This document shows positions 1 to 64,000 of a stretch of DNA of 64,000 nucleotides, piece after piece; positions within the stretch are counted from its first letter, which is position 1; each line of letters starts with the position of its first letter. The position numbers and the translations under genes are program-made. Source of the DNA: Anaeroplasma bactoclasticum (GTDB taxonomy: Bacteria > Bacillota_I > Bacilli_A > Acholeplasmatales > Anaeroplasmataceae); contig NZ_QXEV01000005.1 in assembly GCF_003550015.1 (NCBI RefSeq), forward strand, positions 1 through 64,000. Reading direction: 5' to 3'. Under the pieces are notes generated by a model. That model did no database searches. It had not been told where the DNA came from and saw nothing but the letters and a program-made list of their open reading frames with translations.

Positions 1-227
1 GAAAAAAATTTATTGCAGTCTTTGCAGTAATATTTTTGCTTTCCTTTGTTAAAGCCATATTTAATGAAGGAAAGAGATCCACAATGCGGACAACAATCTG
101 GATCATGATTAAAGTTTTCTTCATTCTTGGTGTCTTCAGTTACTCTATCCTTTACCAATTTATAAATATGTGCAGATATAAAGTCTAGTTCTACGGGTGT
201 TAATTTCTTTAAATCATCTAATGTCAT
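1..227 (-). CDS. Transposase, N-terminal fragment (IS1595-like zinc ribbon)
   Basis: The gene starts with ATG at 227 and runs off the left edge, so only about 75 residues are visible. Residues about 48-74 form a zinc ribbon with the pattern CPHCG, then KYGFNKGKQKYYCKDC and a Phe pair, the usual N-terminal DNA-binding module of IS1595-type and related DDE transposases. The DDE core would lie outside the window. It sits just beyond a receiver-like gene that stops abruptly at 308, so it is probably part of an insertion that cut that gene. The family name is inferred from the ribbon alone; other zinc-ribbon transposases are possible. Confidence 0.6.
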   Translation of the reverse strand, partial: MTLDDLKKLTPVELDFISAHIYKLVKDRVTEDTKNEENFNHDPDCCPHCGSLSFIKYGFNKGKQKYYCKDCNKFF

Positions 228-307
228 GGTTAAATACCTCACTTTGACTGAAGTATAAACTCTATTTTTACATTATTGATGTCTATTTACCAACTTTTTG
301 TTTGAAC
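228..307. other. Probable insertion-sequence end / junction
   Basis: This 80-bp non-coding stretch lies between the transposase start and the stop of the truncated receiver-like gene. It should contain the IS terminal repeat and possibly a target duplication. I cannot define the exact end because the other end of the element is outside the window. Confidence 0.35.
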
Positions 308-700
308 TTAGCAAAAATAATTATACAAAACATTAATATGATTATATGATGGGATATTCATCATAATATCAACAAACCACAAAACATTACCGTTATTTAT
401 AGTATTTATATCAAATTGATCTATTGATGAAATATATTTAAAATTTACATCATTCTTTATTCTATCAATACTATCATATGGATTATATTCAACATATGGC
501 GATAACATTTCAAATAGCTCAGCATCACATTCAGTTATTTCTTTTTTTAAGACATCAATCCCAAACTTATCTATTATTCTTTGATATATTTCTAGTGTAT
601 CATTTATAACTTCTCCAACTTTTTTACTAAAATAATTTTCATTATCAAGAACAACAATATTTGTAAAATTAAACTTTTTTATTACATCTATTAATTCCAT
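308..700 (-). pseudogene. Truncated response-receiver-like protein
   Basis: The 130-aa product begins with a receiver-like beta strand (NIVVLDNE, residues 14-21) that would carry the acidic pair. Near its end is LWFVDIMMN (about 108-116), which resembles the phospho-acceptor Asp strand of response receivers. A full receiver domain would continue for about 60 more residues, but the ORF ends 15-20 residues later, right beside the transposase. The start lies 11 bp after the stop of the GHKL ATPase gene, so it is the third gene of that operon. Receiver partners are known for such kinases; the phospho-acceptor assignment and the truncation are inference. Confidence 0.5.
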
Positions 701-711
701 AATCTTCCCCG

Positions 712-3045
712 TTATAGTTTAATAACAAACTTATATTTATTTCCATAAATATTTCTTTCATCATCAAGTGTTAGGCTTCCATCAATTTCGTTAATTAATT
801 GACTAGATATATATAATCCTAAACCTCTTCCTTCAGAATCTGGCTTAGCAGTAACAAACGCTTCAAATAGATTATTTTCAACATCTTTTGATACTCCTAT
901 TCCATTATCATAAAGAATTATTTTTCTACCATCAATATGAATATTAATGGTTGGATTATCAATTTCATTTTTTTCAAGCCAATACTTTGAATTAATAAGC
1001 AAATTTTCTATAGTTACAACAAAATTATTTTTTATTATATCAGCCATAAAAGACTCACCCGTCAACACAATCGAACAAGTATTATCTAATTCAGAAGAAA
1101 ATAGTGGAAAGGTATCTTTTATGTTTTCCAGCAATTCTTTAATGTCTACTTCTTCAAAATTTGCTTTTTTAATATATGAATTCGAATCTAAGATTGACGC
1201 GTTTCTTTGTAAAAATTGCATGGAAGAGGTAATCATATCAACATTAGCATTAACAATTTGACTATTAATATCTTTTTTCAATACTTCTTTACGAATGCTT
1301 TGAGCACAATTCTTTGTTTTAATAGCTATTTTTAAAATCTCATGAGCCAAGCTTTCTGCCACAATAGAATTAGCCATAACAATCTTATATTTTTCTAACA
1401 ATTTTTCTTCTTCATTAATTTTTTTCTTTTCAGAAGAAATTGTCATTTGAATCTTATTGGCATTATTAGTTATAGAGGAAGTAAGCCTTTTAATCTCAGA
1501 TTTTAAATTCGCTACTTCTTCTGTATCGAATATAGATTCTTTTGTTTGTTCACTTAATTCCGTTGCATTTTGCATAATAATCTCTGCATGATTTTCTCTT
1601 TTCGTTAAAGAAACTTTTCCGCCAAGGATATAGACAATATCCCCCTCTTTCGCATCTCTTATTTGCTCAAAATTTGCATTAAAATCATTTCTAAAATTAT
1701 TGTCAGAATCAACAATTATTTTAGTGATAATATCTCGCAAAATAGTCAAAAAGTTTTTTCCATAATTATCTTCCAAAAGTCCTTGTCTATTTGTCATTTC
1801 TTGTAATTTCAAAAGATTTTCTTCTCCATTTATGTAAATATATCCCGCCACTGAATGTGCCTTATAAATATTTGCAGAAATTGTTTGACTATACTTAGTA
1901 AAAGATAACCAATCATAATTCTTGTTTCCGTATGGCAAAATTCTAAAATTATTTCTAAATAGTTTTACACCATTGATATTTTCCAAGAATTTTTTTTCTT
2001 CTGCAGAAAATTTTCCAGGAGTTTTATCAAATGCAAAATACTTTCCTTCAAAATCTCCAGGAAGAAAAATATTTTTGCTGATTTTTTTACTATTCTTACA
2101 TTCATCAATTGAACTTTTAATTAAAATGTTATTTTTAATTTTACCATAGCTTTGGGAGATATTGTTTAAATCAATCTCATAAGAATCAATTAAATTCCTG
2201 TACTTTGCTGAATCATCAATTTCTTCTAAATCAAAACCAAGATCATCATATCTTTTTTTCGTTTCAGCAAAGCGATATTCGGCATATTTTTTCTTTCTCG
2301 TAATATTAATGTAAAGTTTAGAGGTTTTGGCTTCAAAATTGAAACTTACAACCGAATCAGCCAATTTATCAATCAATTTTACATCATATTTGTCTGAGGC
2401 AAATCTAAATGAATCCAACGAAAAATCAATCAAAAATTTACTTTCACCATCTTCATAGGGATTTAACATTGATATAATTTCATTTTTAAATCTTGGAAAA
2501 GTATCTTTGTCTTTCCATAACTCAATATTTTTTATTCCATAAATAGTCATTTTTGTCCCATGCTTTTCTAGTACATGTACATCATTTGTATTAACAGGAA
2601 TTTGTATATTTTGAATATCAACATCATCATTAAACAATGTCCAATCTATATTAAAATAACTTTCTGTAACCCCGTCATTTGTTAAAACATTTACGTAAGT
2701 TCCTAGTCTTTGTAATGAAAGTCTACCTACACCCTTATTACCTAAAGACATTCTATTATATTTTGGGGAAACCTTTTGAGTTTTCACCTTATAATCAGTA
2801 GCCAATTTCAAAAAAGAATTTTCAATAATATCCAATGACATTCCATTTCCATCATCAAATATTTCTATTTTGCCCTGACCGTACTCGTTAATGAAATTAG
2901 TGTCTATATTAATAATAGAACGATTGGCATCAGCATCATATGAATTCTTTATTAATTCAAGCAATGCCACTAGTTCATCTGAAATAAGAGCTTCTCCAAG
3001 ATGACTCATTAACCTAGCAGATATCTTAAAAGAAAAATTAGGCAT
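712..3045 (-). CDS. Double-GHKL ATPase / histidine-kinase-like protein
   Basis: The 777-aa protein carries two ATP-binding folds. The N-terminal one is MutL/Hsp90-like, with an N box (ELIKNSYDADA, about 27-37), DDGNGM (about 65) and NKGVGR (about 103). The C-terminal one is kinase-like, with an N box (ENLLINSKYW), LYDNGIGV and GRGLGLYIS near the end. Between them is a coiled coil and an H-box-like helix (AESLAHEILK, about 560). The gene overlaps the upstream methyltransferase by 8 bp and is followed by a receiver-like gene. GHKL ATPases beside methyltransferases are a known arrangement in restriction-modification-type conflict systems (MutL/MORC-like group). It is likely a sensor or ATPase subunit; a phosphorelay to the third gene is inferred. 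Confidence 0.8.
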   Translation of the reverse strand: MPNFSFKISARLMSHLGEALISDELVALLELIKNSYDADANRSIINIDTNFINEYGQGKIEIFDDGNGMSLDIIENSFLKLATDYKVKTQKVSPKYNRMSLGNKGVGRLSLQRLGTYVNVLTNDGVTESYFNIDWTLFNDDVDIQNIQIPVNTNDVHVLEKHGTKMTIYGIKNIELWKDKDTFPRFKNEIISMLNPYEDGESKFLIDFSLDSFRFASDKYDVKLIDKLADSVVSFNFEAKTSKLYINITRKKKYAEYRFAETKKRYDDLGFDLEEIDDSAKYRNLIDSYEIDLNNISQSYGKIKNNILIKSSIDECKNSKKISKNIFLPGDFEGKYFAFDKTPGKFSAEEKKFLENINGVKLFRNNFRILPYGNKNYDWLSFTKYSQTISANIYKAHSVAGYIYINGEENLLKLQEMTNRQGLLEDNYGKNFLTILRDIITKIIVDSDNNFRNDFNANFEQIRDAKEGDIVYILGGKVSLTKRENHAEIIMQNATELSEQTKESIFDTEEVANLKSEIKRLTSSITNNANKIQMTISSEKKKINEEEKLLEKYKIVMANSIVAESLAHEILKIAIKTKNCAQSIRKEVLKKDINSQIVNANVDMITSSMQFLQRNASILDSNSYIKKANFEEVDIKELLENIKDTFPLFSSELDNTCSIVLTGESFMADIIKNNFVVTIENLLINSKYWLEKNEIDNPTINIHIDGRKIILYDNGIGVSKDVENNLFEAFVTAKPDSEGRGLGLYISSQLINEIDGSLTLDDERNIYGNKYKFVIKL

Positions 3046-4300
3046 TTTGATTTTCCCCTTCCTTTTTATAAATCAATATATATTCTTCAGACATTGACTC
3101 AACAGCTTTAGAATCAACGCTTGATACTTTTTTTGCAATTCTCTTTCGAAGTATACTTCTCTTTAACTCTGTCACTTTTGAAAAACCATACATAGTTGCA
3201 AGCTCATCATTTATTTTTACAAAAGGGAATAATTGATTATCAACTTTTCTATTTCCTACTGTAAAAATAATATATCCACCTTTTTTTATTTTAGATGATA
3301 ATTTTTCAAAGACGTCAATGTAATCCTCTGTAAAATTAATGATTTTTTGTTGCTTTGATTTAGAAATCAATTCTAAATATTCATTCAAATATACTAAATT
3401 GTTTGATGGTTTACGTTTGCTGCCACCTAAACTTAATTTATCAATAGACGAATAATTATAGTCTACCGATGCAGCATAACCATCAAGATCTTCTCTTGGA
3501 ATCCATCGCAAAGCCAAACTAGAAAACTGTCCATATGTAACAGTCGTAGAATTATCCCCATAAGGTGGAGAAGTACAAATTATATCAATAGATTCATTTT
3601 TAATACTATCAAGAAGTTTTAAAGAATCGCCACAAAGCAATTGAGTGCTCACAGAACAAGCATCATAAGATAACTTTGTTAATGCGTCCTCCAATTCTTT
3701 TTTATACTCAAATATAACATTATCTGTCATTAAATCTATTTTTTGTTTTTCCTTCATATGCAATTTAAATGTTGACGATCTAGAATTAGAAAATTTTCGT
3801 ACAACATTAGAAAAAATTGTCCAAAATATAAGTCTATTGAACTTGTTTTCAATCTTCATTATGCAAAATCTTATTTTAGATAGCTTTTCAATAATATCTA
3901 ATCTGAACCATTTATCAATTTTGTCAAAACTATGTAAGTGAAATCTAATATTAGAATCCAACATATCAAACAATTTATTCTTATCAGACATTAATTCATC
4001 TCTATCATAATCATATAGTTTTGCTTTTGTAATTAAATTAGCCAATGGATTAATGTCAAAGCCAATTGAATTAACACCCAATTGTTTTGCTATTAATAAT
4101 GTTGTTCCTGCTCCATGAAAAGGATCAAGCAACACTAAATTTTCTTTTTTTTCATAAATTTTTAGTATTTCTTCCAATATACATTTTTGCATTTCATCAA
4201 TCATCATAGCAGGATAAAGAGCAATTCCATTTAGTCCATTATTCTTATAGTCTTTAAATGTTAAAAATTCATTTGTATATTTTTCAAAAACATTCTCCAT
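3038..4300 (-). CDS. DNA methyltransferase (N4-cytosine / N6-adenine type)
   Basis: The 420-aa protein has an AdoMet-binding motif I (DPFHGAGTT, 59-67) and the catalytic motif IV TSPPYGD (about 246). TSPPY is the form typical of N4-cytosine and beta-class amino-methylases. Motif I comes before motif IV, the reverse of the common beta-class order. It is the first gene of a minus-strand operon (methyltransferase, GHKL ATPase, receiver-like), with a good AGGAGG site before the ATG at 4300. No separate endonuclease gene is seen. It probably marks host DNA or silences targets for the GHKL partner; the recognition site is unknown. Confidence 0.85.
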   Translation of the reverse strand: MENVFEKYTNEFLTFKDYKNNGLNGIALYPAMMIDEMQKCILEEILKIYEKKENLVLLDPFHGAGTTLLIAKQLGVNSIGFDINPLANLITKAKLYDYDRDELMSDKNKLFDMLDSNIRFHLHSFDKIDKWFRLDIIEKLSKIRFCIMKIENKFNRLIFWTIFSNVVRKFSNSRSSTFKLHMKEKQKIDLMTDNVIFEYKKELEDALTKLSYDACSVSTQLLCGDSLKLLDSIKNESIDIICTSPPYGDNSTTVTYGQFSSLALRWIPREDLDGYAASVDYNYSSIDKLSLGGSKRKPSNNLVYLNEYLELISKSKQQKIINFTEDYIDVFEKLSSKIKKGGYIIFTVGNRKVDNQLFPFVKINDELATMYGFSKVTELKRSILRKRIAKKVSSVDSKAVESMSEEYILIYKKEGENQNA

Positions 4301-4477
4301 ACTCTTATCCTCCTTTTAGATTTTCTAATACAAAACAATACGATATAATATACATTTTATATTATATCATTTTAATAATTTTATTACCATAATTACAACT
4401 TTAAATTTTACTATGCGCGTTTATTTATAGATTTCTTTTACAGCTTTTCACGAAAACGCCTTTTTGCTTATATTAAT

Positions 4478-4978
4478 CTATAACTTATTATATTTTGTCG
4501 ATACTCCCTTTGACTTTTCTATAGGATATTTCTTTTCAGTTTTATCCATTTTCTTATTCATAATGTCTATTGGGTCTACTCCTAGAACCATAGACATTTG
4601 TAAACAATAATTCATTACATCAGCTAATTCTTCTTTTACATCTTCTATATTAGCATTATCATTCCATTGGTAACATTCAAGTAATTCATTTGCTTCTATA
4701 GATATAGATTTAGCTAAATTAACTGGTGTATGGAATTGGTCCCAATCTCTATCTTTATTAAATTTATCTATTCTTTCCATTAATAAATCCAATTTAGATT
4801 TAAATTTATTAGGATTATATATTTCTATTTCAGTTTTAGTATGATCACTATAATCTAATACTTCTTTTTCGTTATTATAATTTTCTTCAACTTTAGAGAC
4901 TGCATCAGCTTCACTTTCGGCTTCTACTGTTATTCTTCTTTGAAGATATTCTGTTATTTCAACTTCATATTTTGGCAT
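4478..4978 (-). CDS. MazG-like nucleotide pyrophosphohydrolase with DpnD/PcfM-like N-terminus
   Basis: Residues 1-55 form a small strand-rich domain (KYEVEITEYLQRRITVEAES) like the DpnD/PcfM C-terminal family found in mobile elements. Residues 65-166 are an all-alpha MazG-like fold with the acidic metal-binding helices EANELLECYQW and EELADVMNYCLQM. Such enzymes hydrolyse non-canonical or excess NTPs/dNTPs to the monophosphate. The gene stands alone, with 177 bp before and 175 bp after. The DpnD-MazG fusion is unusual and suggests a phage or element origin. Substrate cannot be read from the sequence. Confidence 0.75.
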   Translation of the reverse strand: MPKYEVEITEYLQRRITVEAESEADAVSKVEENYNNEKEVLDYSDHTKTEIEIYNPNKFKSKLDLLMERIDKFNKDRDWDQFHTPVNLAKSISIEANELLECYQWNDNANIEDVKEELADVMNYCLQMSMVLGVDPIDIMNKKMDKTEKKYPIEKSKGVSTKYNKL

Positions 4979-5153
4979 GATATCTAATTACCTCTTTTCC
5001 AAAAATCATTTTAGTATTATTAAAATAAAAAAATTGAACATCGTTATATTTTTAATCACAATCGTTAAAATTATAACAAAAATGTCCAATTTTTTAAAGG
5101 CTTATTGAGCAATGTAATAAATATTTCATACAAAATCTTTCTTTTATGAATTA

Positions 5154-5567
5154 TTAAATATCATTTGATTCTTTTGCTTTATTGATAGGCCTATAAGCCA
5201 TTGAATAATTACCTGATACTGCCTTTTCTACTGCATTGACTCTTAGCTTAAGCTTTCTATTTTCTTTTTCTAGTTCATTGATTCTATTAATAAGCTTTTT
5301 ATTTTTTTCCTTTAGCTCATCATTTATTTTCATATACCAATCCTTTCTATCGGTATATACAGTTAATGAGCATTTATATTTTAAGGGGACTAGCTTTATT
5401 CCATAATAGCTATTTAGCTTATCAACAACTTCTTTAGTGAAGGAGGTTACTCCCTTTTCAAGCTTGCATATCATTGATGTTGAAACTCCTATGTCGCTTG
5501 CAACCTTAGATAGAGTGTATCCTCTTTCTTCTCTTTTTAATCTTAATATTCTAAAGTCATCAGCCAT
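5154..5567 (-). CDS. XRE-type HTH protein with coiled-coil tail
   Basis: The 137-aa protein has an HTH_3 domain at residues 5-57 (KREERGYTLSKVASDIGVST, then MICKLEKG). A long charged helix follows (about 80-118, heptad-like ELKEKNKKLINRINELEKE), predicting dimerisation. It shares this layout with the gene immediately upstream (stop at 5573, 6 bp away), so the pair probably arose by duplication and may heterodimerise. It likely regulates the recombinase operon; this is an inference from position. Confidence 0.75.
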   Translation of the reverse strand: MADDFRILRLKREERGYTLSKVASDIGVSTSMICKLEKGVTSFTKEVVDKLNSYYGIKLVPLKYKCSLTVYTDRKDWYMKINDELKEKNKKLINRINELEKENRKLKLRVNAVEKAVSGNYSMAYRPINKAKESNDI

Positions 5568-5572
5568 AAATA

Positions 5573-6034
5573 TTACTCCTCCTCAGATGGCATTAGGCCT
5601 GGAGTATATTCATCTACTGTCTCTCCTATAGTTAATATTTTTTCAATAATATTGGATAAGCGTATTACCTCTTGAGCTAAAATTTTATTTTGTCTTTTAA
5701 GCTCTCTATTTAAAACCTTATATTGTGGTTCTGCAAAGTCTGGCTCCTCAGGCTTTCTTTTTGGTATGACATCCTGTTTAGTTTTATAGGATCTTTTTGG
5801 TTTAATAGCATGACGATCTCGTTTGATAGTTCTTATATTTGTTTGATAGAATGCAGATAACTTTTCTGCGGATACCTCTGTAATAGGAGCTATCTTCTTT
5901 TCTATTTTTTTATAATACTCCTCACTAATACCTATGGCTTCAGCAACCTGCTTAGGGCTTATATTCATTTCTTCTCTTTTTTGAATAATAATATCTACTG
6001 GATCAATATCCATTTCCATAATGTTTTCTTCCAT
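5573..6034 (-). CDS. XRE-like HTH protein with coiled-coil tail (paralogue of the downstream gene)
   Basis: The 153-aa protein has an N-terminal HTH (residues 12-65, IIQKREEMNISPKQVAEAIG) followed by a basic linker and a coiled coil (about 100-132). An AGGAG site precedes the ATG. It sits between the recombinase accessory genes and the second XRE gene. The last residues are acidic. Role inferred: DNA-binding accessory or regulator of the recombination module. Confidence 0.7.
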   Translation of the reverse strand: MEENIMEMDIDPVDIIIQKREEMNISPKQVAEAIGISEEYYKKIEKKIAPITEVSAEKLSAFYQTNIRTIKRDRHAIKPKRSYKTKQDVIPKRKPEEPDFAEPQYKVLNRELKRQNKILAQEVIRLSNIIEKILTIGETVDEYTPGLMPSEEE

Positions 6035-6047
6035 TTTTCTTTTCTCC

Positions 6048-6455
6048 TTAAATATTTATATCGTATAGAAGGTCCTCATCCTCATCATCACTATAGGTAT
6101 TATTTTTGACCGGATGAGCCTCCTTTAAATTGAAAACTACTACCTTTTTGTCTTCTATATATTTTCCTGGAATTTGATACCTATATTTGGTATCCCAGCC
6201 TTCGATTTGAAATACCTTTTTTGTAAAACGATAGGAATTAATTATTCTTCCATTATTAATTGTTGAATCTGAATATTTGATATTTATTTTTCTTTTGTCC
6301 TTATCACTACAGGGCTCATAGGCTATTTTGTGCATTTTTTCATTAATTAAAAGTAATAAATCCTTAGGGTAGCCTAAAAGCTCTAGGGTTGTTATGGAAA
6401 TTCTTATGACTCCACTATAGCTTAAGGAGGTTGTGATTCTTCTTAGATCAGTCAT
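6048..6455 (-). CDS. Recombinase-associated accessory protein, short form
   Basis: The 135-aa protein begins inside the stop of the upstream gene (TAATG overlap at 6455-6457), so translation is probably coupled. Its body (residues 15-115) aligns by eye with the C-terminal part of the 611-aa recombinase and with the 225-aa neighbour: a start resembling xCIxKL, then LLLINEK, a basic turn, W-x4-KYRYQI and VVVFNLKEAHPV near the end. The enzyme core is absent. It is probably a DNA- or protein-binding partner of recombinase 1. No catalytic motif is seen. Confidence 0.6.
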   Translation of the reverse strand: MTDLRRITTSLSYSGVIRISITTLELLGYPKDLLLLINEKMHKIAYEPCSDKDKRKINIKYSDSTINNGRIINSYRFTKKVFQIEGWDTKYRYQIPGKYIEDKKVVVFNLKEAHPVKNNTYSDDEDEDLLYDINI

Positions 6456-7132
6456 TATTTAGTACCATCCTTTGCCTTAATAGAATCATTAGTAATTCTT
6501 CTTCCGTGGGATTGACGCTTTTGCTGAACCTCTAGGCGTTGGTAGCCATCTAGTAGGTTTAGAACTAGAGATTGGTGATGCTGCTCAACAGACATACCGA
6601 AGGAGTTTTTCCAATCCTCTGGGAAGAATACCTGCCCCTTTGATACACCATCCTTATCTACTGGTGAATAAACCTCTGTCTCAGTTAAATCAAATACAAT
6701 AAGCTTTTCCTCTGGGGTTTTTACTATATTACCCTGAAGCTTATATTTATAATCTCCAAACCAGTTTAATAAATCATATACCTTAGCAGCAAACAAGCGA
6801 CATAGGATTTTTCTTGGCATTCTTTTATTTAGCTTTTTGTTGAATCGACACCATCTAACTGCATCCTTAGCATCCTCATCACAGCCCCTTATGACCATTT
6901 TCTTTTCAGTAGGATTTACTAAAAGATGGACATACATTGTATCTAGCTTATTGATACAGGCTGTATTAAAGGTGAAGCTATCATATTTAAAGCTTATTGC
7001 CGCATCAAAGGTATGGGCATAGAATTCTCTTCTTACTACCTGGTAGCCGTTAAAGCTGAATTCTTCAACCTCATCTACATCCTCATCTCCATCAATATCT
7101 TCCTTTTTTAGAATTAAATCATCCTTGCTCAT
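6455..7132 (-). CDS. Recombinase-associated accessory protein, long form
   Basis: I place the start at ATG 7132, preceded by GGAGG; the in-frame TTG six bases upstream is less likely. This gives 225 aa and a 14-bp overlap with the end of the recombinase gene. Residues about 48-150 repeat the module seen in the recombinase C-terminus (ACINKLDTMYVHLLVNP, W-F-G-D-YKYKLQG, LIVFDLTETEV). The C-terminal about 60 residues are basic and may bind DNA. Three consecutive genes share the domain, which points to a joint synaptic or target complex. Confidence 0.65.
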   Translation of the reverse strand: MSKDDLILKKEDIDGDEDVDEVEEFSFNGYQVVRREFYAHTFDAAISFKYDSFTFNTACINKLDTMYVHLLVNPTEKKMVIRGCDEDAKDAVRWCRFNKKLNKRMPRKILCRLFAAKVYDLLNWFGDYKYKLQGNIVKTPEEKLIVFDLTETEVYSPVDKDGVSKGQVFFPEDWKNSFGMSVEQHHQSLVLNLLDGYQRLEVQQKRQSHGRRITNDSIKAKDGTK

Positions 7133-8954
7133 TTTCAACCTCCATTAGCTTAGCTAGATGCTTATCTACAGTTTGCTTGGCAATAGTTATCCATTCAGTA
7201 TCACCTTCAACTGAGATTAGATTGGCATCCAGATTCCATTTTTTGAATACATCCATTAAATATAGCCTCATTGAATAAATATCCTGATAAAAGTCATTAC
7301 CAAAATGATTCATGTAATAATCATCATATAAGGATATGGTTTTATGCTTGATTTCATTTGTATCTATAATTTGATATTCCTCTCTTTTTAATGCTTCTGC
7401 ATTATTTAGATCAAATAGGACTACTATGTCATCATTTTTTTGCCTTTTAACTCCAAACATTCTATATCTTAGGCTATTATCCCATTCCATAGTATCAAAT
7501 AAGATTTCAGATATTCCTGATGAGGTTTTAGTAGATGGAGTTAGCTTATCATCCTTATCGATTACCCATTTAATCGCGAATTGGTGGTTTGATTTTGAGC
7601 TTCTTATTGCGAGTAGCTTTTCTCTTGGTTCAAATAATAATTCTATATAATGGGCACCATTCATTTTATCGATACAGGCTCTATTGAAATACATTTTATT
7701 ATTACTAAACCATAGAATTGGTCTTTCATAGGATGCTAGAAGTTGAGAATCTACCTTTTCAAAGCCTGTTAAATCGAAGGCGGATAGCCTATTTTTATCA
7801 ATTGATTTTGATTTTTCTTCTCTTCTATTACCATTTGAATCTAATTCATAGGCAAAGTCACTTGCGAATAAATAATTATCTATAGTAAAGCCTGAATATT
7901 TTACGGATACAGGGACAAAGCCCTTTAAAGCCCCTTCCTTTATTACAGATAGGGATGGTATGATATCATAATTTCTATGGCGTCGTAGCTCCTTTATTCT
8001 TAGGGCTTCGTTGTATATATCCCTTGCGACTATACCATCGTGATGGTTCACCATTTGGTATTTATTTCTTTGGTTAACATTCTTTCTTACCTTATGGGTA
8101 GTGAAATCTGGAGTGTAAGTTTTTCTTGCGATAATCATTCCACTTCGTCTTTCGTTAGATAGAATGTTGTTTACTGTGGCTGAAGTCCACTTGTATTCTC
8201 CTTTAATATTGGCAACATAGCCAAGGCGCATCATAGTATCTGCAATTTCATTTGGTGAATAGCCTGTAACATACATAGAGAATACTAGCCTGATGATTTC
8301 AGCCTCCTCTTCAACTATGATGTAGCGGTCTGGCTTATCCTTATCGATTTTATAGCCAAATAATCTAGGGGTTAAAAAGTTACCTCTTGCGAAGCGGTTA
8401 TCCACTGACCACTGCATAATTTCAGATTTAGTATGAGATTCCTCCTGGGCAAATATTGCTAGAATATTTAGCATTACATCCGATGTTGAATCTGCAGTAT
8501 CTATTCCTTCTGATTCAAAGAATACTCTTACTGGAGGATTAAGTGATTTTAGCATTCTTATTGTATCAATACAGTCAACAACGTTTCTTGAAAATCTAGA
8601 TACCGATTTCGTTACTATTAAATCAATCCTCCCCTTCTTACATTCCTCTATCATCCTTTTGAAGCCATCTCTATGCAATAGGGATGTTGCAGATATTCCT
8701 TCATCTGAAAATATATCTACCATTTTCCAATTATCATGCTTAGAGATATATTCCTCATAATATAGCTTTTGTAACTCAAAGGATGATGTTTGTTCTATAT
8801 TATCTGTAGATACTCTACAGTATGCACATACTCTTAATTCACTTCTTGTATCTCTTAGGGATACTGGCTCTTTAGCCTTTATTACTACGATTTCATCCTG
8901 TCTATAGCCCTTTTGTCTATCCCTGACCTTTTGTTTTTCCTCTTCAGTTGCCAT
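7119..8954 (-). CDS. Large serine recombinase 1 (611 aa)
   Basis: The N-terminal resolvase domain (about 40-190) holds the catalytic Ser in YCRVST, the helix SVSRFSRN with its arginines, and the dimer helix. A Recombinase domain follows (about 195-330, including LFGYKIDKD and the WTSATVNNILSNERRSG target-binding segment). The Cys-rich zinc ribbon usual in this family is not visible. Instead the C-terminal 200 residues carry the module shared with the next two genes. It catalyses integration and excision through a Ser-DNA link. The upstream ATPase gene ends 9 bp before its start. Confidence 0.88.
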   Translation of the reverse strand: MATEEEKQKVRDRQKGYRQDEIVVIKAKEPVSLRDTRSELRVCAYCRVSTDNIEQTSSFELQKLYYEEYISKHDNWKMVDIFSDEGISATSLLHRDGFKRMIEECKKGRIDLIVTKSVSRFSRNVVDCIDTIRMLKSLNPPVRVFFESEGIDTADSTSDVMLNILAIFAQEESHTKSEIMQWSVDNRFARGNFLTPRLFGYKIDKDKPDRYIIVEEEAEIIRLVFSMYVTGYSPNEIADTMMRLGYVANIKGEYKWTSATVNNILSNERRSGMIIARKTYTPDFTTHKVRKNVNQRNKYQMVNHHDGIVARDIYNEALRIKELRRHRNYDIIPSLSVIKEGALKGFVPVSVKYSGFTIDNYLFASDFAYELDSNGNRREEKSKSIDKNRLSAFDLTGFEKVDSQLLASYERPILWFSNNKMYFNRACIDKMNGAHYIELLFEPREKLLAIRSSKSNHQFAIKWVIDKDDKLTPSTKTSSGISEILFDTMEWDNSLRYRMFGVKRQKNDDIVVLFDLNNAEALKREEYQIIDTNEIKHKTISLYDDYYMNHFGNDFYQDIYSMRLYLMDVFKKWNLDANLISVEGDTEWITIAKQTVDKHLAKLMEVENEQG

Positions 8955-8963
8955 AATTTACTC

Positions 8964-9896
8964 CTATAATTTCCAATAGCAAATTTTATTTTCTATTTCA
9001 GTTTTTATATCTAGCTGGTGCTTTAATCTAAATAATGTTCTTCTAGATATATAAGGCTTTACTAGGCTTTGTATATCAGAGATTGGCTTTTTACCATCAG
9101 ATAAGAAATCTATGACTAAATCCTTGGCAATAGTAGTATCATCAAAATCCTGAGGAGATTCTTCCTCTAGGTAATCTCCTAGCCAGTTAATATTTCCATT
9201 ATCCATAAGCTTGAATGCCTTAGGGCATCCCTCTTGGGCTAGTGAATTTTTTATTTGAGATATGATTCTTATATCTGGGCTTATTTCTGATTTTTTTACA
9301 AATAAAACACTTCTAGCTATAGCAGCAATATCTACACTTCCTAGTCCTCTATATAAATCCTTACTTCTTTCACTTTTATTTAAATGTCCAATTAAAACTA
9401 TCGCACAGCCTGTATCATTCGCTATCGTCACTAGATTTTTTAAAAGTGGTCTTATATCTGAAACCTGTAATATACTTTTACCTTTACCTAAGAAGGATTG
9501 AATCGGGTCTAATATTAATAGTTTAGCATTAGATATCTCTATTATTTTTCTTATAGATTCATTAGATAAATCAATGTAGGATTCATTTTCTATGAAGGAT
9601 ATCCTATTACAATTTGCCATAAATTTATCTAGCTTTGGCTTGATTGTATCCTCTATACCATCCTCTGCAGTCTGATATACGATATTGATTTTGTTGTTTG
9701 TTAGACCTTCTATTTTTATACTTGATTCATCATTTGAAAGTATTGATGCTAAAAGAATGGCTAATGTTGTTTTTCCACTTCCTGGGTCACCCTGAATGAT
9801 GGTTAGCTTTCCATATGCGATATAGGGCTGCCAAAGCCAATTTATCCTCTTAGCCTCTACTGTACTATAAAATTTAAGCCTGGCAGTATTAGACAT
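8964..9896 (-). CDS. RecA-like AAA_25 / RepA-type ATPase
   Basis: ATG 9896 is chosen because GAGGTG lies 6 bp upstream; the in-frame GTG nine bases earlier overlaps that site. The 310-aa protein has a Walker A (QGDPGSGKTTLA, about 35-46), a Walker B (LLILDPIQSF) and a RepA-like sensor segment (IGHLNKSERSKDLYRGLGS). The C-terminal 60 residues look like a winged helix. Such hexameric ATPases accompany primases or recombinases on mobile elements. Here it probably helps replication or recombination of the element; the exact role is unknown. Confidence 0.8.
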   Translation of the reverse strand: MSNTARLKFYSTVEAKRINWLWQPYIAYGKLTIIQGDPGSGKTTLAILLASILSNDESSIKIEGLTNNKINIVYQTAEDGIEDTIKPKLDKFMANCNRISFIENESYIDLSNESIRKIIEISNAKLLILDPIQSFLGKGKSILQVSDIRPLLKNLVTIANDTGCAIVLIGHLNKSERSKDLYRGLGSVDIAAIARSVLFVKKSEISPDIRIISQIKNSLAQEGCPKAFKLMDNGNINWLGDYLEEESPQDFDDTTIAKDLVIDFLSDGKKPISDIQSLVKPYISRRTLFRLKHQLDIKTEIENKICYWKL

Positions 9897-9984
9897 AAAA
9901 TGCACCTCACTACCAGGCTATTATAAATTGATCTTAAAATTTTAGTGAACGATATATCGTAATAGTATATACGCTATTTCGTAA

Positions 9985-10290
9985 TCATTTCCATTCGGAT
10001 ATATGTAATGTAATATTTTGGACAATTTTCTTATTCCCCTCAGATAGAGTATTGTAATTAGAAAGCAATGTGTTTTCCTCACTTGATAGGTCAAAGGTGT
10101 CATTAAAAAAGTCACCAATTCCTATTCCTAGAGTTTCACATAAAATTTCTAGGGTTTGTATTGTTGGGGAATTACCATTATTCACTATGGAATATACGGT
10201 TGAGGCTGTTAATCCTGCCTCATATGCAAGCTTATTTATTGTCCATCCCTTTTCATTTAATAATTCTAATAATCTATCCTTAATATCCAT
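9985..10290 (-). CDS. XRE-family regulator
   Basis: The best start is ATG 10290, with AGAAAGG six bases upstream; longer readings begin with TTG or crowd the ribosome site. The 101-aa protein has an HTH at residues 2-55 (KGWTINKLAYEAGLTASTVY, then SPTIQTLEILCETLGI). A short tail follows. It lies just downstream of recombinase 2, and the 35-bp junction holds three TGGCACT boxes, possible binding sites for it. Confidence 0.8.
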   Translation of the reverse strand: MDIKDRLLELLNEKGWTINKLAYEAGLTASTVYSIVNNGNSPTIQTLEILCETLGIGIGDFFNDTFDLSSEENTLLSNYNTLSEGNKKIVQNITLHISEWK

Positions 10291-10303
10291 TTTCATCCTT
10301 TCT

Positions 10304-10345
10304 AGTGCCAATCATACACCACACATGGCACTGACACTTGGCACT
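10304..10345. promoter_or_regulatory. TGGCACT box cluster between recombinase 2 and the XRE gene
   Basis: AGTGCCAA (10304-10311) is an exact inverted copy of TTGGCACT (10338-10345), and a third TGGCACT lies at 10326-10332. The cluster spans the junction between the recombinase stop and the XRE gene start. It could be an operator for the XRE protein or a recombinase crossover site. Basis: sequence only. Confidence 0.45.
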
Positions 10346-12196
10346 CTACTTTGTGGCCATCATTATTCTAACTGGAACTGTGTGCTTCAAGACCTTCGCA
10401 GTACTATAGCCCTCACTATCTGGTAAGAATGTAAAATGCTCATATGGCAAATTAAAGGTAAACATCTCCTTCATGTCAGAATTTATATATTTTAGCGCAT
10501 CATTTGTTTCTTCGGCATTTTCACAACAAAAGTGAGTTATCATATTAAAATTGATTGGACCATATTTTCCATCAAATTTTCTTTCATCAGTGCTATATTC
10601 TGGCTTATATACTAATGTAATTCCGTTAGAGTCACTATCAGTTCCAATGATTACTCTATCAACTGATGATTCAAAAATAGTTCTATCAAAGGATTCAAGC
10701 AAATTAGAATTCATTAGGGTATTTTTAAAATCCATAGCCTTTTCTCTAAAGCTATTATTTGATTTATCTAAGGAATTAATTTCAGCCTCTTCCTTATTCA
10801 ATGCCTCAAGCTCTTGATTAATGCTAGACATTTTTTGATATAGCTCTTCCTTTGTAATAAGATCATCAGATCTCATTTCAAGTAGATTATTCTTTTTACG
10901 CTCTATTTTATTTTTTCTCTCACTAATTTCCTTAAGCCTTTTTGTATAATCCTTCCCTGATAGAGCAAATGATACCTCACCTATAAATTCATCTATGTCC
11001 TTAGCACTTGATTTAGCCAGCATATTAAATGATTTTACAAAGGCCTCTTCAATAACCTTTTGTTCTATGTTTCTAGCATCAGGGCAGGCAGGGGCTCCGT
11101 TTCTTATATGGTTAGAGCAGCACCAAACCTGTTTTTCATTCCTAGTTCCAGCAAATACTACTCTTTTCATTAATCTAGAGCCACAATAGTTACAATAGGT
11201 TAGGCCAGTAAAGGCATATTTTCTTTTATATGGCATTCTTGGTAAATCATAATCCTCTGGATTTCTTCTAAATGCGTAGTCTCTTTTTTTCTTTATAAGC
11301 TCTTGGACTAAATCAAAGGTATCAGAATCGATAATAGGCTCATGGTGGTTTTTAATATAATACATATCTGATTGTCCGGTGTTATCATATCTTTTTTTAG
11401 ATATTGGATCTAGGGTATAGGTTTTACCTAATACTAGGTCTCCTTTATATTTAACATTCTTTAGAATATCACCTACAGTTGAGGAGCTCCAACGGGTATT
11501 TCCTTTTTTGGTTTTATATCCTAGCTTCATTAATTCCTTCGCAATCATGTGAGTACCAAGACCATCGATATATCTTTTAAATATATATTTAACTACTACT
11601 GCCTCTTCAGGATTTACCGTCAAGGTTTTCTTTTCAATATCATAATTGTAGCCAAGACAGCCATTAAAGCCTACTAGCTCTCCTCGCTGCATTTTCATAT
11701 CTAAGCCCTTCTTTACATTGGCTGAAATATTTTGGACCTCCTGTTGAGCAACTGAGGATAGGATGGTTAAAAGTAATTCTCCATCCATAGAAACTGTATT
11801 AATGTTTTCTTCCTCGAATTTAACTGCAACACCAACCTCCTTTAACATTCTTACATACTTTAGGGTATCTAGGGTGTTTCTTGCGAATCTAGAGATAGAT
11901 TTTGTTAAAATTAAATCTATTTTCTTATTTTTTGCATCCGCAATCATTCTTTGGAATTCCTCTCTTTTAGCGGTTGAGGTACCAGTAATTCCTGGGTCAG
12001 CATAGATTCCAACAAATTCATATTCTTTATTTTTAGTAATTAGATCCTTGTAATAGCTCATTTGAGAGTTATAGGAATTCATTTGGTCTTCTGTATCTGT
12101 AGATACTCTACAATAAGCTGCTACCTTTAGCTTTTGTGTCTGTTCTTGCTTTCTACCATATAATGTTGGGGTTGCCTTTATCTTTTCTACTACCAT
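10346..12196 (-). CDS. Large serine recombinase 2 (TnpX/TndX-like, 616 aa)
   Basis: The resolvase domain (about 25-160) has the catalytic Ser in YCRVST, a GITGTST turn and SISRFARN. The Recombinase domain follows (about 170-290, WSSSTVGDILKNVKYKGD). A zinc ribbon at about 325-370 has CNYCG and WCCSNH...ACPD cysteines, then a coiled coil at about 400-475 and a C-terminal beta-rich tail. This is the full architecture of conjugative-transposon and phage integrases that resolve a circular form. It has a GGAGAAAG site before ATG 12196 and is preceded by a 38-aa ORF. Confidence 0.92.
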   Translation of the reverse strand: MVVEKIKATPTLYGRKQEQTQKLKVAAYCRVSTDTEDQMNSYNSQMSYYKDLITKNKEYEFVGIYADPGITGTSTAKREEFQRMIADAKNKKIDLILTKSISRFARNTLDTLKYVRMLKEVGVAVKFEEENINTVSMDGELLLTILSSVAQQEVQNISANVKKGLDMKMQRGELVGFNGCLGYNYDIEKKTLTVNPEEAVVVKYIFKRYIDGLGTHMIAKELMKLGYKTKKGNTRWSSSTVGDILKNVKYKGDLVLGKTYTLDPISKKRYDNTGQSDMYYIKNHHEPIIDSDTFDLVQELIKKKRDYAFRRNPEDYDLPRMPYKRKYAFTGLTYCNYCGSRLMKRVVFAGTRNEKQVWCCSNHIRNGAPACPDARNIEQKVIEEAFVKSFNMLAKSSAKDIDEFIGEVSFALSGKDYTKRLKEISERKNKIERKKNNLLEMRSDDLITKEELYQKMSSINQELEALNKEEAEINSLDKSNNSFREKAMDFKNTLMNSNLLESFDRTIFESSVDRVIIGTDSDSNGITLVYKPEYSTDERKFDGKYGPINFNMITHFCCENAEETNDALKYINSDMKEMFTFNLPYEHFTFLPDSEGYSTAKVLKHTVPVRIMMATK

Positions 12197-12213
12197 TTTA
12201 CTTTCTCCTTTTC

Positions 12214-12330
12214 TTACTTAAACTTACAATAAAAATGCATTTTTAATTTTCCATATTGTTCTTCATTTATGATTTTCATATCCTTAAGCCTTAATAAATA
12301 TACTAAATAAATAATTAACTTATTATTCAT
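12214..12330 (-). CDS. Small 38-aa protein ahead of recombinase 2
   Basis: This short ORF begins at ATG 12330 with a strong GGAGGAG site 5-6 bp upstream and ends 17 bp before the recombinase start. The product is MNNKLIIYLVYLLRLKD then MKIINEEQYGKLKMHF, a hydrophobic helix followed by an INEEQYxKLK helix like those of SHOCT-type small proteins. It is probably co-transcribed with the recombinase. A directionality-factor role is possible but unproven. Confidence 0.6.
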   Translation of the reverse strand: MNNKLIIYLVYLLRLKDMKIINEEQYGKLKMHFYCKFK

Positions 12331-12369
12331 CCTATCTCCTCCTTTAGCCTAATAGTAAAAAACGGCTTG

Positions 12370-12385
12370 GAAGGCTCAGGGATAA
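12370..12385. repeat. 16-bp direct repeat, copy 1
   Basis: GAAGGCTCAGGGATAA occurs here and again exactly at 56777-56792, 44.4 kb away in the same orientation. This copy lies 40 bp upstream of the 38-aa ORF that heads the recombinase 2 operon. It may be an attachment-site core or a shared regulatory site. Confidence 0.55.
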
Positions 12386-12399
12386 TAATCCTTTTATTC

Positions 12400-12939
12400 T
12401 TATTTGTTAATATATTTTTCTATATATTTATCTATTATTTTGTCATAATCCTTATTTGGAAAATGAGTTTCTATTCCTAAATACTTCTTCAAATACCATT
12501 TAGAGAATGCATGAGCATCAAGTTCTAAGGACATTGCATAATATTTATTCATAGAATTTTCATCCTGAATATTTACTGGAGTTAGGATATAGGGGATTTC
12601 ATTCATCCACTGTAATAATAGTTTTGGGTTTACTTTATTATCATATTTATCTGTTATACAGCATAATATTTGAAACTCATGCCTAACCTCATGGACAAAT
12701 GATTTCACTGCATCATTAAAATCCTTTAGCATTCTTTTAGAGATGACAATAAATTGTTCCTTAAAATAAAATCTTGAGTCCTCTTCTATATCCTCTACCA
12801 CCACTGGTATCATTGGAACATTTAAGTATTCTGCTAATTCCTTATGAATTGGGATAAGTCTTTCAAGCATTTCCTCTTCATCCCATTTTTCATGCCCAAA
12901 GGCGTTTATAAAATCTTCCTTTATTTTCTCTTTATCCAT
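12400..12939 (-). CDS. ImmA/IrrE-like zinc metallopeptidase
   Basis: I start at ATG 12939 because AAAGGAGAAATAGC directly precedes it; a longer reading to 12978 would run through the operator. The 179-aa protein has HEVRHEF (about 88-94), an HExxH zinc site, and a downstream acidic helix (ELDAHAFSKWYL) that could give the third ligand. This family cleaves paired XRE repressors during element induction. Its divergent neighbour at 13082 is such a repressor, so the pair likely forms a lysogeny or excision switch. Confidence 0.78.
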   Translation of the reverse strand: MDKEKIKEDFINAFGHEKWDEEEMLERLIPIHKELAEYLNVPMIPVVVEDIEEDSRFYFKEQFIVISKRMLKDFNDAVKSFVHEVRHEFQILCCITDKYDNKVNPKLLLQWMNEIPYILTPVNIQDENSMNKYYAMSLELDAHAFSKWYLKKYLGIETHFPNKDYDKIIDKYIEKYINK

Positions 12940-12951
12940 GCTATTTCTCCT

Positions 12952-13031
12952 TTGCCACCTCTTTGGAGGCAATTTCATTTTACATCATTGCCACCTTATT
13001 GTCAACACCATTGCAACCAAAATGGAGGCAA
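12952..13031. promoter_or_regulatory. Repeated operator in the peptidase / XRE divergent promoter
   Basis: Two 21-bp sites have the same plan of 8 + 5 + 8: TTGCCACC (12952-12959) with GGAGGCAA (12965-12972), and TTGCAACC (13011-13018) with GGAGGCAA (13024-13031). A further half-site TTGCCACC lies at 12988-12995. They fill the intergenic region between the divergent genes and overlap the start region of the peptidase transcript. They are probably bound by the XRE protein at 13082. Confidence 0.75.
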
Positions 13032-13081
13032 ATTGTTGATTTTTATTTTTTAATGGATTATAATGAACATGGTGATAGTTT

Positions 13082-13585
13082 ATGAATCGTTTTAAGGAGC
13101 TACGTGAGGAACGTGGATATTCAATTAGAGGCTTAGAAACTCAAATTGGTATTAATCATAATTCAATTAATAGATATGAAAATGAAACAAGGGACCCATC
13201 TACTGCAACACTTAAGCAGCTAGCTGATTTTTTCGAGGTTTCTATTGATTATATGCTGAATCATAGTAGCTGTTATATTTATGCTGGGTATGAGATGAAA
13301 TCATTTACCTTTAAGATTAGAGAGAATTATTATAAAGACTTAAAGGAAAAGGGATTTATTTATTTTAAGGATAATAAAAGATATATTGATTTAAATGGTC
13401 TTTTAGGTATTAATGGTGATGCCTTAGGGATTGTTTTAGAGTTTGCAAGAATTGGTAGGATTGATGCCTTATTTAATAAAAAAAGATTTCCTAGTGATAA
13501 GGAAATCAAAGAATTAGATGATGATTTAGATGTTGTTTTAACAAGTGAGCTTATAGATAATGTAAAAAATGCAATTAGTGAGTAA
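13082..13585 (+). CDS. XRE-family repressor
   Basis: One of the few plus-strand genes. The 167-aa protein has an N-terminal HTH (residues 2-60, FKELREERGYSIRGLETQ and TATLKQLADFFEVSIDYML) and a C-terminal domain of unknown fold with acidic stretches. It is divergent from the ImmA/IrrE-like peptidase, and the shared 140-bp region holds repeated operators. A terminator hairpin overlaps its 3' end. Likely a repressor that the peptidase inactivates. Confidence 0.8.
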   Translation: MNRFKELREERGYSIRGLETQIGINHNSINRYENETRDPSTATLKQLADFFEVSIDYMLNHSSCYIYAGYEMKSFTFKIRENYYKDLKEKGFIYFKDNKRYIDLNGLLGINGDALGIVLEFARIGRIDALFNKKRFPSDKEIKELDDDLDVVLTSELIDNVKNAISE

Positions 13586-13597
13586 TTGCATTTTTTT
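13569..13597 (+). terminator. Rho-independent terminator of the XRE gene
   Basis: ATGCAATT and AATTGCAT form a stem around TAGTGAG and are followed by seven T. The hairpin overlaps the last codons of the XRE gene, and the T run abuts the stop of the convergent gene. Confidence 0.75.
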
Positions 13598-14099
13598 ATT
13601 CATCAAAATCCTCTATGACATAGGATTGAAATTCATCCTTGTATAAGTCTTCGGATACAATTTCCTTTAGCTTTTCTATTGTATAGAAGAATGTTTTTCT
13701 TTTAAAGTCTGGTAATATTTTTGCTAAAGAATCATAGCTTACATAGTGATGGTTTATTAGCTTTAGATATACTATGCATAGAGAATATTTGATTCTTTCC
13801 TCATCTGATAGGTTGTAATAATCGAAATCTTGTGTATCACAGGTTAATAGCTTATAGGAATAGGTTTTGTAGGAGGTTCCCCTAGCGATTACATCATAGG
13901 TGTATTTATGTAGCTCACCTAGGTTTATTTTTTCTATTAGATTTGCTAGATCATGAAGTATTTCATTATAGGTTCTTTGGGATAGCTCTGATACCTCCGC
14001 AAATTTTTCATAGGTTAGCTCTACATTGTCTAATAGTAGTATTAGGGATTGTAGGATTGCCTGTGAGGTTTTGGTATTATATTGAATCTGGTATGTCAT
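13596..14099 (-). CDS. Unrecognised protein, HTH-like N-terminus
   Basis: The 167-aa product is mostly helical. Residues 10-60 (LTYEKFAEVSELSQRTYNEI) look like a DeoR-type winged helix. It overlaps the end of the upstream 345-aa gene by 23 bp, so both are one transcription unit. The TAG/AGG-rich codon use resembles the replication block at 47-50 kb more than the island at 18-46 kb. Function unknown; a regulator is possible. Confidence 0.5.
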   Translation of the reverse strand: MTYQIQYNTKTSQAILQSLILLLDNVELTYEKFAEVSELSQRTYNEILHDLANLIEKINLGELHKYTYDVIARGTSYKTYSYKLLTCDTQDFDYYNLSDEERIKYSLCIVYLKLINHHYVSYDSLAKILPDFKRKTFFYTIEKLKEIVSEDLYKDEFQSYVIEDFDE

Positions 14100-15114
14100 T
14101 GTATTTTACCTTCCATAAAAGATTCGTTTTTTCATAGAATTTTAGCTCATTTACATTTTCAGTTATGTGTAAATATTTTGTTATATGATGTCTTGTGATG
14201 GTTTTGCCTTTTTGGTTTTTTATATCTAATAGCTGCCTTTCCATCATTGTATCATAATCATCTAAGGTTATATCCAGTTCATTGCATAGCTCTTTTTTAT
14301 TTTTGCATGTTAGCTGCATTTGGATGGAGTAAGCAAGCTTTTCCTTTTCCTTTAGCTTTAGGTTTGGTGAGTCTGATAATTGTCTAAATAGCATATATTT
14401 TAGAGGAGTTGTTCCTTTAAATGATATTTTGTTTAGGATATCCTTTAGGCAATAAAAATCTTCTTTGCATGCCCCTATTGTAAATGGTAAATCTTCATCC
14501 TGGATAAAGAATGCTAGGTAGAATTCTTTATTTGTGCCATTTCTTTCTGTATATTTTTTACATATTAGGGGTAGGACATCATTTAGGCTTATAGCACCTA
14601 TTTTAAAGTATTGTTTTCTTAGGATATCATCATTATCCTTTACATAGAATAGTATATTATCTATTGTATATACTGCCTTTATTACCTTTTTAGGGTCAAA
14701 GTATTTTTCTAGACCTTTAGAGTATTTTGATATTGTATATCTTATTGAATCTGTACGAGGATCTACTATGGGAATTAGAGTAAATTCATATACGTTTTCT
14801 CTTATTTCATGATATAGGTCATGGTAGCTGCTATATGGGTCATATATAGAGCAAGCTGCTTGTTCAATTGAATCATAGGTTATGCCATCGATTTCTATAT
14901 CTCTTAGGGATCCACGAGAGGTAATTCTCACCTTTTTTCCTGCTTTTAGGGTTACCTCATGTACCTCATTCTTTTTCATTATAGGCTTATCTCGATATGC
15001 ATTATTTACATCATCTATTAATGATGATAATTTATTATCTGGTATGATTACTAATCCTTCATTTATTAGGTTTAAATATTTATTATATGTTTTTAAATTT
15101 AATATATTATCCAT
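14077..15114 (-). CDS. Unrecognised 345-aa protein
   Basis: ATG 15114 is preferred (GAGG eight bases upstream) over 15135. The N-terminal third is helical; the middle (about 110-230) is beta-rich, with KGLEKYFDPKKVIKAVYTID, a pattern that recalls WYL-type regulators but lacks a clear motif. The C-terminal 100 residues are helical with a possible HTH (KKELCNELDITLDDYDTM). It follows a structured leader and the terminator of small RNA A. The partner gene overlaps its 3' end. No function can be assigned. Confidence 0.5.
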   Translation of the reverse strand: MDNILNLKTYNKYLNLINEGLVIIPDNKLSSLIDDVNNAYRDKPIMKKNEVHEVTLKAGKKVRITSRGSLRDIEIDGITYDSIEQAACSIYDPYSSYHDLYHEIRENVYEFTLIPIVDPRTDSIRYTISKYSKGLEKYFDPKKVIKAVYTIDNILFYVKDNDDILRKQYFKIGAISLNDVLPLICKKYTERNGTNKEFYLAFFIQDEDLPFTIGACKEDFYCLKDILNKISFKGTTPLKYMLFRQLSDSPNLKLKEKEKLAYSIQMQLTCKNKKELCNELDITLDDYDTMMERQLLDIKNQKGKTITRHHITKYLHITENVNELKFYEKTNLLWKVKYNDIPDSI

Positions 15115-15172
15115 AACTGAATCCTCACAAAACATTAATATTGTAGCATATTAAATAGTAAGATTAAAGTAT

Positions 15173-15235
15173 GGGAATGTAGCAGAGCTAGCGGGCTTTC
15201 GGCTTCAAATAAACTAAAGTACTCGCCTCTATCCC
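15173..15235 (-). promoter_or_regulatory. Structured leader upstream of the 345-aa gene
   Basis: On the plus strand GGGA (15173-76), AGAG (15184-87) and GCG (15191-93) pair in order with CGC (15224-26), CTCT (15227-30) and TCCC (15232-35). The top holds GCCGAAAGC on the minus strand. It lies 59 bp before the 345-aa start and after a terminator, so it would be part of the 5' region of that transcript. No known riboswitch class was recognised. Confidence 0.4.
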
Positions 15236-15245
15236 TCATTCAGAG

Positions 15246-15273
15246 AAAAAGAAAAAGGCTTGTCAACGAGCCT
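15246..15273 (-). terminator. Terminator of small RNA A
   Basis: On the minus strand AGGCT and AGCCT form a stem around CGTTGACA, followed by a T-rich run (TTTTTCTTTTT). It separates the RNA from the structured leader of the 345-aa gene. Confidence 0.8.
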
Positions 15274-15282
15274 AATTTTTAA

Positions 15283-15365
15283 CCCTGCGACTTATCAGTC
15301 GCCTACAGGGAAGCGACAATCATTTCTTAATCCTGCGACTTGTTAGTCGGCTACAGGAAACCGAC
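15283..15365 (-). repeat. Pseudoknot repeat array A (2 copies, 48-nt period)
   Basis: The copies differ at stem positions in matched pairs: GTCGC/GCGAC versus GTCGG/CCGAC, and CCCTG/CAGGG versus TCCTG/CAGGA. Loop sequence CTACAGG and the trailing AATCATT are conserved. Confidence 0.75.
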
Positions 15366-15403
15366 AATCATTCAAAGTTCTTAGCCGTTTTTATGGCATA
15401 TAT

Positions 15404-15432
15404 ATTTTACTATAAATTGCAAAGAAATTCAA
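15404..15432 (-). promoter_or_regulatory. Promoter of small RNA A
   Basis: On the minus strand, -35 TTGAAT (15432-15427), a 17-bp spacer and -10 TAAAAT (15409-15404). The spacer begins TTCTTTGCAA, as it does at small RNA B. Confidence 0.7.
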
Positions 15433-15435
15433 ATA

Positions 15436-15627
15436 TTATAAATTCTTTATAAACTTAATTACTGCTTCTTGATATTCATCAAATTGAATTTCCCCATTAA
15501 TCCATTTTCCAACCTCTGGAAGGTTATTAATGGATGAATCAATTTCTTCTCCAAAACCAGCTCCTGTAATATTTGAGTTCTTTTCAACGATTTTTCTTCT
15601 TCTAATTTTTTCTTCTTCTGTAATCAC
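15436..15627 (-). CDS. VbhA-like small antitoxin-type protein A2
   Basis: The 63-aa protein starts with GTG that overlaps the TGA of the upstream gene (GTGA), with AAGGA before it. It has the plan of VbhA-type antitoxins: an EEKIRRRKIVEK helix, a turn (NITGAGFG) and a second helix pair with W-INGEI-x3-EY. The Fic-inhibition motif (S/T)xxxE(G/N) is not intact. It is a close relative of the 68-aa gene before it and of the 64-aa gene in cassette B. An antitoxin role is inferred from shape and context. Confidence 0.55.
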   Translation of the reverse strand: MITEEEKIRRRKIVEKNSNITGAGFGEEIDSSINNLPEVGKWINGEIQFDEYQEAVIKFIKNL

Positions 15628-15830
15628 TGTTTTTCCTTTCTAAAGGATTCTACATAATTATGTATTAAATTTATATACTCATTATGTGATATTTTACCAT
15701 TTATCCAAAGCTCATGTGCTAGAAGTTCTTTAAGTTCTTTATGAACTTCACCACCCATACCAGCTCCAATAATATTTAAATCTGTATTGATTTCTTTTCT
15801 TCTTCTAATCGTTTCTTCTGTAATTGACAT
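15624..15830 (-). CDS. VbhA-like small antitoxin-type protein A1
   Basis: The 68-aa protein matches its neighbour in order and motifs: ITEETIRRRKEI, NIIGAGMGGE, LWINGKISHNEY. It lies 2 bp after a 34-aa ORF and overlaps the next gene by 4 bp, so cassette A contains a duplicated copy of this unit where cassette B has one. The positively charged tail (FRKEKQ) differs from the others. Likely a partner of the 197-aa protein; not proven. Confidence 0.55.
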   Translation of the reverse strand: MSITEETIRRRKEINTDLNIIGAGMGGEVHKELKELLAHELWINGKISHNEYINLIHNYVESFRKEKQ

Positions 15831-15832
15831 AA

Positions 15833-15937
15833 TTACATCAACTCCTTCACTAGAAAATCAACAACAGTGGATGAATAATTTCTTCCACCGTATTGCATTA
15901 ATGCTCTTATTTTTTCATTACTGAAACAAGATTCCAT
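15833..15937 (-). CDS. Short ORF (34 aa) in cassette A
   Basis: It begins inside the 3' end of the 197-aa gene (31-bp overlap) and stops 2 bp before the 68-aa gene. The peptide contains SNEKIRALMQYGG and STVVDFLVKELM. A frame-broken relative (SDELIKA..., SITNIFIKAG) lies at 17085-17205 in cassette B, which supports a real coding history. Translation could be coupled to the 197-aa gene. Function unknown. Confidence 0.4.
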   Translation of the reverse strand: MESCFSNEKIRALMQYGGRNYSSTVVDFLVKELM

Positions 15938-16500
15938 CTTCGCATCATTCCTTTCTTATCAACATATTCTTTCTTTTTAATTTCTTCAAGTTCTGGTTCT
16001 AAATATATAAAATCTAACTTTATATTTGTAGCACCCCATAATTTGGCGTTCCAAGCTGTATTTGAAACAGTCAAACTTATAGCTAACCTTTCTGCTAGTT
16101 CATCATATTCAGAAAAATTCTTTTTAACAGAAAGCTTGATTTCATCTCCAGGATTCCACATTTCAAAGACATCATAAGCCCAAACCTTTAGGAATAAATA
16201 TCTGTAGAAGTTAGGCTTTAACCCTTTTCTAAATTTTAATGAAATATTTTTTTCTGAATTTAAGGTTGCAATAACATCAAAATCATTATTATTACCATAT
16301 AAGCTTATTACATTCTTCTTATTAAAATCTAAATACTCAAAGTCAAAAGAATAACCCCATTGTTCTTTTATTTTATTTGAAAGAACACGTAAATCATCTT
16401 TATGACTATATAAAAGTAGAGTATCTCTTATTTCTTCTTCTAATGTTTTAAATAAAACATAATCAGTAATTATTTCATTTAAAAATTTATATCTATCCAT
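15907..16500 (-). CDS. Cassette A core protein (197 aa), possible degenerate ImmA/IrrE-like fold
   Basis: It aligns along its whole length with the 199-aa protein of cassette B: MDRYKFLNE at the start, KIKEQWGYSFDFEY, then YRYLFLKVWAYDVFEMWNPGDE and LAERLAISLTVS. The order (strand, RFLFLK-x-WAYD helix, then WAERFAIELT helix) recalls ImmA/IrrE peptidases, where HExxH and an ExxxFA helix occupy those places; here the zinc His residues are absent. It is preceded by a 74-aa helical protein and followed by VbhA-like proteins, a toxin-antitoxin style layout. Toxin or sensor role is an inference. Confidence 0.45.
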   Translation of the reverse strand: MDRYKFLNEIITDYVLFKTLEEEIRDTLLLYSHKDDLRVLSNKIKEQWGYSFDFEYLDFNKKNVISLYGNNNDFDVIATLNSEKNISLKFRKGLKPNFYRYLFLKVWAYDVFEMWNPGDEIKLSVKKNFSEYDELAERLAISLTVSNTAWNAKLWGATNIKLDFIYLEPELEEIKKKEYVDKKGMMRRWNLVSVMKK

Positions 16501-16511
16501 TATACCTGCTC

Positions 16512-16736
16512 CTATTGATTATTATTTTTTCTTTCCTTCATTGCTTCTTCTAATTCACGCATAGCTAATTCTTTACCAAGCCTTGCATATTCTTCTGCAT
16601 CTATTTCTTCATAGATGTAACGATTCTGTAATGCAATTAATTCATCACTATCTGGAATATTATTTTCTGGATGTAATGAATGAGCCATAGCCTTAGCTCT
16701 TTCAACTTCTTTCTTTCTTAACATATTAAATGCCAT
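16512..16736 (-). CDS. Cassette A leading small helical protein (74 aa)
   Basis: The protein is nearly all helix: an RKKEVERAKAMAHSLHPENN start and an IYEEIDAEEYARLGKEL second half, similar to the binding-helix part of VbhA-type antitoxins. SLHPEN fits the pattern (S/T)xxxE(G/N) known from Fic inhibitors, though the paralogue in cassette B does not keep it. It is 11 bp from the 197-aa gene and driven by the promoter at 16786-16814. Probably an antitoxin or autoregulator. Confidence 0.5.
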   Translation of the reverse strand: MAFNMLRKKEVERAKAMAHSLHPENNIPDSDELIALQNRYIYEEIDAEEYARLGKELAMRELEEAMKERKNNNQ

Positions 16737-16785
16737 ATTTCATGTTCTCCTTTATATATAATTTGTACTGCCTTTTGATGCTTAA

Positions 16786-16860
16786 ATTATACCATTTTTT
16801 AGGTCTTTTTTCAACATTTTATATATATTATATATAATATATATAAGGACTTAAAATGTC
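16786..16860 (-). promoter_or_regulatory. Cassette A promoter and palindromic operators
   Basis: On the minus strand, -35 TTGAAA (16814-16809), 17 bp, -10 TATAAT (16791-16786). Directly upstream lie an AT palindrome (TATATATTATATATAATATA core) and GGACATTTTAAGTCC, an imperfect dyad. The same arrangement precedes cassette B, so autoregulation is likely. Confidence 0.75.
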
Positions 16861-16871
16861 CCCATTTAATA

Positions 16872-16899
16872 CAAAAAAATAAAGGGCAATACGCCCTTT
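16872..16899 (-). terminator. Terminator of small RNA B
   Basis: AAAGGGC and GCCCTTT flank a 5-nt loop and are followed on the minus strand by TATTTTTTT. The stem also has a T run on the plus strand, so it may act both ways. Confidence 0.8.
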
Positions 16900-16900
16900 T

Positions 16901-16997
16901 TGAACCCCTACCACTTGTTAGTCGCCTATAGGGAAGCGACAATTATTTTATGAACCCCTACCACTTGTTAGTCGCCTATAGGGAAGCGACAATTATT
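16901..16997 (-). repeat. Pseudoknot repeat array B (2 identical copies, 50-nt period)
   Basis: Two exact 47-nt copies separated by TTA. Each contains CCCTA, GTCGC, TAGGG and GCGAC in that order on the plus strand. There are no unique spacers, so it is not a CRISPR array. Confidence 0.8.
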
Positions 16998-17042
16998 GAT
17001 CTGGCATATAGCCAAAATTAAAGCCTTCGTTTCGGCATTTAT

Positions 17043-17083
17043 ATTTTACCCTGTATTGCAAAGAAATGCAATACAGGGTAAAA
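17043..17083 (-). promoter_or_regulatory. Promoter of small RNA B within a 17-bp perfect inverted repeat
   Basis: TTTTACCCTGTATTGCA (17044-17060) and its exact complement (17067-17083) flank a 6-nt loop. The minus-strand promoter (TTGCAT, 17 bp, TAAAAT) is embedded in this dyad, so the dyad is better read as an operator or cruciform than as a terminator. Confidence 0.65.
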
Positions 17084-17084
17084 A

Positions 17085-17205
17085 TCAACGTTCAATTATG
17101 CTACATTCTATACCAGCCTTAATAAAAATATTAGTAATTGATGTAGCAGTTCCACATCCCTTCTTTTTTTCATATACTCTCTATGGCTTTAATTAATTCG
17201 TCACT
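17085..17205 (-). pseudogene. Frame-broken relative of the 34-aa ORF
   Basis: One frame reads SDELIKAIESI, then a stop; a shift at an A7 run (about 17164-17170) continues YEKKKGCGTATSITNIFIKA and ends at 17085. The two parts together parallel the 34-aa peptide of cassette A (SNEKIRA..., STVVDFLVK). No start codon is intact. It suggests decay of an extra cassette gene in copy B. Confidence 0.35.
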
Positions 17206-17206
17206 C

Positions 17207-17401
17207 CTAATTCGAAGCTATATCGTTATGAACAGCTTTATTTAATTCTTCTAATGTAATATCACCAATTATATATTGCTCCCAGTATGGTGCTTTTCTT
17301 ACAACTGGAGAAATTTCTTTGCCATAACCTGCGCCAACAATATTAAAAGTTTTCTCAATAATTTTTATTCTTCTAATTTTTTCTTCTTCTGTAATTGCCA
17401 T
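17207..17401 (-). CDS. VbhA-like small antitoxin-type protein B
   Basis: The 64-aa protein matches A1 and A2: ITEEEKIRRIKIIEK, NIVGAGYGKE, then YIIGDITLEEL. It ends cassette B and is 22 bp after the 199-aa gene. The inhibitory Glu of Fic antitoxins is missing here too, so all three family members lack it. Likely the same partner role as in cassette A. Confidence 0.55.
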   Translation of the reverse strand: MAITEEEKIRRIKIIEKTFNIVGAGYGKEISPVVRKAPYWEQYIIGDITLEELNKAVHNDIASN

Positions 17402-17423
17402 ATTTCACACGCCCTTTTTTTTA

Positions 17424-18023
17424 TTAGAAGTCTGGTTTCATCCATTTTCTATCAATCCACCTTTCTTCTTCATATTCGTGTTCTCGTATTGCATAAAGCT
17501 CTGGTTCCATTATTTTTTTGATTGCAAGAATATCTCCAGCTTTAGAACCATCTTTTATTCTTTGGTAATCTACATCTGAAAGGGTAAGTTCTATTGCAAA
17601 TCTCTCAGCCCAATTTCTTTCAAATTTGTCTTTGCATGTCATTACATTTAAATAAAGTTCATCACCCGGCTTCCAAGCATCAAAAACATCATAAGCCCAG
17701 GCTTTTAAAAATAGGAATCTTTGGAGATTGAGTTTTGTTTTTTTGTCGAAAACAAAAGTAATATTTTTTGGGCTATTTAATTTTACATATACATCTGTTT
17801 CTGGAATTAAATGATAGTTTTCAATAACGCTCTGTTTCTTAAAATTTTCATATTTAAATTCAAAAACATAACCCCATTGTTTTTTTATTTTCCAAGCTAT
17901 TCTTTCCATATCATCTAATTTATAACCTGATAATCCTAAATAATTATGCATAATAGAAACAATAAGTGTTTGCATTAAACCTGCATCAGTAATATTTTCA
18001 TTTACAAATTTATACTTATCCAT
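17424..18023 (-). CDS. Cassette B core protein (199 aa), paralogue of the 197-aa protein
   Basis: Shared landmarks with the cassette A protein are MDKYKFVNENITD, KIKKQWGYVFEF, NLQRFLFLKAWAYDVFDAW, KPGDELYL and AERFAIELTLS. Conservation is strongest around the WAYD helix and the FAIELT helix. The rest has diverged, so the duplication is not recent. The position of the two helices recalls ImmA/IrrE-like folds without the zinc site. Product function unknown; a toxin-like core is one reading. Confidence 0.45.
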   Translation of the reverse strand: MDKYKFVNENITDAGLMQTLIVSIMHNYLGLSGYKLDDMERIAWKIKKQWGYVFEFKYENFKKQSVIENYHLIPETDVYVKLNSPKNITFVFDKKTKLNLQRFLFLKAWAYDVFDAWKPGDELYLNVMTCKDKFERNWAERFAIELTLSDVDYQRIKDGSKAGDILAIKKIMEPELYAIREHEYEEERWIDRKWMKPDF

Positions 18024-18086
18024 TAAACCACCTCAATTTTCTTAGATAAAAGAAAGTGCTTTGCAAAGCACCTTCTATATAACTCA

Positions 18087-18314
18087 TTATTTATTTTCCC
18101 TTTTAGATGCCATTCCACGTTCTAACTCACGATCTGCGATCTCTCCAATTAATTTGGAAAATTCCTTTGCATCTATTTCTTCATAGATATATTTTCTGTT
18201 TGCTTCTTCAACTTCCCTTAGGGCAATTTCATCATGCTCAACTCCAGGATATAAAGAATTTGACATAGCCTTTGCATTATCCAATTCTTTCTTTCTTTTC
18301 ATATTAAATGCCAT
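18087..18314 (-). CDS. Cassette B leading small helical protein (75 aa)
   Basis: It is the paralogue of the 74-aa protein: MAFNMKRKKELDNAKAMSNS and KYIYEEIDAKEFSKLIGE. The Fic-inhibitor-like pattern seen in copy A reads SLYPGVE here and is broken. The stop is 63 bp before the 199-aa gene, a wider gap than in copy A. It is driven by the promoter at 18362-18390. Likely an antitoxin or autoregulator. Confidence 0.5.
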   Translation of the reverse strand: MAFNMKRKKELDNAKAMSNSLYPGVEHDEIALREVEEANRKYIYEEIDAKEFSKLIGEIADRELERGMASKRENK

Positions 18315-18361
18315 TTTTATTTCTCCTTTATATATAATTTGTACTGCCTTTATGTACTTAA

Positions 18362-18435
18362 ATTATACCATTTTTTAGGCCTTTTTTCAATAGTTTATAT
18401 ATATTATACATAATATATATAGGACATAAAATGTC
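18362..18435 (-). promoter_or_regulatory. Cassette B promoter and palindromic operators
   Basis: On the minus strand, -35 TTGAAA (18390-18385), 17 bp, -10 TATAAT (18367-18362), a consensus sigma-A promoter. Upstream are an AT dyad and GGACATAAAATGTCC, a perfect GGACAT/ATGTCC palindrome (18422-18436). The whole block is nearly identical to the one before cassette A. Confidence 0.78.
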
Positions 18436-18449
18436 CTCTTTAAGCAATA

Positions 18450-18473
18450 AAAAAACACCTTTTAAAATGTGCT
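18450..18473 (-). terminator. Terminator of the PD-(D/E)XK gene
   Basis: On the minus strand a CACATTTT / AAAAGGTG stem is followed by TTTTTTTATT. It lies between the stop at 18502 and the cassette B promoter. Confidence 0.55.
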
Positions 18474-18501
18474 TAATCTATTATATTAAAAAGTTATATT
18501 T

Positions 18502-20010
18502 TTAGATTGAGTATATTTTTTTTACCTCTTCAGTAATAAATTCGACTGCAGCCTTAATTATAAATTCAGAGGAATTGGCTTTTAAATCATACCTTTTGAT
18601 AATATAGTGCTTACCCCAAGCATTTCTTCCTTCTGTTACAATCTTTTTGCAATCAGGGGTAATAAATTTGTCAAAGTCATAATCACGATTTCCTCTATTC
18701 CATAATGCAATGTATAAGATATCCGCCTCTTCAAATGGGAAGCCATCATATTCTCTATCAGTTGGCTCATTCATTATGTATGATTCAAGAGTTAATCCAT
18801 TATCTTCAATATTTATATAGGAACTAAAATATGATTTATAAACTCCTTCTAAATTATAGCAACCAATTTCTTTATATTTAAAATCTTCACTTTTTACCTC
18901 TTTAAGTTTATTTGAAAGGTTTTTAATAATTTCAATTTTGTCATCATGTGATTTGTTATATTTATATTCGAGATCTATGCTTTCTATGTTAGCAGCCTCA
19001 TAAATTCTTTTATAGTCATTTAATATTTTATCAAGTTTCAAAAGGAATTCTTCCTTTGATTTTATTTCTTCTTTTTCTGTATGGGCAATTACTTTATCGA
19101 ACTTTCTATCACTTATAAATAATGAATCTTGTATGTCATCAAGAGTGTCTCTTAATTTATCCACATATAATTTTATACTATACTCTTTAAATCTCCACTC
19201 CATACCATATACTAACCATTTGGCTATCAAATTAGTGCCTATAATCTTGCCATCAGCGTATACATTACAATCTCTACTTGTTATTTCCAAATATGGAGTA
19301 TTATCTTCCTTTGCTATTGGTATTAATGGTCTAAATGTAATATATGAATAGCCATAGTTTGAATTTTCTACATATATTTTAAAATCATTTTTATATCTTT
19401 CCTTTAATACATTGTTGAAAAAGCCAAACCAAGCAATAGTATTAAATTTAGAATTAGGTTCAGTAACTAATTCTGTATTTGAATAAAACTCATATAATTT
19501 ATTGATGTGATTAGCATACCAGTTTAATAACAGATTAGAGCCATTGGAATACCTTTGCCAAAAGTCTCTTATTCTTTTTAAATCAAACAATTCCCATTTA
19601 GCATTTTTAACTGTTGCCCTTTCCCAGTCTTGAATAAAGCTGGTTTTATAAAAGATATATTTTCTTTCGTTAGTATTCTCTTTCCAATATTTATCTTTTT
19701 CAAATATGCACTGGTATTTTAAAAGCTGATTATGCTCGCTAGAATATGTTTTATCTTCAATTATGATGCCATATTTATAGCCATCATTCATTTCTAACCA
19801 AACAACTATATCAGCCTTATGATCCTGTGCCTTAGTCCACAATTTTTGGATGCTATTAACTGTATATTTATGGTTATTAATAAAAGCTATTAGAAGGCTT
19901 CTTGAGGCATCTTTAACCTCATCATCACTACTATCATAGCTTTCAAATAGCCATCTTAAGAAAGCATCTTGGCTTAATTCTTTAGTCGCAAAATCGAATA
20001 AATTCTTCAA
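18502..20010 (-). CDS. PD-(D/E)XK nuclease superfamily protein
   Basis: The 502-aa protein starts with TTG at 20010 (GATGAGATAAT upstream). Residues 1-170 fit the PDDEXK_4 group: an N-terminal LSQDAFLRWLFES helix, Asp in HKADIVVWLE (about 70), then GIIIEDKTYSSEH with the E-x-K catalytic pair, and an LLKYQ helix. The C-terminal 330 residues are a mixed domain without a known motif. It probably cuts nucleic acid. It stands between a structured 66-bp element and the duplicated cassettes. Confidence 0.75.
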   Translation of the reverse strand: MKNLFDFATKELSQDAFLRWLFESYDSSDDEVKDASRSLLIAFINNHKYTVNSIQKLWTKAQDHKADIVVWLEMNDGYKYGIIIEDKTYSSEHNQLLKYQCIFEKDKYWKENTNERKYIFYKTSFIQDWERATVKNAKWELFDLKRIRDFWQRYSNGSNLLLNWYANHINKLYEFYSNTELVTEPNSKFNTIAWFGFFNNVLKERYKNDFKIYVENSNYGYSYITFRPLIPIAKEDNTPYLEITSRDCNVYADGKIIGTNLIAKWLVYGMEWRFKEYSIKLYVDKLRDTLDDIQDSLFISDRKFDKVIAHTEKEEIKSKEEFLLKLDKILNDYKRIYEAANIESIDLEYKYNKSHDDKIEIIKNLSNKLKEVKSEDFKYKEIGCYNLEGVYKSYFSSYINIEDNGLTLESYIMNEPTDREYDGFPFEEADILYIALWNRGNRDYDFDKFITPDCKKIVTEGRNAWGKHYIIKRYDLKANSSEFIIKAAVEFITEEVKKIYSI

Positions 20011-20096
20011 ATTATCTCATCTCTTTTCATATTACTGATTAATGAATTTCTTTATAATAGTATAACATAAATAAAATATAATTTTTACTTGAAAGT

Positions 20097-20162
20097 GGGG
20101 AAAGCAATACCCTTCACTCTCTTTACCTTACTCGGTTTTCTATGTTGCTTCCTTTCAGCCTA
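20097..20162 (-). other. Structured 66-bp element, copy 1
   Basis: GGAAAGCAA (20099-20107) pairs with TTGCTTCC (20145-20152), with one bulged A. The interior holds TTTACCTTACTCGGTTTTCT, identical to copy 2 at 22143-22162. The closing pairs differ from copy 2 in a compensatory way (GCAA/TTGC here, GCAT/ATGC there), so a folded form is conserved. It lies 87 bp upstream of the nuclease gene, ahead of a likely -10 (TATACT). Confidence 0.55.
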
Positions 20163-20197
20163 ATGTTACTAAAAAGACAGTACATAAAAATGGACTT

Positions 20198-22084
20198 TTA
20201 GGCTATTACTCTTTTTAAATCATCAATAGTTAATACTTTCTTTTCAACCAATTGTCTAGCTAATAGCTCTATGTTCGCCTTGTTTTCTTTAATTATCCTT
20301 CTAACATTCTTCTCACATTTTGCTAATATTTTTTCTGATTTCTTCTCATTAATCCTTTTTTTGTTTGGAGAAGTTTTATCCGGAGAATTATTAATTAAAG
20401 ATTCAAATCCATCGTATGCGTAATCATTTATCAACTGTGCTGATTGTTTTCTTGCACGTTCTAGGTCTGAAATTGCCCCTCTATCTCTATGATTATGAAG
20501 CATCAAACATGCCAAATACCCACCTAAAGATATTTCAATATCAGCAATATTCCTTTCGGTTGAGCCTGGTCTATAATCTGTAGGAAAAACTTTACATAGA
20601 CCTCCACTAAGACTATTTACTTCTAATGTAGCCTTATAGAACTTAAAGAAATCCTGATGATAATAAGCAACTACTGCATGTCCAACCTCATGAACTGCTT
20701 CTAAATATCTATCATGTTCTTCGACATCTCCATAATACTCACTATCTCTTTTATTAATTTTATCAATCATTTCTTCAATATTAGATATGGATGGCTTTTC
20801 ACCAAATCTTAATCGAGTTTCATTAGCAATCGCTTTGATATTCACAGCATTTTCACCGCTAGTTATTAATGCTAAGTATTCAAGGTCATAATCACCAACT
20901 ATTCCATATTTTTCAAAATAATATTTGAATAAATTGATTCTTTCTTCGGTTGTTGGATTACCTAGGCCAATGATATAGTCAAGTCTACCACGTCGTGTTA
21001 AAGCAGGATTAAGATTGTCATAACCATTACATGTAGCAACAACAAATATATTAGAACTATCACCACCTAATCCATCAAGTTGAGTTAACAATTCTCTTTC
21101 TGCACTTCTTGCAAATATATCAAATTCGTCTATCAAAATAATGACAAACCTTTTTAAACTTCTAGCATAATCAAATGTCTTTTTTACATTATCATCATTC
21201 CGATAACTATCATCTTTAATTTTTAGAATAGTTGCATCTGAAAATAGATTCGCAAACTCCTTAGCAAATAAAGTTTTACCCGTACCAATTGGTCCATATA
21301 ATAGTATCCCTTTAGGAATATCAATTCCTTTCTTTTGTATTTCCTTTCTATTATCAATCCATGATTTTACCAACAACAATTCTTTTTTAATTTCATCATA
21401 GCCTGCAATTTTATCAAAATTACTACTTCTAATCTCCGAATCAATATGATCATCTTCACTGACAAACAATCTGCTATAATCTTCAATGAAATTAAATTCA
21501 TATTTTAATTCTTTACCTTTTTTCTTGTTTTCTATTAGCCTTACAAGTAATTCCTCATCGCCATGCTTTGAATAATATGATTCCCTATCAACCAATATAG
21601 TATTATCAACTAAATCAACTTTATTTAACATTATTTTAAAATCTTCGATTTTGAATTCATCAAAATATTTATTTTTATTTGTATCTCTAACCAATAATAA
21701 TTGAATATCATTATCAATCGATATTTTTCTTAATTTATCAACATTAGTTAAAATATCACCATTAATTTTATTAATCCTATCAATTATACACAAATCAAAG
21801 TCTTTATGCTTAATCAATAAATTACATACATCATCAATGTCTGTGGCATGTTCATAAATTACGAAATTGGAAAACTTATTTATTCTTTCATTATCGCCAT
21901 ATAATATTTTATTAAGCTTATTAATAATAAAGTTTTTACCATTCTTATTATTTATAATGCATACTTTTTTATTTAAAAAAATATCAATCAGAAAGTTTAA
22001 ATAAAATGTTTGTTTACCAATTCTAGGGGCTCCAGCTAGTAAAGTAATATTTCCATTTTGTATAAAATCCATTATAGTTTTCAT
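20198..22084 (-). CDS. Cytosolic FtsH-like AAA protease with an extra N-terminal P-loop domain
   Basis: ATG 22084 is preferred (GGAGG seven bases upstream) over 22090; product 628 aa. Residues about 10-190 are a RecA/DnaB-like ATPase (Walker A GAPRIGKQ, then DLCIIDRINK). An AAA domain follows (GPIGTGKT about 262, IDEFD, SRH TRRGRLDY). The C-terminal M41-like part has HEVGH (about 464) and a third metal ligand in DLERARKQSA, as in FtsH. No membrane segment is present, unlike true FtsH. A paralogue lies at 35460. Likely an ATP-driven protease in a conflict system; its target is unknown. Confidence 0.8.
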   Translation of the reverse strand: MKTIMDFIQNGNITLLAGAPRIGKQTFYLNFLIDIFLNKKVCIINNKNGKNFIINKLNKILYGDNERINKFSNFVIYEHATDIDDVCNLLIKHKDFDLCIIDRINKINGDILTNVDKLRKISIDNDIQLLLVRDTNKNKYFDEFKIEDFKIMLNKVDLVDNTILVDRESYYSKHGDEELLVRLIENKKKGKELKYEFNFIEDYSRLFVSEDDHIDSEIRSSNFDKIAGYDEIKKELLLVKSWIDNRKEIQKKGIDIPKGILLYGPIGTGKTLFAKEFANLFSDATILKIKDDSYRNDDNVKKTFDYARSLKRFVIILIDEFDIFARSAERELLTQLDGLGGDSSNIFVVATCNGYDNLNPALTRRGRLDYIIGLGNPTTEERINLFKYYFEKYGIVGDYDLEYLALITSGENAVNIKAIANETRLRFGEKPSISNIEEMIDKINKRDSEYYGDVEEHDRYLEAVHEVGHAVVAYYHQDFFKFYKATLEVNSLSGGLCKVFPTDYRPGSTERNIADIEISLGGYLACLMLHNHRDRGAISDLERARKQSAQLINDYAYDGFESLINNSPDKTSPNKKRINEKKSEKILAKCEKNVRRIIKENKANIELLARQLVEKKVLTIDDLKRVIA

Positions 22085-22112
22085 ATTCATTCCTCCTCTA
22101 ATAAAATTTATA

Positions 22113-22183
22113 ACGCAGGGAAAGCATTACCACTCAGCGTAATTTACCTTACTCGGTTTTCTGTGATGCTTCCTTTCAGCACT
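22113..22183 (-). promoter_or_regulatory. Structured element, copy 2, in the leader of the FtsH-like gene
   Basis: GGAAAGCAT (22119-22127) pairs with ATGCTTCC (22166-22173). The core TTTACCTTACTCGGTTTTCT is shared with copy 1. It ends about 22-30 bp before the ribosome binding site of the FtsH-like gene, so on the minus strand it would be in the 5' UTR. No known riboswitch was recognised. Confidence 0.55.
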
Positions 22184-22215
22184 CCACGTTTAATGTCATA
22201 TGAGCGGACAATGTA

Positions 22216-22551
22216 TTATAAATCAATTATTAGTATTCCATACTTATTCTTTAAAGAATGTAGATCATATTTATTCTCAAAATAATATGCAAATTCATCT
22301 ATTATATAAGAATCATTAAAGCATCCATCTATTATAATTGGTTGCAAGCTATTTAATTCATATAGATCACTATTTAAGCAATCATTATAATCAACCATAT
22401 TATATTTCTTAATAAGACTAATTCTACTTTTAATAATATCATCACAATATCTATAAAATTCCTCTAGGCTCTTAAAATCCACTCTCTTTATTATATCTCT
22501 ATTAGAATTATTAAATATAGCATCATCTAGTTCAAATACATATTCATCCAT
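22216..22551 (-). CDS. Unrecognised 111-aa protein
   Basis: The start at ATG 22551 follows AAAGGGGGC; a longer reading to 22605 adds a hydrophobic non-coding-looking stretch. The protein is acidic, with DEYVFELDDAIFN at the start and a C-terminal FAYYFENKYDLHSLKNKYG. It lies between the Nmad3 gene and the FtsH-like gene. No family is recognised. Position suggests a small partner of either. Confidence 0.5.
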   Translation of the reverse strand: MDEYVFELDDAIFNNSNRDIIKRVDFKSLEEFYRYCDDIIKSRISLIKKYNMVDYNDCLNSDLYELNSLQPIIIDGCFNDSYIIDEFAYYFENKYDLHSLKNKYGILIIDL

Positions 22552-22613
22552 AATAGCCCCCTTTACCTTCATTATAAAGAAAAAGATGTCCAAAATTACG
22601 GACATCCAAACTA

Positions 22614-23537
22614 TTAATCATCATAATCTTGATTTATTGATTTAAGTAACTCATCCTTATTAGATTCAAGCATTTTTTTAAACCAATCAAGTGTTTCATT
22701 GTATAATTTCTTATTATCATTTTTCAAAACAATTTCTTGCCACTGGCCCTTATACTGAACTCCCTCATCATTTTCCATCGCATTCTTTCTAGTTTCTGTG
22801 TAAATGTTCCCAGCATCATAGAATCCTCTATAAATCCATTTTGATCTACTTTTATTCTCATTTGTGAGTACTGTCGACGAATTAAATTTAAAAACTCCAC
22901 TTCCAGGATATGTTTTTGATTCTACGCCATCAAGCTCTAGATACTGTTTAGCTATATATACACAATTTGGTTTACCTCCATATTTATTTTTATTATTGTG
23001 TGGATGCCAAGGGCATTTTTGTTCCATATCTTCATATTTTTCGACTTTATCTCCTACTTGTAAATAGCCATAAACAACATGGTAATCTTTAAATTCCCCT
23101 TTTTCAAACTCCCATTTATCACTATTAGGATTGAGTTTTCTAAACCAACCAAAGAATAAGAAAATATCTCCCTCTTTTACATCACAGTTATTTAAATAAG
23201 ATTGAGCATTTTCAGACTGACCAAAAGCTGCAAACCACTTACCATTTCGTCCGATAACATCTTTTCTAAGATCAGGGTCTAAGTGACAATAGTTGAAATT
23301 TGTCTCCCTAGCTTTTTTTCTAAAATTCTTTAAAGAATTAATTATTTCAATATACTCCTTATCATTGTATTTTAAATCCTTATAAGTTTCTTTATCAGGA
23401 TATTCATCATCATTTTTATTAGGAATTGGCATTGATAATAAAGTATTATCTCTTAATATGGGACTTGGGATACCTCCAAAACCGCTATCAAATCCTTTTC
23501 TACTCAGAATAAACTTGATCTTTTTTGTTTCTGCCAT
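22614..23537 (-). CDS. Nmad3-like protein (nucleotide-modification-associated domain 3)
   Basis: The first 50 residues carry the family signature FILSRKGFDSGFGGIPSPIL and LLSMPIP. The 307-aa length covers the whole Nmad3 domain, including Y-x-HLDPDL and the FGWF segment. Nmad3 was defined from gene neighbourhoods of phages and elements with modified DNA bases; its chemistry is not settled. It is followed 8 bp later by the 111-aa region and preceded by a WYL regulator 3 bp away, so the two are co-transcribed. Here it may handle or sense modified nucleotides. Confidence 0.8.
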   Translation of the reverse strand: MAETKKIKFILSRKGFDSGFGGIPSPILRDNTLLSMPIPNKNDDEYPDKETYKDLKYNDKEYIEIINSLKNFRKKARETNFNYCHLDPDLRKDVIGRNGKWFAAFGQSENAQSYLNNCDVKEGDIFLFFGWFRKLNPNSDKWEFEKGEFKDYHVVYGYLQVGDKVEKYEDMEQKCPWHPHNNKNKYGGKPNCVYIAKQYLELDGVESKTYPGSGVFKFNSSTVLTNENKSRSKWIYRGFYDAGNIYTETRKNAMENDEGVQYKGQWQEIVLKNDNKKLYNETLDWFKKMLESNKDELLKSINQDYDD

Positions 23538-23540
23538 CTT

Positions 23541-24533
23541 CTATTCACCATACCTTTCTAGTGTTTTCTTTAATCTTTCTACTACTCTATCTCTTAATTC
23601 TTTTGGCTCTACAACTATCACATCTTCTTGATACTGTAGTAGCCAATAAAATAATGCCCTTTCTTCTGATTTGATATAGGCATATCTTTTATCATTTTCT
23701 TTTACTATTCTAGCTTCTTTACCAAACCAATCTCTTAATACCATTACAGCTGCATTTGATATTAATTCTAATTTAGCATTTATAACATTTCCACCAAAGA
23801 TATATACATGATTATTAATGTATTCAAATATCTTAAAGTTTTCTCCTAATGATTTTACATCTTCAATTGGTGTTAATGATTCATCTTCTATCTTAATATC
23901 CTTTATATAATCCATTTTATAATTAGTATGATTATCATACTTGTAATATTTACCTACTAGGTAATATTTACCAATATTATTAATCATAAAGTATGGTGAT
24001 ACCTTATATCTAAAGCCATCATACTTTTCAGTTTCATTACCCATTTCATCATAATCTAAATACTTAAAGGATATCATTTTATTATTCTTTATAGCTTCAT
24101 TTATAATATCAATATTATAAAATAATTCTTTATTTGTTGTTCTTGAAACATCTTCTGATTTATATATGAAGTTATAATCTTTTCTTTTATATTTTGATAG
24201 ATTATTAGATAGCTTTTTAGCTAAAGTATGGGCTTCTTTTCCTGGTATTATTTTAGATGAGAATATTGCATCTATTAAGAATTTGATTTCAGTTTCATCT
24301 AATTCTCTTTCACCAAGGTAATAGCCTCCACCCTGACATTTATTAATGTCAAAATTTAAATCTTCAGAAAGTATTTGCAGATTAGCTGCAATACTTTTTC
24401 TTTCTAGCTCAATATGATAAATTATATTAAGCTTTAAAGCTATTTCTGCTTGAGTTAATGGATGATCTATATCTGTATACTCCTTTAATATTTCAAGAAT
24501 ATAAAATATAGCAATTTTCTTTTCTTGTAGCAT
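23541..24533 (-). CDS. WYL-domain transcription regulator
   Basis: The 330-aa protein has an N-terminal winged helix (HPLTQAEIALKLNIIYHIEL, about 20-40), a linker and a WYL domain at about 140-215 (ISFKYLDYD, YKVSPYFMINNIGKYYLVGK, MDYIKDIKI). The C-terminal WCX-like part includes RDWFGKEARIV. WYL proteins regulate phage defence and DNA damage genes in response to nucleic-acid ligands. It heads the Nmad3 gene in one operon (3 bp gap). Confidence 0.85.
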   Translation of the reverse strand: MLQEKKIAIFYILEILKEYTDIDHPLTQAEIALKLNIIYHIELERKSIAANLQILSEDLNFDINKCQGGGYYLGERELDETEIKFLIDAIFSSKIIPGKEAHTLAKKLSNNLSKYKRKDYNFIYKSEDVSRTTNKELFYNIDIINEAIKNNKMISFKYLDYDEMGNETEKYDGFRYKVSPYFMINNIGKYYLVGKYYKYDNHTNYKMDYIKDIKIEDESLTPIEDVKSLGENFKIFEYINNHVYIFGGNVINAKLELISNAAVMVLRDWFGKEARIVKENDKRYAYIKSEERALFYWLLQYQEDVIVVEPKELRDRVVERLKKTLERYGE

Positions 24534-24584
24534 CGTAACACATCCTTTAATTCATTATAAATTATAAAAGAAAGGATGTCCATA

Positions 24585-25535
24585 TTATTGGACATCTAAA
24601 CAATTCAATTCAACATTTATTACTACGATTTCACCTAACTCTCTAAAATCATCAGGAGACTTTACTACAACCTCTTGTTTTGATTTGAAATAATAATTAT
24701 GGTTTTCTCTCATATAAAACATATTTGTAATTAAACAATCATTATCTCTCTTAATCATTAGTATTAAATCATCATCCTGTTTTATAATACTAAAGCTAGC
24801 CTCATTTTTGTTATAGTTGATATTGTTCTTAATGTATCTAAATATACTATCATTATCGTAAAATAGGCGTTCTTTAACTAAATGTATCTTTTCAAATATG
24901 ACTATTTCTTCATCCGTAATAGATAAATCATCATATAAGGATGACATATAAGCTCCTGCACTAAATGGTAAATAATTCCAATAGCATTGAGTTTCTTCTT
25001 CCATATGATTTAATATTGTATCTCTAGCTTTATTTAATACATCTTTAAAATTATTAAATTCTTCTATTTCATTATTTATCTTCAATTGATATTTTGTCAT
25101 AATCATATTTCCCCTTAATATATCTTTAGCAAGATTATATTCAGTATTACTAAATCCATTTTTATACGTATTTATAAAATGATTAGATAATTCTTGATTT
25201 TGGCTAAAGCCTAAATCATTATCATCAAGTATTACATAATTAGTAATATTTTGATTATGATTCAAATAATAGCTAATTTCATCACTTCTATTTCGATAGA
25301 GTATCTTATAAGATAAATAATCTATTAGAGCGTTATATCTATCAAACACATCATCAATTACGATTCTTTCATCAGAATGTATTCTTCTATCGGATGTAAT
25401 AATTATTTTAGAATGAGTTTCATTAGATAGATTTATTAATCTTTCAAGCTTTTTCTTTTCAAATATATTATTTATTAATTCTTTATCTCCAAATGTATTT
25501 AATACACCATCTATATCTAAAAATATAATCTTCAT
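24585..25535 (-). CDS. HAD phosphatase fused to an unknown domain
   Basis: Residues 1-145 form a HAD domain of the Swiss-Army-Knife (SAK_2) RNA-repair group: FLDIDGVL (5-12) with the nucleophile Asp, IITSDRR (motif II) and NYVILDDND (motif III/IV). Residues about 165-316 align by eye with the stand-alone 173-aa protein at 26973 (W/LY-N-LPF, LILMI/ILEI, NMFYM/NAFIM and the final VKSPDDF / VIDPRLN). The HAD may remove 5' or 3' phosphates from nucleic acid ends; the second domain is undescribed as far as I know. Confidence 0.7.
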   Translation of the reverse strand: MKIIFLDIDGVLNTFGDKELINNIFEKKKLERLINLSNETHSKIIITSDRRIHSDERIVIDDVFDRYNALIDYLSYKILYRNRSDEISYYLNHNQNITNYVILDDNDLGFSQNQELSNHFINTYKNGFSNTEYNLAKDILRGNMIMTKYQLKINNEIEEFNNFKDVLNKARDTILNHMEEETQCYWNYLPFSAGAYMSSLYDDLSITDEEIVIFEKIHLVKERLFYDNDSIFRYIKNNINYNKNEASFSIIKQDDDLILMIKRDNDCLITNMFYMRENHNYYFKSKQEVVVKSPDDFRELGEIVVINVELNCLDVQ

Positions 25536-25592
25536 ATAATCATTCCTTTCTATTTAAATTATATGAAATGCTATGTACTAAAATATGGACAT

Positions 25593-26246
25593 TTAGCTAA
25601 TGTCTATTTCTATTAGTTTAGATTCTTTTAAACCAAAGTCATAAGAGTCAAAATAGAAAGATGCTTTATCAAATTTATTGATTATAGGATCAATATTAAA
25701 AAATGATACTATTTTGTTAAATACTAGGATTATTATTTTCCTATTATTTGGAGTCAAATTAAAATCTAAAGGATTATGCTCAATATAATGGTAGGAATTA
25801 GAGCCTTTAACATAATTTAATATATCTACATCATCATATTGAATTAAACCTGTTGGTTGAAAGAAATAATCTATTAAATTATTTTGAATTAAATAATTAT
25901 AGAATGATAGATTGCCTTCTTTTAAGGTATCCTTTGAATCTATATTAGGTAATTCTAATTCTTCATCTTTATATCTATTTAATAGTTCTTCTACAAATAC
26001 ATAACATAGATTAAATCTTTTAGATAATTTATTAATAAATAATTCATTGAAATCTAATAATTTCATATCATCTAAATATGAATTATATTTATCTTCATCC
26101 TGATATATTTTTATTTCATCATTTAATTTATTAGCATAATCAAATGATATTTGATACTTTTCTTGTAAATAATGAATAGAGCATTCATGGTTTAAATGCT
26201 CTAATGAAAATATATGATTATATAATTCATTACTTTTTATGCTCAT
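25593..26246 (-). CDS. Unrecognised protein, possible HTH-rich (217 aa)
   Basis: Residues 15-100 contain two helical pairs resembling ImmA/IrrE-associated antitoxin helices (YLQEKYQISFDYANKL, LSKRFNLCYVFVEELL). It overlaps the end of the upstream nuclease-like gene by 17 bp, so it is translated from the same mRNA. The C-terminal half is beta-rich. No catalytic motif is visible. A dedicated partner of the 26230 gene is the simplest reading. Confidence 0.45.
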   Translation of the reverse strand: MSIKSNELYNHIFSLEHLNHECSIHYLQEKYQISFDYANKLNDEIKIYQDEDKYNSYLDDMKLLDFNELFINKLSKRFNLCYVFVEELLNRYKDEELELPNIDSKDTLKEGNLSFYNYLIQNNLIDYFFQPTGLIQYDDVDILNYVKGSNSYHYIEHNPLDFNLTPNNRKIIILVFNKIVSFFNIDPIINKFDKASFYFDSYDFGLKESKLIEIDIS

Positions 26247-26970
26247 TATTTATTTCTTCCTTAGTTTTGAATTTAATATCTGGAAATATATTATTAATAT
26301 CCTGCCATGTAATATAGCCATAGAAGGAATCTAATATTTGTTTTTTTTCATTATCTGAAACCATAATTGTCTCTTCATCTATTTGACTAGCTAATGCTTC
26401 TTTAGTTAAATCATTTAAATAACCACAATTCTTATCTACTAAATAGAAGGCATATACCTTTTTATTTGAATAATTTAAGGCACCTTCAATATGTCTTATC
26501 ATTTGGCATCTTTTTGGTAGATTTGTAGTATGGGTGGTGATAGATTTCTCTGTCCATTTACCTTCACCAATGATAATATAGTCATCACCCTCAATGAAAA
26601 TATCTGGGTGAGTGAATTCTTCAAATATATACCAAAGCTTTGAATTAGGCTTTAATGTATCATAAATCTTTTCAATTAGCTCCTTAGCCTCTTTTGTTTT
26701 TAAATCTCTATTTCCAAAATATAATTCATGTCTACTTTTCTTATATTCTAATAATGAAGGATCTATAGTTCTTATATAATCTAGGATTTTAATTAAAAAT
26801 TCTTTTTTAGGCTTTAAAAGCTTTTCATCATCACCATATTTTATTTCTATTGGCGATGTAGAAAATGATATATTTAAAAGCATCATTAATTCATTTAGCT
26901 TATCTAAATTATTAGATAAATACTCCATTAAAGGGATTATTCTATAATATGTACTATTGTATTTTGTCAT
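26230..26970 (-). CDS. PD-(D/E)XK-like nuclease (246 aa)
   Basis: The likely active site is HPDIFIEGDDYIIIGEGKWT (about 123-142), giving Asp, then Glu-x-Lys on the next strand. A short TTHTTNLPKRCQMIRHIEGA helix follows. The N-terminal 110 residues are helical. It is the third of three closely packed genes (28168 to 26230, junctions of 1-2 bp), and its 3' end overlaps the 217-aa gene. Cleavage substrate unknown. Confidence 0.6.
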   Translation of the reverse strand: MTKYNSTYYRIIPLMEYLSNNLDKLNELMMLLNISFSTSPIEIKYGDDEKLLKPKKEFLIKILDYIRTIDPSLLEYKKSRHELYFGNRDLKTKEAKELIEKIYDTLKPNSKLWYIFEEFTHPDIFIEGDDYIIIGEGKWTEKSITTHTTNLPKRCQMIRHIEGALNYSNKKVYAFYLVDKNCGYLNDLTKEALASQIDEETIMVSDNEKKQILDSFYGYITWQDINNIFPDIKFKTKEEINNEHKK

Positions 26971-26972
26971 TG

Positions 26973-27494
26973 TTATTCTCCTTTTTCTTCTGTTATTAAT
27001 TGTGTTATTTTATTATTCTTTAATCTTAAATTAATTTCTATTAAATCATTTAGATCTTTATTTAATCTAGGGTCTATCACATGGATTTTCCGCTTTGACA
27101 TAAAATAATATTCCTTATCTAAGTTATCCATGATAAAAGCATTTGTTTTTAGATAGTATCCATTTGTAAGCTCATTTATTTCTAAGATTATTTCATCATC
27201 ATAGCTTAAAATTGAAATATCAAATGGATTATCTTCTCCTTTTTTATCTAAATGAAAATGATAGTTTTTATGTATAAGCTCATGGATATCAAATGATTCA
27301 TCTATAATCGCATTACCAAGTAGCTTTAATAATTGATTTAATAATACATATTCTTTTTTAATATTTCCAGATTCATAAAAATCATAAAAATATCTATCTA
27401 AATCAAAAGGAATTAGACTTTTATAAAGTATAGTATCATCATCCATAGCAAGCCAAATCATTTCTTTAAATCTATTAATTTTTTTATTATTCAT
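26973..27494 (-). CDS. Stand-alone form of the domain fused to HAD at 24585 (173 aa)
   Basis: The protein has no enzyme motif. Its whole length aligns by eye with the C-terminal half of the HAD protein: LIPFDLDRYFYDFYES against LPFSAGAYMSSLYDD, DISILSYDDEIILEI against FSIIKQDDDLILMI, and YYFMSKRKIHVIDP against YYFKSKQEVVVKSP. It lies between two PD-(D/E)XK-like genes with 1-2 bp junctions. The domain probably recognises a common ligand or partner in this island. Confidence 0.5.
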   Translation of the reverse strand: MNNKKINRFKEMIWLAMDDDTILYKSLIPFDLDRYFYDFYESGNIKKEYVLLNQLLKLLGNAIIDESFDIHELIHKNYHFHLDKKGEDNPFDISILSYDDEIILEINELTNGYYLKTNAFIMDNLDKEYYFMSKRKIHVIDPRLNKDLNDLIEINLRLKNNKITQLITEEKGE

Positions 27495-28168
27495 TAGTTT
27501 ACCCTCCTTACTCCATTATTTTCTAAAACAATTACTTCAATTTCAAATAAATCTATAAGCTTCTTTATATAGATATTATTTTGAAATTGCTTATAAGCTT
27601 TAGTGTTTGAGTAAATCACTATACTCTTTTTAATTAATACATTGTCATTAATATGGAAATCCTTTTTTAATTTACTTTTGGATACAATTTGATAATAGGT
27701 TTGAATTTCTAGGATTGCTTTTAATAGGGATTCCTTACTATTAGGAGCCTTTATTTCAGATAGATATAATATATTATTCTTAAGATTAATGAAATCAATG
27801 GCCTTTACACCTTTATCCTCATTACTATTTTTCATAGGAACCTGATAATCTAAGATTTTACCAAATATTCGTTTAATATACCCTTTACCGTTATCTGAAT
27901 AGAATTGCATTACTAAATGCTCTTCAATTCTATTAGTTTCATCTAAATGGCTTTTAGAATGGTCAACCTTATAATTCTTCTCTCTAACTATTTCCTTAAT
28001 CCCCTTAAGTTCTTTTTCACAACTTAATTCATTTTCTAAAATATACTCATAAGCGTGCTTTACATAATTATCATTTGGTGTTGCAATAACTCCTACTTGA
28101 TATAAATATCTACATGTCCTATTTTCTAGTCTAGATAAAAATTCTTCTTTTGTTAATTCTTTACTCAT
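27494..28168 (-). CDS. PD-(D/E)XK-like nuclease (224 aa)
   Basis: The core is KAIDFINLKNNILYLSEIKA (about 122-141): an Asp, then E-x-K on the following strand, and an ILEIQTYYQ helix. The N-terminal half is helical with a charged segment. It heads a four-gene minus-strand operon (28168 to 25593). The gap upstream (28169-28462) holds the terminator of the next gene. Probable nucleic-acid cutting enzyme, specificity unknown. Confidence 0.6.
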   Translation of the reverse strand: MSKELTKEEFLSRLENRTCRYLYQVGVIATPNDNYVKHAYEYILENELSCEKELKGIKEIVREKNYKVDHSKSHLDETNRIEEHLVMQFYSDNGKGYIKRIFGKILDYQVPMKNSNEDKGVKAIDFINLKNNILYLSEIKAPNSKESLLKAILEIQTYYQIVSKSKLKKDFHINDNVLIKKSIVIYSNTKAYKQFQNNIYIKKLIDLFEIEVIVLENNGVRRVN

Positions 28169-28330
28169 TTTTTCACTCCTTCATAATTCATTTTTTCATA
28201 TACAGACTTCTAGAAAAAAATTTGGATACATATATATACGAATTTCAGAGAAAAAAACATTGCTGAAAACAACGTTATTTGGACATATTAAGAAAAAAGT
28301 CTAATTTGAATGTAAAAAAATTCATAAAAA

Positions 28331-28363
28331 CTGAAAAACTAGGCATTTTATAAAAGCCTAGTT
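28331..28363 (-). terminator. Terminator of the 28463 nuclease gene
   Basis: On the minus strand AACTAGGC and GCCTAGTT form an 8-bp perfect stem around an 11-nt loop, followed by TTTTCAGTTTTT. The rest of 28169-28462 is non-coding AT-rich sequence in which I see no gene. Confidence 0.8.
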
Positions 28364-28462
28364 GTAAGTGCAAAAAATAGAAATTTTTCTATTTCTATAT
28401 TAAATTTGTTTGAAATTTGACAAGGATTAATATCATCATTATTCTTTGAATTAGAATCGTTA

Positions 28463-29107
28463 TCATTTATTTCCAACATCTAAAAGAATGATTTTAACGT
28501 TATCATATTTATTTTTATAATTTATTTCTTTATTAATTTTATCTAAAGCTTCTTCAAAGCTTAATCTATCTTTCTTATAGTTTGGACTAAGAGTATTATC
28601 ATTCAAAAAATATATAAAAATCAAAGTGACCCTATTAGGCAATTCATTATCAATATAATATTGATTCAAGTTTTTAGAGACGACAATTCTATTTGCTATT
28701 TGATAATATTTATTTAAATTGATTTTTCCAAATAAATCCTCAATATATTTTTTTCTTTGCTCATCAATTCCTGACATTTTAGAATATATTTCTTCGACAT
28801 GAGCTTTTGCTTCAACCAATATTAAGTCATTACCTACAATTCCAATAGCATCCCATTGTGGCATTCTACCCGTTGGCCATATTTTTTTATTATCTAATTT
28901 ATCTAAATATAAATCCTTTCTTTTTAACCCCTTTAAAGAAGAGTATTCCCTATAATTATCCTTTTCAAGCGGTGAAATCCACTCAATATTTTGAAATTCA
29001 ATTTTTTCATTTAATTCTTTTGTTAACAAAGGAGTATTTATATATTCTTGAATCCAATGCTTACTGCCTTTTAAAGCCTTACCTAATTTTGTATTACTAT
29101 ATGACAT
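28463..29107 (-). CDS. PD-(D/E)XK-like nuclease (214 aa)
   Basis: ATG 29107 is preferred, with AAGG upstream; a GTG at 29143 would add 12 residues. The active-site core is QWDAIGIVGNDLILVEAKAH (about 84-103), with Asp and E-x-K on adjacent strands. This is close to the form seen in stand-alone nuclease-like proteins of defence islands. The gene is monocistronic, with its own terminator. Role inferred from fold only. Confidence 0.65.
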   Translation of the reverse strand: MSYSNTKLGKALKGSKHWIQEYINTPLLTKELNEKIEFQNIEWISPLEKDNYREYSSLKGLKRKDLYLDKLDNKKIWPTGRMPQWDAIGIVGNDLILVEAKAHVEEIYSKMSGIDEQRKKYIEDLFGKINLNKYYQIANRIVVSKNLNQYYIDNELPNRVTLIFIYFLNDNTLSPNYKKDRLSFEEALDKINKEINYKNKYDNVKIILLDVGNK

Positions 29108-29176
29108 TAAATATCGCCTTCCTTCTAATTCAGTATAATCCACAATTTAGAACCTGACAAGTCATACATGGCAAGA

Positions 29177-29216
29177 ATGAAAAAACACAACTTAGGATCA
29201 ATCAACTAGGTTGTGT
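29177..29216 (-). terminator. Terminator of the GNAT gene
   Basis: On the minus strand AACACAAC and GTTGTGTT pair with a further CTA/TAG extension and are followed by TTTTTTC. It lies just after the stop at 29225. Confidence 0.8.
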
Positions 29217-29224
29217 TCTTGCTT

Positions 29225-30196
29225 TTATTTTATAATAAAATGATACATTTTTTCATCGTAATAATTATCTTTAAGCTTTCCTGCAAATGGTATTAAACCA
29301 TTTAGCTTAAAGCCACAGGATTCAACAAGTTTTTGTGAAGGTAAATTATCTGTCTGTATTTTTGCTTCAATGCATTTTATATTTGCCACTTCTTTTTCTA
29401 CTATTCCTTTTCTTATAGTTTCTAATAGGATGTATAGTTCTTTATTAATTGCCTTAGTTAATAAACCTTTCACAGCCTCTTTTGCATATCCATTTCCTCT
29501 ATACTCTGGAAATATAAAACATTCGATATTATATAGAGAATCGTTTCTTACTGAAGATAATGATATTACACCATAAAATTCATTAGTAAAATCATCGAGA
29601 ATTGCGAAGGATAAATTCTTATGTAATTGTGAACAAAATCTATCAAGAAAATATTCATCATAATCATTTAAGTAGTACATTTCGTACTCTTCAGGGTTAT
29701 TTCTAAAGAATTCTAAGTATTTTAAATTTAGTTTTGATTCAAACCTAGATAGCCTTATTCTTTCAAGAACTGTAGGTTTATTTATATTCATAGTGATATC
29801 TATATTTCTATTATATAAATAATTCTCACCATATACTTTTTTATTTTGTTCATTTGTACTTAATATTTCATCAATAAAAGCTAATTGCTCCTTTGTGAAA
29901 TCTTCTCTATAAATAGTTGGTGGATCAAATTCACGGCAAATTATTGAATCCCATACTTCGTTCCATAAATATATCTTACCTTTTTCACCTAATGAAAATA
30001 TATAATCAAATATTCTTAACAGCAAATAATAATCGTCATCTTTCTCTTCAGAATGAAATAATCTATAGCCATCAAAAAAGCCTTCAAATATATAATATGA
30101 TTGAAATTTTTCATTTTTAAATTCTTGCCTTACAAGCTCCCATAATTCATGATAAATTTCATATTCAATTTGTTCAATACTCTTCTTTGATTTCAT
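29225..30196 (-). CDS. GNAT acetyltransferase (RimJ/RimL type) with an unknown N-terminal domain
   Basis: Residues 150-323 are a GNAT fold: FAILDDFTNEFYGVISL, the acetyl-CoA segment PEYRGNGYAKEAVKGLL and the terminal pattern IQTDNLPSQKLVESCGF. The N-terminal 150 residues are helical and rich in acidic and aromatic residues. Similar fusions occur in toxin or modification loci but no substrate can be inferred. The gene is monocistronic. Confidence 0.75.
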   Translation of the reverse strand: MKSKKSIEQIEYEIYHELWELVRQEFKNEKFQSYYIFEGFFDGYRLFHSEEKDDDYYLLLRIFDYIFSLGEKGKIYLWNEVWDSIICREFDPPTIYREDFTKEQLAFIDEILSTNEQNKKVYGENYLYNRNIDITMNINKPTVLERIRLSRFESKLNLKYLEFFRNNPEEYEMYYLNDYDEYFLDRFCSQLHKNLSFAILDDFTNEFYGVISLSSVRNDSLYNIECFIFPEYRGNGYAKEAVKGLLTKAINKELYILLETIRKGIVEKEVANIKCIEAKIQTDNLPSQKLVESCGFKLNGLIPFAGKLKDNYYDEKMYHFIIK

Positions 30197-30242
30197 ATTT
30201 TAAATCCACCTTTATATTAACACTTAAATATTTGTGTAAATG

Positions 30243-31868
30243 CTAGTCACTCGATGTATTTTCTTCTTTTGCTTCTGCAAACATCTTTTTCATGGTTGGA
30301 TTATTGTAAGTTAGCTTCTTAATAGATACTTCGTCAACCTTATTATTTGCAAGACGAAGTTGGTTTTGAGTAGTTTGTAGATGCTTTTTAATATCTTCCA
30401 TTTTCTTAATTGTCGCATCAATATCCTTAATAGCTTCCTCAAAGTTTTTAGCAGCAGAATTATAATTACCCATAAATCCTGTTTTAAAATCGTTTAATTT
30501 ATTTTCGAAGTTAGTCACATCAATGTTTGCCATTTTATACTGATTCATTTCCACCTTATATTTATATGCATTATATGCACAATTACGTAAGATAGTAATC
30601 AACGGAATAAAAAATTGTGGACGTATAACATACATTTTAGGGTATTGATAAGATACATCTGCAATACCCTGATTATAGAACTCATTATCCTTTTCAAGCA
30701 TAGATACTAATACTGCATACTCACACTTTTTCTCTTTTCGATCCTTATCAAGTTCCTTAAAGAATGTTTCATTTTTATGCTTTGATTCAGTAGACTCCAT
30801 TTCATTTTTCATTTCAAACATGATGGATAAAACCTCTGAGCCGTCTTCACCATTTTCACGATAAATAAAATCACCCTTAGAACCACTTGAAGCATCATTA
30901 TCTTTTGCAAAATACACATTTTGAAATGCAGTCATACGGTATTTATTAAACTCATTTAAACAATGCTCTTCTAAAGTATCGCCAAGCTTTTTGGTCGATA
31001 AGCTTTGCTTAAAATCTTTATACTGTTCTACTTGCTCTTGCATTAGCTTTAATTGTGTATCAAATGTTTTCCTTTGAGACTCTAGCTCATTTTTGCTTTG
31101 TTGCTCTTGAACCTGTAAATCACCTTTTAGTTTAATAATTTCTTGTTCTTTAGAAGCTAATAATTCTTTTTGACTTGCTAATGATTTGCTTACAGCTAGT
31201 TCCTTATCAGCCTCTGCTTGCTTTTTAAATGCTGTTGCCTCAGCATTTAGCTTAGTAATTTCCTCATTCTTTTTCGCTAATTCTTCATTTTTCTTTTTAA
31301 TTTCTTCTTCAACAGCAATTTTCTTTTCCATTTGAGCAGCTTCCTTGAAATTTTTGGCTTCAACTTCTAATCTAGAAATCTCCTGTTGTTTTTTAGAAAG
31401 TTCTTCAGAGTTCTTCTTTGACTCTTGTTCAACTGCTAATTCTCTTTCTTTATCAGCTCTTTCAAGTTTTCCTTTTAATTCAGCAATTTCTTTAGAATAA
31501 TTGGCTTCTAGTTGTTTAGATAAGTTAACTAATGCTTGTGTCTTATTCTCTTCAGCATGCTTTAGTTTTTCAGCATTTAATTCTTGTTGCTTTTGAAGTT
31601 CTTTCTCTAGGTTTTTAATTTTACCTTCTAATTCCGCTTTTAATTCAACCCTATTTTTTTCTGTTTCGGCATTTAGTGCTTTCTTTTCAGCTTCAATCTT
31701 TTGTGCATAAATTCTATCCTTACCTGCATCAATTTCAGCATTAATTCTTTTTTCTATGCTAGAAGTATCAATAGAAATCTCTTCTGTTAAATCAATGATA
31801 TCTCCCTTTTGTGCTGTTTCTTGTAATTCTAATGTTGTTTGATCTTTTACTACATATTTTACCTTCAT
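30243..31868 (-). CDS. DUF2130 / RmuC-like coiled-coil nuclease-family protein
   Basis: ATG 31868 is preferred (GGAGGA with an 8-10 bp spacing). Residues 20-270 form a long coiled coil rich in Glu and Lys. The DUF2130 domain (about 290-440) contains a PD-(D/E)XK-like core: Asp in GSKGDFIYREN and E-x-K in LSIMFEMKNEM. The C-terminal 100 residues are helical again. Members resemble RmuC and are suspected nucleases. The 248-aa gene upstream ends 22 bp away, so the two may be co-transcribed. Confidence 0.75.
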   Translation of the reverse strand: MKVKYVVKDQTTLELQETAQKGDIIDLTEEISIDTSSIEKRINAEIDAGKDRIYAQKIEAEKKALNAETEKNRVELKAELEGKIKNLEKELQKQQELNAEKLKHAEENKTQALVNLSKQLEANYSKEIAELKGKLERADKERELAVEQESKKNSEELSKKQQEISRLEVEAKNFKEAAQMEKKIAVEEEIKKKNEELAKKNEEITKLNAEATAFKKQAEADKELAVSKSLASQKELLASKEQEIIKLKGDLQVQEQQSKNELESQRKTFDTQLKLMQEQVEQYKDFKQSLSTKKLGDTLEEHCLNEFNKYRMTAFQNVYFAKDNDASSGSKGDFIYRENGEDGSEVLSIMFEMKNEMESTESKHKNETFFKELDKDRKEKKCEYAVLVSMLEKDNEFYNQGIADVSYQYPKMYVIRPQFFIPLITILRNCAYNAYKYKVEMNQYKMANIDVTNFENKLNDFKTGFMGNYNSAAKNFEEAIKDIDATIKKMEDIKKHLQTTQNQLRLANNKVDEVSIKKLTYNNPTMKKMFAEAKEENTSSD

Positions 31869-31890
31869 TTTCAAATCCTCCTCCATTTTC

Positions 31891-32637
31891 TTAATATCTA
31901 AATTCTATATTCTTAGTATCACTATAGAAATCTTTTAAATACTTGAGCGTTCCTTCGAATTTTTGAGCATAATCAAGCTTCCCCTTTTGACTTATTTTTC
32001 TGAGGAATCTATGTACCTCATTGTAGAATCTAGTGTGATCATCAAAATAATATAAATCTACATAGCTTGATTCTTTGGCAAAAATCGTATTAATAGTATC
32101 TACATTTTTCATAATAGTAGCAAAATTTAATGATTTCTCTTTTAAGTATAGTTCGAATTGATTACGATTCTTATCCTTAATATAGGAAAGTAATTTCCTA
32201 TTTTCTGCAATAGGTTCAAAGAATAATAGTACCTTAAAAAGATTTCTATCCATTTTAAATAAATCTATAATATCTCCTAGTATCCAATAATACTGTGTAG
32301 AATTAAAGCTTAAATTAATATAAAGCCCATTGCATAATACAGTAGATGCCTTATAATGCTCAGATTTACTAATAATTGGTCTGCCAAGCCAAGGAATGAC
32401 ATAATTTATTATTTCTGAATCGCTTATAGGATTCATATTATATAAATAATTAAATAATGAAACAATTGTTGTTTTCCATGACTTTTGCCCTGCTACAAAA
32501 TCTATTGCCCTACCTGCATAATAGATTTCTTGTGGTGTAGTAAAATTAAGCTGTTTATCCTTCTTTTCGATTGGATAAAGGTAAAATCTATGATTGTTTA
32601 TTACCTCAATTTCTATTCCTTCTATATTCTTTTTCAT
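31891..32637 (-). CDS. Unrecognised 248-aa protein (DUF6037-like layout)
   Basis: ATG 32637 with GAGGTAGC before it is chosen over the 32694 reading, which adds a hydrophobic stretch. The body begins KKNIEGIEIEVINNHRFYLYPI and includes ATVLCNGLYINLSFNSTQYYW. Such proteins occur alone in defence islands without a known role. It precedes the DUF2130 gene on the same strand. No motif is visible. Confidence 0.5.
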   Translation of the reverse strand: MKKNIEGIEIEVINNHRFYLYPIEKKDKQLNFTTPQEIYYAGRAIDFVAGQKSWKTTIVSLFNYLYNMNPISDSEIINYVIPWLGRPIISKSEHYKASTVLCNGLYINLSFNSTQYYWILGDIIDLFKMDRNLFKVLLFFEPIAENRKLLSYIKDKNRNQFELYLKEKSLNFATIMKNVDTINTIFAKESSYVDLYYFDDHTRFYNEVHRFLRKISQKGKLDYAQKFEGTLKYLKDFYSDTKNIEFRY

Positions 32638-32705
32638 CGCTGCTACCTCTTTTTTTAATGTATTGTTAATTACTATTATAGCCAATAAAACCAATTATTG
32701 CCACT

Positions 32706-32870
32706 TTATTCAGGAACGACTTCAAACATAAAGTCACCTCTTGCTTTTGCAAGATTCTTTGCTTCATTGTATACGGCTTCTCTAGAACCAGTTCTCTTCT
32801 GAGAGAATGAAACTATACCAGCCTTATACATTGCTTCAGTATGATAAAAATTAATAATCCATGTTGTCAT
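32706..32870 (-). CDS. Small 54-aa protein
   Basis: The ORF starts at ATG 32870, 4-5 bp after GGAGGAG, and ends at 32706. The product runs MTTWIINFYHTEAMYKAGIV then KRTGSREAVYNEAKNLAKAR and FMFEVVPE. It begins 22 bp after the stop of the DUF2779 gene and so belongs to its operon. The strong ribosome site and coding-like composition make it real; function unknown. Confidence 0.65.
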   Translation of the reverse strand: MTTWIINFYHTEAMYKAGIVSFSQKRTGSREAVYNEAKNLAKARGDFMFEVVPE

Positions 32871-32891
32871 TTTATACTCCTCCTAATATTT

Positions 32892-34391
32892 TTAAACTAA
32901 ACTCTTTAAGAATTGATAAATCTTAACCATTGCAAATGTATCAAGACAACAATACTTTAGTAAAGAACTTCTTAATTTATATGCTGATTCACTATCTAAC
33001 GTTGGTAACATCACGAATGCTTTAGATGCTTCATCACCCTTATGAACATCATCTAGGTTATGATAATCTAAGCTAGGATCATTAGGGAATAATGATGGCA
33101 ATACATCCTTAATTGAAGTTCTAGATATTTCCTTTTGGTAATAATAGCCTTTTTCAAATACCTCTGCTAAATCCTTAAATCTATCTAGCATATTCATTAA
33201 TGGTTCATAATAAGCAGGGAAGTCTCTTGCAAGTTCCTTTATTCTTGATTTTTCAAATGAATCATTATATGCGATTATTGAACCTGTATTACCTAAGTCA
33301 TTAATCATTTGAATAATTAAATCTAATCTTGGTTCATTATAATTAGATGCTAGATATTCTCTATGTTCTAATCTTCCATCCTCATGCATAATATGTAGAC
33401 TATATTGGAATGGAATCTGTTGATATGGTCTTGTACAAATTGTTTTTGGTATAGCATTTTGATATGTTTCAAAATCAAAGAAATATAGAGGATATTTAAA
33501 ACTATTTAAGAAATATCTTAACTCATTATTGTTGATAAATGGAGGTAAATTATCCAATCTAGAATCAATCATTCTTTGATTAAAGGGCTTTAGCTTAATA
33601 CCATTTTTCCTTAAATCTTCAAATGATTTAATACCTTGGTTTAAATAATCATATTTCTTGTTTTCCTTATATAAACCAAGTACACTATTCTTTTCAGGTA
33701 CTTCTTTTACTTTGTAACAATGCTTATTATATGGGCATTCCTTACATGTTTTAGAAGCAAATATAATCTCTGGCTCTTCAGCTTGATTAATGCATCGATT
33801 AATCTTTTCTATATTAGATTCAACATTAGGGAATTCTAATAATATAGCGTTTGTAAGATTTTCAATAATAAACAAATTATTCAAATCATAATGACCATCA
33901 TATACATATTCATTATTTAAATAAACAAGATAGTTACTTGTCACATTAATTCCTAAATTGGTCAATACATAGTATTGATATGCGATATCATCAATATATT
34001 TTCTATCCATTGTCTTTCTTGAGGCTGTTGTATAAGGATTGGTAACGCCCTTTACTTCATATATTGAATATGAGCCATCATCATTCCTCTTTAGAATATC
34101 AACCTTACAGATATTGTTATTATATTTGAATGTAGCTTCACAAATGACTGAGGTATGATTATTGATAGCTAATTGTGTCTTAGATGCTAGTTCATCAATT
34201 GAGCCATCATCAATTAAAGTATAATCTCCAAATATACCACGAGCCATAATACCAGCCTCTATACCACCTTGAACAGTAGCATTCTCAGATAAATCTTCTT
34301 CTAACTTTTCATTTCTTCTATTCTTATCTAACCAACCTCGATTGTTACACTCCATGTAATCAACATACTTTGATTTTGTCATATCAAACAT
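32892..34391 (-). CDS. DUF2779 protein (Cas4-like nuclease plus exonuclease-like domain)
   Basis: The 499-aa protein has an N-terminal Cas4/PD-(D/E)XK-like part (about 45-150, DILKRNDDGSYSIYEVKGVT and a conserved CKECPYNKHC near 225 that may bind an iron-sulphur cluster). The C-terminal DUF2779 part (about 290-499) is RNase H/DnaQ-like, with FDFETYQ (Asp-Glu), IAYNDSFEKSRI and YCCLDTFAMV. It likely trims nucleic acid ends in both directions. It is the last large gene of the 38392-32706 unit. Confidence 0.8.
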   Translation of the reverse strand: MFDMTKSKYVDYMECNNRGWLDKNRRNEKLEEDLSENATVQGGIEAGIMARGIFGDYTLIDDGSIDELASKTQLAINNHTSVICEATFKYNNNICKVDILKRNDDGSYSIYEVKGVTNPYTTASRKTMDRKYIDDIAYQYYVLTNLGINVTSNYLVYLNNEYVYDGHYDLNNLFIIENLTNAILLEFPNVESNIEKINRCINQAEEPEIIFASKTCKECPYNKHCYKVKEVPEKNSVLGLYKENKKYDYLNQGIKSFEDLRKNGIKLKPFNQRMIDSRLDNLPPFINNNELRYFLNSFKYPLYFFDFETYQNAIPKTICTRPYQQIPFQYSLHIMHEDGRLEHREYLASNYNEPRLDLIIQMINDLGNTGSIIAYNDSFEKSRIKELARDFPAYYEPLMNMLDRFKDLAEVFEKGYYYQKEISRTSIKDVLPSLFPNDPSLDYHNLDDVHKGDEASKAFVMLPTLDSESAYKLRSSLLKYCCLDTFAMVKIYQFLKSLV

Positions 34392-34465
34392 TAAAATCGC
34401 CTCATTCCTTTATATAATTATATGATATTTTCATTGATATTAAATTAATTAAGTTTTCCTTTTAA

Positions 34466-34819
34466 TTATTTTGTAACGAACCAAGACTCGATTTTCTCTT
34501 TTAACCAATTACTATCAGTAGCATCATGAATTTTAATGCATATATCTTTTAATCTCTCATAGAAATATTCATACTCATCCTTTGCAAGATTATCCAGTTT
34601 TAATGTGTGCATTGGAAATTCATATGAAGAAGCTGCTTCTTCCATATAAAAATCATCAATCATCTTCTCAAAGGCCTCACAATCAATTTCAAAATCAATT
34701 CCTTCATAATAAAGCACATATTCAGAAAATACCTGTTCAGGGGTAAAAATTCTACCATAATTTCCATAATTATAATTTGAAACCTTTTCAGCAATTTTTG
34801 TTAACTTTTCTTCTATCAT
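34466..34819 (-). CDS. Unrecognised acidic 117-aa protein
   Basis: The start codon overlaps the TGA of the upstream LRR gene (ATGA), so translation is coupled. The protein is acidic and aromatic (YYEGIDFEIDCEAFEKMIDD). There is no recognised domain. It lies between the LRR protein and DUF2779 and is probably a small partner in that operon. Confidence 0.5.
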   Translation of the reverse strand: MIEEKLTKIAEKVSNYNYGNYGRIFTPEQVFSEYVLYYEGIDFEIDCEAFEKMIDDFYMEEAASSYEFPMHTLKLDNLAKDEYEYFYERLKDICIKIHDATDSNWLKEKIESWFVTK

Positions 34820-35448
34820 TTTGTATGTCCTCCTAGTGTTTTCATTATTTTAGTTTTAATTGCTTCTGTTACATTCTTTTTATTTCTAATTTGGTTATAA
34901 TAAACCTTCGCATTAATGAATGGGGTGTTGCCTTGATCATAGTACTCTTCTATTTCATCATTAATACCTAATTTATGAATAACTCTATACTGCTTATAGA
35001 ATATATCTATTGCATCGAATTCTTCTTTTGTACCTTCATAATATATTTCATCTAATGAATCACATCCTTTAAAGCAATCCTTAGGAATATAGGTTATTCT
35101 TTTAGGTATCCATATTCTTTTTAAATTCTTCATATTTAAGAAAGCTTCCTTTGGAAGTCTAGACACATGCTTTGATAATATTAGATCCGTTATATCTAAA
35201 TTATTCTTAAATATATCTGATTTGAAATCATCAATTGGTACAGTAATAGGCCTTGGTAAAGGCTCTTTAGAAACTAGGTAATTATAATTTATATGAGTTT
35301 CTGGCATTTTATAGAATCCATAATTATAATTACCTAGTTTTATTATTTTCTTTGGTATGTACTCCGGATGTATCCACATATATGATAAGGTTAAATCATA
35401 ATTTGTTGGATAATCCATTAAGTCAATTATCTCATTGTATTTATCCAT
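34816..35448 (-). CDS. BspA-type leucine-rich-repeat protein
   Basis: The 210-aa cytosolic protein holds two to three BspA-like repeats (about 85-150): ITDLILSKHVSRLPKEAFLN, KRIWIPKRITYIPKDCFKG, DEIYYEGTKEEFDAI. The flanks are unrecognised. There is no signal peptide. LRR proteins serve as recognition or scaffold units; here it is 11 bp after the FtsH-like protease and may present substrates to it. This is an inference from order. Confidence 0.6.
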   Translation of the reverse strand: MDKYNEIIDLMDYPTNYDLTLSYMWIHPEYIPKKIIKLGNYNYGFYKMPETHINYNYLVSKEPLPRPITVPIDDFKSDIFKNNLDITDLILSKHVSRLPKEAFLNMKNLKRIWIPKRITYIPKDCFKGCDSLDEIYYEGTKEEFDAIDIFYKQYRVIHKLGINDEIEEYYDQGNTPFINAKVYYNQIRNKKNVTEAIKTKIMKTLGGHTK

Positions 35449-35459
35449 AGTTCACCTTC

Positions 35460-37496
35460 TTATAAATACGTCTTTATATCCTCAGCTGTAATGGTCTTCT
35501 TTTCATATAAAATATTGGATAATTTAATTATTTTCGTTTTATTCTTCTTAATAAGCTTTCTAACTCTTTTTTCAGAATCCTTGAGAATCTTTTCAGATAA
35601 TAATTCATTGTGTTGCATCTTTTTATTCGATGGAGTAAATGAATTAGCACTATGGTTTAATACTCTATCAAAGCCTCCATATCCATATGAATTGATAAGG
35701 GAGCAAGCTTTATGACGTGCATTTTCTAAATCTAATCTACAGCCAGTAGAATCATAATCATATAATACTTTACATGCTAAATAACCTGCTAAAGATATAT
35801 CTATATCCGCAATCATCTTTTTAGAATCATCAATACTTTCCTTCTTTGCTATATATCTACAAATTCCTTGAGATCTTGAATTTGATTCTAAGGTTGTTTT
35901 ATAGAATGTGAAGTATTTAGAATTCTTTAGTACTACAATAGTGTGACCAATTTCATGTACTGCGGTCATATAATCTGAGGAATCCCCAAAATCACCATAA
36001 TATAGTGATTTCCTATTTCTAAGTCTATCTATTTCAGCTTCTAAATCAGTTATAGTAAGATGATTACCATATCTTAAAACTGAATCATTAACTAAAGCCT
36101 TTAATTCAGCAGATGTTAAATATGTAGTGATATAAGATAAATAATCATAATTAATGTCAGCTTCTACATTACACTTAGAAAAATAATATTTTAGGATTTC
36201 AATTCTTTCTTTTTCATTTGGTCTTCCAATTTCAATTAGAAAATCTAATCTGCCTCTTCTTGTTAGTGGACCTTCTACATTATCTAATTCATTAGTAGTT
36301 GCTACAATAAATACATTGGAAGATGAATTTAGGGAATCAAACGCTGTTAATAAATCCCTATGATTCTTCTTATATAGGTATTCCAATTCATCCATAAATA
36401 CAATTACTAAACCACTATGCTTTTTAGCCAGCTCAAACTTTTCTAGGATTTCAAGCTCATTATCAATTGATATTATCTTAAAATCTTTAATCTCATTAAT
36501 GAACGCTCTAGCCATTAATGATTTGCCGCAGCCTGAACAACCATAAAATAATATTCCATGGGGCAGGTCTATACCCTTTGCTCCATATTTTTTATAGTCC
36601 TTCCACCACTTAGATATTTTGATTAATTCCTTCTTTAATTCTTCAAAGCCTGCAACATTATCAAATGTAATAGTGTTTTGATTTAAAGCTTCTGTTCCAA
36701 ATATTCTTCTAGTCTTCTCGTCATACTTATAGGATATATAATATTCATCCTCTAAATAGAGATTCATTACCTTATAGGCCTCTTCTTCATATCCATCTCT
36801 TAATTTAATAAATGAATCAATAAAGTCTTTCTTTTCCTCATAATTGAATGGTCTATCTAAGGTTGTTCTATTTGCAATGATAAACCTATAGCCATTATCC
36901 TTTAAATAATGGATTATTTCTATTTCAAAATCATAATCTCTAATTCCATCAATAATGATTAAGCTATCATTAGGGAACTGACTAATCTGTTCTTTTAGCA
37001 ATGAATAATCCTCTTCATACTTTGAGACATAATGATTATACGTATGTCTTTCAAATACATTTCCATTCAACCTATATGTATGAATTTTCAAGAATGCTCT
37101 ACAAAATAGTGCTATTTTCTCTTTACCTTTATAATTAGCAACAAAGTTAATTAAAAAGGCAGTAACTGCGGCAAAATCACCGAATAGATAAATACCTTGC
37201 TTGTTATTTATATATTCCATAAAGCTATCCAATAAATCACTTTTAGCATTAGGATAATGTAGATAATTATTATTACTATCTAATAATCCTAATTCCATTA
37301 ATTCAGTATTAGATAATGGAGTACCATCGACTAGTATAACGAAGTCACTAGGCTTTTTATATAAACACTCATTGGTATAAATGATATATAATAATTCATT
37401 TGTTAAATTCTCATATTCATCTACTGAATCACTAGGACTCTTATAATCCCATGGAGTGTTTTCTTTTCTATTTATCATCAATGTATAGTTTTTCAT
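35460..37496 (-). CDS. Second cytosolic FtsH-like AAA protease
   Basis: The 678-aa protein is a paralogue of the gene at 20198. Its N-terminal part (1-245) keeps the strand GIYLFGDFAAVT and LIIIDGIRDYD but the Walker A Lys is lost, so the first ATPase is probably inactive. The AAA part has GCSGCGKS (about 320), FMDELE and TRRGRLDF. The protease part has HEIGHT (about 514) and Asp in DLENARHKACSL. No membrane helix is present. It is followed by the LRR gene and preceded by a 291-aa gene, and may form one system with them. Confidence 0.8.
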   Translation of the reverse strand: MKNYTLMINRKENTPWDYKSPSDSVDEYENLTNELLYIIYTNECLYKKPSDFVILVDGTPLSNTELMELGLLDSNNNYLHYPNAKSDLLDSFMEYINNKQGIYLFGDFAAVTAFLINFVANYKGKEKIALFCRAFLKIHTYRLNGNVFERHTYNHYVSKYEEDYSLLKEQISQFPNDSLIIIDGIRDYDFEIEIIHYLKDNGYRFIIANRTTLDRPFNYEEKKDFIDSFIKLRDGYEEEAYKVMNLYLEDEYYISYKYDEKTRRIFGTEALNQNTITFDNVAGFEELKKELIKISKWWKDYKKYGAKGIDLPHGILFYGCSGCGKSLMARAFINEIKDFKIISIDNELEILEKFELAKKHSGLVIVFMDELEYLYKKNHRDLLTAFDSLNSSSNVFIVATTNELDNVEGPLTRRGRLDFLIEIGRPNEKERIEILKYYFSKCNVEADINYDYLSYITTYLTSAELKALVNDSVLRYGNHLTITDLEAEIDRLRNRKSLYYGDFGDSSDYMTAVHEIGHTIVVLKNSKYFTFYKTTLESNSRSQGICRYIAKKESIDDSKKMIADIDISLAGYLACKVLYDYDSTGCRLDLENARHKACSLINSYGYGGFDRVLNHSANSFTPSNKKMQHNELLSEKILKDSEKRVRKLIKKNKTKIIKLSNILYEKKTITAEDIKTYL

Positions 37497-37516
37497 ATAA
37501 TCATCCCTTCTTTCAC

Positions 37517-38392
37517 TTATCTTAAATAAATCTTTCCATCACTAATTCGCATAATACATGTATACTTATAAATTCCATCTTTCTTTCTTTTTCTGATTTC
37601 TCTTGCTTCCTTCAAAGATTTTGCTTCATTATAAAGAACATCATTATAGAAGCCATTCTTATAATCTTTGAAATTGGTATATTCGATAAAATCTGGGTAA
37701 TAAGACCAAAATAGTACATACTTTACAGGTGGAAGTTCTAAAAGCACCTTATCTTTAGTAAGTATGGCAAATTGCTTATGAGAATCATTTTTGATAAAAG
37801 ATTTTGCCTCTTTTAGTGTCTTATATCCCCTTACACAAATTCTTGGATCTTTAGACCAATACTTTTGGTAGTCTAAATAGCAACCTCTTAAATAGCTACT
37901 ATCAAGTGCTATTGCAGTATACTTTGTATTCAATTCTTTTTTTTGATGTCTTCTTAAAGATTTTAGTAACCATTTGTAAATGTTTACTAACTCTTCGGTG
38001 TTATTAGAATGCTTCAATTCCTCCTCATTACAATTTGTTATATATTCATAGATTTCTCCAAAATCTATGATATTTGATTTTATCATTTCGTAGATATTTG
38101 TATAAAAGAGTGTCCAATCTGAAACCTCTTTAACCTTGTCTTTGTTGTAACAAATGATTGATCCACTACATACTTCATGAAACAATATATATCTATCAAA
38201 GCTTTGTATATGCTTTATCTCACCATCAAAAGAAAGTGTGTCAATACTTATCAAAGTATCATCTTTACCAGTATCTTCATTATAGGCATATTCCACCCCT
38301 AAAAAATGAATTGGAAAAAGAATCTTAGAGAGAATCTCTTCTATCTTAGAATATTCAATTTTTAATCTAATACTATTTTTAAAGCTTGTCAT
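37517..38392 (-). CDS. Unrecognised 291-aa protein upstream of the FtsH-like gene
   Basis: ATG 38392 with AGGAGGAAC before it is clearly better than the 38422 reading. The protein is mixed alpha-beta with a run FHEVCSGSIICYNKD and a C-terminal IRKRKKDGIYKYTCIMRI. It shows no family signature. It begins 108 bp after the long hairpin RNA at 38500-38600, so its expression may depend on that leader. Confidence 0.5.
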   Translation of the reverse strand: MTSFKNSIRLKIEYSKIEEILSKILFPIHFLGVEYAYNEDTGKDDTLISIDTLSFDGEIKHIQSFDRYILFHEVCSGSIICYNKDKVKEVSDWTLFYTNIYEMIKSNIIDFGEIYEYITNCNEEELKHSNNTEELVNIYKWLLKSLRRHQKKELNTKYTAIALDSSYLRGCYLDYQKYWSKDPRICVRGYKTLKEAKSFIKNDSHKQFAILTKDKVLLELPPVKYVLFWSYYPDFIEYTNFKDYKNGFYNDVLYNEAKSLKEAREIRKRKKDGIYKYTCIMRISDGKIYLR

Positions 38393-38499
38393 TTTTGTTC
38401 CTCCTAGTATATAAAATCTCAATAAAACATTTAGCTTAGCAATCGAATTTAAAATTCAAATATACTTTTGTGTTTTCCTCCCTTGTGTTGATAATTTAT

Positions 38500-38600
38500 A
38501 TTCATTCCCTCAAGGCTATCTATAAGGGCTAAAAATAATTAGAAAGGCATTTGGAGATATATTAAAAACTACCCTTATAGAAACCCCTGAAGGAACGAAT
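38500..38600 (-). promoter_or_regulatory. Long structured leader RNA
   Basis: On the minus strand a 16-bp stem (38600-38585 with 38515-38500) is unbroken if G-U pairs are allowed; on the plus strand the same positions would be A-C mismatches, so the RNA is made from the minus strand. An inner 9-bp stem (CTATAAGGG with CCCTTATAG) caps it. The apical loop is about 45 nt. It precedes the 291-aa gene. No known riboswitch or ribozyme class was recognised. Confidence 0.65.
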
Positions 38601-38652
38601 ACATGATGTATTACCACCTTACATCTTTATAATACTCTTTTACTTTTGAGCT

Positions 38653-38674
38653 TAGGTTGCATTAAACGCAACAT
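38653..38674. repeat. 22-bp palindromic repeat, copy 1
   Basis: It contains GTTGCATTAAACGCAAC, a near-perfect dyad, and is identical over 22 bp to 39449-39470. The two copies flank the aspartic-protease-like gene, and each lies upstream of a minus-strand transcript. Likely an operator for one regulator. Confidence 0.6.
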
Positions 38675-38683
38675 GCACATTTT

Positions 38684-39358
38684 TTACAGAAATCGTCTTG
38701 TAATAGTAAATTCACCTGTTTGGAAATTAAACTGACAATGACCTGGTAATGAAAACTTATATAAAGGCATAATACCATCTGTGAAAAACTCATACGCCTT
38801 TGGAAGTTCACCTACTGAAATACATTCTCTATGTACACCATCATAGAATTCATAGTAATTACCATTTATTTTCCCGATTTCTGGTGAATAATCCTCGTAT
38901 TCTCCATCAGGATCATTTAAGTTTAAATACTTTGACTTGATATACCACATAGTTGAACCACTATCGACTATTAGATTTAGATAACCATAATCGCTTAACA
39001 GCTTAACAAAGAAATGATTAAGCTTATATTCAAGTGGTAAAGTCATTGTTTCGATATCATATGGAAAATCAACTAAATCAAAATAAATCTCTCTTGCTAA
39101 GAAATTTATGCTTAAATTTGTTTCTACCAATATATCGGTTCCAATAACTGCATCAATTTGAACCTCAGGTAAAATATGGTCTAGTGCTTTCTTAAAGGTA
39201 TCCACCAATGGAATTCTTTTCAATAAGTACTCCTTATTCTTTAGTTTTAAAAGTAAATCCTTTCCTAAGCTAAAGGATAATGGAGCCCCTGTGTCAACTA
39301 AGTACTGTCTTCCTTCTATTTCAACTACAACTAATTCATTAATTAATTCAAACTTCAT
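38684..39358 (-). CDS. Two-lobed aspartic-protease-like protein
   Basis: ATG 39358 follows GAGGAGAAAAC; product 224 aa. It has two Asp-Thr/Ser-Gly sites in pepsin-like spacing: YLVDTGAPLSFSL (about 19-31) and NLIVDSGSTMWYI (about 124-136), each between strands as in the two lobes of a pepsin or a fused retropepsin. No signal peptide is seen. The short length and cytosolic location are unusual. It is a lone gene flanked by the 22-bp palindromes. Proteolytic activity is not shown. Confidence 0.6.
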   Translation of the reverse strand: MKFELINELVVVEIEGRQYLVDTGAPLSFSLGKDLLLKLKNKEYLLKRIPLVDTFKKALDHILPEVQIDAVIGTDILVETNLSINFLAREIYFDLVDFPYDIETMTLPLEYKLNHFFVKLLSDYGYLNLIVDSGSTMWYIKSKYLNLNDPDGEYEDYSPEIGKINGNYYEFYDGVHRECISVGELPKAYEFFTDGIMPLYKFSLPGHCQFNFQTGEFTITRRFL

Positions 39359-39448
39359 AATGTTTTCTCCTCGTATAATATGTATTTTTGCATTTAGCAA
39401 ATCCTTCTTACTATTTGCATCTATATGATAATCAAAAAAATGAATGTG

Positions 39449-39470
39449 TAGGTTGCATTAAACGCAACAT
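39449..39470. repeat. 22-bp palindromic repeat, copy 2
   Basis: It is identical to the copy at 38653-38674. It follows directly after the terminator of the 297-aa gene and lies about 90 bp upstream of the aspartic-protease-like start. Confidence 0.6.
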
Positions 39471-39505
39471 AAAAAAAACTTCTTAATTTTTTCAAACTAA
39501 GAAGT
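39471..39505 (-). terminator. Terminator of the 297-aa gene
   Basis: On the minus strand ACTTCTTA and TAAGAAGT form the stem, followed by TTTTTTTT. Confidence 0.8.
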
Positions 39506-39518
39506 CTAATTATATATA

Positions 39519-40412
39519 CTATTGGTTTCCCCTTTTACTAAAAATCAATTGATAATAACCTTTGTAATTTTCATTGTAAGTATCTACGTCCAAATGCTTA
39601 TTCAACGCATCTATTATTGTTGCATCAAACGGCTCTTCTTTGTTTAAAATCAAATATCCTTTTAATAACAATAGTGTGCTACATTTGAAACTATCAATTT
39701 TTAAGAATATGGAAAGAATTATAATATCCTCTCGAGTAAGATTTAAAGAATCAATTCTTCTCTTAAGCGTTGATCTATTGATTTCAGCAAAATCACATAA
39801 GTTCTCTATTGGTTTAACAGCATCGCTAGATTTCTTGTATTCTTCATACAAATCTATAAATGCTTTCCCATCAATTGCATTTCTAACTTGCTCTTCTGTA
39901 AAGCTTTGTACCTTAAAAGAACCAATTAAATCTCTAATTTTAGTAAAAGCTTCAGAATAATCCTTATTTAAGATGTCTATTATTTTCTTAATACCATTAT
40001 ATATTCCAGTTACTGGCTCTTTCTTAAAGGACTTATATGTATATTGGTTTTCCTCAGAATCATAAATTAATAGTGCGGGATACTCTATTCTACTAATAGA
40101 AAAAGCATTAGCAATTCTATGCATTAAGCAAAAGCTTTCTTCTGATGTGTCAAGACAGTCACTTTGAGCTAATAAGTGATTTTTACCTTTCGTTTTTCCC
40201 CAAGAATCAACAAAATACTTATCATATATTGTAAATATATTAATAGAATCAGAAATATTATTAATTTCCCTACCGTAATCTTTTAGCATAAGTATAGCAT
40301 CAGGATCACCATTTTCATAAAAGAAGATCATAGAGAATCTTGAATTAGGATTCTTTATAGAATCTATAATATTTTGTTTAGTTAAATTTGTATAGCATGA
40401 CATAATAAACAT
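39519..40412 (-). CDS. Thioredoxin-fold-like N-terminus with HTH-like C-terminus (297 aa)
   Basis: ATG 40412 with AGAGGAGG eight bases upstream is chosen over 40490. Residues 20-125 have thioredoxin-like order (RFSMIFFYENGDPDAILML, then RIEYPALLIYDSEEN with a cis-Pro-like site), but the CxxC pair is missing. The C-terminal 100 residues are helical (NRSTLKRRIDSLNLTREDII), like the HTH of the 248-aa protein at 46481. Tentative; a sensor-regulator is possible. Confidence 0.45.
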   Translation of the reverse strand: MFIMSCYTNLTKQNIIDSIKNPNSRFSMIFFYENGDPDAILMLKDYGREINNISDSINIFTIYDKYFVDSWGKTKGKNHLLAQSDCLDTSEESFCLMHRIANAFSISRIEYPALLIYDSEENQYTYKSFKKEPVTGIYNGIKKIIDILNKDYSEAFTKIRDLIGSFKVQSFTEEQVRNAIDGKAFIDLYEEYKKSSDAVKPIENLCDFAEINRSTLKRRIDSLNLTREDIIILSIFLKIDSFKCSTLLLLKGYLILNKEEPFDATIIDALNKHLDVDTYNENYKGYYQLIFSKRGNQ

Positions 40413-40493
40413 ATAAATACCTCCTCTTGTATATATATTATATAAAAAATACATTTCATATAGCAAGGGTTCTAGGATAATCGCCCACAAGGT

Positions 40494-40529
40494 AAAAAAA
40501 GAGCACCAAATTTCTATGTTCTGGTACTC
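40494..40529 (-). terminator. Terminator of the GP88-like gene
   Basis: On the minus strand GAGTACCA pairs with TGGTGCTC (one G-U) and is followed by TTTTTTT. Confidence 0.75.
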
Positions 40530-40543
40530 TTCAAATATATACT

Positions 40544-41326
40544 TTATCTTAAATTTGTTACTATTTCACCTTTTGGTTTATTATAACATTTCAAACATTT
40601 AGCACAATCAATACTCTTGCAATCATTTAGGACATTACTAGAAACATCTTTGCTGGTTGCAATATATTTTGGCATATGATACCTTTCAATTATTTCCATA
40701 TCTTCTTTTTTTGTATCATCCATAATACTAGCCATAAAATGGATATTAGTATCATCTAATGTATACTGCGAATCCTTCGCAATTTTTTCTTTCATTACAT
40801 TATCTAGGATTTTATATGATTTTGTATATGCCATAAAGTAATACTTTGGATGTGTTTTCTTCACTTCAGTTGCGATTTCAATCCACTTATTTAAATATTC
40901 TTCATCATAAAAATCACCACAGGCATGAATTCGAATATACAAATCCTTTCCATTAGGTTTTTTATTATTTATCTCCTTGACCATATTGTCAACAAAATCA
41001 TTTTGCAATGATCTAAAGAAATTAATTTTATGATGTACCTCAATAGGAGAATCTTTACCTTTTTCTTTATGCATTTTTACAACATCCTTTTGGTAGCAAT
41101 GCTCCAAGCAAATAGTGGTTCTACCAGGACATGTAATAACTCTAGGCAAATCAAAAACCCAAAATATAACATTTTCAGCTTCACCAAGAAATCTATTACT
41201 TGGTCTAAGATTGTTAGGCTTTACTTTTGCAATTTCTTGAACAATATCAATAGGTAAATTTTCGAATTCTTCTTTCTTATTATACTTACATAGTCTTTCA
41301 GACAACCACATAGACAATTCACTCAT
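40544..41326 (-). CDS. GP88-like phage-type protein
   Basis: ATG 41326 (AGG seven bases upstream) begins 9 bp after the stop of the helicase gene; the longer reading would overlap that gene by 58 bp. The 260-aa protein has ITCPGRTTICLEHCYQ (about 67-82) with three Cys and a C-terminal CKSIDCAKCLKCY cluster, the pattern of the mycobacteriophage gene product 88 family. These may bind metal or an iron-sulphur centre; function is unknown. It is likely co-transcribed with the helicase. Confidence 0.6.
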   Translation of the reverse strand: MSELSMWLSERLCKYNKKEEFENLPIDIVQEIAKVKPNNLRPSNRFLGEAENVIFWVFDLPRVITCPGRTTICLEHCYQKDVVKMHKEKGKDSPIEVHHKINFFRSLQNDFVDNMVKEINNKKPNGKDLYIRIHACGDFYDEEYLNKWIEIATEVKKTHPKYYFMAYTKSYKILDNVMKEKIAKDSQYTLDDTNIHFMASIMDDTKKEDMEIIERYHMPKYIATSKDVSSNVLNDCKSIDCAKCLKCYNKPKGEIVTNLR

Positions 41327-41334
41327 ATTAATGC

Positions 41335-43095
41335 CTACTCGTGAATCTCCAAGGTTTCTTCCATATAGCGTTGGAATGTGGTATTTCTCCAAAAGCCTAA
41401 ACGAATACCATCTATTCCTCTTGTCATCAGAATATAATAAATATTTAAAACAAATAGTGTAAATTCAAATTTATTGGCTGGGTCTACCATTTCATCGGTA
41501 TTGAACTTACCATTAACATTATAGAATTTATCTGGATTTGCTCTTAGATGTCCGTTTTCATCTAATTCTAGGTCTTCTCCAATAAGGACTCCAACCTTAT
41601 TCAAATCAATTCCTTGTACAGCAAATACTGAACCAATTTGGTCTTCTGCATCTTCATCCTTAGAATTAATCCAGTTTGTTTGAGTTGAATTCCATCTTCT
41701 AGATAAATCCCCCTCATGAAAATGAGTTATTTCAGGATGGCTACCGTGTTCTTGTCTCCAATCCTCAATTAAACCTGCTAGAACTCTATTGACGTGCTCA
41801 GGATTATAATTCTTATCCTCTTCAAGCCAGTCAATTAAATTATGTAATGGATTCTCAGTAAAATATCCAAAGTATGCATTTACAGTTCTATCGTTAAATA
41901 CTTCTCTATTGAAGTTTTCATCAAAATTAGTATTTTGAGAAGATAACAATCCTGTGTCCTTATATAGTAAATACTTGATACCATTAACATAATCTTCAGA
42001 TGTATATGTCTTACCTCTTGGAGCTTGAATTCTAAATTGAGTCTTTAAGAATTTCTTCTCATATCCTTCTGTTAATCTTGCATACTCAGTTCTAGATACA
42101 TTTGCTGGTCTAATAGCCTGTAATACGTCATACATTAGTATTATTTGAGAACCTAGCTGTTGTAAGATTTCCAAATGTGATTGGCAATTTGCAAATGCAG
42201 GAATATCATAAACCGCATTGAAGGCTGCCATTTGCTTTGAGCCCCTTCTAGATAATTTATGAGACTCATCAACAACAATTATGTCAAAGTGTTCTCCTTC
42301 GGTAATTAGCTTTGTAGATGTAGTGACCTTTAAATTATCATTATTCATTCCAAATATTTTAAAGATTTCTCTACCTGTAGCCTCCCAATTTGGCTGAACA
42401 ACTACACCTATTCTTGCATTCTTATTATTTTTTAAAACTGAAGCAACTAAATGAGTTAATAGTACAGTTTTCCCTGTACCAGCATCTCCATTAATCACAT
42501 AATTTTTAGTTGGATTATCAATTATCTCCCTTATTAATTCTGTTTGTTCTTGTGTTAATGCCTTAATTGGGGAATACTTAACTAATGCTCTAGTTCTCAA
42601 TTCCTCAAGAGTTGGGGTTAATACCCATCCCTTAGGGGCAAGAACTTCCTCCCAATATGGAAGAATTACATCAGTTGCAACCTTTTCTCTATCTCTATAT
42701 TGAGTTACTGTATTACCTGCTGTTCTATTGATGACATCATCGTCATAGCTTAAAAACTGTGCAGCTGCATCCTTTCTGTCCGCATTAAAATATGTAATGA
42801 ACTGAGATTCAACATCATCAAGTGCTGTACCATTATCTAAATATACAGAAAATAAAACTATAACCTGGTTAAAGCGAGCAGTGTTAAACTTCTCTTCTGT
42901 ACCGTCATAATGCTGCTTATGTCTTTCAATAAAATGCTTTGTCTGGCCTATATAAATTTTCTTGGATGTAGTGCCTCGATAAATATAAATACAATTATTG
43001 TATTTCAATGCATTTTGCTGATCATTACTTAATAGATCTAGTCCTACTAATCCTTTATTTCTAATTCCTAATTCGATATAACTATACTTAGCCAT
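41335..43095 (-). CDS. GIY-YIG nuclease fused to a DUF2075 SF1-type helicase
   Basis: The N-terminal 110 residues contain CIYIYRGTTSKKIYIGQTKH, with the GIY and YIG strands and the Arg helix of GIY-YIG nucleases. Residues 185-586 are a DUF2075-type P-loop helicase: GDAGTGKTVLL (about 207), VVDESHKL (about 276), ILMYDVLQAIRP and an end with QGIDLNKVG and YILMTRGIDGIRLGF. A nuclease-helicase fusion of this type is typical of phage-defence proteins. It faces an HTH-EVE-like regulator across an operator region. Confidence 0.85.
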   Translation of the reverse strand: MAKYSYIELGIRNKGLVGLDLLSNDQQNALKYNNCIYIYRGTTSKKIYIGQTKHFIERHKQHYDGTEEKFNTARFNQVIVLFSVYLDNGTALDDVESQFITYFNADRKDAAAQFLSYDDDVINRTAGNTVTQYRDREKVATDVILPYWEEVLAPKGWVLTPTLEELRTRALVKYSPIKALTQEQTELIREIIDNPTKNYVINGDAGTGKTVLLTHLVASVLKNNKNARIGVVVQPNWEATGREIFKIFGMNNDNLKVTTSTKLITEGEHFDIIVVDESHKLSRRGSKQMAAFNAVYDIPAFANCQSHLEILQQLGSQIILMYDVLQAIRPANVSRTEYARLTEGYEKKFLKTQFRIQAPRGKTYTSEDYVNGIKYLLYKDTGLLSSQNTNFDENFNREVFNDRTVNAYFGYFTENPLHNLIDWLEEDKNYNPEHVNRVLAGLIEDWRQEHGSHPEITHFHEGDLSRRWNSTQTNWINSKDEDAEDQIGSVFAVQGIDLNKVGVLIGEDLELDENGHLRANPDKFYNVNGKFNTDEMVDPANKFEFTLFVLNIYYILMTRGIDGIRLGFWRNTTFQRYMEETLEIHE

Positions 43096-43162
43096 TTTTT
43101 CCCCTCCTTAAATCGAATCAATCTATTTCAATTTAAGTTGGGGTAAAGCGCTTTATTCAACG

Positions 43163-43212
43163 GACTATAAGTCACTATTTTTTGAGAAAACTTCTCGTTG
43201 TGACTTATAGTC
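43163..43212. promoter_or_regulatory. Inverted-repeat operator between the helicase and its regulator
   Basis: GACTATAAGTCAC (43163-43175) and GTGACTTATAGTC (43200-43212) are exact inverted copies, and each arm is itself nearly palindromic (GACTATAAGTC). They lie in the 165-bp divergent region, in the right place for the HTH-EVE-like protein to control both genes. Confidence 0.75.
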
Positions 43213-43260
43213 TATTGGCAATTTTGACTAATTTTTATAAAATTTTTATGGTGATGCGAT

Positions 43261-43986
43261 ATGGCAATTGAAAAACCAATTGAGATTGGTAATAGAATAA
43301 AGGAGCTAAGATCTCTTAAGGGCTTATCCCAAGAGGAGCTTGCAAATAATTGTGGTTTAGATAGAACCTATATTAATGCTGTTGAGAAGGGGAAAAGAAA
43401 TATTACCTTAGTATCCTTGAAAAGAATTACTGAATCATTAAATATTACATTTAAAAACTTTTTTGATGAAAATTACATATATCCAACAGCTGACGCTAAT
43501 AAAGTATTCCTAATTAGCTGCGACACAGATAATTACAATAAAACTATGATTAATGGTGTAAAAGTATCTGATATAGATAAATACTTTTCGGAAAATGATG
43601 CAGAGAATATAAAAAAATTTGCCGATAATGGCTTAATATACATTTGGGGTACATCAAGTGGAAATACCAGCAAATTTAGAGAATTAAATATAAATGATGT
43701 TTGTGTTTTTTCAAAGCAAAAGAAAATCATAGGTACATCTACTCTTTTATATAAATGTGAGAGCACTAAATTCAGTAAAAAATTCTGGAAAAATAAAAAA
43801 AATCCAGATTTTATCTGGCCTAATATCTTCATTATGTCAAAGCCTATTGAGCTTAACATAGATGCATATAAACTATTGGAAGCAGGAAAATATAAAAAGA
43901 CTTTCGTTCAAGGATTTACTATTCCTAGAGGAAAGCATAATGTTTTAATAAAACAATACTTAGAAGAAAAACTTAAGATTAATTAA
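43261..43986 (+). CDS. XRE regulator with an EVE/YTH-like modified-base-reader domain
   Basis: The 241-aa protein has an HTH (residues 10-65, IKELRSLKGLSQEELANNCG, RTYINAVEKGKRNITL) and a C-terminal domain at about 105-235 of PUA-superfamily type (LIYIWGTSSGN, LNINDVCVFSKQKKIIGTST, FWKNKKNPDFIWPNIFIM). HTH-EVE fusions are thought to sense modified bases and control restriction-type genes. It is one of the few plus-strand genes and faces the GIY-YIG helicase. Domain identity is from fold pattern and needs a profile search. Confidence 0.65.
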   Translation: MAIEKPIEIGNRIKELRSLKGLSQEELANNCGLDRTYINAVEKGKRNITLVSLKRITESLNITFKNFFDENYIYPTADANKVFLISCDTDNYNKTMINGVKVSDIDKYFSENDAENIKKFADNGLIYIWGTSSGNTSKFRELNINDVCVFSKQKKIIGTSTLLYKCESTKFSKKFWKNKKNPDFIWPNIFIMSKPIELNIDAYKLLEAGKYKKTFVQGFTIPRGKHNVLIKQYLEEKLKIN

Positions 43987-43990
43987 TAAA

Positions 43991-44031
43991 ACACCCTATC
44001 TTTGTTTATTTGAGATAGGGTGTGTTTTTTT
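43991..44031 (+). terminator. Terminator of the XRE-EVE-like gene
   Basis: ACACCCTATCT and AGATAGGGTGT form an 11-bp stem followed by seven T. Confidence 0.9.
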
Positions 44032-44063
44032 ATTTAATTCTTTATTATATGGTGGGGAAGGAG

Positions 44064-44089
44064 AAAAAAAGGATATCATTATAATATCC
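44064..44089 (-). terminator. Terminator of the 44160 operon
   Basis: On the minus strand GGATAT and ATATCC pair around TATAATG, followed by TTTTTTT. It ends the transcript of the acidic 71-aa gene. Confidence 0.7.
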
Positions 44090-44159
44090 TCTTTAATGAC
44101 ATATCTAACATAAAATATATCACTTATGCTTTTTGAAACAAAGCTTATGTTACTTTCAA

Positions 44160-44375
44160 TTAATCTCCATAGTCAACTTCTTCAAATTCAAAATCAATAG
44201 GTTCTGCATCGTATTCTTCCCATAATGATTCTTTAATGGATTCTTTTTCATCATATCCGACTTCTAACTCATATGCATTTATTGAACTAGGATGTTCCAT
44301 CTCAAATAACCACTCATCATCCTCAGATTGAGATGAATCCCACACAATATTGAATATATTAAAAAGCCTAGTCAT
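44160..44375 (-). CDS. Very acidic 71-aa protein
   Basis: More than a third of its residues are Asp or Glu, with three aromatic clusters (DDEWLFEME, LWEEYDAE, FEFEEVDYGD). It resembles DNA-mimic or anti-restriction proteins in composition only. It lies 31 bp after the PolC-like gene and is likely co-transcribed. Function unknown. Confidence 0.5.
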   Translation of the reverse strand: MTRLFNIFNIVWDSSQSEDDEWLFEMEHPSSINAYELEVGYDEKESIKESLWEEYDAEPIDFEFEEVDYGD

Positions 44376-44406
44376 ATTAGTTCACCATCCTTGTATACTT
44401 TTTCTT

Positions 44407-45738
44407 TTAAACAAACTTAAACATTATTGGTTTTCCAGTTACTTCTTTTTGCGATTGTTTTATTAATTTATAATAGCATTGATTCAATTTAAATTTCACT
44501 ATTGTATTTGGGACTTTTACAGATACAATACCATTTTCATATGCAATCACAGCTGTATCTTCAAAGCATTCATCATATGCATATCTATTAATTTCCTTTT
44601 TTATCAGCTTTCTAACATTGTCCCAAATCTCTTGATACTCAGTTAAGTATTCATCACGTTTCTTTATGTTATGCCCTAGTTCCTCTTTAAAATAATCATT
44701 AACTGTCTTACTTTCATTAGAAGGTTCATTCATAAGCTTATAAAAAATCTCAAGATAATTTAGCTTCGCAAATGAAATACAATGTGCAAGAGGGAATAAT
44801 CCATCGATATTATCTAGGTATCTTCTCAATGATACAGTTATATTACTTGTAAGCTCTTCCCATTTTGCTTTATTATTGGCCCTATATTTTCTTCCCTTCC
44901 TAGTATATTCACAAATTTGTAATGCCGTCTGCTTATCAATCTTACTTTCTATCAATAATGCATATAAGCCTTCTCTTGTTGTTGGATATTTCTTTATTGT
45001 ATCTTCAGTTATCGGCGAATTATAAATTTGGGATATCACATTTGTACCATGCATTCCTGCTGTTAGGTATACATAGGTGTCAAAGCTCTTTGTAGATTCA
45101 TCACAACGTTCTAATAATCTAGATAACATATTTGTATTAATTCCAGTAATGCCCTCAATATTTCTCTTATTAAATATTTCATAACTAATTTCATTATTTT
45201 GGGTAATATCATAATTGGGTAAACCATACTTTTTTATATTTTTATTTAATATGGATAAGCCTTCCATTCCCATTATGCCAATTTCTATCAATTTTTCATG
45301 ATTCCTATTTTCATAATCATCAAGACTAATAGTTTGATTAGTATATGGGATTAAACATGAGGTAGTTGTTCTAACCATTACTCCATTACTTATTTCATTT
45401 AAATAATCAATAAGTTTAGACTCAAATGATGTAGACACATTAAAGTCATATATAAAGGATTGTTCTTTTTTGTCAAATACAAATTCATATGGTAAATCAT
45501 ATGGTTCAATTGAATCAGTTATATCAAGAAAAAAATTAATATAAAGATTCCCGTAAAACCCTCTAACGATATAGTATTCATTATTAGACTTTAAGAAGTC
45601 TGATATCTTCTTTGAATAATATACTTCCATAAAATTCTTATCAGTCATTAGAGATAGTTCTTCTCTAACTCTTGGGTCATTTACTTTATCACCAAGTTCA
45701 TTAAGTACATATTGTCTTGCATCAAAAATATTATTCAT
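44407..45738 (-). CDS. PolC-like mini-protein, catalytic site partly lost
   Basis: The 443-aa product aligns by eye with the polymerase core of Bacillota PolC. Residues 8-85 match the palm start (ELGDKVNDPRVREELSLM; IVRGFYGNLYINFFLDITDS against [20 protein letters not shown]). Around 118 is YDFNVS where PolC has PDIDLNFS, so one catalytic Asp is replaced by Ile. GVMVRTTTSCLIP corresponds to GVKRTTGQHPGGIIVVP. Residues 150-345 match the fingers (AGMHGTN against GLSHGTD; CEYTRKGRK against ESVRKGKGL; LFPLAHCISFAKLNYLEIFY against the MFPKAHAAAYVLMA region). PHP, exonuclease and zinc parts are missing. Probably not a polymerase; a decoy or sensor is inferred. Confidence 0.7.
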   Translation of the reverse strand: MNNIFDARQYVLNELGDKVNDPRVREELSLMTDKNFMEVYYSKKISDFLKSNNEYYIVRGFYGNLYINFFLDITDSIEPYDLPYEFVFDKKEQSFIYDFNVSTSFESKLIDYLNEISNGVMVRTTTSCLIPYTNQTISLDDYENRNHEKLIEIGIMGMEGLSILNKNIKKYGLPNYDITQNNEISYEIFNKRNIEGITGINTNMLSRLLERCDESTKSFDTYVYLTAGMHGTNVISQIYNSPITEDTIKKYPTTREGLYALLIESKIDKQTALQICEYTRKGRKYRANNKAKWEELTSNITVSLRRYLDNIDGLFPLAHCISFAKLNYLEIFYKLMNEPSNESKTVNDYFKEELGHNIKKRDEYLTEYQEIWDNVRKLIKKEINRYAYDECFEDTAVIAYENGIVSVKVPNTIVKFKLNQCYYKLIKQSQKEVTGKPIMFKFV

Positions 45739-45773
45739 TTATATCCTCTCCATAATTACTTTTTTACAACTAT

Positions 45774-46064
45774 TTAAATATTAATAATTTCCATTTTTTT
45801 CTTCTTTTCTTTATGATATTTACGTTTCTTTGAGATAATAGATATCGCCTCACGTAATAAAATAGCATTAACAAGAGCAACGATAATTCCGTCTCGTGTT
45901 TTAATTTTGGGAGTGTAGTAATCTATTGCTGCTTGAGCAGTATCCTTACAGCCCTTCAAATAGATTTGATTCAAAAATCTCTGAGGTCCACCATATTCTT
46001 TTGCTGAAACTGTTAAATCAAGATATGATTGCATAGGATTTTGACATTTAATAATATTTTCCAT
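45774..46064 (-). CDS. Unrecognised 96-aa protein
   Basis: The protein ends in a lysine-rich tail (KKRKYHKEKKKKMEIINI) after a helix (DGIIVALVNAILLREAISII). The N-terminus is mixed. Its stop is 35 bp before the PolC-like start, so the two are probably one unit. The tail may contact nucleic acid. Function unknown. Confidence 0.5.
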   Translation of the reverse strand: MENIIKCQNPMQSYLDLTVSAKEYGGPQRFLNQIYLKGCKDTAQAAIDYYTPKIKTRDGIIVALVNAILLREAISIISKKRKYHKEKKKKMEIINI

Positions 46065-46090
46065 TACACTATTCTCCTTTTTTCAACTTC

Positions 46091-46339
46091 CTAATAATTC
46101 AAATCAGGCAAATTATCAGAATCGTAAACACCCCAATAACCAACTTTATAGTACTTATTGCCCTCATATTCATAATAAGTAAATGGATAGTCTTGACCAT
46201 TTGATTTCTCTGTGAAGCCTGTTTTTGCTATAAATTGAGCCCTAGCCTCATTTTCAGTGAATTTTTCTGCATCGATACATACCACAACATATTTATTATT
46301 CCATCCTTGGCATTTGCATCTAAAAACATGAACCTTCAT
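46091..46339 (-). CDS. Unrecognised 82-aa protein with a CxC motif
   Basis: The N-terminal FRCKCQGWNNKYVVVCIDAE contains three Cys in a strand-turn context. The rest is aromatic (YYEYEGNKYYKVGYWGVY). It heads the operon 46339-44160 and lies after a terminator and the 248-aa gene. No domain recognised. Confidence 0.5.
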   Translation of the reverse strand: MKVHVFRCKCQGWNNKYVVVCIDAEKFTENEARAQFIAKTGFTEKSNGQDYPFTYYEYEGNKYYKVGYWGVYDSDNLPDLNY

Positions 46340-46454
46340 TTTTCTTCCTCCTAAAAAGTTTAGCTATTTAAATAATAGCATTATGCTTGAATTTTGTCAA
46401 GGGTTTGTCTATTATCATCAGATATATTTTTGTCTTACAAAACAAAAGCACAAA

Positions 46455-46483
46455 AAAAAGAACTTTTTTATAAAGTTCTTTTA
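46455..46483 (-). terminator. Terminator of the 248-aa gene
   Basis: On the minus strand AAAGAACTTT and AAAGTTCTTT form the stem, followed by TTTTTG. It overlaps the stop codon at 46481. Confidence 0.75.
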
Positions 46484-47227
46484 CTTTTTAATAAACCTAA
46501 ATACTAATCCCCCTACGACTATAGCAGTTACTGCAGCAGCAACAACTCCAGCAACTGTAGTTCCCTTTAAGGGTCCTATTTCTTTACCTGTCATTTTTTC
46601 AAAGGTATTTTTAAACTCTTCTTTTCCTATTTTTTCTTTTGAACCAGCAACAGCCGATATATAGTTCAAACCAATTTCTCTTTCTTCTGGTAATAAATGA
46701 TGTTCATCAAATATTACAAAAAAAGTAATTGGCAAAATATCATCCTCATCCCTCTCTCGACTCTCTCTACATAAACTAGTAAATATAGCAATTGCCTCCG
46801 TTTTAGTGAGTTTTGCTTGACCTTCTTCGATTTTCTTTAATCTTTCTTCCTGAATTCCTGTATTTTCACTCAGGTAATCATACTCCCAACCAGCAGCTTT
46901 TCTCAACACCTTTAAATTTTTTTGTAACAATAATACATTTTCATCAATCACATAATCTTTAGAACTAAAGGTTTTAGAATCAATACTATCATCACTTTGA
47001 AAATTATCAAGCATATACTTTATAATATCATTTTTTGTAACATCATCACGTAATATATAATCAAATAATTTTATAAATTCCGAATTTGGAATTTGGTCCT
47101 TCATATTCTTTTCATAATAATCCATATAAACATAAAGAGTCGCTCTAGAAAGAGGTAAATACTCTATCAAATCTATTTTTTTAAATTTCAACAATTTCAA
47201 TTTGTTGGATATAATTCCAGTTGTCAT
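46481..47227 (-). CDS. HTH protein with a C-terminal membrane anchor
   Basis: The 248-aa protein has an N-terminal helical segment (residues 4-40) and an XRE-like HTH at about 95-150 (LKVLRKAAGWEYDYLSENTG, RLKKIEEGQAKLTKTEAIAI). The C-terminal 25 residues are a Gly/Ala-rich membrane segment (TTVAGVVAAAVTAIVVGGLV) with a basic end. A membrane-tethered DNA-binding protein may sense the envelope or pin the element. It is the gene nearest to the replication block. Confidence 0.65.
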   Translation of the reverse strand: MTTGIISNKLKLLKFKKIDLIEYLPLSRATLYVYMDYYEKNMKDQIPNSEFIKLFDYILRDDVTKNDIIKYMLDNFQSDDSIDSKTFSSKDYVIDENVLLLQKNLKVLRKAAGWEYDYLSENTGIQEERLKKIEEGQAKLTKTEAIAIFTSLCRESRERDEDDILPITFFVIFDEHHLLPEEREIGLNYISAVAGSKEKIGKEEFKNTFEKMTGKEIGPLKGTTVAGVVAAAVTAIVVGGLVFRFIKK

Positions 47228-47300
47228 TTTTAATCACCTCTAGAACAATTCTATCAAAAATACATAATTTTGTAAAGCATTCAAAAAGACAAAATCCAGT

Positions 47301-49055
47301 TCAATTCAATTCATTTACAAATATACTAGGATTTAATCTTTTTCTCATTCCGTGAATAATATGGTATTCTGCTGAGGATAGATATAGATATTCCTTTGCT
47401 CTTGTCATCGCAACATACAATAATCTTCTTTCTTCTTTTATATCATCCTCATTTTTCAAGCTTTGAGGAATTATTTTATCATTTACTGAGATGATGAATA
47501 CACATTTAAATTCTAAGCCCTTGGCTCTATGAATGGTTATTAGGTTAACTCCCATTTCATTTATATCCTCATCATCAGATAATAATATATTATCTAATAT
47601 TTCCTTATTAGTTTTTAATTGGCTATTTATCATAATATCCTTTAGGGCTCTTAGGTATTCAAGTTCTTTATCTGTTGGGTTATTAAATAGTATTTCAAGT
47701 AAGGATTCAAATAATTGCTTACGGTCATATTTAGATATAATAGTTAATAATTCTTTGATCGCTTGAGCTTTAGTGGATATATCACTAATATTCATTTCTA
47801 TGATAATATCTAAAGGAGATTTATTCGTTGATTTGATTCTTTTTATGATTAAATCATAAAAGATATCATCAATTTGAAGGGCTTGTAAAAGCAATATATA
47901 GTCACTTGGATTATCTAGAAATTGGTATAAGGCAATCATTCTTCTGGTTGAAGCTATCTTAAAGAATTTTAATTTACCATAGGCTATAAATGGGATATTA
48001 TTTCTTTTTAGCTCATATTCTATTTCAGTAGATTGATAATTATTTCTAAATAGTACAGCAATCTCATTTGGCTTATAGTTACCTTTTTCTATGAACCTTT
48101 TTATTGTGCTTGCAACCTCCCAGGCTTGGTAGGATGTATCCGGTAGCTCATGGTAGATTACCTTGAATTTAGGGTTAATATTAGAATAGATATCACTTTG
48201 TAGATTATGGTTATGCTTTATTAGGTTATTAGCTTTTTCTAGGATGTTTGAAGCACACCTATAGTTTTGATTTAAATAGATGATTTCATCAGCACTATCC
48301 TTAAATTCATTAATTATTCTTACATCAGATGATCTAAAGGAATATATTAGCTGGTTGATATCTCCTACGCAAAATAGGTTATTATATTTTGATGATAGCT
48401 TTTTTAATAGTTCATATTGAATTTGATTTGTATCCTGGAATTCATCCACTAATATGTATTTACATTGATTTAATATAGAATCCTTAAATGATATATTATC
48501 AATATTATTTAGAAATAGAGATATCATATCATCAAAATCAATTTCTCCTCTTTGCATCATGTATTCCTGAAATTTGTAATATACCTGGTTATAGATTCTT
48601 GCCTCGTCTGTTGTCTTGAATTTATATTCTAGATTATTTTTTCTTTTGGTGATAAATTGCATTAAGGATTTAGGGCTATATTTTATATTTAGATCATTGA
48701 TTATTTCATTTAAAATATATAATTCATATTCTTCTGTTACTATTCTTATGGAATCAAATTTATTAAAGCCTAATTCATCCTTGGCATTTAATAGCATCTT
48801 ATAAGAATAGCTGTGGAAGGTATATATATTATTAAATTTATTATTTAATCGATATATCATTTCCTTAGCCGCTCTTTTAGTGAAGGTAAAGGCTATTATT
48901 TCATTTGGAGATACTCCATTATCAAGTAGGTATTTGATTCTTGTTGTTAATACCTTAGTTTTACCTGATCCTGCACTTGATGCAACTAATACTCTTTTAG
49001 AATTAGTTGTCACTGCCTTGTATTGCTCTTTATTTAATTGGTTCAAATATTCCAT
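47301..49055 (-). CDS. PcrA/UvrD-type SF1A helicase
   Basis: The 584-aa protein has the SF1A motifs in order: I (ASSAGSGKTKVL, about 28-39), Ia (AFTFTKRAAKEM), II (LVDEFQDTNQIQ), III (FCVGDINQLIYSFR), IV (EIAVLFRNNYQSTE), V (LITIHRAKGLEFKCVF) and VI (RRLLYVAMTRAKEYL). It is shorter than PcrA (about 720 aa). PcrA-type helicases unwind for Rep_trans initiators, so its place two genes after such a Rep fits. It overlaps the 84-aa gene start by 26 bp. Confidence 0.9.
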   Translation of the reverse strand: MEYLNQLNKEQYKAVTTNSKRVLVASSAGSGKTKVLTTRIKYLLDNGVSPNEIIAFTFTKRAAKEMIYRLNNKFNNIYTFHSYSYKMLLNAKDELGFNKFDSIRIVTEEYELYILNEIINDLNIKYSPKSLMQFITKRKNNLEYKFKTTDEARIYNQVYYKFQEYMMQRGEIDFDDMISLFLNNIDNISFKDSILNQCKYILVDEFQDTNQIQYELLKKLSSKYNNLFCVGDINQLIYSFRSSDVRIINEFKDSADEIIYLNQNYRCASNILEKANNLIKHNHNLQSDIYSNINPKFKVIYHELPDTSYQAWEVASTIKRFIEKGNYKPNEIAVLFRNNYQSTEIEYELKRNNIPFIAYGKLKFFKIASTRRMIALYQFLDNPSDYILLLQALQIDDIFYDLIIKRIKSTNKSPLDIIIEMNISDISTKAQAIKELLTIISKYDRKQLFESLLEILFNNPTDKELEYLRALKDIMINSQLKTNKEILDNILLSDDEDINEMGVNLITIHRAKGLEFKCVFIISVNDKIIPQSLKNEDDIKEERRLLYVAMTRAKEYLYLSSAEYHIIHGMRKRLNPSIFVNELN

Positions 49056-49284
49056 GCTTTATTTTTATATACCATAATGTTAGCTCTAATAATTCCTTTT
49101 CTGTATGGAATGGTTTATTTCTTAAAAAATATAAAATATCATCTATATTTATGTATTTAGATTCTACTAATGGTAAATCATTATAATGATTATCATTTAT
49201 ATAATTTATTATTAGAACTGGAAGATTTGGAAATATTAGGTTTTTATATTTTTCTCTTATTCTCCAAATTGTACATTCATTCAT
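49030..49284 (-). CDS. Unrecognised 84-aa protein
   Basis: The start overlaps the rep stop (ATGA) and the end overlaps the helicase start by 26 bp, so translation is coupled on both sides. The sequence is helical with LLELTLWYIKIKHGIF near the end. Likely a loader or linker of Rep and helicase; this is an inference from coupling only. Confidence 0.55.
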   Translation of the reverse strand: MNECTIWRIREKYKNLIFPNLPVLIINYINDNHYNDLPLVESKYINIDDILYFLRNKPFHTEKELLELTLWYIKIKHGIFEPIK

Positions 49285-50417
49285 TAAAATGGTAATTCTC
49301 CTTCCTCTATTATTTTTGATATTTCCTTTAATAATTCCTTAAATGCTTCATCTGTATAGGTTGACATTTTTCTTTCTATCATGAACTGGTTAAATCTTTT
49401 TAATTGCATTCTTGAGGTATTAGATAAAAGAGTAAATAATTCATGATATAGTCTTTCTTCAAATAATTGCTTGTCACATTTTGCTTCCACAAACCATAAA
49501 AGCAATATCATTTTTGCCTTTGGCATTATGTAATTATATGAGGTTTCGCTTGTTGATTTTCTCATTTCCGCCTTAGGTAGGATTCCTTTTTCTGTAGTTT
49601 CTAGGAAGCTTAACCATTTAGAATCTGTTTTTTCTCTATAAAGATGATTCTTATCTGGCTTGCTATTTTCTTTTATATCTAATATGGAGTATAGTGCTTT
49701 AGTTGCAAATGCCTTTAGTCTAATGCCATAGATTACATCCTCTTCGTCCTTATAATTTTCTAATAAATCTAGGACTATAGCATCAGCCTTACCTTGACGA
49801 AATCTCATTTCATATCTAGTCCAGTATTCATATGGAACTTCTTTTTTTAGGGTTCTCTGTTGTTTATATTTATCGTAGATACATAATTCTGTTTTGGAAT
49901 TACGTGAGCCAAAATCGATAGTTAAGCCTCGCTTTAGGGTGCCTAGGATTTTAGGTTCTGTTTTAAATATGGATGTATATGCATTACCTTCTATTTTGTC
50001 ATATAGATATTTAAGAGGCATTTCCTTTCCTGATATATCATCAATGGTTATATCTATTCTTTTGAATGTTGGGTTAAAACCCATTAGGAATTCAAAAAAA
50101 TCATACCAGGATGATATTCCTTCCTTCAGTCTTTCAAATTCCCTACAGCCATCTCCCTTTAATTCTAATTGACAGGTACGATATCCAAAATCATTTAAGG
50201 GGCCACAGCAACGAAGTATAATATATTTATTTAAGATAAATTGATATCTAAAATTATTTACTGCATAATTAGATTCTTCTATTTGACACATATCTAATTT
50301 AAAATATTCTCTAAATATATCTAGAATTAAATATGCTTCATTTCTATCAGATAGATTATTATATCTTTCCGCAAATGTTACGGATAAATAATCTATTATT
50401 ACTCTTTTGTTATTCAT
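49284..50417 (-). CDS. Rep_trans replication initiator (rolling-circle type)
   Basis: The 377-aa protein fits the Rep_trans family: YLSVTFAE at the N-terminus, the GYRTCQLELKGDGCRE segment, FKRIDITIDD and the YDKYKQQRTL active-site region (about 183-192) with the nicking Tyr. The C-terminal part includes LLLWFVEAK. Some relaxases (MobT) share this family, but the neighbours are phage-type. The inverted repeat at 50481-50548, 64 bp upstream, is a likely nick region. Confidence 0.85.
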   Translation of the reverse strand: MNNKRVIIDYLSVTFAERYNNLSDRNEAYLILDIFREYFKLDMCQIEESNYAVNNFRYQFILNKYIILRCCGPLNDFGYRTCQLELKGDGCREFERLKEGISSWYDFFEFLMGFNPTFKRIDITIDDISGKEMPLKYLYDKIEGNAYTSIFKTEPKILGTLKRGLTIDFGSRNSKTELCIYDKYKQQRTLKKEVPYEYWTRYEMRFRQGKADAIVLDLLENYKDEEDVIYGIRLKAFATKALYSILDIKENSKPDKNHLYREKTDSKWLSFLETTEKGILPKAEMRKSTSETSYNYIMPKAKMILLLWFVEAKCDKQLFEERLYHELFTLLSNTSRMQLKRFNQFMIERKMSTYTDEAFKELLKEISKIIEEGELPF

Positions 50418-50480
50418 ATTATTCCTTTCAATTCGTATTAAATTAGTAATTTATTTATAACGGTTTAATGCATTAAAGCA

Positions 50481-50548
50481 TTAGGCAAGTGGTGTGAAAG
50501 TGGGGGTATTACTATAACCCCACACTTTCACATGCCCACTTTGCCTAA
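50481..50548. other. Cruciform; candidate rolling-circle origin
   Basis: TTAGGCAA-GTGG-TGTGAAAGTG-GGGGT (50481-50507) pairs with its near-complement (50517-50548), leaving the loop ATTACTATA. One arm carries a few extra bases. It lies between the Zot-like gene and rep, as double-strand origins often lie next to their initiator. The nick site is not determined. Confidence 0.65.
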
Positions 50549-50590
50549 ATCTGCTTTTGGAAATGTCATTAAGATCCATCATATTTGTAA

Positions 50591-52447
50591 CTAATTGTTT
50601 ATTTTGTTATAGAATTTAGAATTACATTTATTTAATTCTTCAATTGATGGAGTCAATTGTGTAAATGAATCTATATCTTTAAAATCCATATTCTTTTTTT
50701 GTTCATAGGCATAGGATAAGAATGTTGAATCATATAGCTTTTGATTATTAATATGTAGGTCACATAAATTTATATTAAATGTAATTTTTTCGCCCTTATC
50801 ATCTCCTTCTTGAGATTTTAGAGCTGATAATTTAAAGTACTGGTATTTTTCAAACCAGGCACATATTTTTGAGAGTGTAGTATTCATATTACGCAAGAAA
50901 AAATAAGTAGTATTATAATCATTACGTTTATATATACCTACTGTTTTTCTTTGTGTTTCTTTATTAATTCTTTTCTTTTTTAATTCATAAGAAACTATTA
51001 GCTTTTCTATTAATGCTTTTAATCCTTTAAATGGTAAATAATACATTTTAAGGATTAGAGGCATTTTTAGTTTTCTTTTCTTTATATTTATAAAGTATTC
51101 GGCGTTACCGCGAATTCGAAGGGGGACCTGGTCCTTTAGCTGGTAGTCACAGAAGATTTTACAGTGTCGCTTAAGGTCGTGAGAAACAGTGGAAAAGAAG
51201 GTATGTGCCCCATCACTTCCTACTTCCTTCACATTATCATGAGAATTATATTCCTTATCAATTTCAGATAATGATATTACGATATATTCTTCTAATGGAT
51301 ATTCCTTTGCCTCAATATTTTTTCTCATATAATCAAAATTGAATATTTTAGAATACTCCATAAAGTATGGAGAATAGATTGCATAGTTAGATATTAGAAA
51401 GGTACCTCTATCTTTAAGTGCTTTTAGAGTGTCTATATAATCTTTATGTTCAGGATAAAGGTCTGGTTTGTTTCTTATTTCAGCAAAATTAAGATATCTG
51501 TATTCTGCTTCATAATCTAATATCTTCTTTTCTAGTTCATCGATATAGGCTTCCTCTGAAGCTAAGGATAATGATACATTAAGTAAGGTTTTACCAGTAC
51601 CTGGAGCACCATTAATAAATGTAGTTTGAGTTAGCTCATCATGGGCAAAGCTCTTTAGCCTTTCATGGTTCTTCTTTAGCTTATATTTAGCTTTAGATAA
51701 GCCTAACAAAAACATAAAAATATAGATTAGTATATACCATAGTATTCTTGGAGTTTTCTGAATTATTGGAATCACCCATATAATAAAAGCCTTTAACATG
51801 GATTCAAATACTACATGAATATCAAAGCAAAACATATGGAATATGTAGGCTTCTAAAAATATGATTATTTCTACTAAGAATCTATATAGAAATCCATTAG
51901 ATACAAGAATGATTAATAGGAGTAAAGCTAATGGTCTTTTATTCTCTTTTACAAAGCAGATTATTTGTTTAATTAAGACTTTTAGCTTATTCATAATAAA
52001 GCATATACATTCCCTTATCTTAATTAATATAAGGGCTGGCTTTGAAGTTTTAATCTTCAATTGAGTACCATAAATAGACTCTCTAATAAAGATAAATACT
52101 AGTACAATTACATTTAGACCTATATTCAAAAAATACATCAGCAATGTGTATAGAAAATTCAATACATTTGAAAATATATTTTGAAATGATTCATAATTAA
52201 AGCTCTGTAAATAAGCTGAGACACTATTAGCTGCATCAGCACATTTCTCTTCAAATTCAGCATATGTATTTGAATGATTAGCTATATAGTTATCAAAGAA
52301 TGTTTTTATATTCGTTATATCAAATATGTCTTGGAATCTTATAGTTGTTTTAACAAACGAATCTAGGTTTAAAAATAATAGGGCGAGGGATAACCCTAGC
52401 CCTACTACTATTAGACCTATTATGGTTAATTTTTGATAACGCGCCAT
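50591..52447 (-). CDS. Zot-like morphogenesis ATPase with several membrane segments
   Basis: The 618-aa protein starts with a membrane helix (residues 7-27) and has further hydrophobic segments at about 92-118, 172-215 and 235-255. A P-loop follows (INGAPGTGKTLL, about 283-294). Downstream are EEYIVISLSEIDKEY in the Walker B position, HDLKRHCKIFCDYQL and EYFINIKKRK, like the RH and TQ segments of Zot/pI. Zot proteins drive filament assembly at the membrane; here the membrane part is N-terminal rather than C-terminal. It overlaps the preceding gene by 22 bp. Confidence 0.75.
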   Translation of the reverse strand: MARYQKLTIIGLIVVGLGLSLALLFLNLDSFVKTTIRFQDIFDITNIKTFFDNYIANHSNTYAEFEEKCADAANSVSAYLQSFNYESFQNIFSNVLNFLYTLLMYFLNIGLNVIVLVFIFIRESIYGTQLKIKTSKPALILIKIRECICFIMNKLKVLIKQIICFVKENKRPLALLLLIILVSNGFLYRFLVEIIIFLEAYIFHMFCFDIHVVFESMLKAFIIWVIPIIQKTPRILWYILIYIFMFLLGLSKAKYKLKKNHERLKSFAHDELTQTTFINGAPGTGKTLLNVSLSLASEEAYIDELEKKILDYEAEYRYLNFAEIRNKPDLYPEHKDYIDTLKALKDRGTFLISNYAIYSPYFMEYSKIFNFDYMRKNIEAKEYPLEEYIVISLSEIDKEYNSHDNVKEVGSDGAHTFFSTVSHDLKRHCKIFCDYQLKDQVPLRIRGNAEYFINIKKRKLKMPLILKMYYLPFKGLKALIEKLIVSYELKKKRINKETQRKTVGIYKRNDYNTTYFFLRNMNTTLSKICAWFEKYQYFKLSALKSQEGDDKGEKITFNINLCDLHINNQKLYDSTFLSYAYEQKKNMDFKDIDSFTQLTPSIEELNKCNSKFYNKINN

Positions 52448-53418
52448 AGCTTTCTTATGATTAAAAAGATAATATATAATACTCCGATTCCAATGACACT
52501 TGATATAGCTATAGTTGCAATTCTGAAGGTTTGATTGTTTTCTAGATTTGTTTTGAAGTTTTCAAAACCTTCTTTAATAGAATTACCAAAGGATTCTAAA
52601 TCGTGCTTAATACCTGAATTAGGGTTATCTGGATTTGTGATATTTGGTGCTTCAGATTCAGGAAACTGCTGTTCAAATTGAGAATTTGTATTATCGTTTG
52701 CTTGGTAGGAATCCTGATTGTTTACTGAACCTGAAAATCCATCCACACATAAATCATTTAATATTCTTACATTAGCAAGTGTATGATAATATTTACCATT
52801 ACCTGTTTGAATTGTAGATTCGCTCCAGGTTTCACATTCCTCTTGTAAAGAATCATTATATTTTAAATCATATGTAGGATTCTTTAAATTATGATAGAAT
52901 GAGTTATTTACATATACCGGAATCTTATTCACATCATAACCAGATGGACAAGTAGTCTTTTCAACTACACAAGCATACCTGAAGCCACTATATACTGTTA
53001 CTCCCGCAAATTCTACACCATCAGGAGAATCGATTACCTTAAAGCCTGTATAAGTAATACTTTTTTCTCCATTAGGAAATGTACAGTTTACTTTAGCTCC
53101 AGTATCAGTAAAGCTGATTGTGATAATTGATGCTGTATGAACTGGTTTTCCATCATAAAAGACCATATAGTCCTTTAGTGCTTTAGCAGCTTTATCTTTA
53201 TCAATATTCTTAGTAAATGTAAACTGTGTAGCACAGGTATAGCCTGATAGATCCTTATCATCATAAGTGATGGTTTCTGCATTTAGCTTAGTCTCATAAG
53301 AATTAAGCTTAGATACTTCTTTTGTTGTTTGATTAGAGCATCCTATAAGGATGAATAATCCAATTATAGATAAAATAGCTAATGCTATTAAAACAATAGT
53401 TATAATTTTCTTTTTCAT
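52426..53418 (-). CDS. Surface lipoprotein-like protein, paralogue 1 (330 aa)
   Basis: It has a lipobox (LFILIGC, residues 21-27) after a hydrophobic signal, an extracellular part with two Cys-rich turns (YTCATQFTF, TTCPSGYD), a low-complexity stalk and a C-terminal membrane anchor ATIAISSVIGIGVLYIIFLI with a basic end. TKNIDxDKAAKALKDY is shared with the next gene. Probably a virion tip or attachment protein, inferred from position among Zot and similar proteins. Confidence 0.65.
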   Translation of the reverse strand: MKKKIITIVLIALAILSIIGLFILIGCSNQTTKEVSKLNSYETKLNAETITYDDKDLSGYTCATQFTFTKNIDKDKAAKALKDYMVFYDGKPVHTASIITISFTDTGAKVNCTFPNGEKSITYTGFKVIDSPDGVEFAGVTVYSGFRYACVVEKTTCPSGYDVNKIPVYVNNSFYHNLKNPTYDLKYNDSLQEECETWSESTIQTGNGKYYHTLANVRILNDLCVDGFSGSVNNQDSYQANDNTNSQFEQQFPESEAPNITNPDNPNSGIKHDLESFGNSIKEGFENFKTNLENNQTFRIATIAISSVIGIGVLYIIFLIIRKLWRVIKN

Positions 53419-53422
53419 GTTT

Positions 53423-54292
53423 TTATCCCTTCATTATTCTATATATTTTTTTAATTAGTAGGTAGATTAAATAAATACCTACTACTGATAAGATTGAGGA
53501 AATAACGATACCTACTATCTTTAAAGTTTGGTTTTGATTTACTTCTTTTTCTGTAGGTGTATCATCAATTTGTACTTCATCATTTCCACCATAGATTGAT
53601 GGATCATCTACATTATCTTCATGGTTAGTTTGCGTAGATTCCTTAGTTAGATTAAAGCCAACTAAGTACTTACAAACCGTTTGGTAGATATCGTTATTCT
53701 TATCCTTGTATCTTGTATAGGAGATAGAACCATCCTCTTTAGCTGCATATTTATAAGGCTGATAAAATGTAGGTGGTATTAAGTATTCTTTTTCTTTAGT
53801 AAGTAAATTATTGACTATATCACCTAAATTATCCTTATAAGTATTACCATCTATGATGATAAGTACTTGATCATAGTTGGTAGTAGCAATTAAATATTCA
53901 GCTTTAGAATCATATGATTCTATAACCTTTGGTTTTATCATTTTATTAAATACAGGTTGGTTATATCCTAGGTGTGGTGATAAGACTATCGAATCTGAAT
54001 CTGATATATACTCACCAAATTCCATATAGATATCATTAGCCTTATCCTCCTTAGGAAATGAGCCTTCCCATATTAAGTATTTAGAGATAGATTCTACTAC
54101 TCTTTTTGTATCTATATTCTTTGTTACATAAATATTTGAAATAGTATAAAGCTTATCTGCTTCCCATTTGGTTTTAGTCATCTTTACTTCTTCATCAGTC
54201 CATTCATAGGCATAAACTTTAGTTGAAGAAAATATAGTAAAAGTCATCAGCACAAAGAGCATTGACAAGATGAATAATTTTTTATTTTTCAT
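53423..54292 (-). CDS. Surface protein, paralogue 2 (289 aa)
   Basis: A signal peptide (residues 1-28, ending STKVYA) and a C-terminal membrane anchor (VGIVISSILSVVGIYLIYLL) with KKIYRIMKG flank an extracellular part. The TKNIDTKRVVESISKYLIWEG segment and the anchor match paralogue 1 by eye. It lies 4 bp before paralogue 1 and overlaps the 492-aa gene by 11 bp. Likely a virion or host-surface component. Confidence 0.65.
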   Translation of the reverse strand: MKNKKLFILSMLFVLMTFTIFSSTKVYAYEWTDEEVKMTKTKWEADKLYTISNIYVTKNIDTKRVVESISKYLIWEGSFPKEDKANDIYMEFGEYISDSDSIVLSPHLGYNQPVFNKMIKPKVIESYDSKAEYLIATTNYDQVLIIIDGNTYKDNLGDIVNNLLTKEKEYLIPPTFYQPYKYAAKEDGSISYTRYKDKNNDIYQTVCKYLVGFNLTKESTQTNHEDNVDDPSIYGGNDEVQIDDTPTEKEVNQNQTLKIVGIVISSILSVVGIYLIYLLIKKIYRIMKG

Positions 54293-55760
54293 CCCTCATT
54301 ACCTCCTTGACTGTAATTACAACCTTATATCCAAAATAGAAAAGTAATAAGAAGCCTATAATACCCAAAACTGAGATTAAAACATTCTTAGCTACACTAA
54401 AGCCATCTAAGATATTGTAGGTTTTATCTTTTATTTGCCAAAGTGCTGATTCAGTATCAAGGATTAATTCTCTATCAATAATAGATAGGGTCTTACCATC
54501 AACATTATCCATAGTGACCTTTACATCATAGACCTCATCTTCAACTAAATAATTTAGTCTAAGTATTTGAAAATCTTTAATTCTTTTATAGTTAGATTCA
54601 ACACAAGCATCACTAAATATATCCCAGTTTTGTTCTGAATAATTTAGCATCATTTCATATTTATAGGTTATAGATTCCTTCTCATTTGATTTAAAGATTC
54701 CTTCTTTAAAGCCATATGTTTGATATAGGTTAAATATACCTGTTGATTTCTTTTCAGGTCTTAACGATTTAGTTACCTTCTTTAGTTCTTCATTTAACCA
54801 AAACTGATACCATTCCTTATTATCTGATGTTAATACATAGGATACATCTACCCTGTATATCTTATCGATTGGTATTGTGGTATTGAAATGAACATAGTGC
54901 ATATAACCACCAAAGCCAAAATCATAATAAGACTGTACCTCACAATCCTTAATTAGCTTATAAGCATGAGTTACTAATTGACATGCAGACTTTTCATGAT
55001 ATTTAGGCACTATTCCTAAATCAAATTCAGTATAGGAATCTATAGTAGCTGAATATAAGTTATTAGGATCCGGGTCATCATCAAACTGAAGCTTATCTAT
55101 TCCTGTTTTAATATTGGAAAATTTATACTTTTGAGTTAGTGGTACTCCAAATTCTTTACCTCCATCAAAGCCACCAATAGGTGTTAAATGAATAGCCAGA
55201 TCGTATGCTTCAAAATAGTAATATTTTGAATCAAACCAGAATGGGCTAAATAAATCATTAGTTGGATACTGAGTGTATTCCTTCCCATTTAATTCTAAAG
55301 AATTAATAGTCATGAATTCAGATGGTAAATACTTTGAAGTCCATACTAGATATAGGTAGGATGATTCATCCCCAGCATAAGCATCATAATATAAACCTAG
55401 TATTCGATTTGGGTCTAAATATTTAGGTTCAATATCTAGATTAGTTAAAATATCATACCAAACCGTATTCCAGCTATTCTCATACATTTGTATAAAATAT
55501 AAAAGATTGGAATAGTCCATAGAAGCAAAGTATTCTTTTGTACCAGCTGAGGCTTGTCTATACATCTTTGTATATAGAGTTTGATATCCTGTATTCGATG
55601 ATAGCTTCTTATGATATTCTGGTAATTTTCCTTCATCTACCAAAGCTTCTACTTCTACCTTTATTTCTTCATAGTATGAGGCAAAGGTATTAATAGGTAA
55701 AATAAATATAGAGAATACAAAAAGAAATGTAGTTATAATTATTTTTATTCTTTTTGGCAT
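54282..55760 (-). CDS. Large surface protein with signal peptide and C-terminal anchor (492 aa)
   Basis: The first 27 residues form a signal (IIITTFLFVFSIFILPINTF). The extracellular part is rich in aromatic residues; four Cys lie at spots fit for disulphides (SACQLVTHAYKLIKDCEV, DACVES). The C-terminal anchor is VLISVLGIIGFLLLFYFGYK. Size and placement suggest a pIII-like adsorption protein. A GGAGAT site precedes the ATG inside the end of the 50-aa ORF. Confidence 0.65.
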   Translation of the reverse strand: MPKRIKIIITTFLFVFSIFILPINTFASYYEEIKVEVEALVDEGKLPEYHKKLSSNTGYQTLYTKMYRQASAGTKEYFASMDYSNLLYFIQMYENSWNTVWYDILTNLDIEPKYLDPNRILGLYYDAYAGDESSYLYLVWTSKYLPSEFMTINSLELNGKEYTQYPTNDLFSPFWFDSKYYYFEAYDLAIHLTPIGGFDGGKEFGVPLTQKYKFSNIKTGIDKLQFDDDPDPNNLYSATIDSYTEFDLGIVPKYHEKSACQLVTHAYKLIKDCEVQSYYDFGFGGYMHYVHFNTTIPIDKIYRVDVSYVLTSDNKEWYQFWLNEELKKVTKSLRPEKKSTGIFNLYQTYGFKEGIFKSNEKESITYKYEMMLNYSEQNWDIFSDACVESNYKRIKDFQILRLNYLVEDEVYDVKVTMDNVDGKTLSIIDRELILDTESALWQIKDKTYNILDGFSVAKNVLISVLGIIGFLLLFYFGYKVVITVKEVMRDEK

Positions 55761-55897
55761 TTTTTATCTCCTCTTATTAAATGTATAAAAGACTTAATTA
55801 TAGTAATTAAAACTTTAAAAATTAGCCTTAGAATTATAAGTAAAGCGCCAAATACCTTTGACGCTAAATTAATTATTAATGCAAGAAAACTAATCAT
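55745..55897 (-). CDS. Coat-sized hydrophobic peptide (50 aa)
   Basis: ATG 55897 overlaps the stop of the upstream gene as TAATG. The peptide is MISFLALIINLASKVFGALL, then IILRLIFKVLITIIKSFIHL and a basic end IRGDKKCQKE: an amphipathic membrane helix with Lys/Arg at regular spacing. Its length fits inovirus coat proteins (about 40-60 aa). It lies right before the surface proteins. A major coat function is inferred. Confidence 0.55.
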   Translation of the reverse strand: MISFLALIINLASKVFGALLIILRLIFKVLITIIKSFIHLIRGDKKCQKE

Positions 55898-56361
55898 TAT
55901 TCAGTTTCATCTTGGATTAAATCATCTGGTGTTAAGTCTCCATCCTCAGCTACTGAATCAGTAAACTCTACATTAGTATTAATCTTGCTTAGCATATGAA
56001 GATGCTTACGGTTTAGGAAGAAGCATCTTTTAACATAGAATTCATCGTTTCCTAAATGAACTTTGATTTCATGATAGTATTCATCCTTAGTTGGATATTT
56101 CTTTCTGTTGAATTCTGCAGGTACATTTTCAAATGTAATGCCTTCCTTAGAATCTAATTGATCAATTTTTCCAGCATCGATAGCAAGACACTGTAATGTT
56201 TCAAAATCAATTAAATCCTTACCTGCAACACTTAAATCAGCATATCTTTTATCGTTTGCCTTTCTTAATCTTTCTGTATCAGAGATAATTGCCTCAGCAT
56301 TTACTCTCTTTACTCCATTAAAGCTTTGTACATAAAATTTTACGTCTACATGACCTTTCAT
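55897..56361 (-). CDS. Putative ssDNA-binding protein (154 aa)
   Basis: The protein is mixed alpha-beta with basic strand segments (VDVKFYVQSFNGVKRV, EFYVKRCFFLNRKHL) and an acidic tail (EDGDLTPDDLIQDETE) such as SSB proteins use to bind partners. It stands where filamentous phages encode the ssDNA-binding protein gpV. No OB-fold motif can be confirmed by eye. It lies before the 50-aa coat-type gene. Confidence 0.5.
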   Translation of the reverse strand: MKGHVDVKFYVQSFNGVKRVNAEAIISDTERLRKANDKRYADLSVAGKDLIDFETLQCLAIDAGKIDQLDSKEGITFENVPAEFNRKKYPTKDEYYHEIKVHLGNDEFYVKRCFFLNRKHLHMLSKINTNVEFTDSVAEDGDLTPDDLIQDETE

Positions 56362-56499
56362 TGTTTTTTCCCTCTTTTCATAATTTTTAGTTTATTTAGG
56401 CTTTTCTAGGCTAAGCCTTATAACCTATAATGCTTTAAAAGCTTTTAGTTTTCTTTAATAGGGACAAGTCAACCTATTTAATTATTAATATTTAGTTTT

Positions 56500-56697
56500 T
56501 TATTTCTTAGTTCTTGGACATAATTCAATACTTACACGTCTAAGTAGCATTAATGCTATATCATTACCACTTGCAACAAGTTCTTCTGATATATGATGTA
56601 AGGCTATCTTTTGATAGGCTAATGGTATATCAGATTCAATGATCCATTTTGCAAGTAGATCTTGAATTTGAATTATGTCTTCTTTTGTCAAGAGCAT
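56500..56697 (-). CDS. Unrecognised 65-aa protein at the start of the phage operon
   Basis: The helical product (DIIQIQDLLAKWIIESDIPL) starts at ATG 56697 with GGAGGG before it. It is the first gene of the operon and lies 138 bp from the next. Its length is typical of small regulators or replication partners. No family recognised. Confidence 0.5.
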   Translation of the reverse strand: MLLTKEDIIQIQDLLAKWIIESDIPLAYQKIALHHISEELVASGNDIALMLLRRVSIELCPRTKK

Positions 56698-56776
56698 TTA
56701 GCATCCCTCCATTTCTTTTATTGTTAATCTTTAAGCTATCCTTATCGATTACAGCTATAGTTTAGGAAATGGTTAA

Positions 56777-56792
56777 GAAGGCTCAGGGATAA
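56777..56792. repeat. 16-bp direct repeat, copy 2
   Basis: GAAGGCTCAGGGATAA, identical to 12370-12385. This copy lies 80 bp upstream of the first phage-operon gene. Confidence 0.55.
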
Positions 56793-56814
56793 AAATATGT
56801 AAATTATAAAAAAG

Positions 56815-56851
56815 TCAAAAAAAATTCCCAAGAATATTTCTACTCTTGGGA
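56815..56851 (-). terminator. Terminator of the ADP-ribosylglycohydrolase operon
   Basis: On the minus strand CCCAAGA and TCTTGGG form a stem around GTAGAAATAT and are followed by a T-rich run of 8 or more. Confidence 0.85.
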
Positions 56852-56870
56852 GGAGGACATGATATTTCAA

Positions 56871-57698
56871 TTATCTTAAAACTCTTTTTTTCTTTACTTG
56901 ATCAAATGCTAGATATAAGCTTAACACATCTTGTGGCATATAGTCTTCTGCCTCTAGCATCATATTGGTTGGTACACCATAATAAGCTTCTGCAATAGCA
57001 CCGGTCATACAACCTTGAGTATCGGTATCAGCACCTAGGGATACCGCCTTTCTAACAGCATCTTCAAAGCTTGTAGAATCAAGAAAGCATACAATAGATT
57101 GTGGGATTGAGCCTTGGCAAGATACCCAATTCCCCATTTCATCTAATCCATAGGAAGAATGTAACCAATCATAACTCATTCCTTTTATCTCAGGATAATA
57201 GTTATCTATTACATATTGTTTAATTTCTTCTTTTGATTTACCTATTCTTGCTAGATAAACACACATAGCAATAGCTTCAGCACCTTTAATACCTTCTGGA
57301 TGATTATGAGATATTTCAGTAACAGCCTTAGATAGCTTCTTTACCTGTTCTTCATTATCTGCAATCCAGCCTACTGCAGAAACTCTCATTCCAGCTCCAT
57401 TTCCATAAGAATTATATGGAGTAGGAGATACACTTAGCCATCTCCAGAAGCTTTGGCCCCATCCTGCATCAGGATGTCTATTTCCAATATCTCTCATTTG
57501 AAATATAGTTTCCTTCTTTAAGGCTTCAATATCATCCAAATCATTAATACAGTTCTGTAAAGCTCTACCAACTGCCACTGTCATATATGAATCATCTGTA
57601 GTTGTACAATATCTATTAAAGAATGGGAAATTATAATCCTTTTTACCTGTAAATTCATATGGTCTTCCAACCATATCACCTATAATAGCTCCTAGCAT
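56871..57698 (-). CDS. ADP-ribosylglycohydrolase (DraG/ARH family)
   Basis: ATG 57698 with AGGAGGTATTGCG is preferred over 57719. The 275-aa protein has the dinuclear metal motifs GDMVGRPYEF (4-17), TTDDSYMT (about 31-38) and GADTDTQGCMTGAIAEAYYG (about 227-246). It removes ADP-ribose from proteins or nucleic acid. ARH genes often accompany ADP-ribosylating toxins such as DarT, but no toxin is seen next to it; the two upstream genes are unrecognised. Confidence 0.9.
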   Translation of the reverse strand: MLGAIIGDMVGRPYEFTGKKDYNFPFFNRYCTTTDDSYMTVAVGRALQNCINDLDDIEALKKETIFQMRDIGNRHPDAGWGQSFWRWLSVSPTPYNSYGNGAGMRVSAVGWIADNEEQVKKLSKAVTEISHNHPEGIKGAEAIAMCVYLARIGKSKEEIKQYVIDNYYPEIKGMSYDWLHSSYGLDEMGNWVSCQGSIPQSIVCFLDSTSFEDAVRKAVSLGADTDTQGCMTGAIAEAYYGVPTNMMLEAEDYMPQDVLSLYLAFDQVKKKRVLR

Positions 57699-57719
57699 CG
57701 CAATACCTCCTGTGTACAC

Positions 57720-57983
57720 TTACATTATATCATCAAGTAAAATATCCTGTATATAATAAGCGTAATATATAAAATCAGATCCAGGATATTTCTCACAAAC
57801 TTCCTGTAATTGCTTATTTATAATTTCACACTTTAAGGCATTGATATGAATCTTCCTTAAAGTTGTTTCCTTACCAGGAGTAATATAACATCCTGCATAA
57901 GAATAATCAAAGCATGAATCCTTTTCTTTAAAATAGGATTCTGTTAAATTCATTTTCCTTCCATCATCGATGAAGATAACCAT
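57720..57983 (-). CDS. Unrecognised 87-aa protein, probably missing its true N-terminus
   Basis: The reading frame continues upstream of ATG 57983 as KNDPDPLLDKKCIGLYNT, with coding-like composition but no start codon, back to the stop of the 124-aa gene. A separate frame starts at ATG 58069 (MKKLLDEIERIK) directly after that stop. The two join if the frame slips by one base at the A5 run near 58032-58036. So the gene may be a frameshifted 115-120 aa protein. It precedes the ADP-ribosylglycohydrolase. Confidence 0.5.
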   Translation of the reverse strand: MVIFIDDGRKMNLTESYFKEKDSCFDYSYAGCYITPGKETTLRKIHINALKCEIINKQLQEVCEKYPGSDFIYYAYYIQDILLDDIM

Positions 57984-58070
57984 AGTATTATATAATCCGA
58001 TACACTTCTTATCAAGAAGCGGATCCGGATCATTTTTATTCTTTCGATTTCGTCTAAAAGCTTTTTCATA

Positions 58071-58445
58071 TTACTTCACCTCCATTAACTCAAAGATGTT
58101 TTGGTGCTCTAAGAAGTAGGTCAATGCTTTGGCTTCAAGTTCAAACTTGATTTCATCGCCTCTAAGAGAACCTGTATAGAATTTATCAATATAATCTACA
58201 ACTATTTTGCCGGTACATCTTTTTCTATACCATTCTATATAATCCCAAACAGCAATCTCTTCTACTATAGCTGCTTTCTTTTCTACATAGCCTAGAGGAA
58301 AATTAAATATGCAATTGTCTATTTTTTCTTGTAACTCAGCATCTGACTCAACCATCACATACTCGAACACTGATTCATCGTTAACAACGACTTGATTCAA
58401 ATCCTTCTCATTTAGAGGGGTAACTGTAATTTTATAATATTTCAT
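58071..58445 (-). CDS. Unrecognised 124-aa protein
   Basis: The protein begins KYYKITVTPLNEKDLNQVVV and ends ALTYFLEHQNIFELMEVK. Acidic strands and an Arg-Cys turn (WYRKRCTGKIVVDYI) are visible but no family. It starts the operon that leads to the ADP-ribosylglycohydrolase, and its stop overlaps the likely ATG at 58069. Likely a partner in that unit. Confidence 0.5.
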   Translation of the reverse strand: MKYYKITVTPLNEKDLNQVVVNDESVFEYVMVESDAELQEKIDNCIFNFPLGYVEKKAAIVEEIAVWDYIEWYRKRCTGKIVVDYIDKFYTGSLRGDEIKFELEAKALTYFLEHQNIFELMEVK

Positions 58446-58527
58446 AGTGGGTACTTATCTCCTTTTCTGTCTTATTTCTTAAGACAGCTATAGTATAAAA
58501 GAAAAAACTAGTAGTCACCATGAACCA

Positions 58528-59139
58528 CTAGTTCAAACTTAGAATGTTTTCAATTCTATTTTTTAAATAAGAAGTTGTTCTCTCGACACCTTGTACTAAT
58601 GACTCCAATGCATCCTTTGAATTAACACTTACTGATGTTAAATTATTATGTACAAAATTATTACACATCTTATACCAAATATGAAAATTCAAAACATTTC
58701 CAACTTCAGCCACTATTTTAGTAGTGTACTTAAAATCATCATCTATATCAACATATTTTTCTAGATAGCCATATTCTAAATAACCATCAGGTTTCCCTGA
58801 ACAGAAAGATTTTACTTCATTCAAATCTTTTTTACAGACTTTCTTACCAATATAAATATCATGTTTAACATATGATTCTACTAAATCAGGATGCTCTATG
58901 ATACTCATCATTATAAAGTAAGTTTCTAGATACTTTCTAAATATTGTTAGAGCATCCTCAATATTATTCGCATTAACCAACAATTCAATTGATTTCAAAT
59001 TAATGATTAACCCATTATATTGTTTCAAAAATAATACTAAGTATGTTTTATTCTTAAAATATTTATATAATTTTTGAATATTAGAATCATCACGCATCAG
59101 TTTTAGTTCTTCTTGCATAGATATTAATATATCATTCAT
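58528..59139 (-). CDS. DUF5677-like / HEPN-type helical protein
   Basis: The 203-aa protein is all helix, with DALTIFRKYLETYFIMM and NFHIWYKMCNNFVHNNL, which fit the DUF5677 pattern (related to HEPN-type folds). An R-x4-6-H ribonuclease motif is not clearly present. The gene lies 3 bp after the McrC-like gene and is probably its third component. Role unknown. Confidence 0.55.
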   Translation of the reverse strand: MNDILISMQEELKLMRDDSNIQKLYKYFKNKTYLVLFLKQYNGLIINLKSIELLVNANNIEDALTIFRKYLETYFIMMSIIEHPDLVESYVKHDIYIGKKVCKKDLNEVKSFCSGKPDGYLEYGYLEKYVDIDDDFKYTTKIVAEVGNVLNFHIWYKMCNNFVHNNLTSVSVNSKDALESLVQGVERTTSYLKNRIENILSLN

Positions 59140-59142
59140 AAA

Positions 59143-62100
59143 CTAATCACCTGATCCTATCTTAATATAATTAGCTCTTTCATCGCCTGATAGATATAAT
59201 ATTAAACAATATGCTTCATTCCACATATTCACTAGTTCATTAGGTTTATCTAAAGTTATGTGATATTTTGTCTTGAGCATTTTTGATTTTTTGTTTTCAT
59301 CATCCCAATTTTTCATTGCATCAACAATATTTCTATTAAAATTTTTCAAATGAAAAATAATTTCATTAGCTAATTTTCCACCCGGTTTTAAATCACTAAA
59401 ATAAGCCAAATCCCTACAATATAAAAATGAAATTAATAGTTCAACACAATACCTTGTTAAAAAACCATTCTCTTTTGGAGTATTATAAAACGAACATTCT
59501 TCTGGTTTCATATTCCAATCATATAATGATAATTTTTCTAAAGTCTTAATTATTACTTTTAACAAATAAGAAACATAGGTTGGATGTGCTTTTGCCATTT
59601 CATAAATAGACATATGATTAACTGCTGTTGCTGATGTAAGTTTATTTAAATATCTTCTAAATACTGCAGAATCAAAATAATCATCATTAGATGTTATTCT
59701 AATTAATTGCGAATATGCAATGTTAATAACCTCAACATCATCAGGTCTTTCAGCAAAATATCTTCCATATGTTGCCTCAGGAAACATAAGAAAATCATTT
59801 TTATAAAGGTTAGAATCAAAAGATAATTCAATTAAAGCTTCTTCTAATTCTGATGCCCTCCAAACCATTACTTGTTTATATCCCTCATCAACATTAGCGG
59901 ATTTTAATGGACCCCTAGCCCTTTCCAATAAAAACATCGCATTATTATAAACATCATAATGAGAAATAATTCTTCTTATTTTTTCTTTTGAATCATCTGT
60001 ATAATGTGAAATTCTTTGGTTTTTATTTATAAGAATTTGAATATCCTTAGAAGCTTCCTGAACATAATTTATGGTTTTACCACTTTTAGTAGTATATTTA
60101 ATTTGATTTCTTTTAATACAAGTCATATGGTTATTAAATAACTCTAATGTTCTCGGAAGTTTTTCATTAAATTCTTTATCTAAGGATTCATCTGAATATA
60201 TTACATCTATTATATTAGGATATATCAAATTTTCTATCAAATTTTCTTTTTCCCATTTAACGATTATTTCTTCAAATGGTGCAGTCTTTAAGACAGGAAT
60301 AAGTTTTAACAAATAGCTATTTTCAGCACCAAAACTATATTCAATAATTAACCTTACTTGAACATCTTTAGCTAACGGGAATGAAGGATCTTCTGCCTTT
60401 GCAACAAAAGAATCGTTTTCAGCACCAATAAAGGATTTATTAAGAGGTAGTATATAATTCTTATTACCTTTGCTTAGAGTAAGTTTGTCTTTAACAACAA
60501 TTCTAAATTTCTTACCAATGATATTTTCACATTCTTGATTGTCAACCAAAACAAGATTATCAAACATTCCATCTTTAATAATCTCCAATGATAACTTAGG
60601 AAGCTTCTCATACCAGGTTATTTCGTTATTTTCTAGTCTCTCTATTATTTCATTAGCACCATTAATTAAATACTTGTTACAAACTATATAACCATATTTA
60701 TCTACTAAACACTCTAAGAAATCAGGTAATATGGATAATGTTGATTCCTTATCAAATTTTTCAATAATAGCACTGTATGAAGCTTCAAAATCCCTTAAAG
60801 TTGATTCAAATAGTTCATCATCAAATGAAATAATATAATACTTGTGGTTATTAATTGTTCCATCACAAACTATGTAATTATCTAATTTCTTATTCAATAT
60901 AGAATGTAATGCTCCACTAGCCATAAATTCATTGATTACATTATTAGGATATGAAACACTATATTTATTTTGATATTTGCTAATATATGATTCATAGAAA
61001 TTAAATTCATTAAAAATTTGATAATAAATTGGCACTTCTACTGGTCCACAATGAACAAATCTATCATTCTTTCTTTCTAACTTAGAGATAGAAAAGTTCT
61101 TTCCACAAAAATCCAAAATGGTTCTTACCTTAGCCTTATTATAGGATGCCTCACCAGCTAAGATAGATCTCCATACTGGATAACTCTTAGGATATATTGA
61201 CGAAAATACTCTTCTCACAGTAGCTGATGAGAATTCATCAAAGGTATCGTTTATATCATATATTACATGCTTATTAAAATCTTCATTAACCAATGAAGTT
61301 TGTCTTAAAAACCTTGAATAACCTTCTTTTTTATATGAGTAATAATATAAGTTTTTGTCATTAGCAAAACAAATACTATTATTATTAAATATACTTCCAT
61401 TGTCACAAATGCTTAATCTAATAGAATCTGTGGAATTATACATTCTATTATCAAATGAATTAATAGAAATGAAATTGTAATTCTTTTTATCAATAATATG
61501 TTCCTTTTGCTTAAGCAATGATATATTTAATTCTTTTAATATTTCTACTAGAGCTTCCTTAAATCCCAAGATATCAGAATAAAATTTTCCAACCATTTTA
61601 TCATTAATATATAAGTTATAAGGTAATCCACGAGTATTGTCAGATTCAACTTTTTCAAACCTTAAAACATATTCATCACTCGATAATAATTCAATAGTAT
61701 TCAAAGCATTGAATTTGTTTACTATGACCTTGTAATCATTATTATCAAATAGCAACTCCTGTAATTCATCATTTTCTTTACTATATAAAACATAATTAGA
61801 AAGATTAGATGAATCATTCATATCCTCAATGAAATCATAATAATTCATTAAATATGCAATTAGCATATTAACTAAAGCTTTCTTATAATCTTCAAATGCA
61901 TTGCTATAATCAATATTCATTTGCTTTAAATCCAAATATGAACTCCAAACACTAGAATAATCCACATTACCTATCAATGCATTATTTGGAGAGGAATAAT
62001 CTTTTTCAACTACTTCTTCAAATTCTGTTCTAAAAGTAAAATTTTTCTTATTTAATTCTCTTTTTAACTTTTCTAATTCTAGATTATCTTGACCAAATAG

Positions 62101-62628
62101 TTCAGGATTAGAATTCATAATACCAATCTTTTTATTTAAAATCTTTGCTATATCTTTGAAATATGCTAATAAGACCTGGTTTTCTTTTATGTTATAGCTA
62201 TATCTCTTTATAGTTGATGATATTTTTTCAACATTGGCAAGTTTTTCTCTAACTGATGAACCAGGTTTATTAGCTAACCATTTAAATGATTTTGAATCTA
62301 AAGATTTTATTTTTTCTTTTTTAATTAATTTTTGTTCTTTAACAATTGCTTTATGAGGATTCTTAAGAATTTTATTTATATGTTCCTTAGTGAAATCATA
62401 AATAATCTGAACATCATCATTCAAAAAAGTTAATGGAGCTTGAGCACTTTCATAAAATACTAATGCCTTTTTAGAATAATTCACTCCTAAATCTTTAAGG
62501 ATTTTATTATTAATATTATCCCTTTTAGAAATAGTATTCATCATATGAATTGCTGACAAATAAGTAACATATTCACTATTTAGTTTTTCATCTTCAAATA
62601 AGGCATCATAATATTTTATTAAGCTCAT
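59143..62628 (-). CDS. McrC-like DUF2357 nuclease-family protein (1161 aa)
   Basis: It is much longer than E. coli McrC (about 350 aa) and fits the DUF2357 proteins that pair with McrB-like ATPases: an N-terminal helical region (1-380), a central RRVFSSIYPKSYPVWRSILA part with a DFCGKNFSISKL stretch, and a C-terminal region of helices (FLTRYCVELLISFLYCRDLA). A PD-(D/E)XK site of DUF2357 type (PF09823 / PDDEXK_7) is expected but cannot be assigned with certainty. It lies 4 bp after the McrB-like gene. Confidence 0.7.
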   Translation of the reverse strand: MSLIKYYDALFEDEKLNSEYVTYLSAIHMMNTISKRDNINNKILKDLGVNYSKKALVFYESAQAPLTFLNDDVQIIYDFTKEHINKILKNPHKAIVKEQKLIKKEKIKSLDSKSFKWLANKPGSSVREKLANVEKISSTIKRYSYNIKENQVLLAYFKDIAKILNKKIGIMNSNPELFGQDNLELEKLKRELNKKNFTFRTEFEEVVEKDYSSPNNALIGNVDYSSVWSSYLDLKQMNIDYSNAFEDYKKALVNMLIAYLMNYYDFIEDMNDSSNLSNYVLYSKENDELQELLFDNNDYKVIVNKFNALNTIELLSSDEYVLRFEKVESDNTRGLPYNLYINDKMVGKFYSDILGFKEALVEILKELNISLLKQKEHIIDKKNYNFISINSFDNRMYNSTDSIRLSICDNGSIFNNNSICFANDKNLYYYSYKKEGYSRFLRQTSLVNEDFNKHVIYDINDTFDEFSSATVRRVFSSIYPKSYPVWRSILAGEASYNKAKVRTILDFCGKNFSISKLERKNDRFVHCGPVEVPIYYQIFNEFNFYESYISKYQNKYSVSYPNNVINEFMASGALHSILNKKLDNYIVCDGTINNHKYYIISFDDELFESTLRDFEASYSAIIEKFDKESTLSILPDFLECLVDKYGYIVCNKYLINGANEIIERLENNEITWYEKLPKLSLEIIKDGMFDNLVLVDNQECENIIGKKFRIVVKDKLTLSKGNKNYILPLNKSFIGAENDSFVAKAEDPSFPLAKDVQVRLIIEYSFGAENSYLLKLIPVLKTAPFEEIIVKWEKENLIENLIYPNIIDVIYSDESLDKEFNEKLPRTLELFNNHMTCIKRNQIKYTTKSGKTINYVQEASKDIQILINKNQRISHYTDDSKEKIRRIISHYDVYNNAMFLLERARGPLKSANVDEGYKQVMVWRASELEEALIELSFDSNLYKNDFLMFPEATYGRYFAERPDDVEVINIAYSQLIRITSNDDYFDSAVFRRYLNKLTSATAVNHMSIYEMAKAHPTYVSYLLKVIIKTLEKLSLYDWNMKPEECSFYNTPKENGFLTRYCVELLISFLYCRDLAYFSDLKPGGKLANEIIFHLKNFNRNIVDAMKNWDDENKKSKMLKTKYHITLDKPNELVNMWNEAYCLILYLSGDERANYIKIGSGD

Positions 62629-62632
62629 TATA

Positions 62633-64000
62633 TTAGCCCTCCATGTTATAATCTTCAGTCAAATATTTAGCTGAATCCCAAATAAATGTACCTGTAACAG
62701 ATTCCATTGCTTTTTGAAAATCAGGTAAAATTGTTTTTAATTCATTGCTGCTTAAGATAGATTCAATCTTATCCAAGCAGTTTTCTCTTTGAGTACCATC
62801 AGTATCGATACCTCTTAATTTAGGCATTACCTTATGTACTAAAGCTTCCTCAAATGCATAATTTAATGCTTTCTTTCTTCTATTCTCATCATCTTTATAT
62901 TCTTTAACTAATGGATGAGAAATCATATAGTTTTCAATAGATTGCCATACACGATGACCTAAAGCTCTATTTACTTCCTTTAAAGCATTATTAATTGATA
63001 CTACAATTTCCATATAATACTTAGCTTCTTTATCATCTAAAGAATATTTATCATTTACCCAGTTTTCCCATACACTTCTTTTTATCTTATTATATTCAGG
63101 TTTTAATGATGTATTATTATATCTAACAAATCCTTCTGGTCTAGGGAATGAAATAATATTACCACGGTCAACAACCTTATCTGATAAAGACTTTGTTGTT
63201 TCATCCTCGTTCATTGTACCAACCCACTTAACATTATCAGTTAATACTACCTTGTATTTATCATTACCGGCACCTAAATCAACCTCGAAGGTGATATCTT
63301 TGTTCTCACCACGACGCTCTTCTAATTTCGATAATAAATCAGCAAAGTATAATTCAATGTGTGCCAAATTCATTTCATCCAACAAAACAATTAAGACATT
63401 ATCAGATAAATCATAAATCTTATCTTTTGATGATGATTTAGACTTATTAGCTTGGAAAGATACTAATGCTCTCAATAAGGATGTAGCATTAAATCTCTTT
63501 TCAATACTATTAAAATATCCAAATAATGATTGTGGACTATCCCAGTCTGGTTGTACGGGAATTGATAAGAAATAAATTCCTCCAAATCTAGAATACAATT
63601 GTGGTAATTTAGATTTACCTGTACCAGATACACCAGCTAAAACAGTAAGTGGTGACATATCAGATGTTTTTAAAGCTGTGTGGAATGAATAAAATAATCT
63701 TTTTGAGAACTCAAAGCCAGATTCCTTACAGTTTTTAATGATTTCATTAATCCATTGATTTTCATCAATACTTTCTCTTTCATCTTTAGGGCAATCAACA
63801 AAATCATCATATTTTTCTTCAATTGCTTCTGAAGCAATAATTCCGCTCTTAACATTATCTACTCTAGATGCTAAATTATCGATTTCAGTTTTTAATTCAA
63901 GAGTTAATAATCTTTCTACTCTAATTTGATTTTGTAATTTCTCGTTTGTGATTTTTAAATGCTCGGCATTGGCTTGATCACTACTCAATAAATCAACTTG
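62633..64000 (-). CDS. McrB-like AAA+ motor, partial at the right edge
   Basis: The frame is open to the window edge (the codons before the TTG at 63988 read QVDL in frame), so the N-terminus is cut. The AAA+ core has Walker A AGVSGTGKSKLPQLY, Walker B VLIVLLDEMNLAHIELY and WVGTMNEDETTKSLSDKVVDR with the McrB-type Asn signature region. The C-terminal part is helical. McrB proteins drive restriction of modified DNA by a McrC partner, here the 1161-aa gene. Substrate specificity would lie in the missing N-terminus. Confidence 0.85.
   Translation of the reverse strand, partial: QVDLLSSDQANAEHLKITNEKLQNQIRVERLLTLELKTEIDNLASRVDNVKSGIIASEAIEEKYDDFVDCPKDERESIDENQWINEIIKNCKESGFEFSKRLFYSFHTALKTSDMSPLTVLAGVSGTGKSKLPQLYSRFGGIYFLSIPVQPDWDSPQSLFGYFNSIEKRFNATSLLRALVSFQANKSKSSSKDKIYDLSDNVLIVLLDEMNLAHIELYFADLLSKLEERRGENKDITFEVDLGAGNDKYKVVLTDNVKWVGTMNEDETTKSLSDKVVDRGNIISFPRPEGFVRYNNTSLKPEYNKIKRSVWENWVNDKYSLDDKEAKYYMEIVVSINNALKEVNRALGHRVWQSIENYMISHPLVKEYKDDENRRKKALNYAFEEALVHKVMPKLRGIDTDGTQRENCLDKIESILSSNELKTILPDFQKAMESVTGTFIWDSAKYLTEDYNMEG

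Follow-up and report, generated by a model that had tools for sequence, protein, structure and literature searches.

What do two small RNAs with the architecture of type III antitoxins do in a bacterial chromosome when no toxin gene lies beside them? This question is raised by the window, a 64,000-nucleotide stretch of DNA from Anaeroplasma bactoclasticum. An RNA is classed as a type III antitoxin by the toxin gene next to it, and toxin-based surveys therefore miss arrays that lack one. A sequence-only reading of the window had described two minus-strand RNAs made of 48–50-nt repeats, each repeat with two interleaved 5-bp helices. A repeat search and a geometry scan found both RNAs where that reading had placed them, and its observation of tandem pseudoknots is confirmed.

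Each RNA carries two tandem copies of the 48–50-nt repeat on the minus strand (family D1, four units in total), and in every one of the four units the helices interleave in the order a-b-a′-b′ with the same layout, S1(5)-2-S2(5)-3-S1′(5)-10-S2′(5). RNA1, a transcript predicted to span positions 16872–17036, consists of a GCC/GGC leader hairpin, two pseudoknot units and a terminator. Its unit 1a (16956–16990) reads GTCGC TT CCCTA TAG GCGAC TAACAAGTGG TAGGG, and the core of unit 1b (16906–16940) is identical. RNA2, predicted to span 15246–15397, likewise has a leader hairpin, two units and a terminator, with unit 2a at 15331–15365 (GTCGG TT TCCTG TAG CCGAC TAACAAGTCG CAGGA) and unit 2b at 15283–15317 (GTCGC TT CCCTG TAG GCGAC TGATAAGTCG CAGGG). 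When both strands of the 64 kb were scanned for this exact geometry with Watson–Crick pairing, these four units and no further places came up, and 60 first-order Markov surrogates gave 0 matches to the exact geometry.

Promoter-like sequences precede both RNAs. The 17-bp spacing that the sequence-only reading had assigned to sigma-A promoters holds for both, but their strength is moderate. For RNA2 the candidate is TTGAAT-17-TAAAAT (15404–15432, minus strand), with a score of 9/12 in the promoter scan. For RNA1 it is TTGCAT (17071–17066), 17 nt and TAAAAT (17048–17043), together occupying 17043–17071 of the minus strand; this site was read by eye, falls under the threshold of the scan and lies within a 17-nt perfect inverted repeat (17044–17083). 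Because the number of promoter-like sites in the region is not above that in shuffled sequences, we regard the two predicted promoters as plausible. The intrinsic terminators that had been proposed are both present on the minus strand, with stems at 16899–16881 for RNA1, next to a T run, and at 15273–15256 for RNA2, followed by TTTTTCTTTTT. The proposed 5′ GCC-GGC hairpin is also there, but has a length of just 3 bp in the window RNAs; in two related arrays (L011 and L012) it reads GTGCC/GGCAC. The minimum free energy of the whole RNAs is unremarkable (z of −1.2 and −1.3). Since ordinary minimum-free-energy folding is unable to represent pseudoknots and the RNAs are not unusually stable, the case for the pseudoknots is based on covariation and homology.

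The arrays have relatives within the genus. When 150 related genomes were searched at the DNA level, arrays came up in three other species of the window genus, all in metagenome assemblies that include rumen MAGs. Together with the two arrays of the window, this gives six arrays in four species with 16 units, arranged as 2, 2, 2, 3, 2 and 5 units per array; the fifth unit of the longest array (L011) is degenerate. Weak DNA matches at three other loci (L003, L007 and L010) were discarded as chance AT-rich similarity and not relatives. In the 160 genomes of the order, a covariance model built for the arrays (R1) recovered these 16 units and no others; covariance-model E-values here are to be read as rough.

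The S2 helix is replaced many times among these units, as CCCTA/TAGGG, CCCTG/CAGGG, TCCTG/CAGGA, TCTAG/CTAGA, ACCTG/CAGGT, TCTTG/CAAGA, TCCCG/CGGGA and CCCCG/CGGGG. In the 16-unit alignment about 97% of cells are paired (96.7%; S2), and 20 cells show double changes versus 4.8 in shuffled alignments. When the partner was shifted by 1–3 columns, pairing in these slid controls was 31–57%. The compensatory changes in S1 and S2 are as the sequence-only reading had described them, and the 12 further units of the three other species bear them out. Because S2 changes often with pairing kept and the controls are far lower, the pseudoknot is, on this comparative evidence, a conserved feature.

Searches beyond the genus yielded two kinds of relative. 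In a class-wide search, a tandem pair was found in another family (genome G379, locus L082), with units of the form GTCGC TT CTCGA TAT GCGAC TCATAAATGG TCGAG, a TTGACA promoter in front and a terminator behind. This array sits between an orphan MazE-like ORF and tgt. A pattern derived from the orphan arrays gave four matches among 2.9 million viral contigs. Three of these (L085–L087) were rejected, their S2 being unpaired, and the sole match with a paired S2 was a phage contig (L088/L100) with the register shifted by one and the pair CCGCT/AGCGG. No DNA relatives turned up in phages, and DNA matches in plasmids (E 0.04) were short and were set aside as chance.

The phage array connects the motif to a known toxin family. 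It is followed by a terminator and then by an ORF that matches the NCBIfam model NF047359 for CptIN with an E-value of 1.7e-23, on a fragment. Relatives of CptN were gathered from plasmids and viral contigs by protein similarity alone, the plasmid members coming from Megamonas, Virgibacillus, Peribacillus, Fusobacterium, Oscillibacter and Planococcus; four relatives tested against NF047359 gave E-values from 7.8e-55 to 7.5e-32. A covariance model whose training set held no CptN locus (R2) matched directly upstream of CptN at L098 (E 3e-5), L097 (E 3e-4), L089 (E 6e-4), L091 (E 0.004) and L096 (E 0.045), with weaker matches at the same site in L094 and L102. Under strict rules the pseudoknot geometry occurs upstream of 7/12 CptN genes and almost never in shuffled sequences; the L097 unit, for instance, reads ACCGC TT TCTGA TAT GCGGT N10 TCAGA. 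GTCGC stems, as in the window, also occur in the CptI units that accompany the toxins of Planococcus (L102), Peribacillus (L091) and the phage contig (L100). A joint alignment of 24 units has 96.5% of cells paired, double changes in 8/10 pairs, and 49 double-change cells versus 13.3 in shuffles. Because the motif search reached CptN and R2 matches arrays at CptN genes, we conclude that the window RNAs are putative type III antitoxins of the CptI kind. The tandem pseudoknots had earlier been recognised as a hallmark of type III antitoxins in general, and the viral pattern search, R2 and the joint alignment both support that assignment and specify it as CptI.

The similarity extends to structural detail. 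CptI of the Eubacterium rectale CptIN system (PDB 4RMO; PMC4627078) likewise has tandem 45–50-nt units with an H-type pseudoknot and an intrinsic terminator, and arrays beside NF047359 toxins are matched in both search directions. In the crystal structure, CptI forms an H-type pseudoknot of 45 nt in which L1 is a single base; the features reported to be essential are a very short L1, a long A-rich L2, a kink pyrimidine (U) with A on its flanks, and a final G (PMC4627078). The present units share the very short L1, the long A-rich second loop and a kink pyrimidine between A residues; the counterparts are an invariant A28, a pyrimidine, a near-invariant A30 and an invariant A31, in a numbering one longer than that of PMC4627078. 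G35, before S2′, is present in all orphan copies. If the U-G pair flanking S1 is counted, we infer that L1 is one base in the window units too. Unlike CptI, the window arrays have no following CptN gene and lie 3′ of a VbhA-like ORF, and in such toxin-less arrays S2 diversifies whereas S1 hardly varies. ToxI and AntiQ (of ToxIN and AbiQ) and, by description, TenpI share the type III principle of tandem pseudoknot units with a terminator, but ToxI/AntiQ units measure 34–36 nt (PMC5086642), as against 46–50 nt in the present arrays, and the ToxN/AbiQ-associated repeats at L092 are unmatched by R2. Rfam covariance models, among them those for riboswitches and ToxI, gave no match to the arrays even at permissive thresholds.

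By tblastn and profile search, CptN was found neither in the window, nor in 40 kb of the remaining contig, nor in the related loci; the search covered 104 kb of a contig of 104.4 kb, together with the loci of three related species. None of the seven arrays outside CptIN loci (0/7) has a linked cptN. The statement of the sequence-only reading that no toxin of the type III families is visible was correct, as profile search confirmed locally, and the cassette proteins include no match to the ToxN/AbiQ family. Because no cptN lies directly downstream of the window arrays, we class the RNA alone as CptI-like and do not count the locus among CptIN systems. One route to an orphan array is observed, as read by eye, on a Megamonas plasmid (L089), where a CptI array with a truncated toxin stands beside an intact CptIN.

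The proteins encoded beside the arrays were examined for another partner. The window contains two copies of a minus-strand cassette A (75/74 aa), B (199/197 aa) and C (64 or 68+63 aa), with one RNA after each. In cassette 1, ORF A (75 aa, 18087–18314) lies behind TTGAAA-17-TATAAT and has a weak C-terminal likeness to the VbhA-like family, ORF B (199 aa, 17424–18023) has a predicted IrrE/ImmA-like fold without HExxH, and the VbhA-like ORF C (64 aa, 17207–17401) is immediately 5′ of RNA1. In cassette 2, ORF A (74 aa, 16512–16736), again behind TTGAAA-17-TATAAT, is followed by an IrrE/ImmA-like ORF B (197 aa, 15907–16500) with KVWAY in place of HExxH and by two VbhA-like ORFs, C1 (68 aa, 15624–15830) and C2 (63 aa, 15436–15627), the latter immediately 5′ of RNA2.

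ORF C is called VbhA-like because at locus L053 a member of its family immediately precedes a Fic protein (HPFNEGNTR; Pfam PF02661, E 4.8e-10), and it matches the Bartonella VbhA chains 5eu0 and 5nh2 weakly over its full length. Unlike VbhA and other Fic antitoxins, the ORFs beside the arrays have no adjacent Fic gene, and the inhibitory motif (S/T)xxxE(G/N) is not evident in the ORF C alignment, which has NI.GAGFG, with A/S where the glutamate is expected. For ORF B, the better AlphaFold model (mean pLDDT 82) has IrrE/PprI or IrrE-domain regulators as all of its top eight PDB matches, at modest E-values of 0.1–0.3; an earlier, poor structural model had matched CapP (E 0.015). K[VA]WA[YF] occupies the HExxH site in 5/5 homologues, and there is no sequence-profile match to IrrE/ImmA (Peptidase_M78). 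These suggestive results indicate that ORF B is probably a dead IrrE/ImmA-like protein, as predicted from the model. The idea that ORF B is a diverged CptN was rejected: profile comparison by hhalign gave a probability of 0.2%, and no type III toxin is among the structural matches. No relatives of ORF B were found in viral contigs, and none of ORF C by tblastn. A class-level protein match (G334) proved to be a ribonuclease-J-like ORF and not a relative.

The sequence-only reading had suggested that the RNAs and the flanking cassettes define a new RNA-regulated system, and had proposed a consistent protein neighbour as a check. Such a neighbour exists within the genus, where a VbhA-like ORF C precedes 6/6 arrays (ORF B precedes 4/6), but not beyond it, at L082. 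A third cassette of the same genome (L025) runs A-B-C straight to a terminator without an RNA, at another locus (L054) a C ORF that follows a homologue of the 502-aa gene of the window likewise has no RNA, and a third (L013) has C and RNA without B upstream. The array of G379 has neither A, B nor C. Because L025 and L054 have cassette proteins without RNA and G379 has the RNA without cassette proteins, RNA and cassette proteins are separable, and the proposed joint system is not established.

This separability bears on two explanations that would place the toxin within the cassette. ORF B or another cassette protein could be the toxin of a new type III-like system, with the CptI-like RNA as its 3′-encoded antitoxin, a proposal that draws on the position of the genus arrays behind the cassette, on a unit number between 2 and 5, which resembles the variation among type III antitoxins, and on an ORF B that is not recognisable as CptN. 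It is the main rival explanation, but we consider it unlikely, given the complete A-B-C cassette without RNA in the same genome, the G379 array without A, B or C, and the locus with C and RNA that has no B upstream; in addition, ORF B resembles IrrE/ImmA folds with type III toxins absent among the listed structural matches, and every CptIN locus has its RNA on the 5′ side of the toxin. A variant in which the CptI-like RNA was co-opted to counter a non-CptN toxin of the A-B-C cassette, itself made up of a dead IrrE/ImmA-like protein and VbhA-like companions, so that RNA and protein antitoxins would form one module with the RNA at its 3′ side, seems to us a rather doubtful proposition. We give equally little credence to a split locus, in which the arrays would be the antitoxin half of a CptIN system, with its cptN at another place on the same chromosome. 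A resident toxin would call for just such lasting selection on the pseudoknots, but cptN is absent from the 104 of 104.4 kb of contig covered and from the loci of the three related species.

Two further explanations were considered. The arrays might be decaying remnants of former CptIN loci with no present function, for which the degenerate fifth unit of the L011 array and the Megamonas array beside a truncated cptN could be cited; this is improbable, since compensated replacement of S2 has occurred many times within the toxin-less arrays themselves, predicted promoters and terminators are retained, and the arrays persist in four species. A cis-regulatory element, such as a riboswitch or attenuator for the next downstream gene, would agree with the placement of the L082 array upstream of tgt and with the terminator that ends each array before a gene. 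Yet the downstream genes all differ (groES, a NuoE-like gene, a sigma factor, cassette ORF A, a 352-aa ORF and tgt). Because of this and because Rfam is silent, the riboswitch reading was rejected, and we consider cis-regulation in general highly improbable.

We therefore lean, with confidence slightly better than even, towards conserved orphan CptI-like antitoxins that work in trans against the CptN-type toxins of other elements. A stand-alone role in trans appears most likely because 0/7 arrays are linked to cptN while their pseudoknots stay under selection. Each RNA would be transcribed from its own promoter, and its units fold into H-type pseudoknots of the CptI type, as covariation and the matches to arrays beside CptN show. 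The A-rich linkers may permit cutting into single units, as in CptI, and each single unit would bind and block a CptN-type endoribonuclease in trans. The targets could be CptN-type toxins that arrive with a phage, a plasmid or an integrative element, or the product of a cptN at some other site of the genome. Six of the arrays lie alongside an orphan VbhA-like ORF, kin of Fic antitoxins, and one beside an orphan MazE-like ORF, which fits the notion of an ‘orphan antitoxin’ cassette. The association of a VbhA-like ORF with every genus array hints at a tie to the cassette, a tie that would not be needed if the RNA acted purely in trans.

There is a precedent for RNA antitoxins of this sort. Type III repeats acquired without the toxin can neutralise it in trans, as in the ‘pseudo-ToxI’ of phage PhiTE escape mutants (PMC3475682, as described in PMC5086642). 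Those are phage mutants that counter ToxIN, whereas the present arrays are chromosomal, bacterial, of the CptI type and kept across species. The CptI antitoxins tested so far show no cross-inhibition of non-cognate CptN (PMC4627078). Because this specificity is narrow, a broad anti-toxin role for the orphan arrays would need a close target toxin, and by analogy the target should be one particular toxin. The proposed trans-acting antitoxin is testable by the kill/rescue assays established for CptIN in E. coli.

The covariance model provides a toxin-independent way to find such arrays. In four species the toxin-less CptI-like arrays described here are kept and covary strongly, and they are seen again in another family. 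These findings suggest that an RNA antitoxin, as is the case for some protein antitoxins, can come to serve on its own as an antidote to elements that carry a toxin.

The promoter-like site of RNA1, the inferred minus-strand transcript carrying two CptI-like pseudoknot units, is overlapped by a perfect inverted repeat with 17-nt arms (17044-17083), which may serve as an operator or form a hairpin within read-through RNA. At the equivalent position in L011, an array locus from a related species of the genus, a shorter related symmetry (TTGCA..TGCAA) is found.

The genome that holds the two window cassettes has a third one of A-B-C type (L025 4525-5596, G000:C2), which lacks the pseudoknot RNA and adjoins unrelated housekeeping genes. 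In L053 (2188-3167, G008:C55), a Fic-domain protein (HPFNEGNTR) is encoded directly 3′ of a VbhA-like ORF. Close to the array in L082 (G379), an XRE-domain protein adjoins a DUF3990 protein (8236-9553); the two form a toxin-antitoxin-like pair.

Elsewhere in the window, an Rfam match above the gathering score (RF03531, minus strand, 47367-47465) lies within a UvrD-like helicase ORF. This family, n00280, represents an sRNA of Clostridioides difficile that lies inside a helicase gene, and the match is probably no more than helicase coding sequence. A metallopeptidase-like ORF (12400-12978) carries a HEVRHE motif and matches DUF3920/DUF6782 weakly, and two paralogous FtsH-like AAA proteins (20198-22090 and 35460-37496; motifs HEVGH/HEIGH) are encoded among mobile and defence-like genes.

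On a Megamonas plasmid, a CptI array with a truncated cptN downstream of it (L089 985-1200), annotated only as hypothetical, lies alongside an intact CptIN locus. On a Fusobacterium plasmid (L092 1300-3177), an annotated ToxN/AbiQ toxin directly downstream of a CptIN locus has its own, different repeats; this is two type III systems in tandem.
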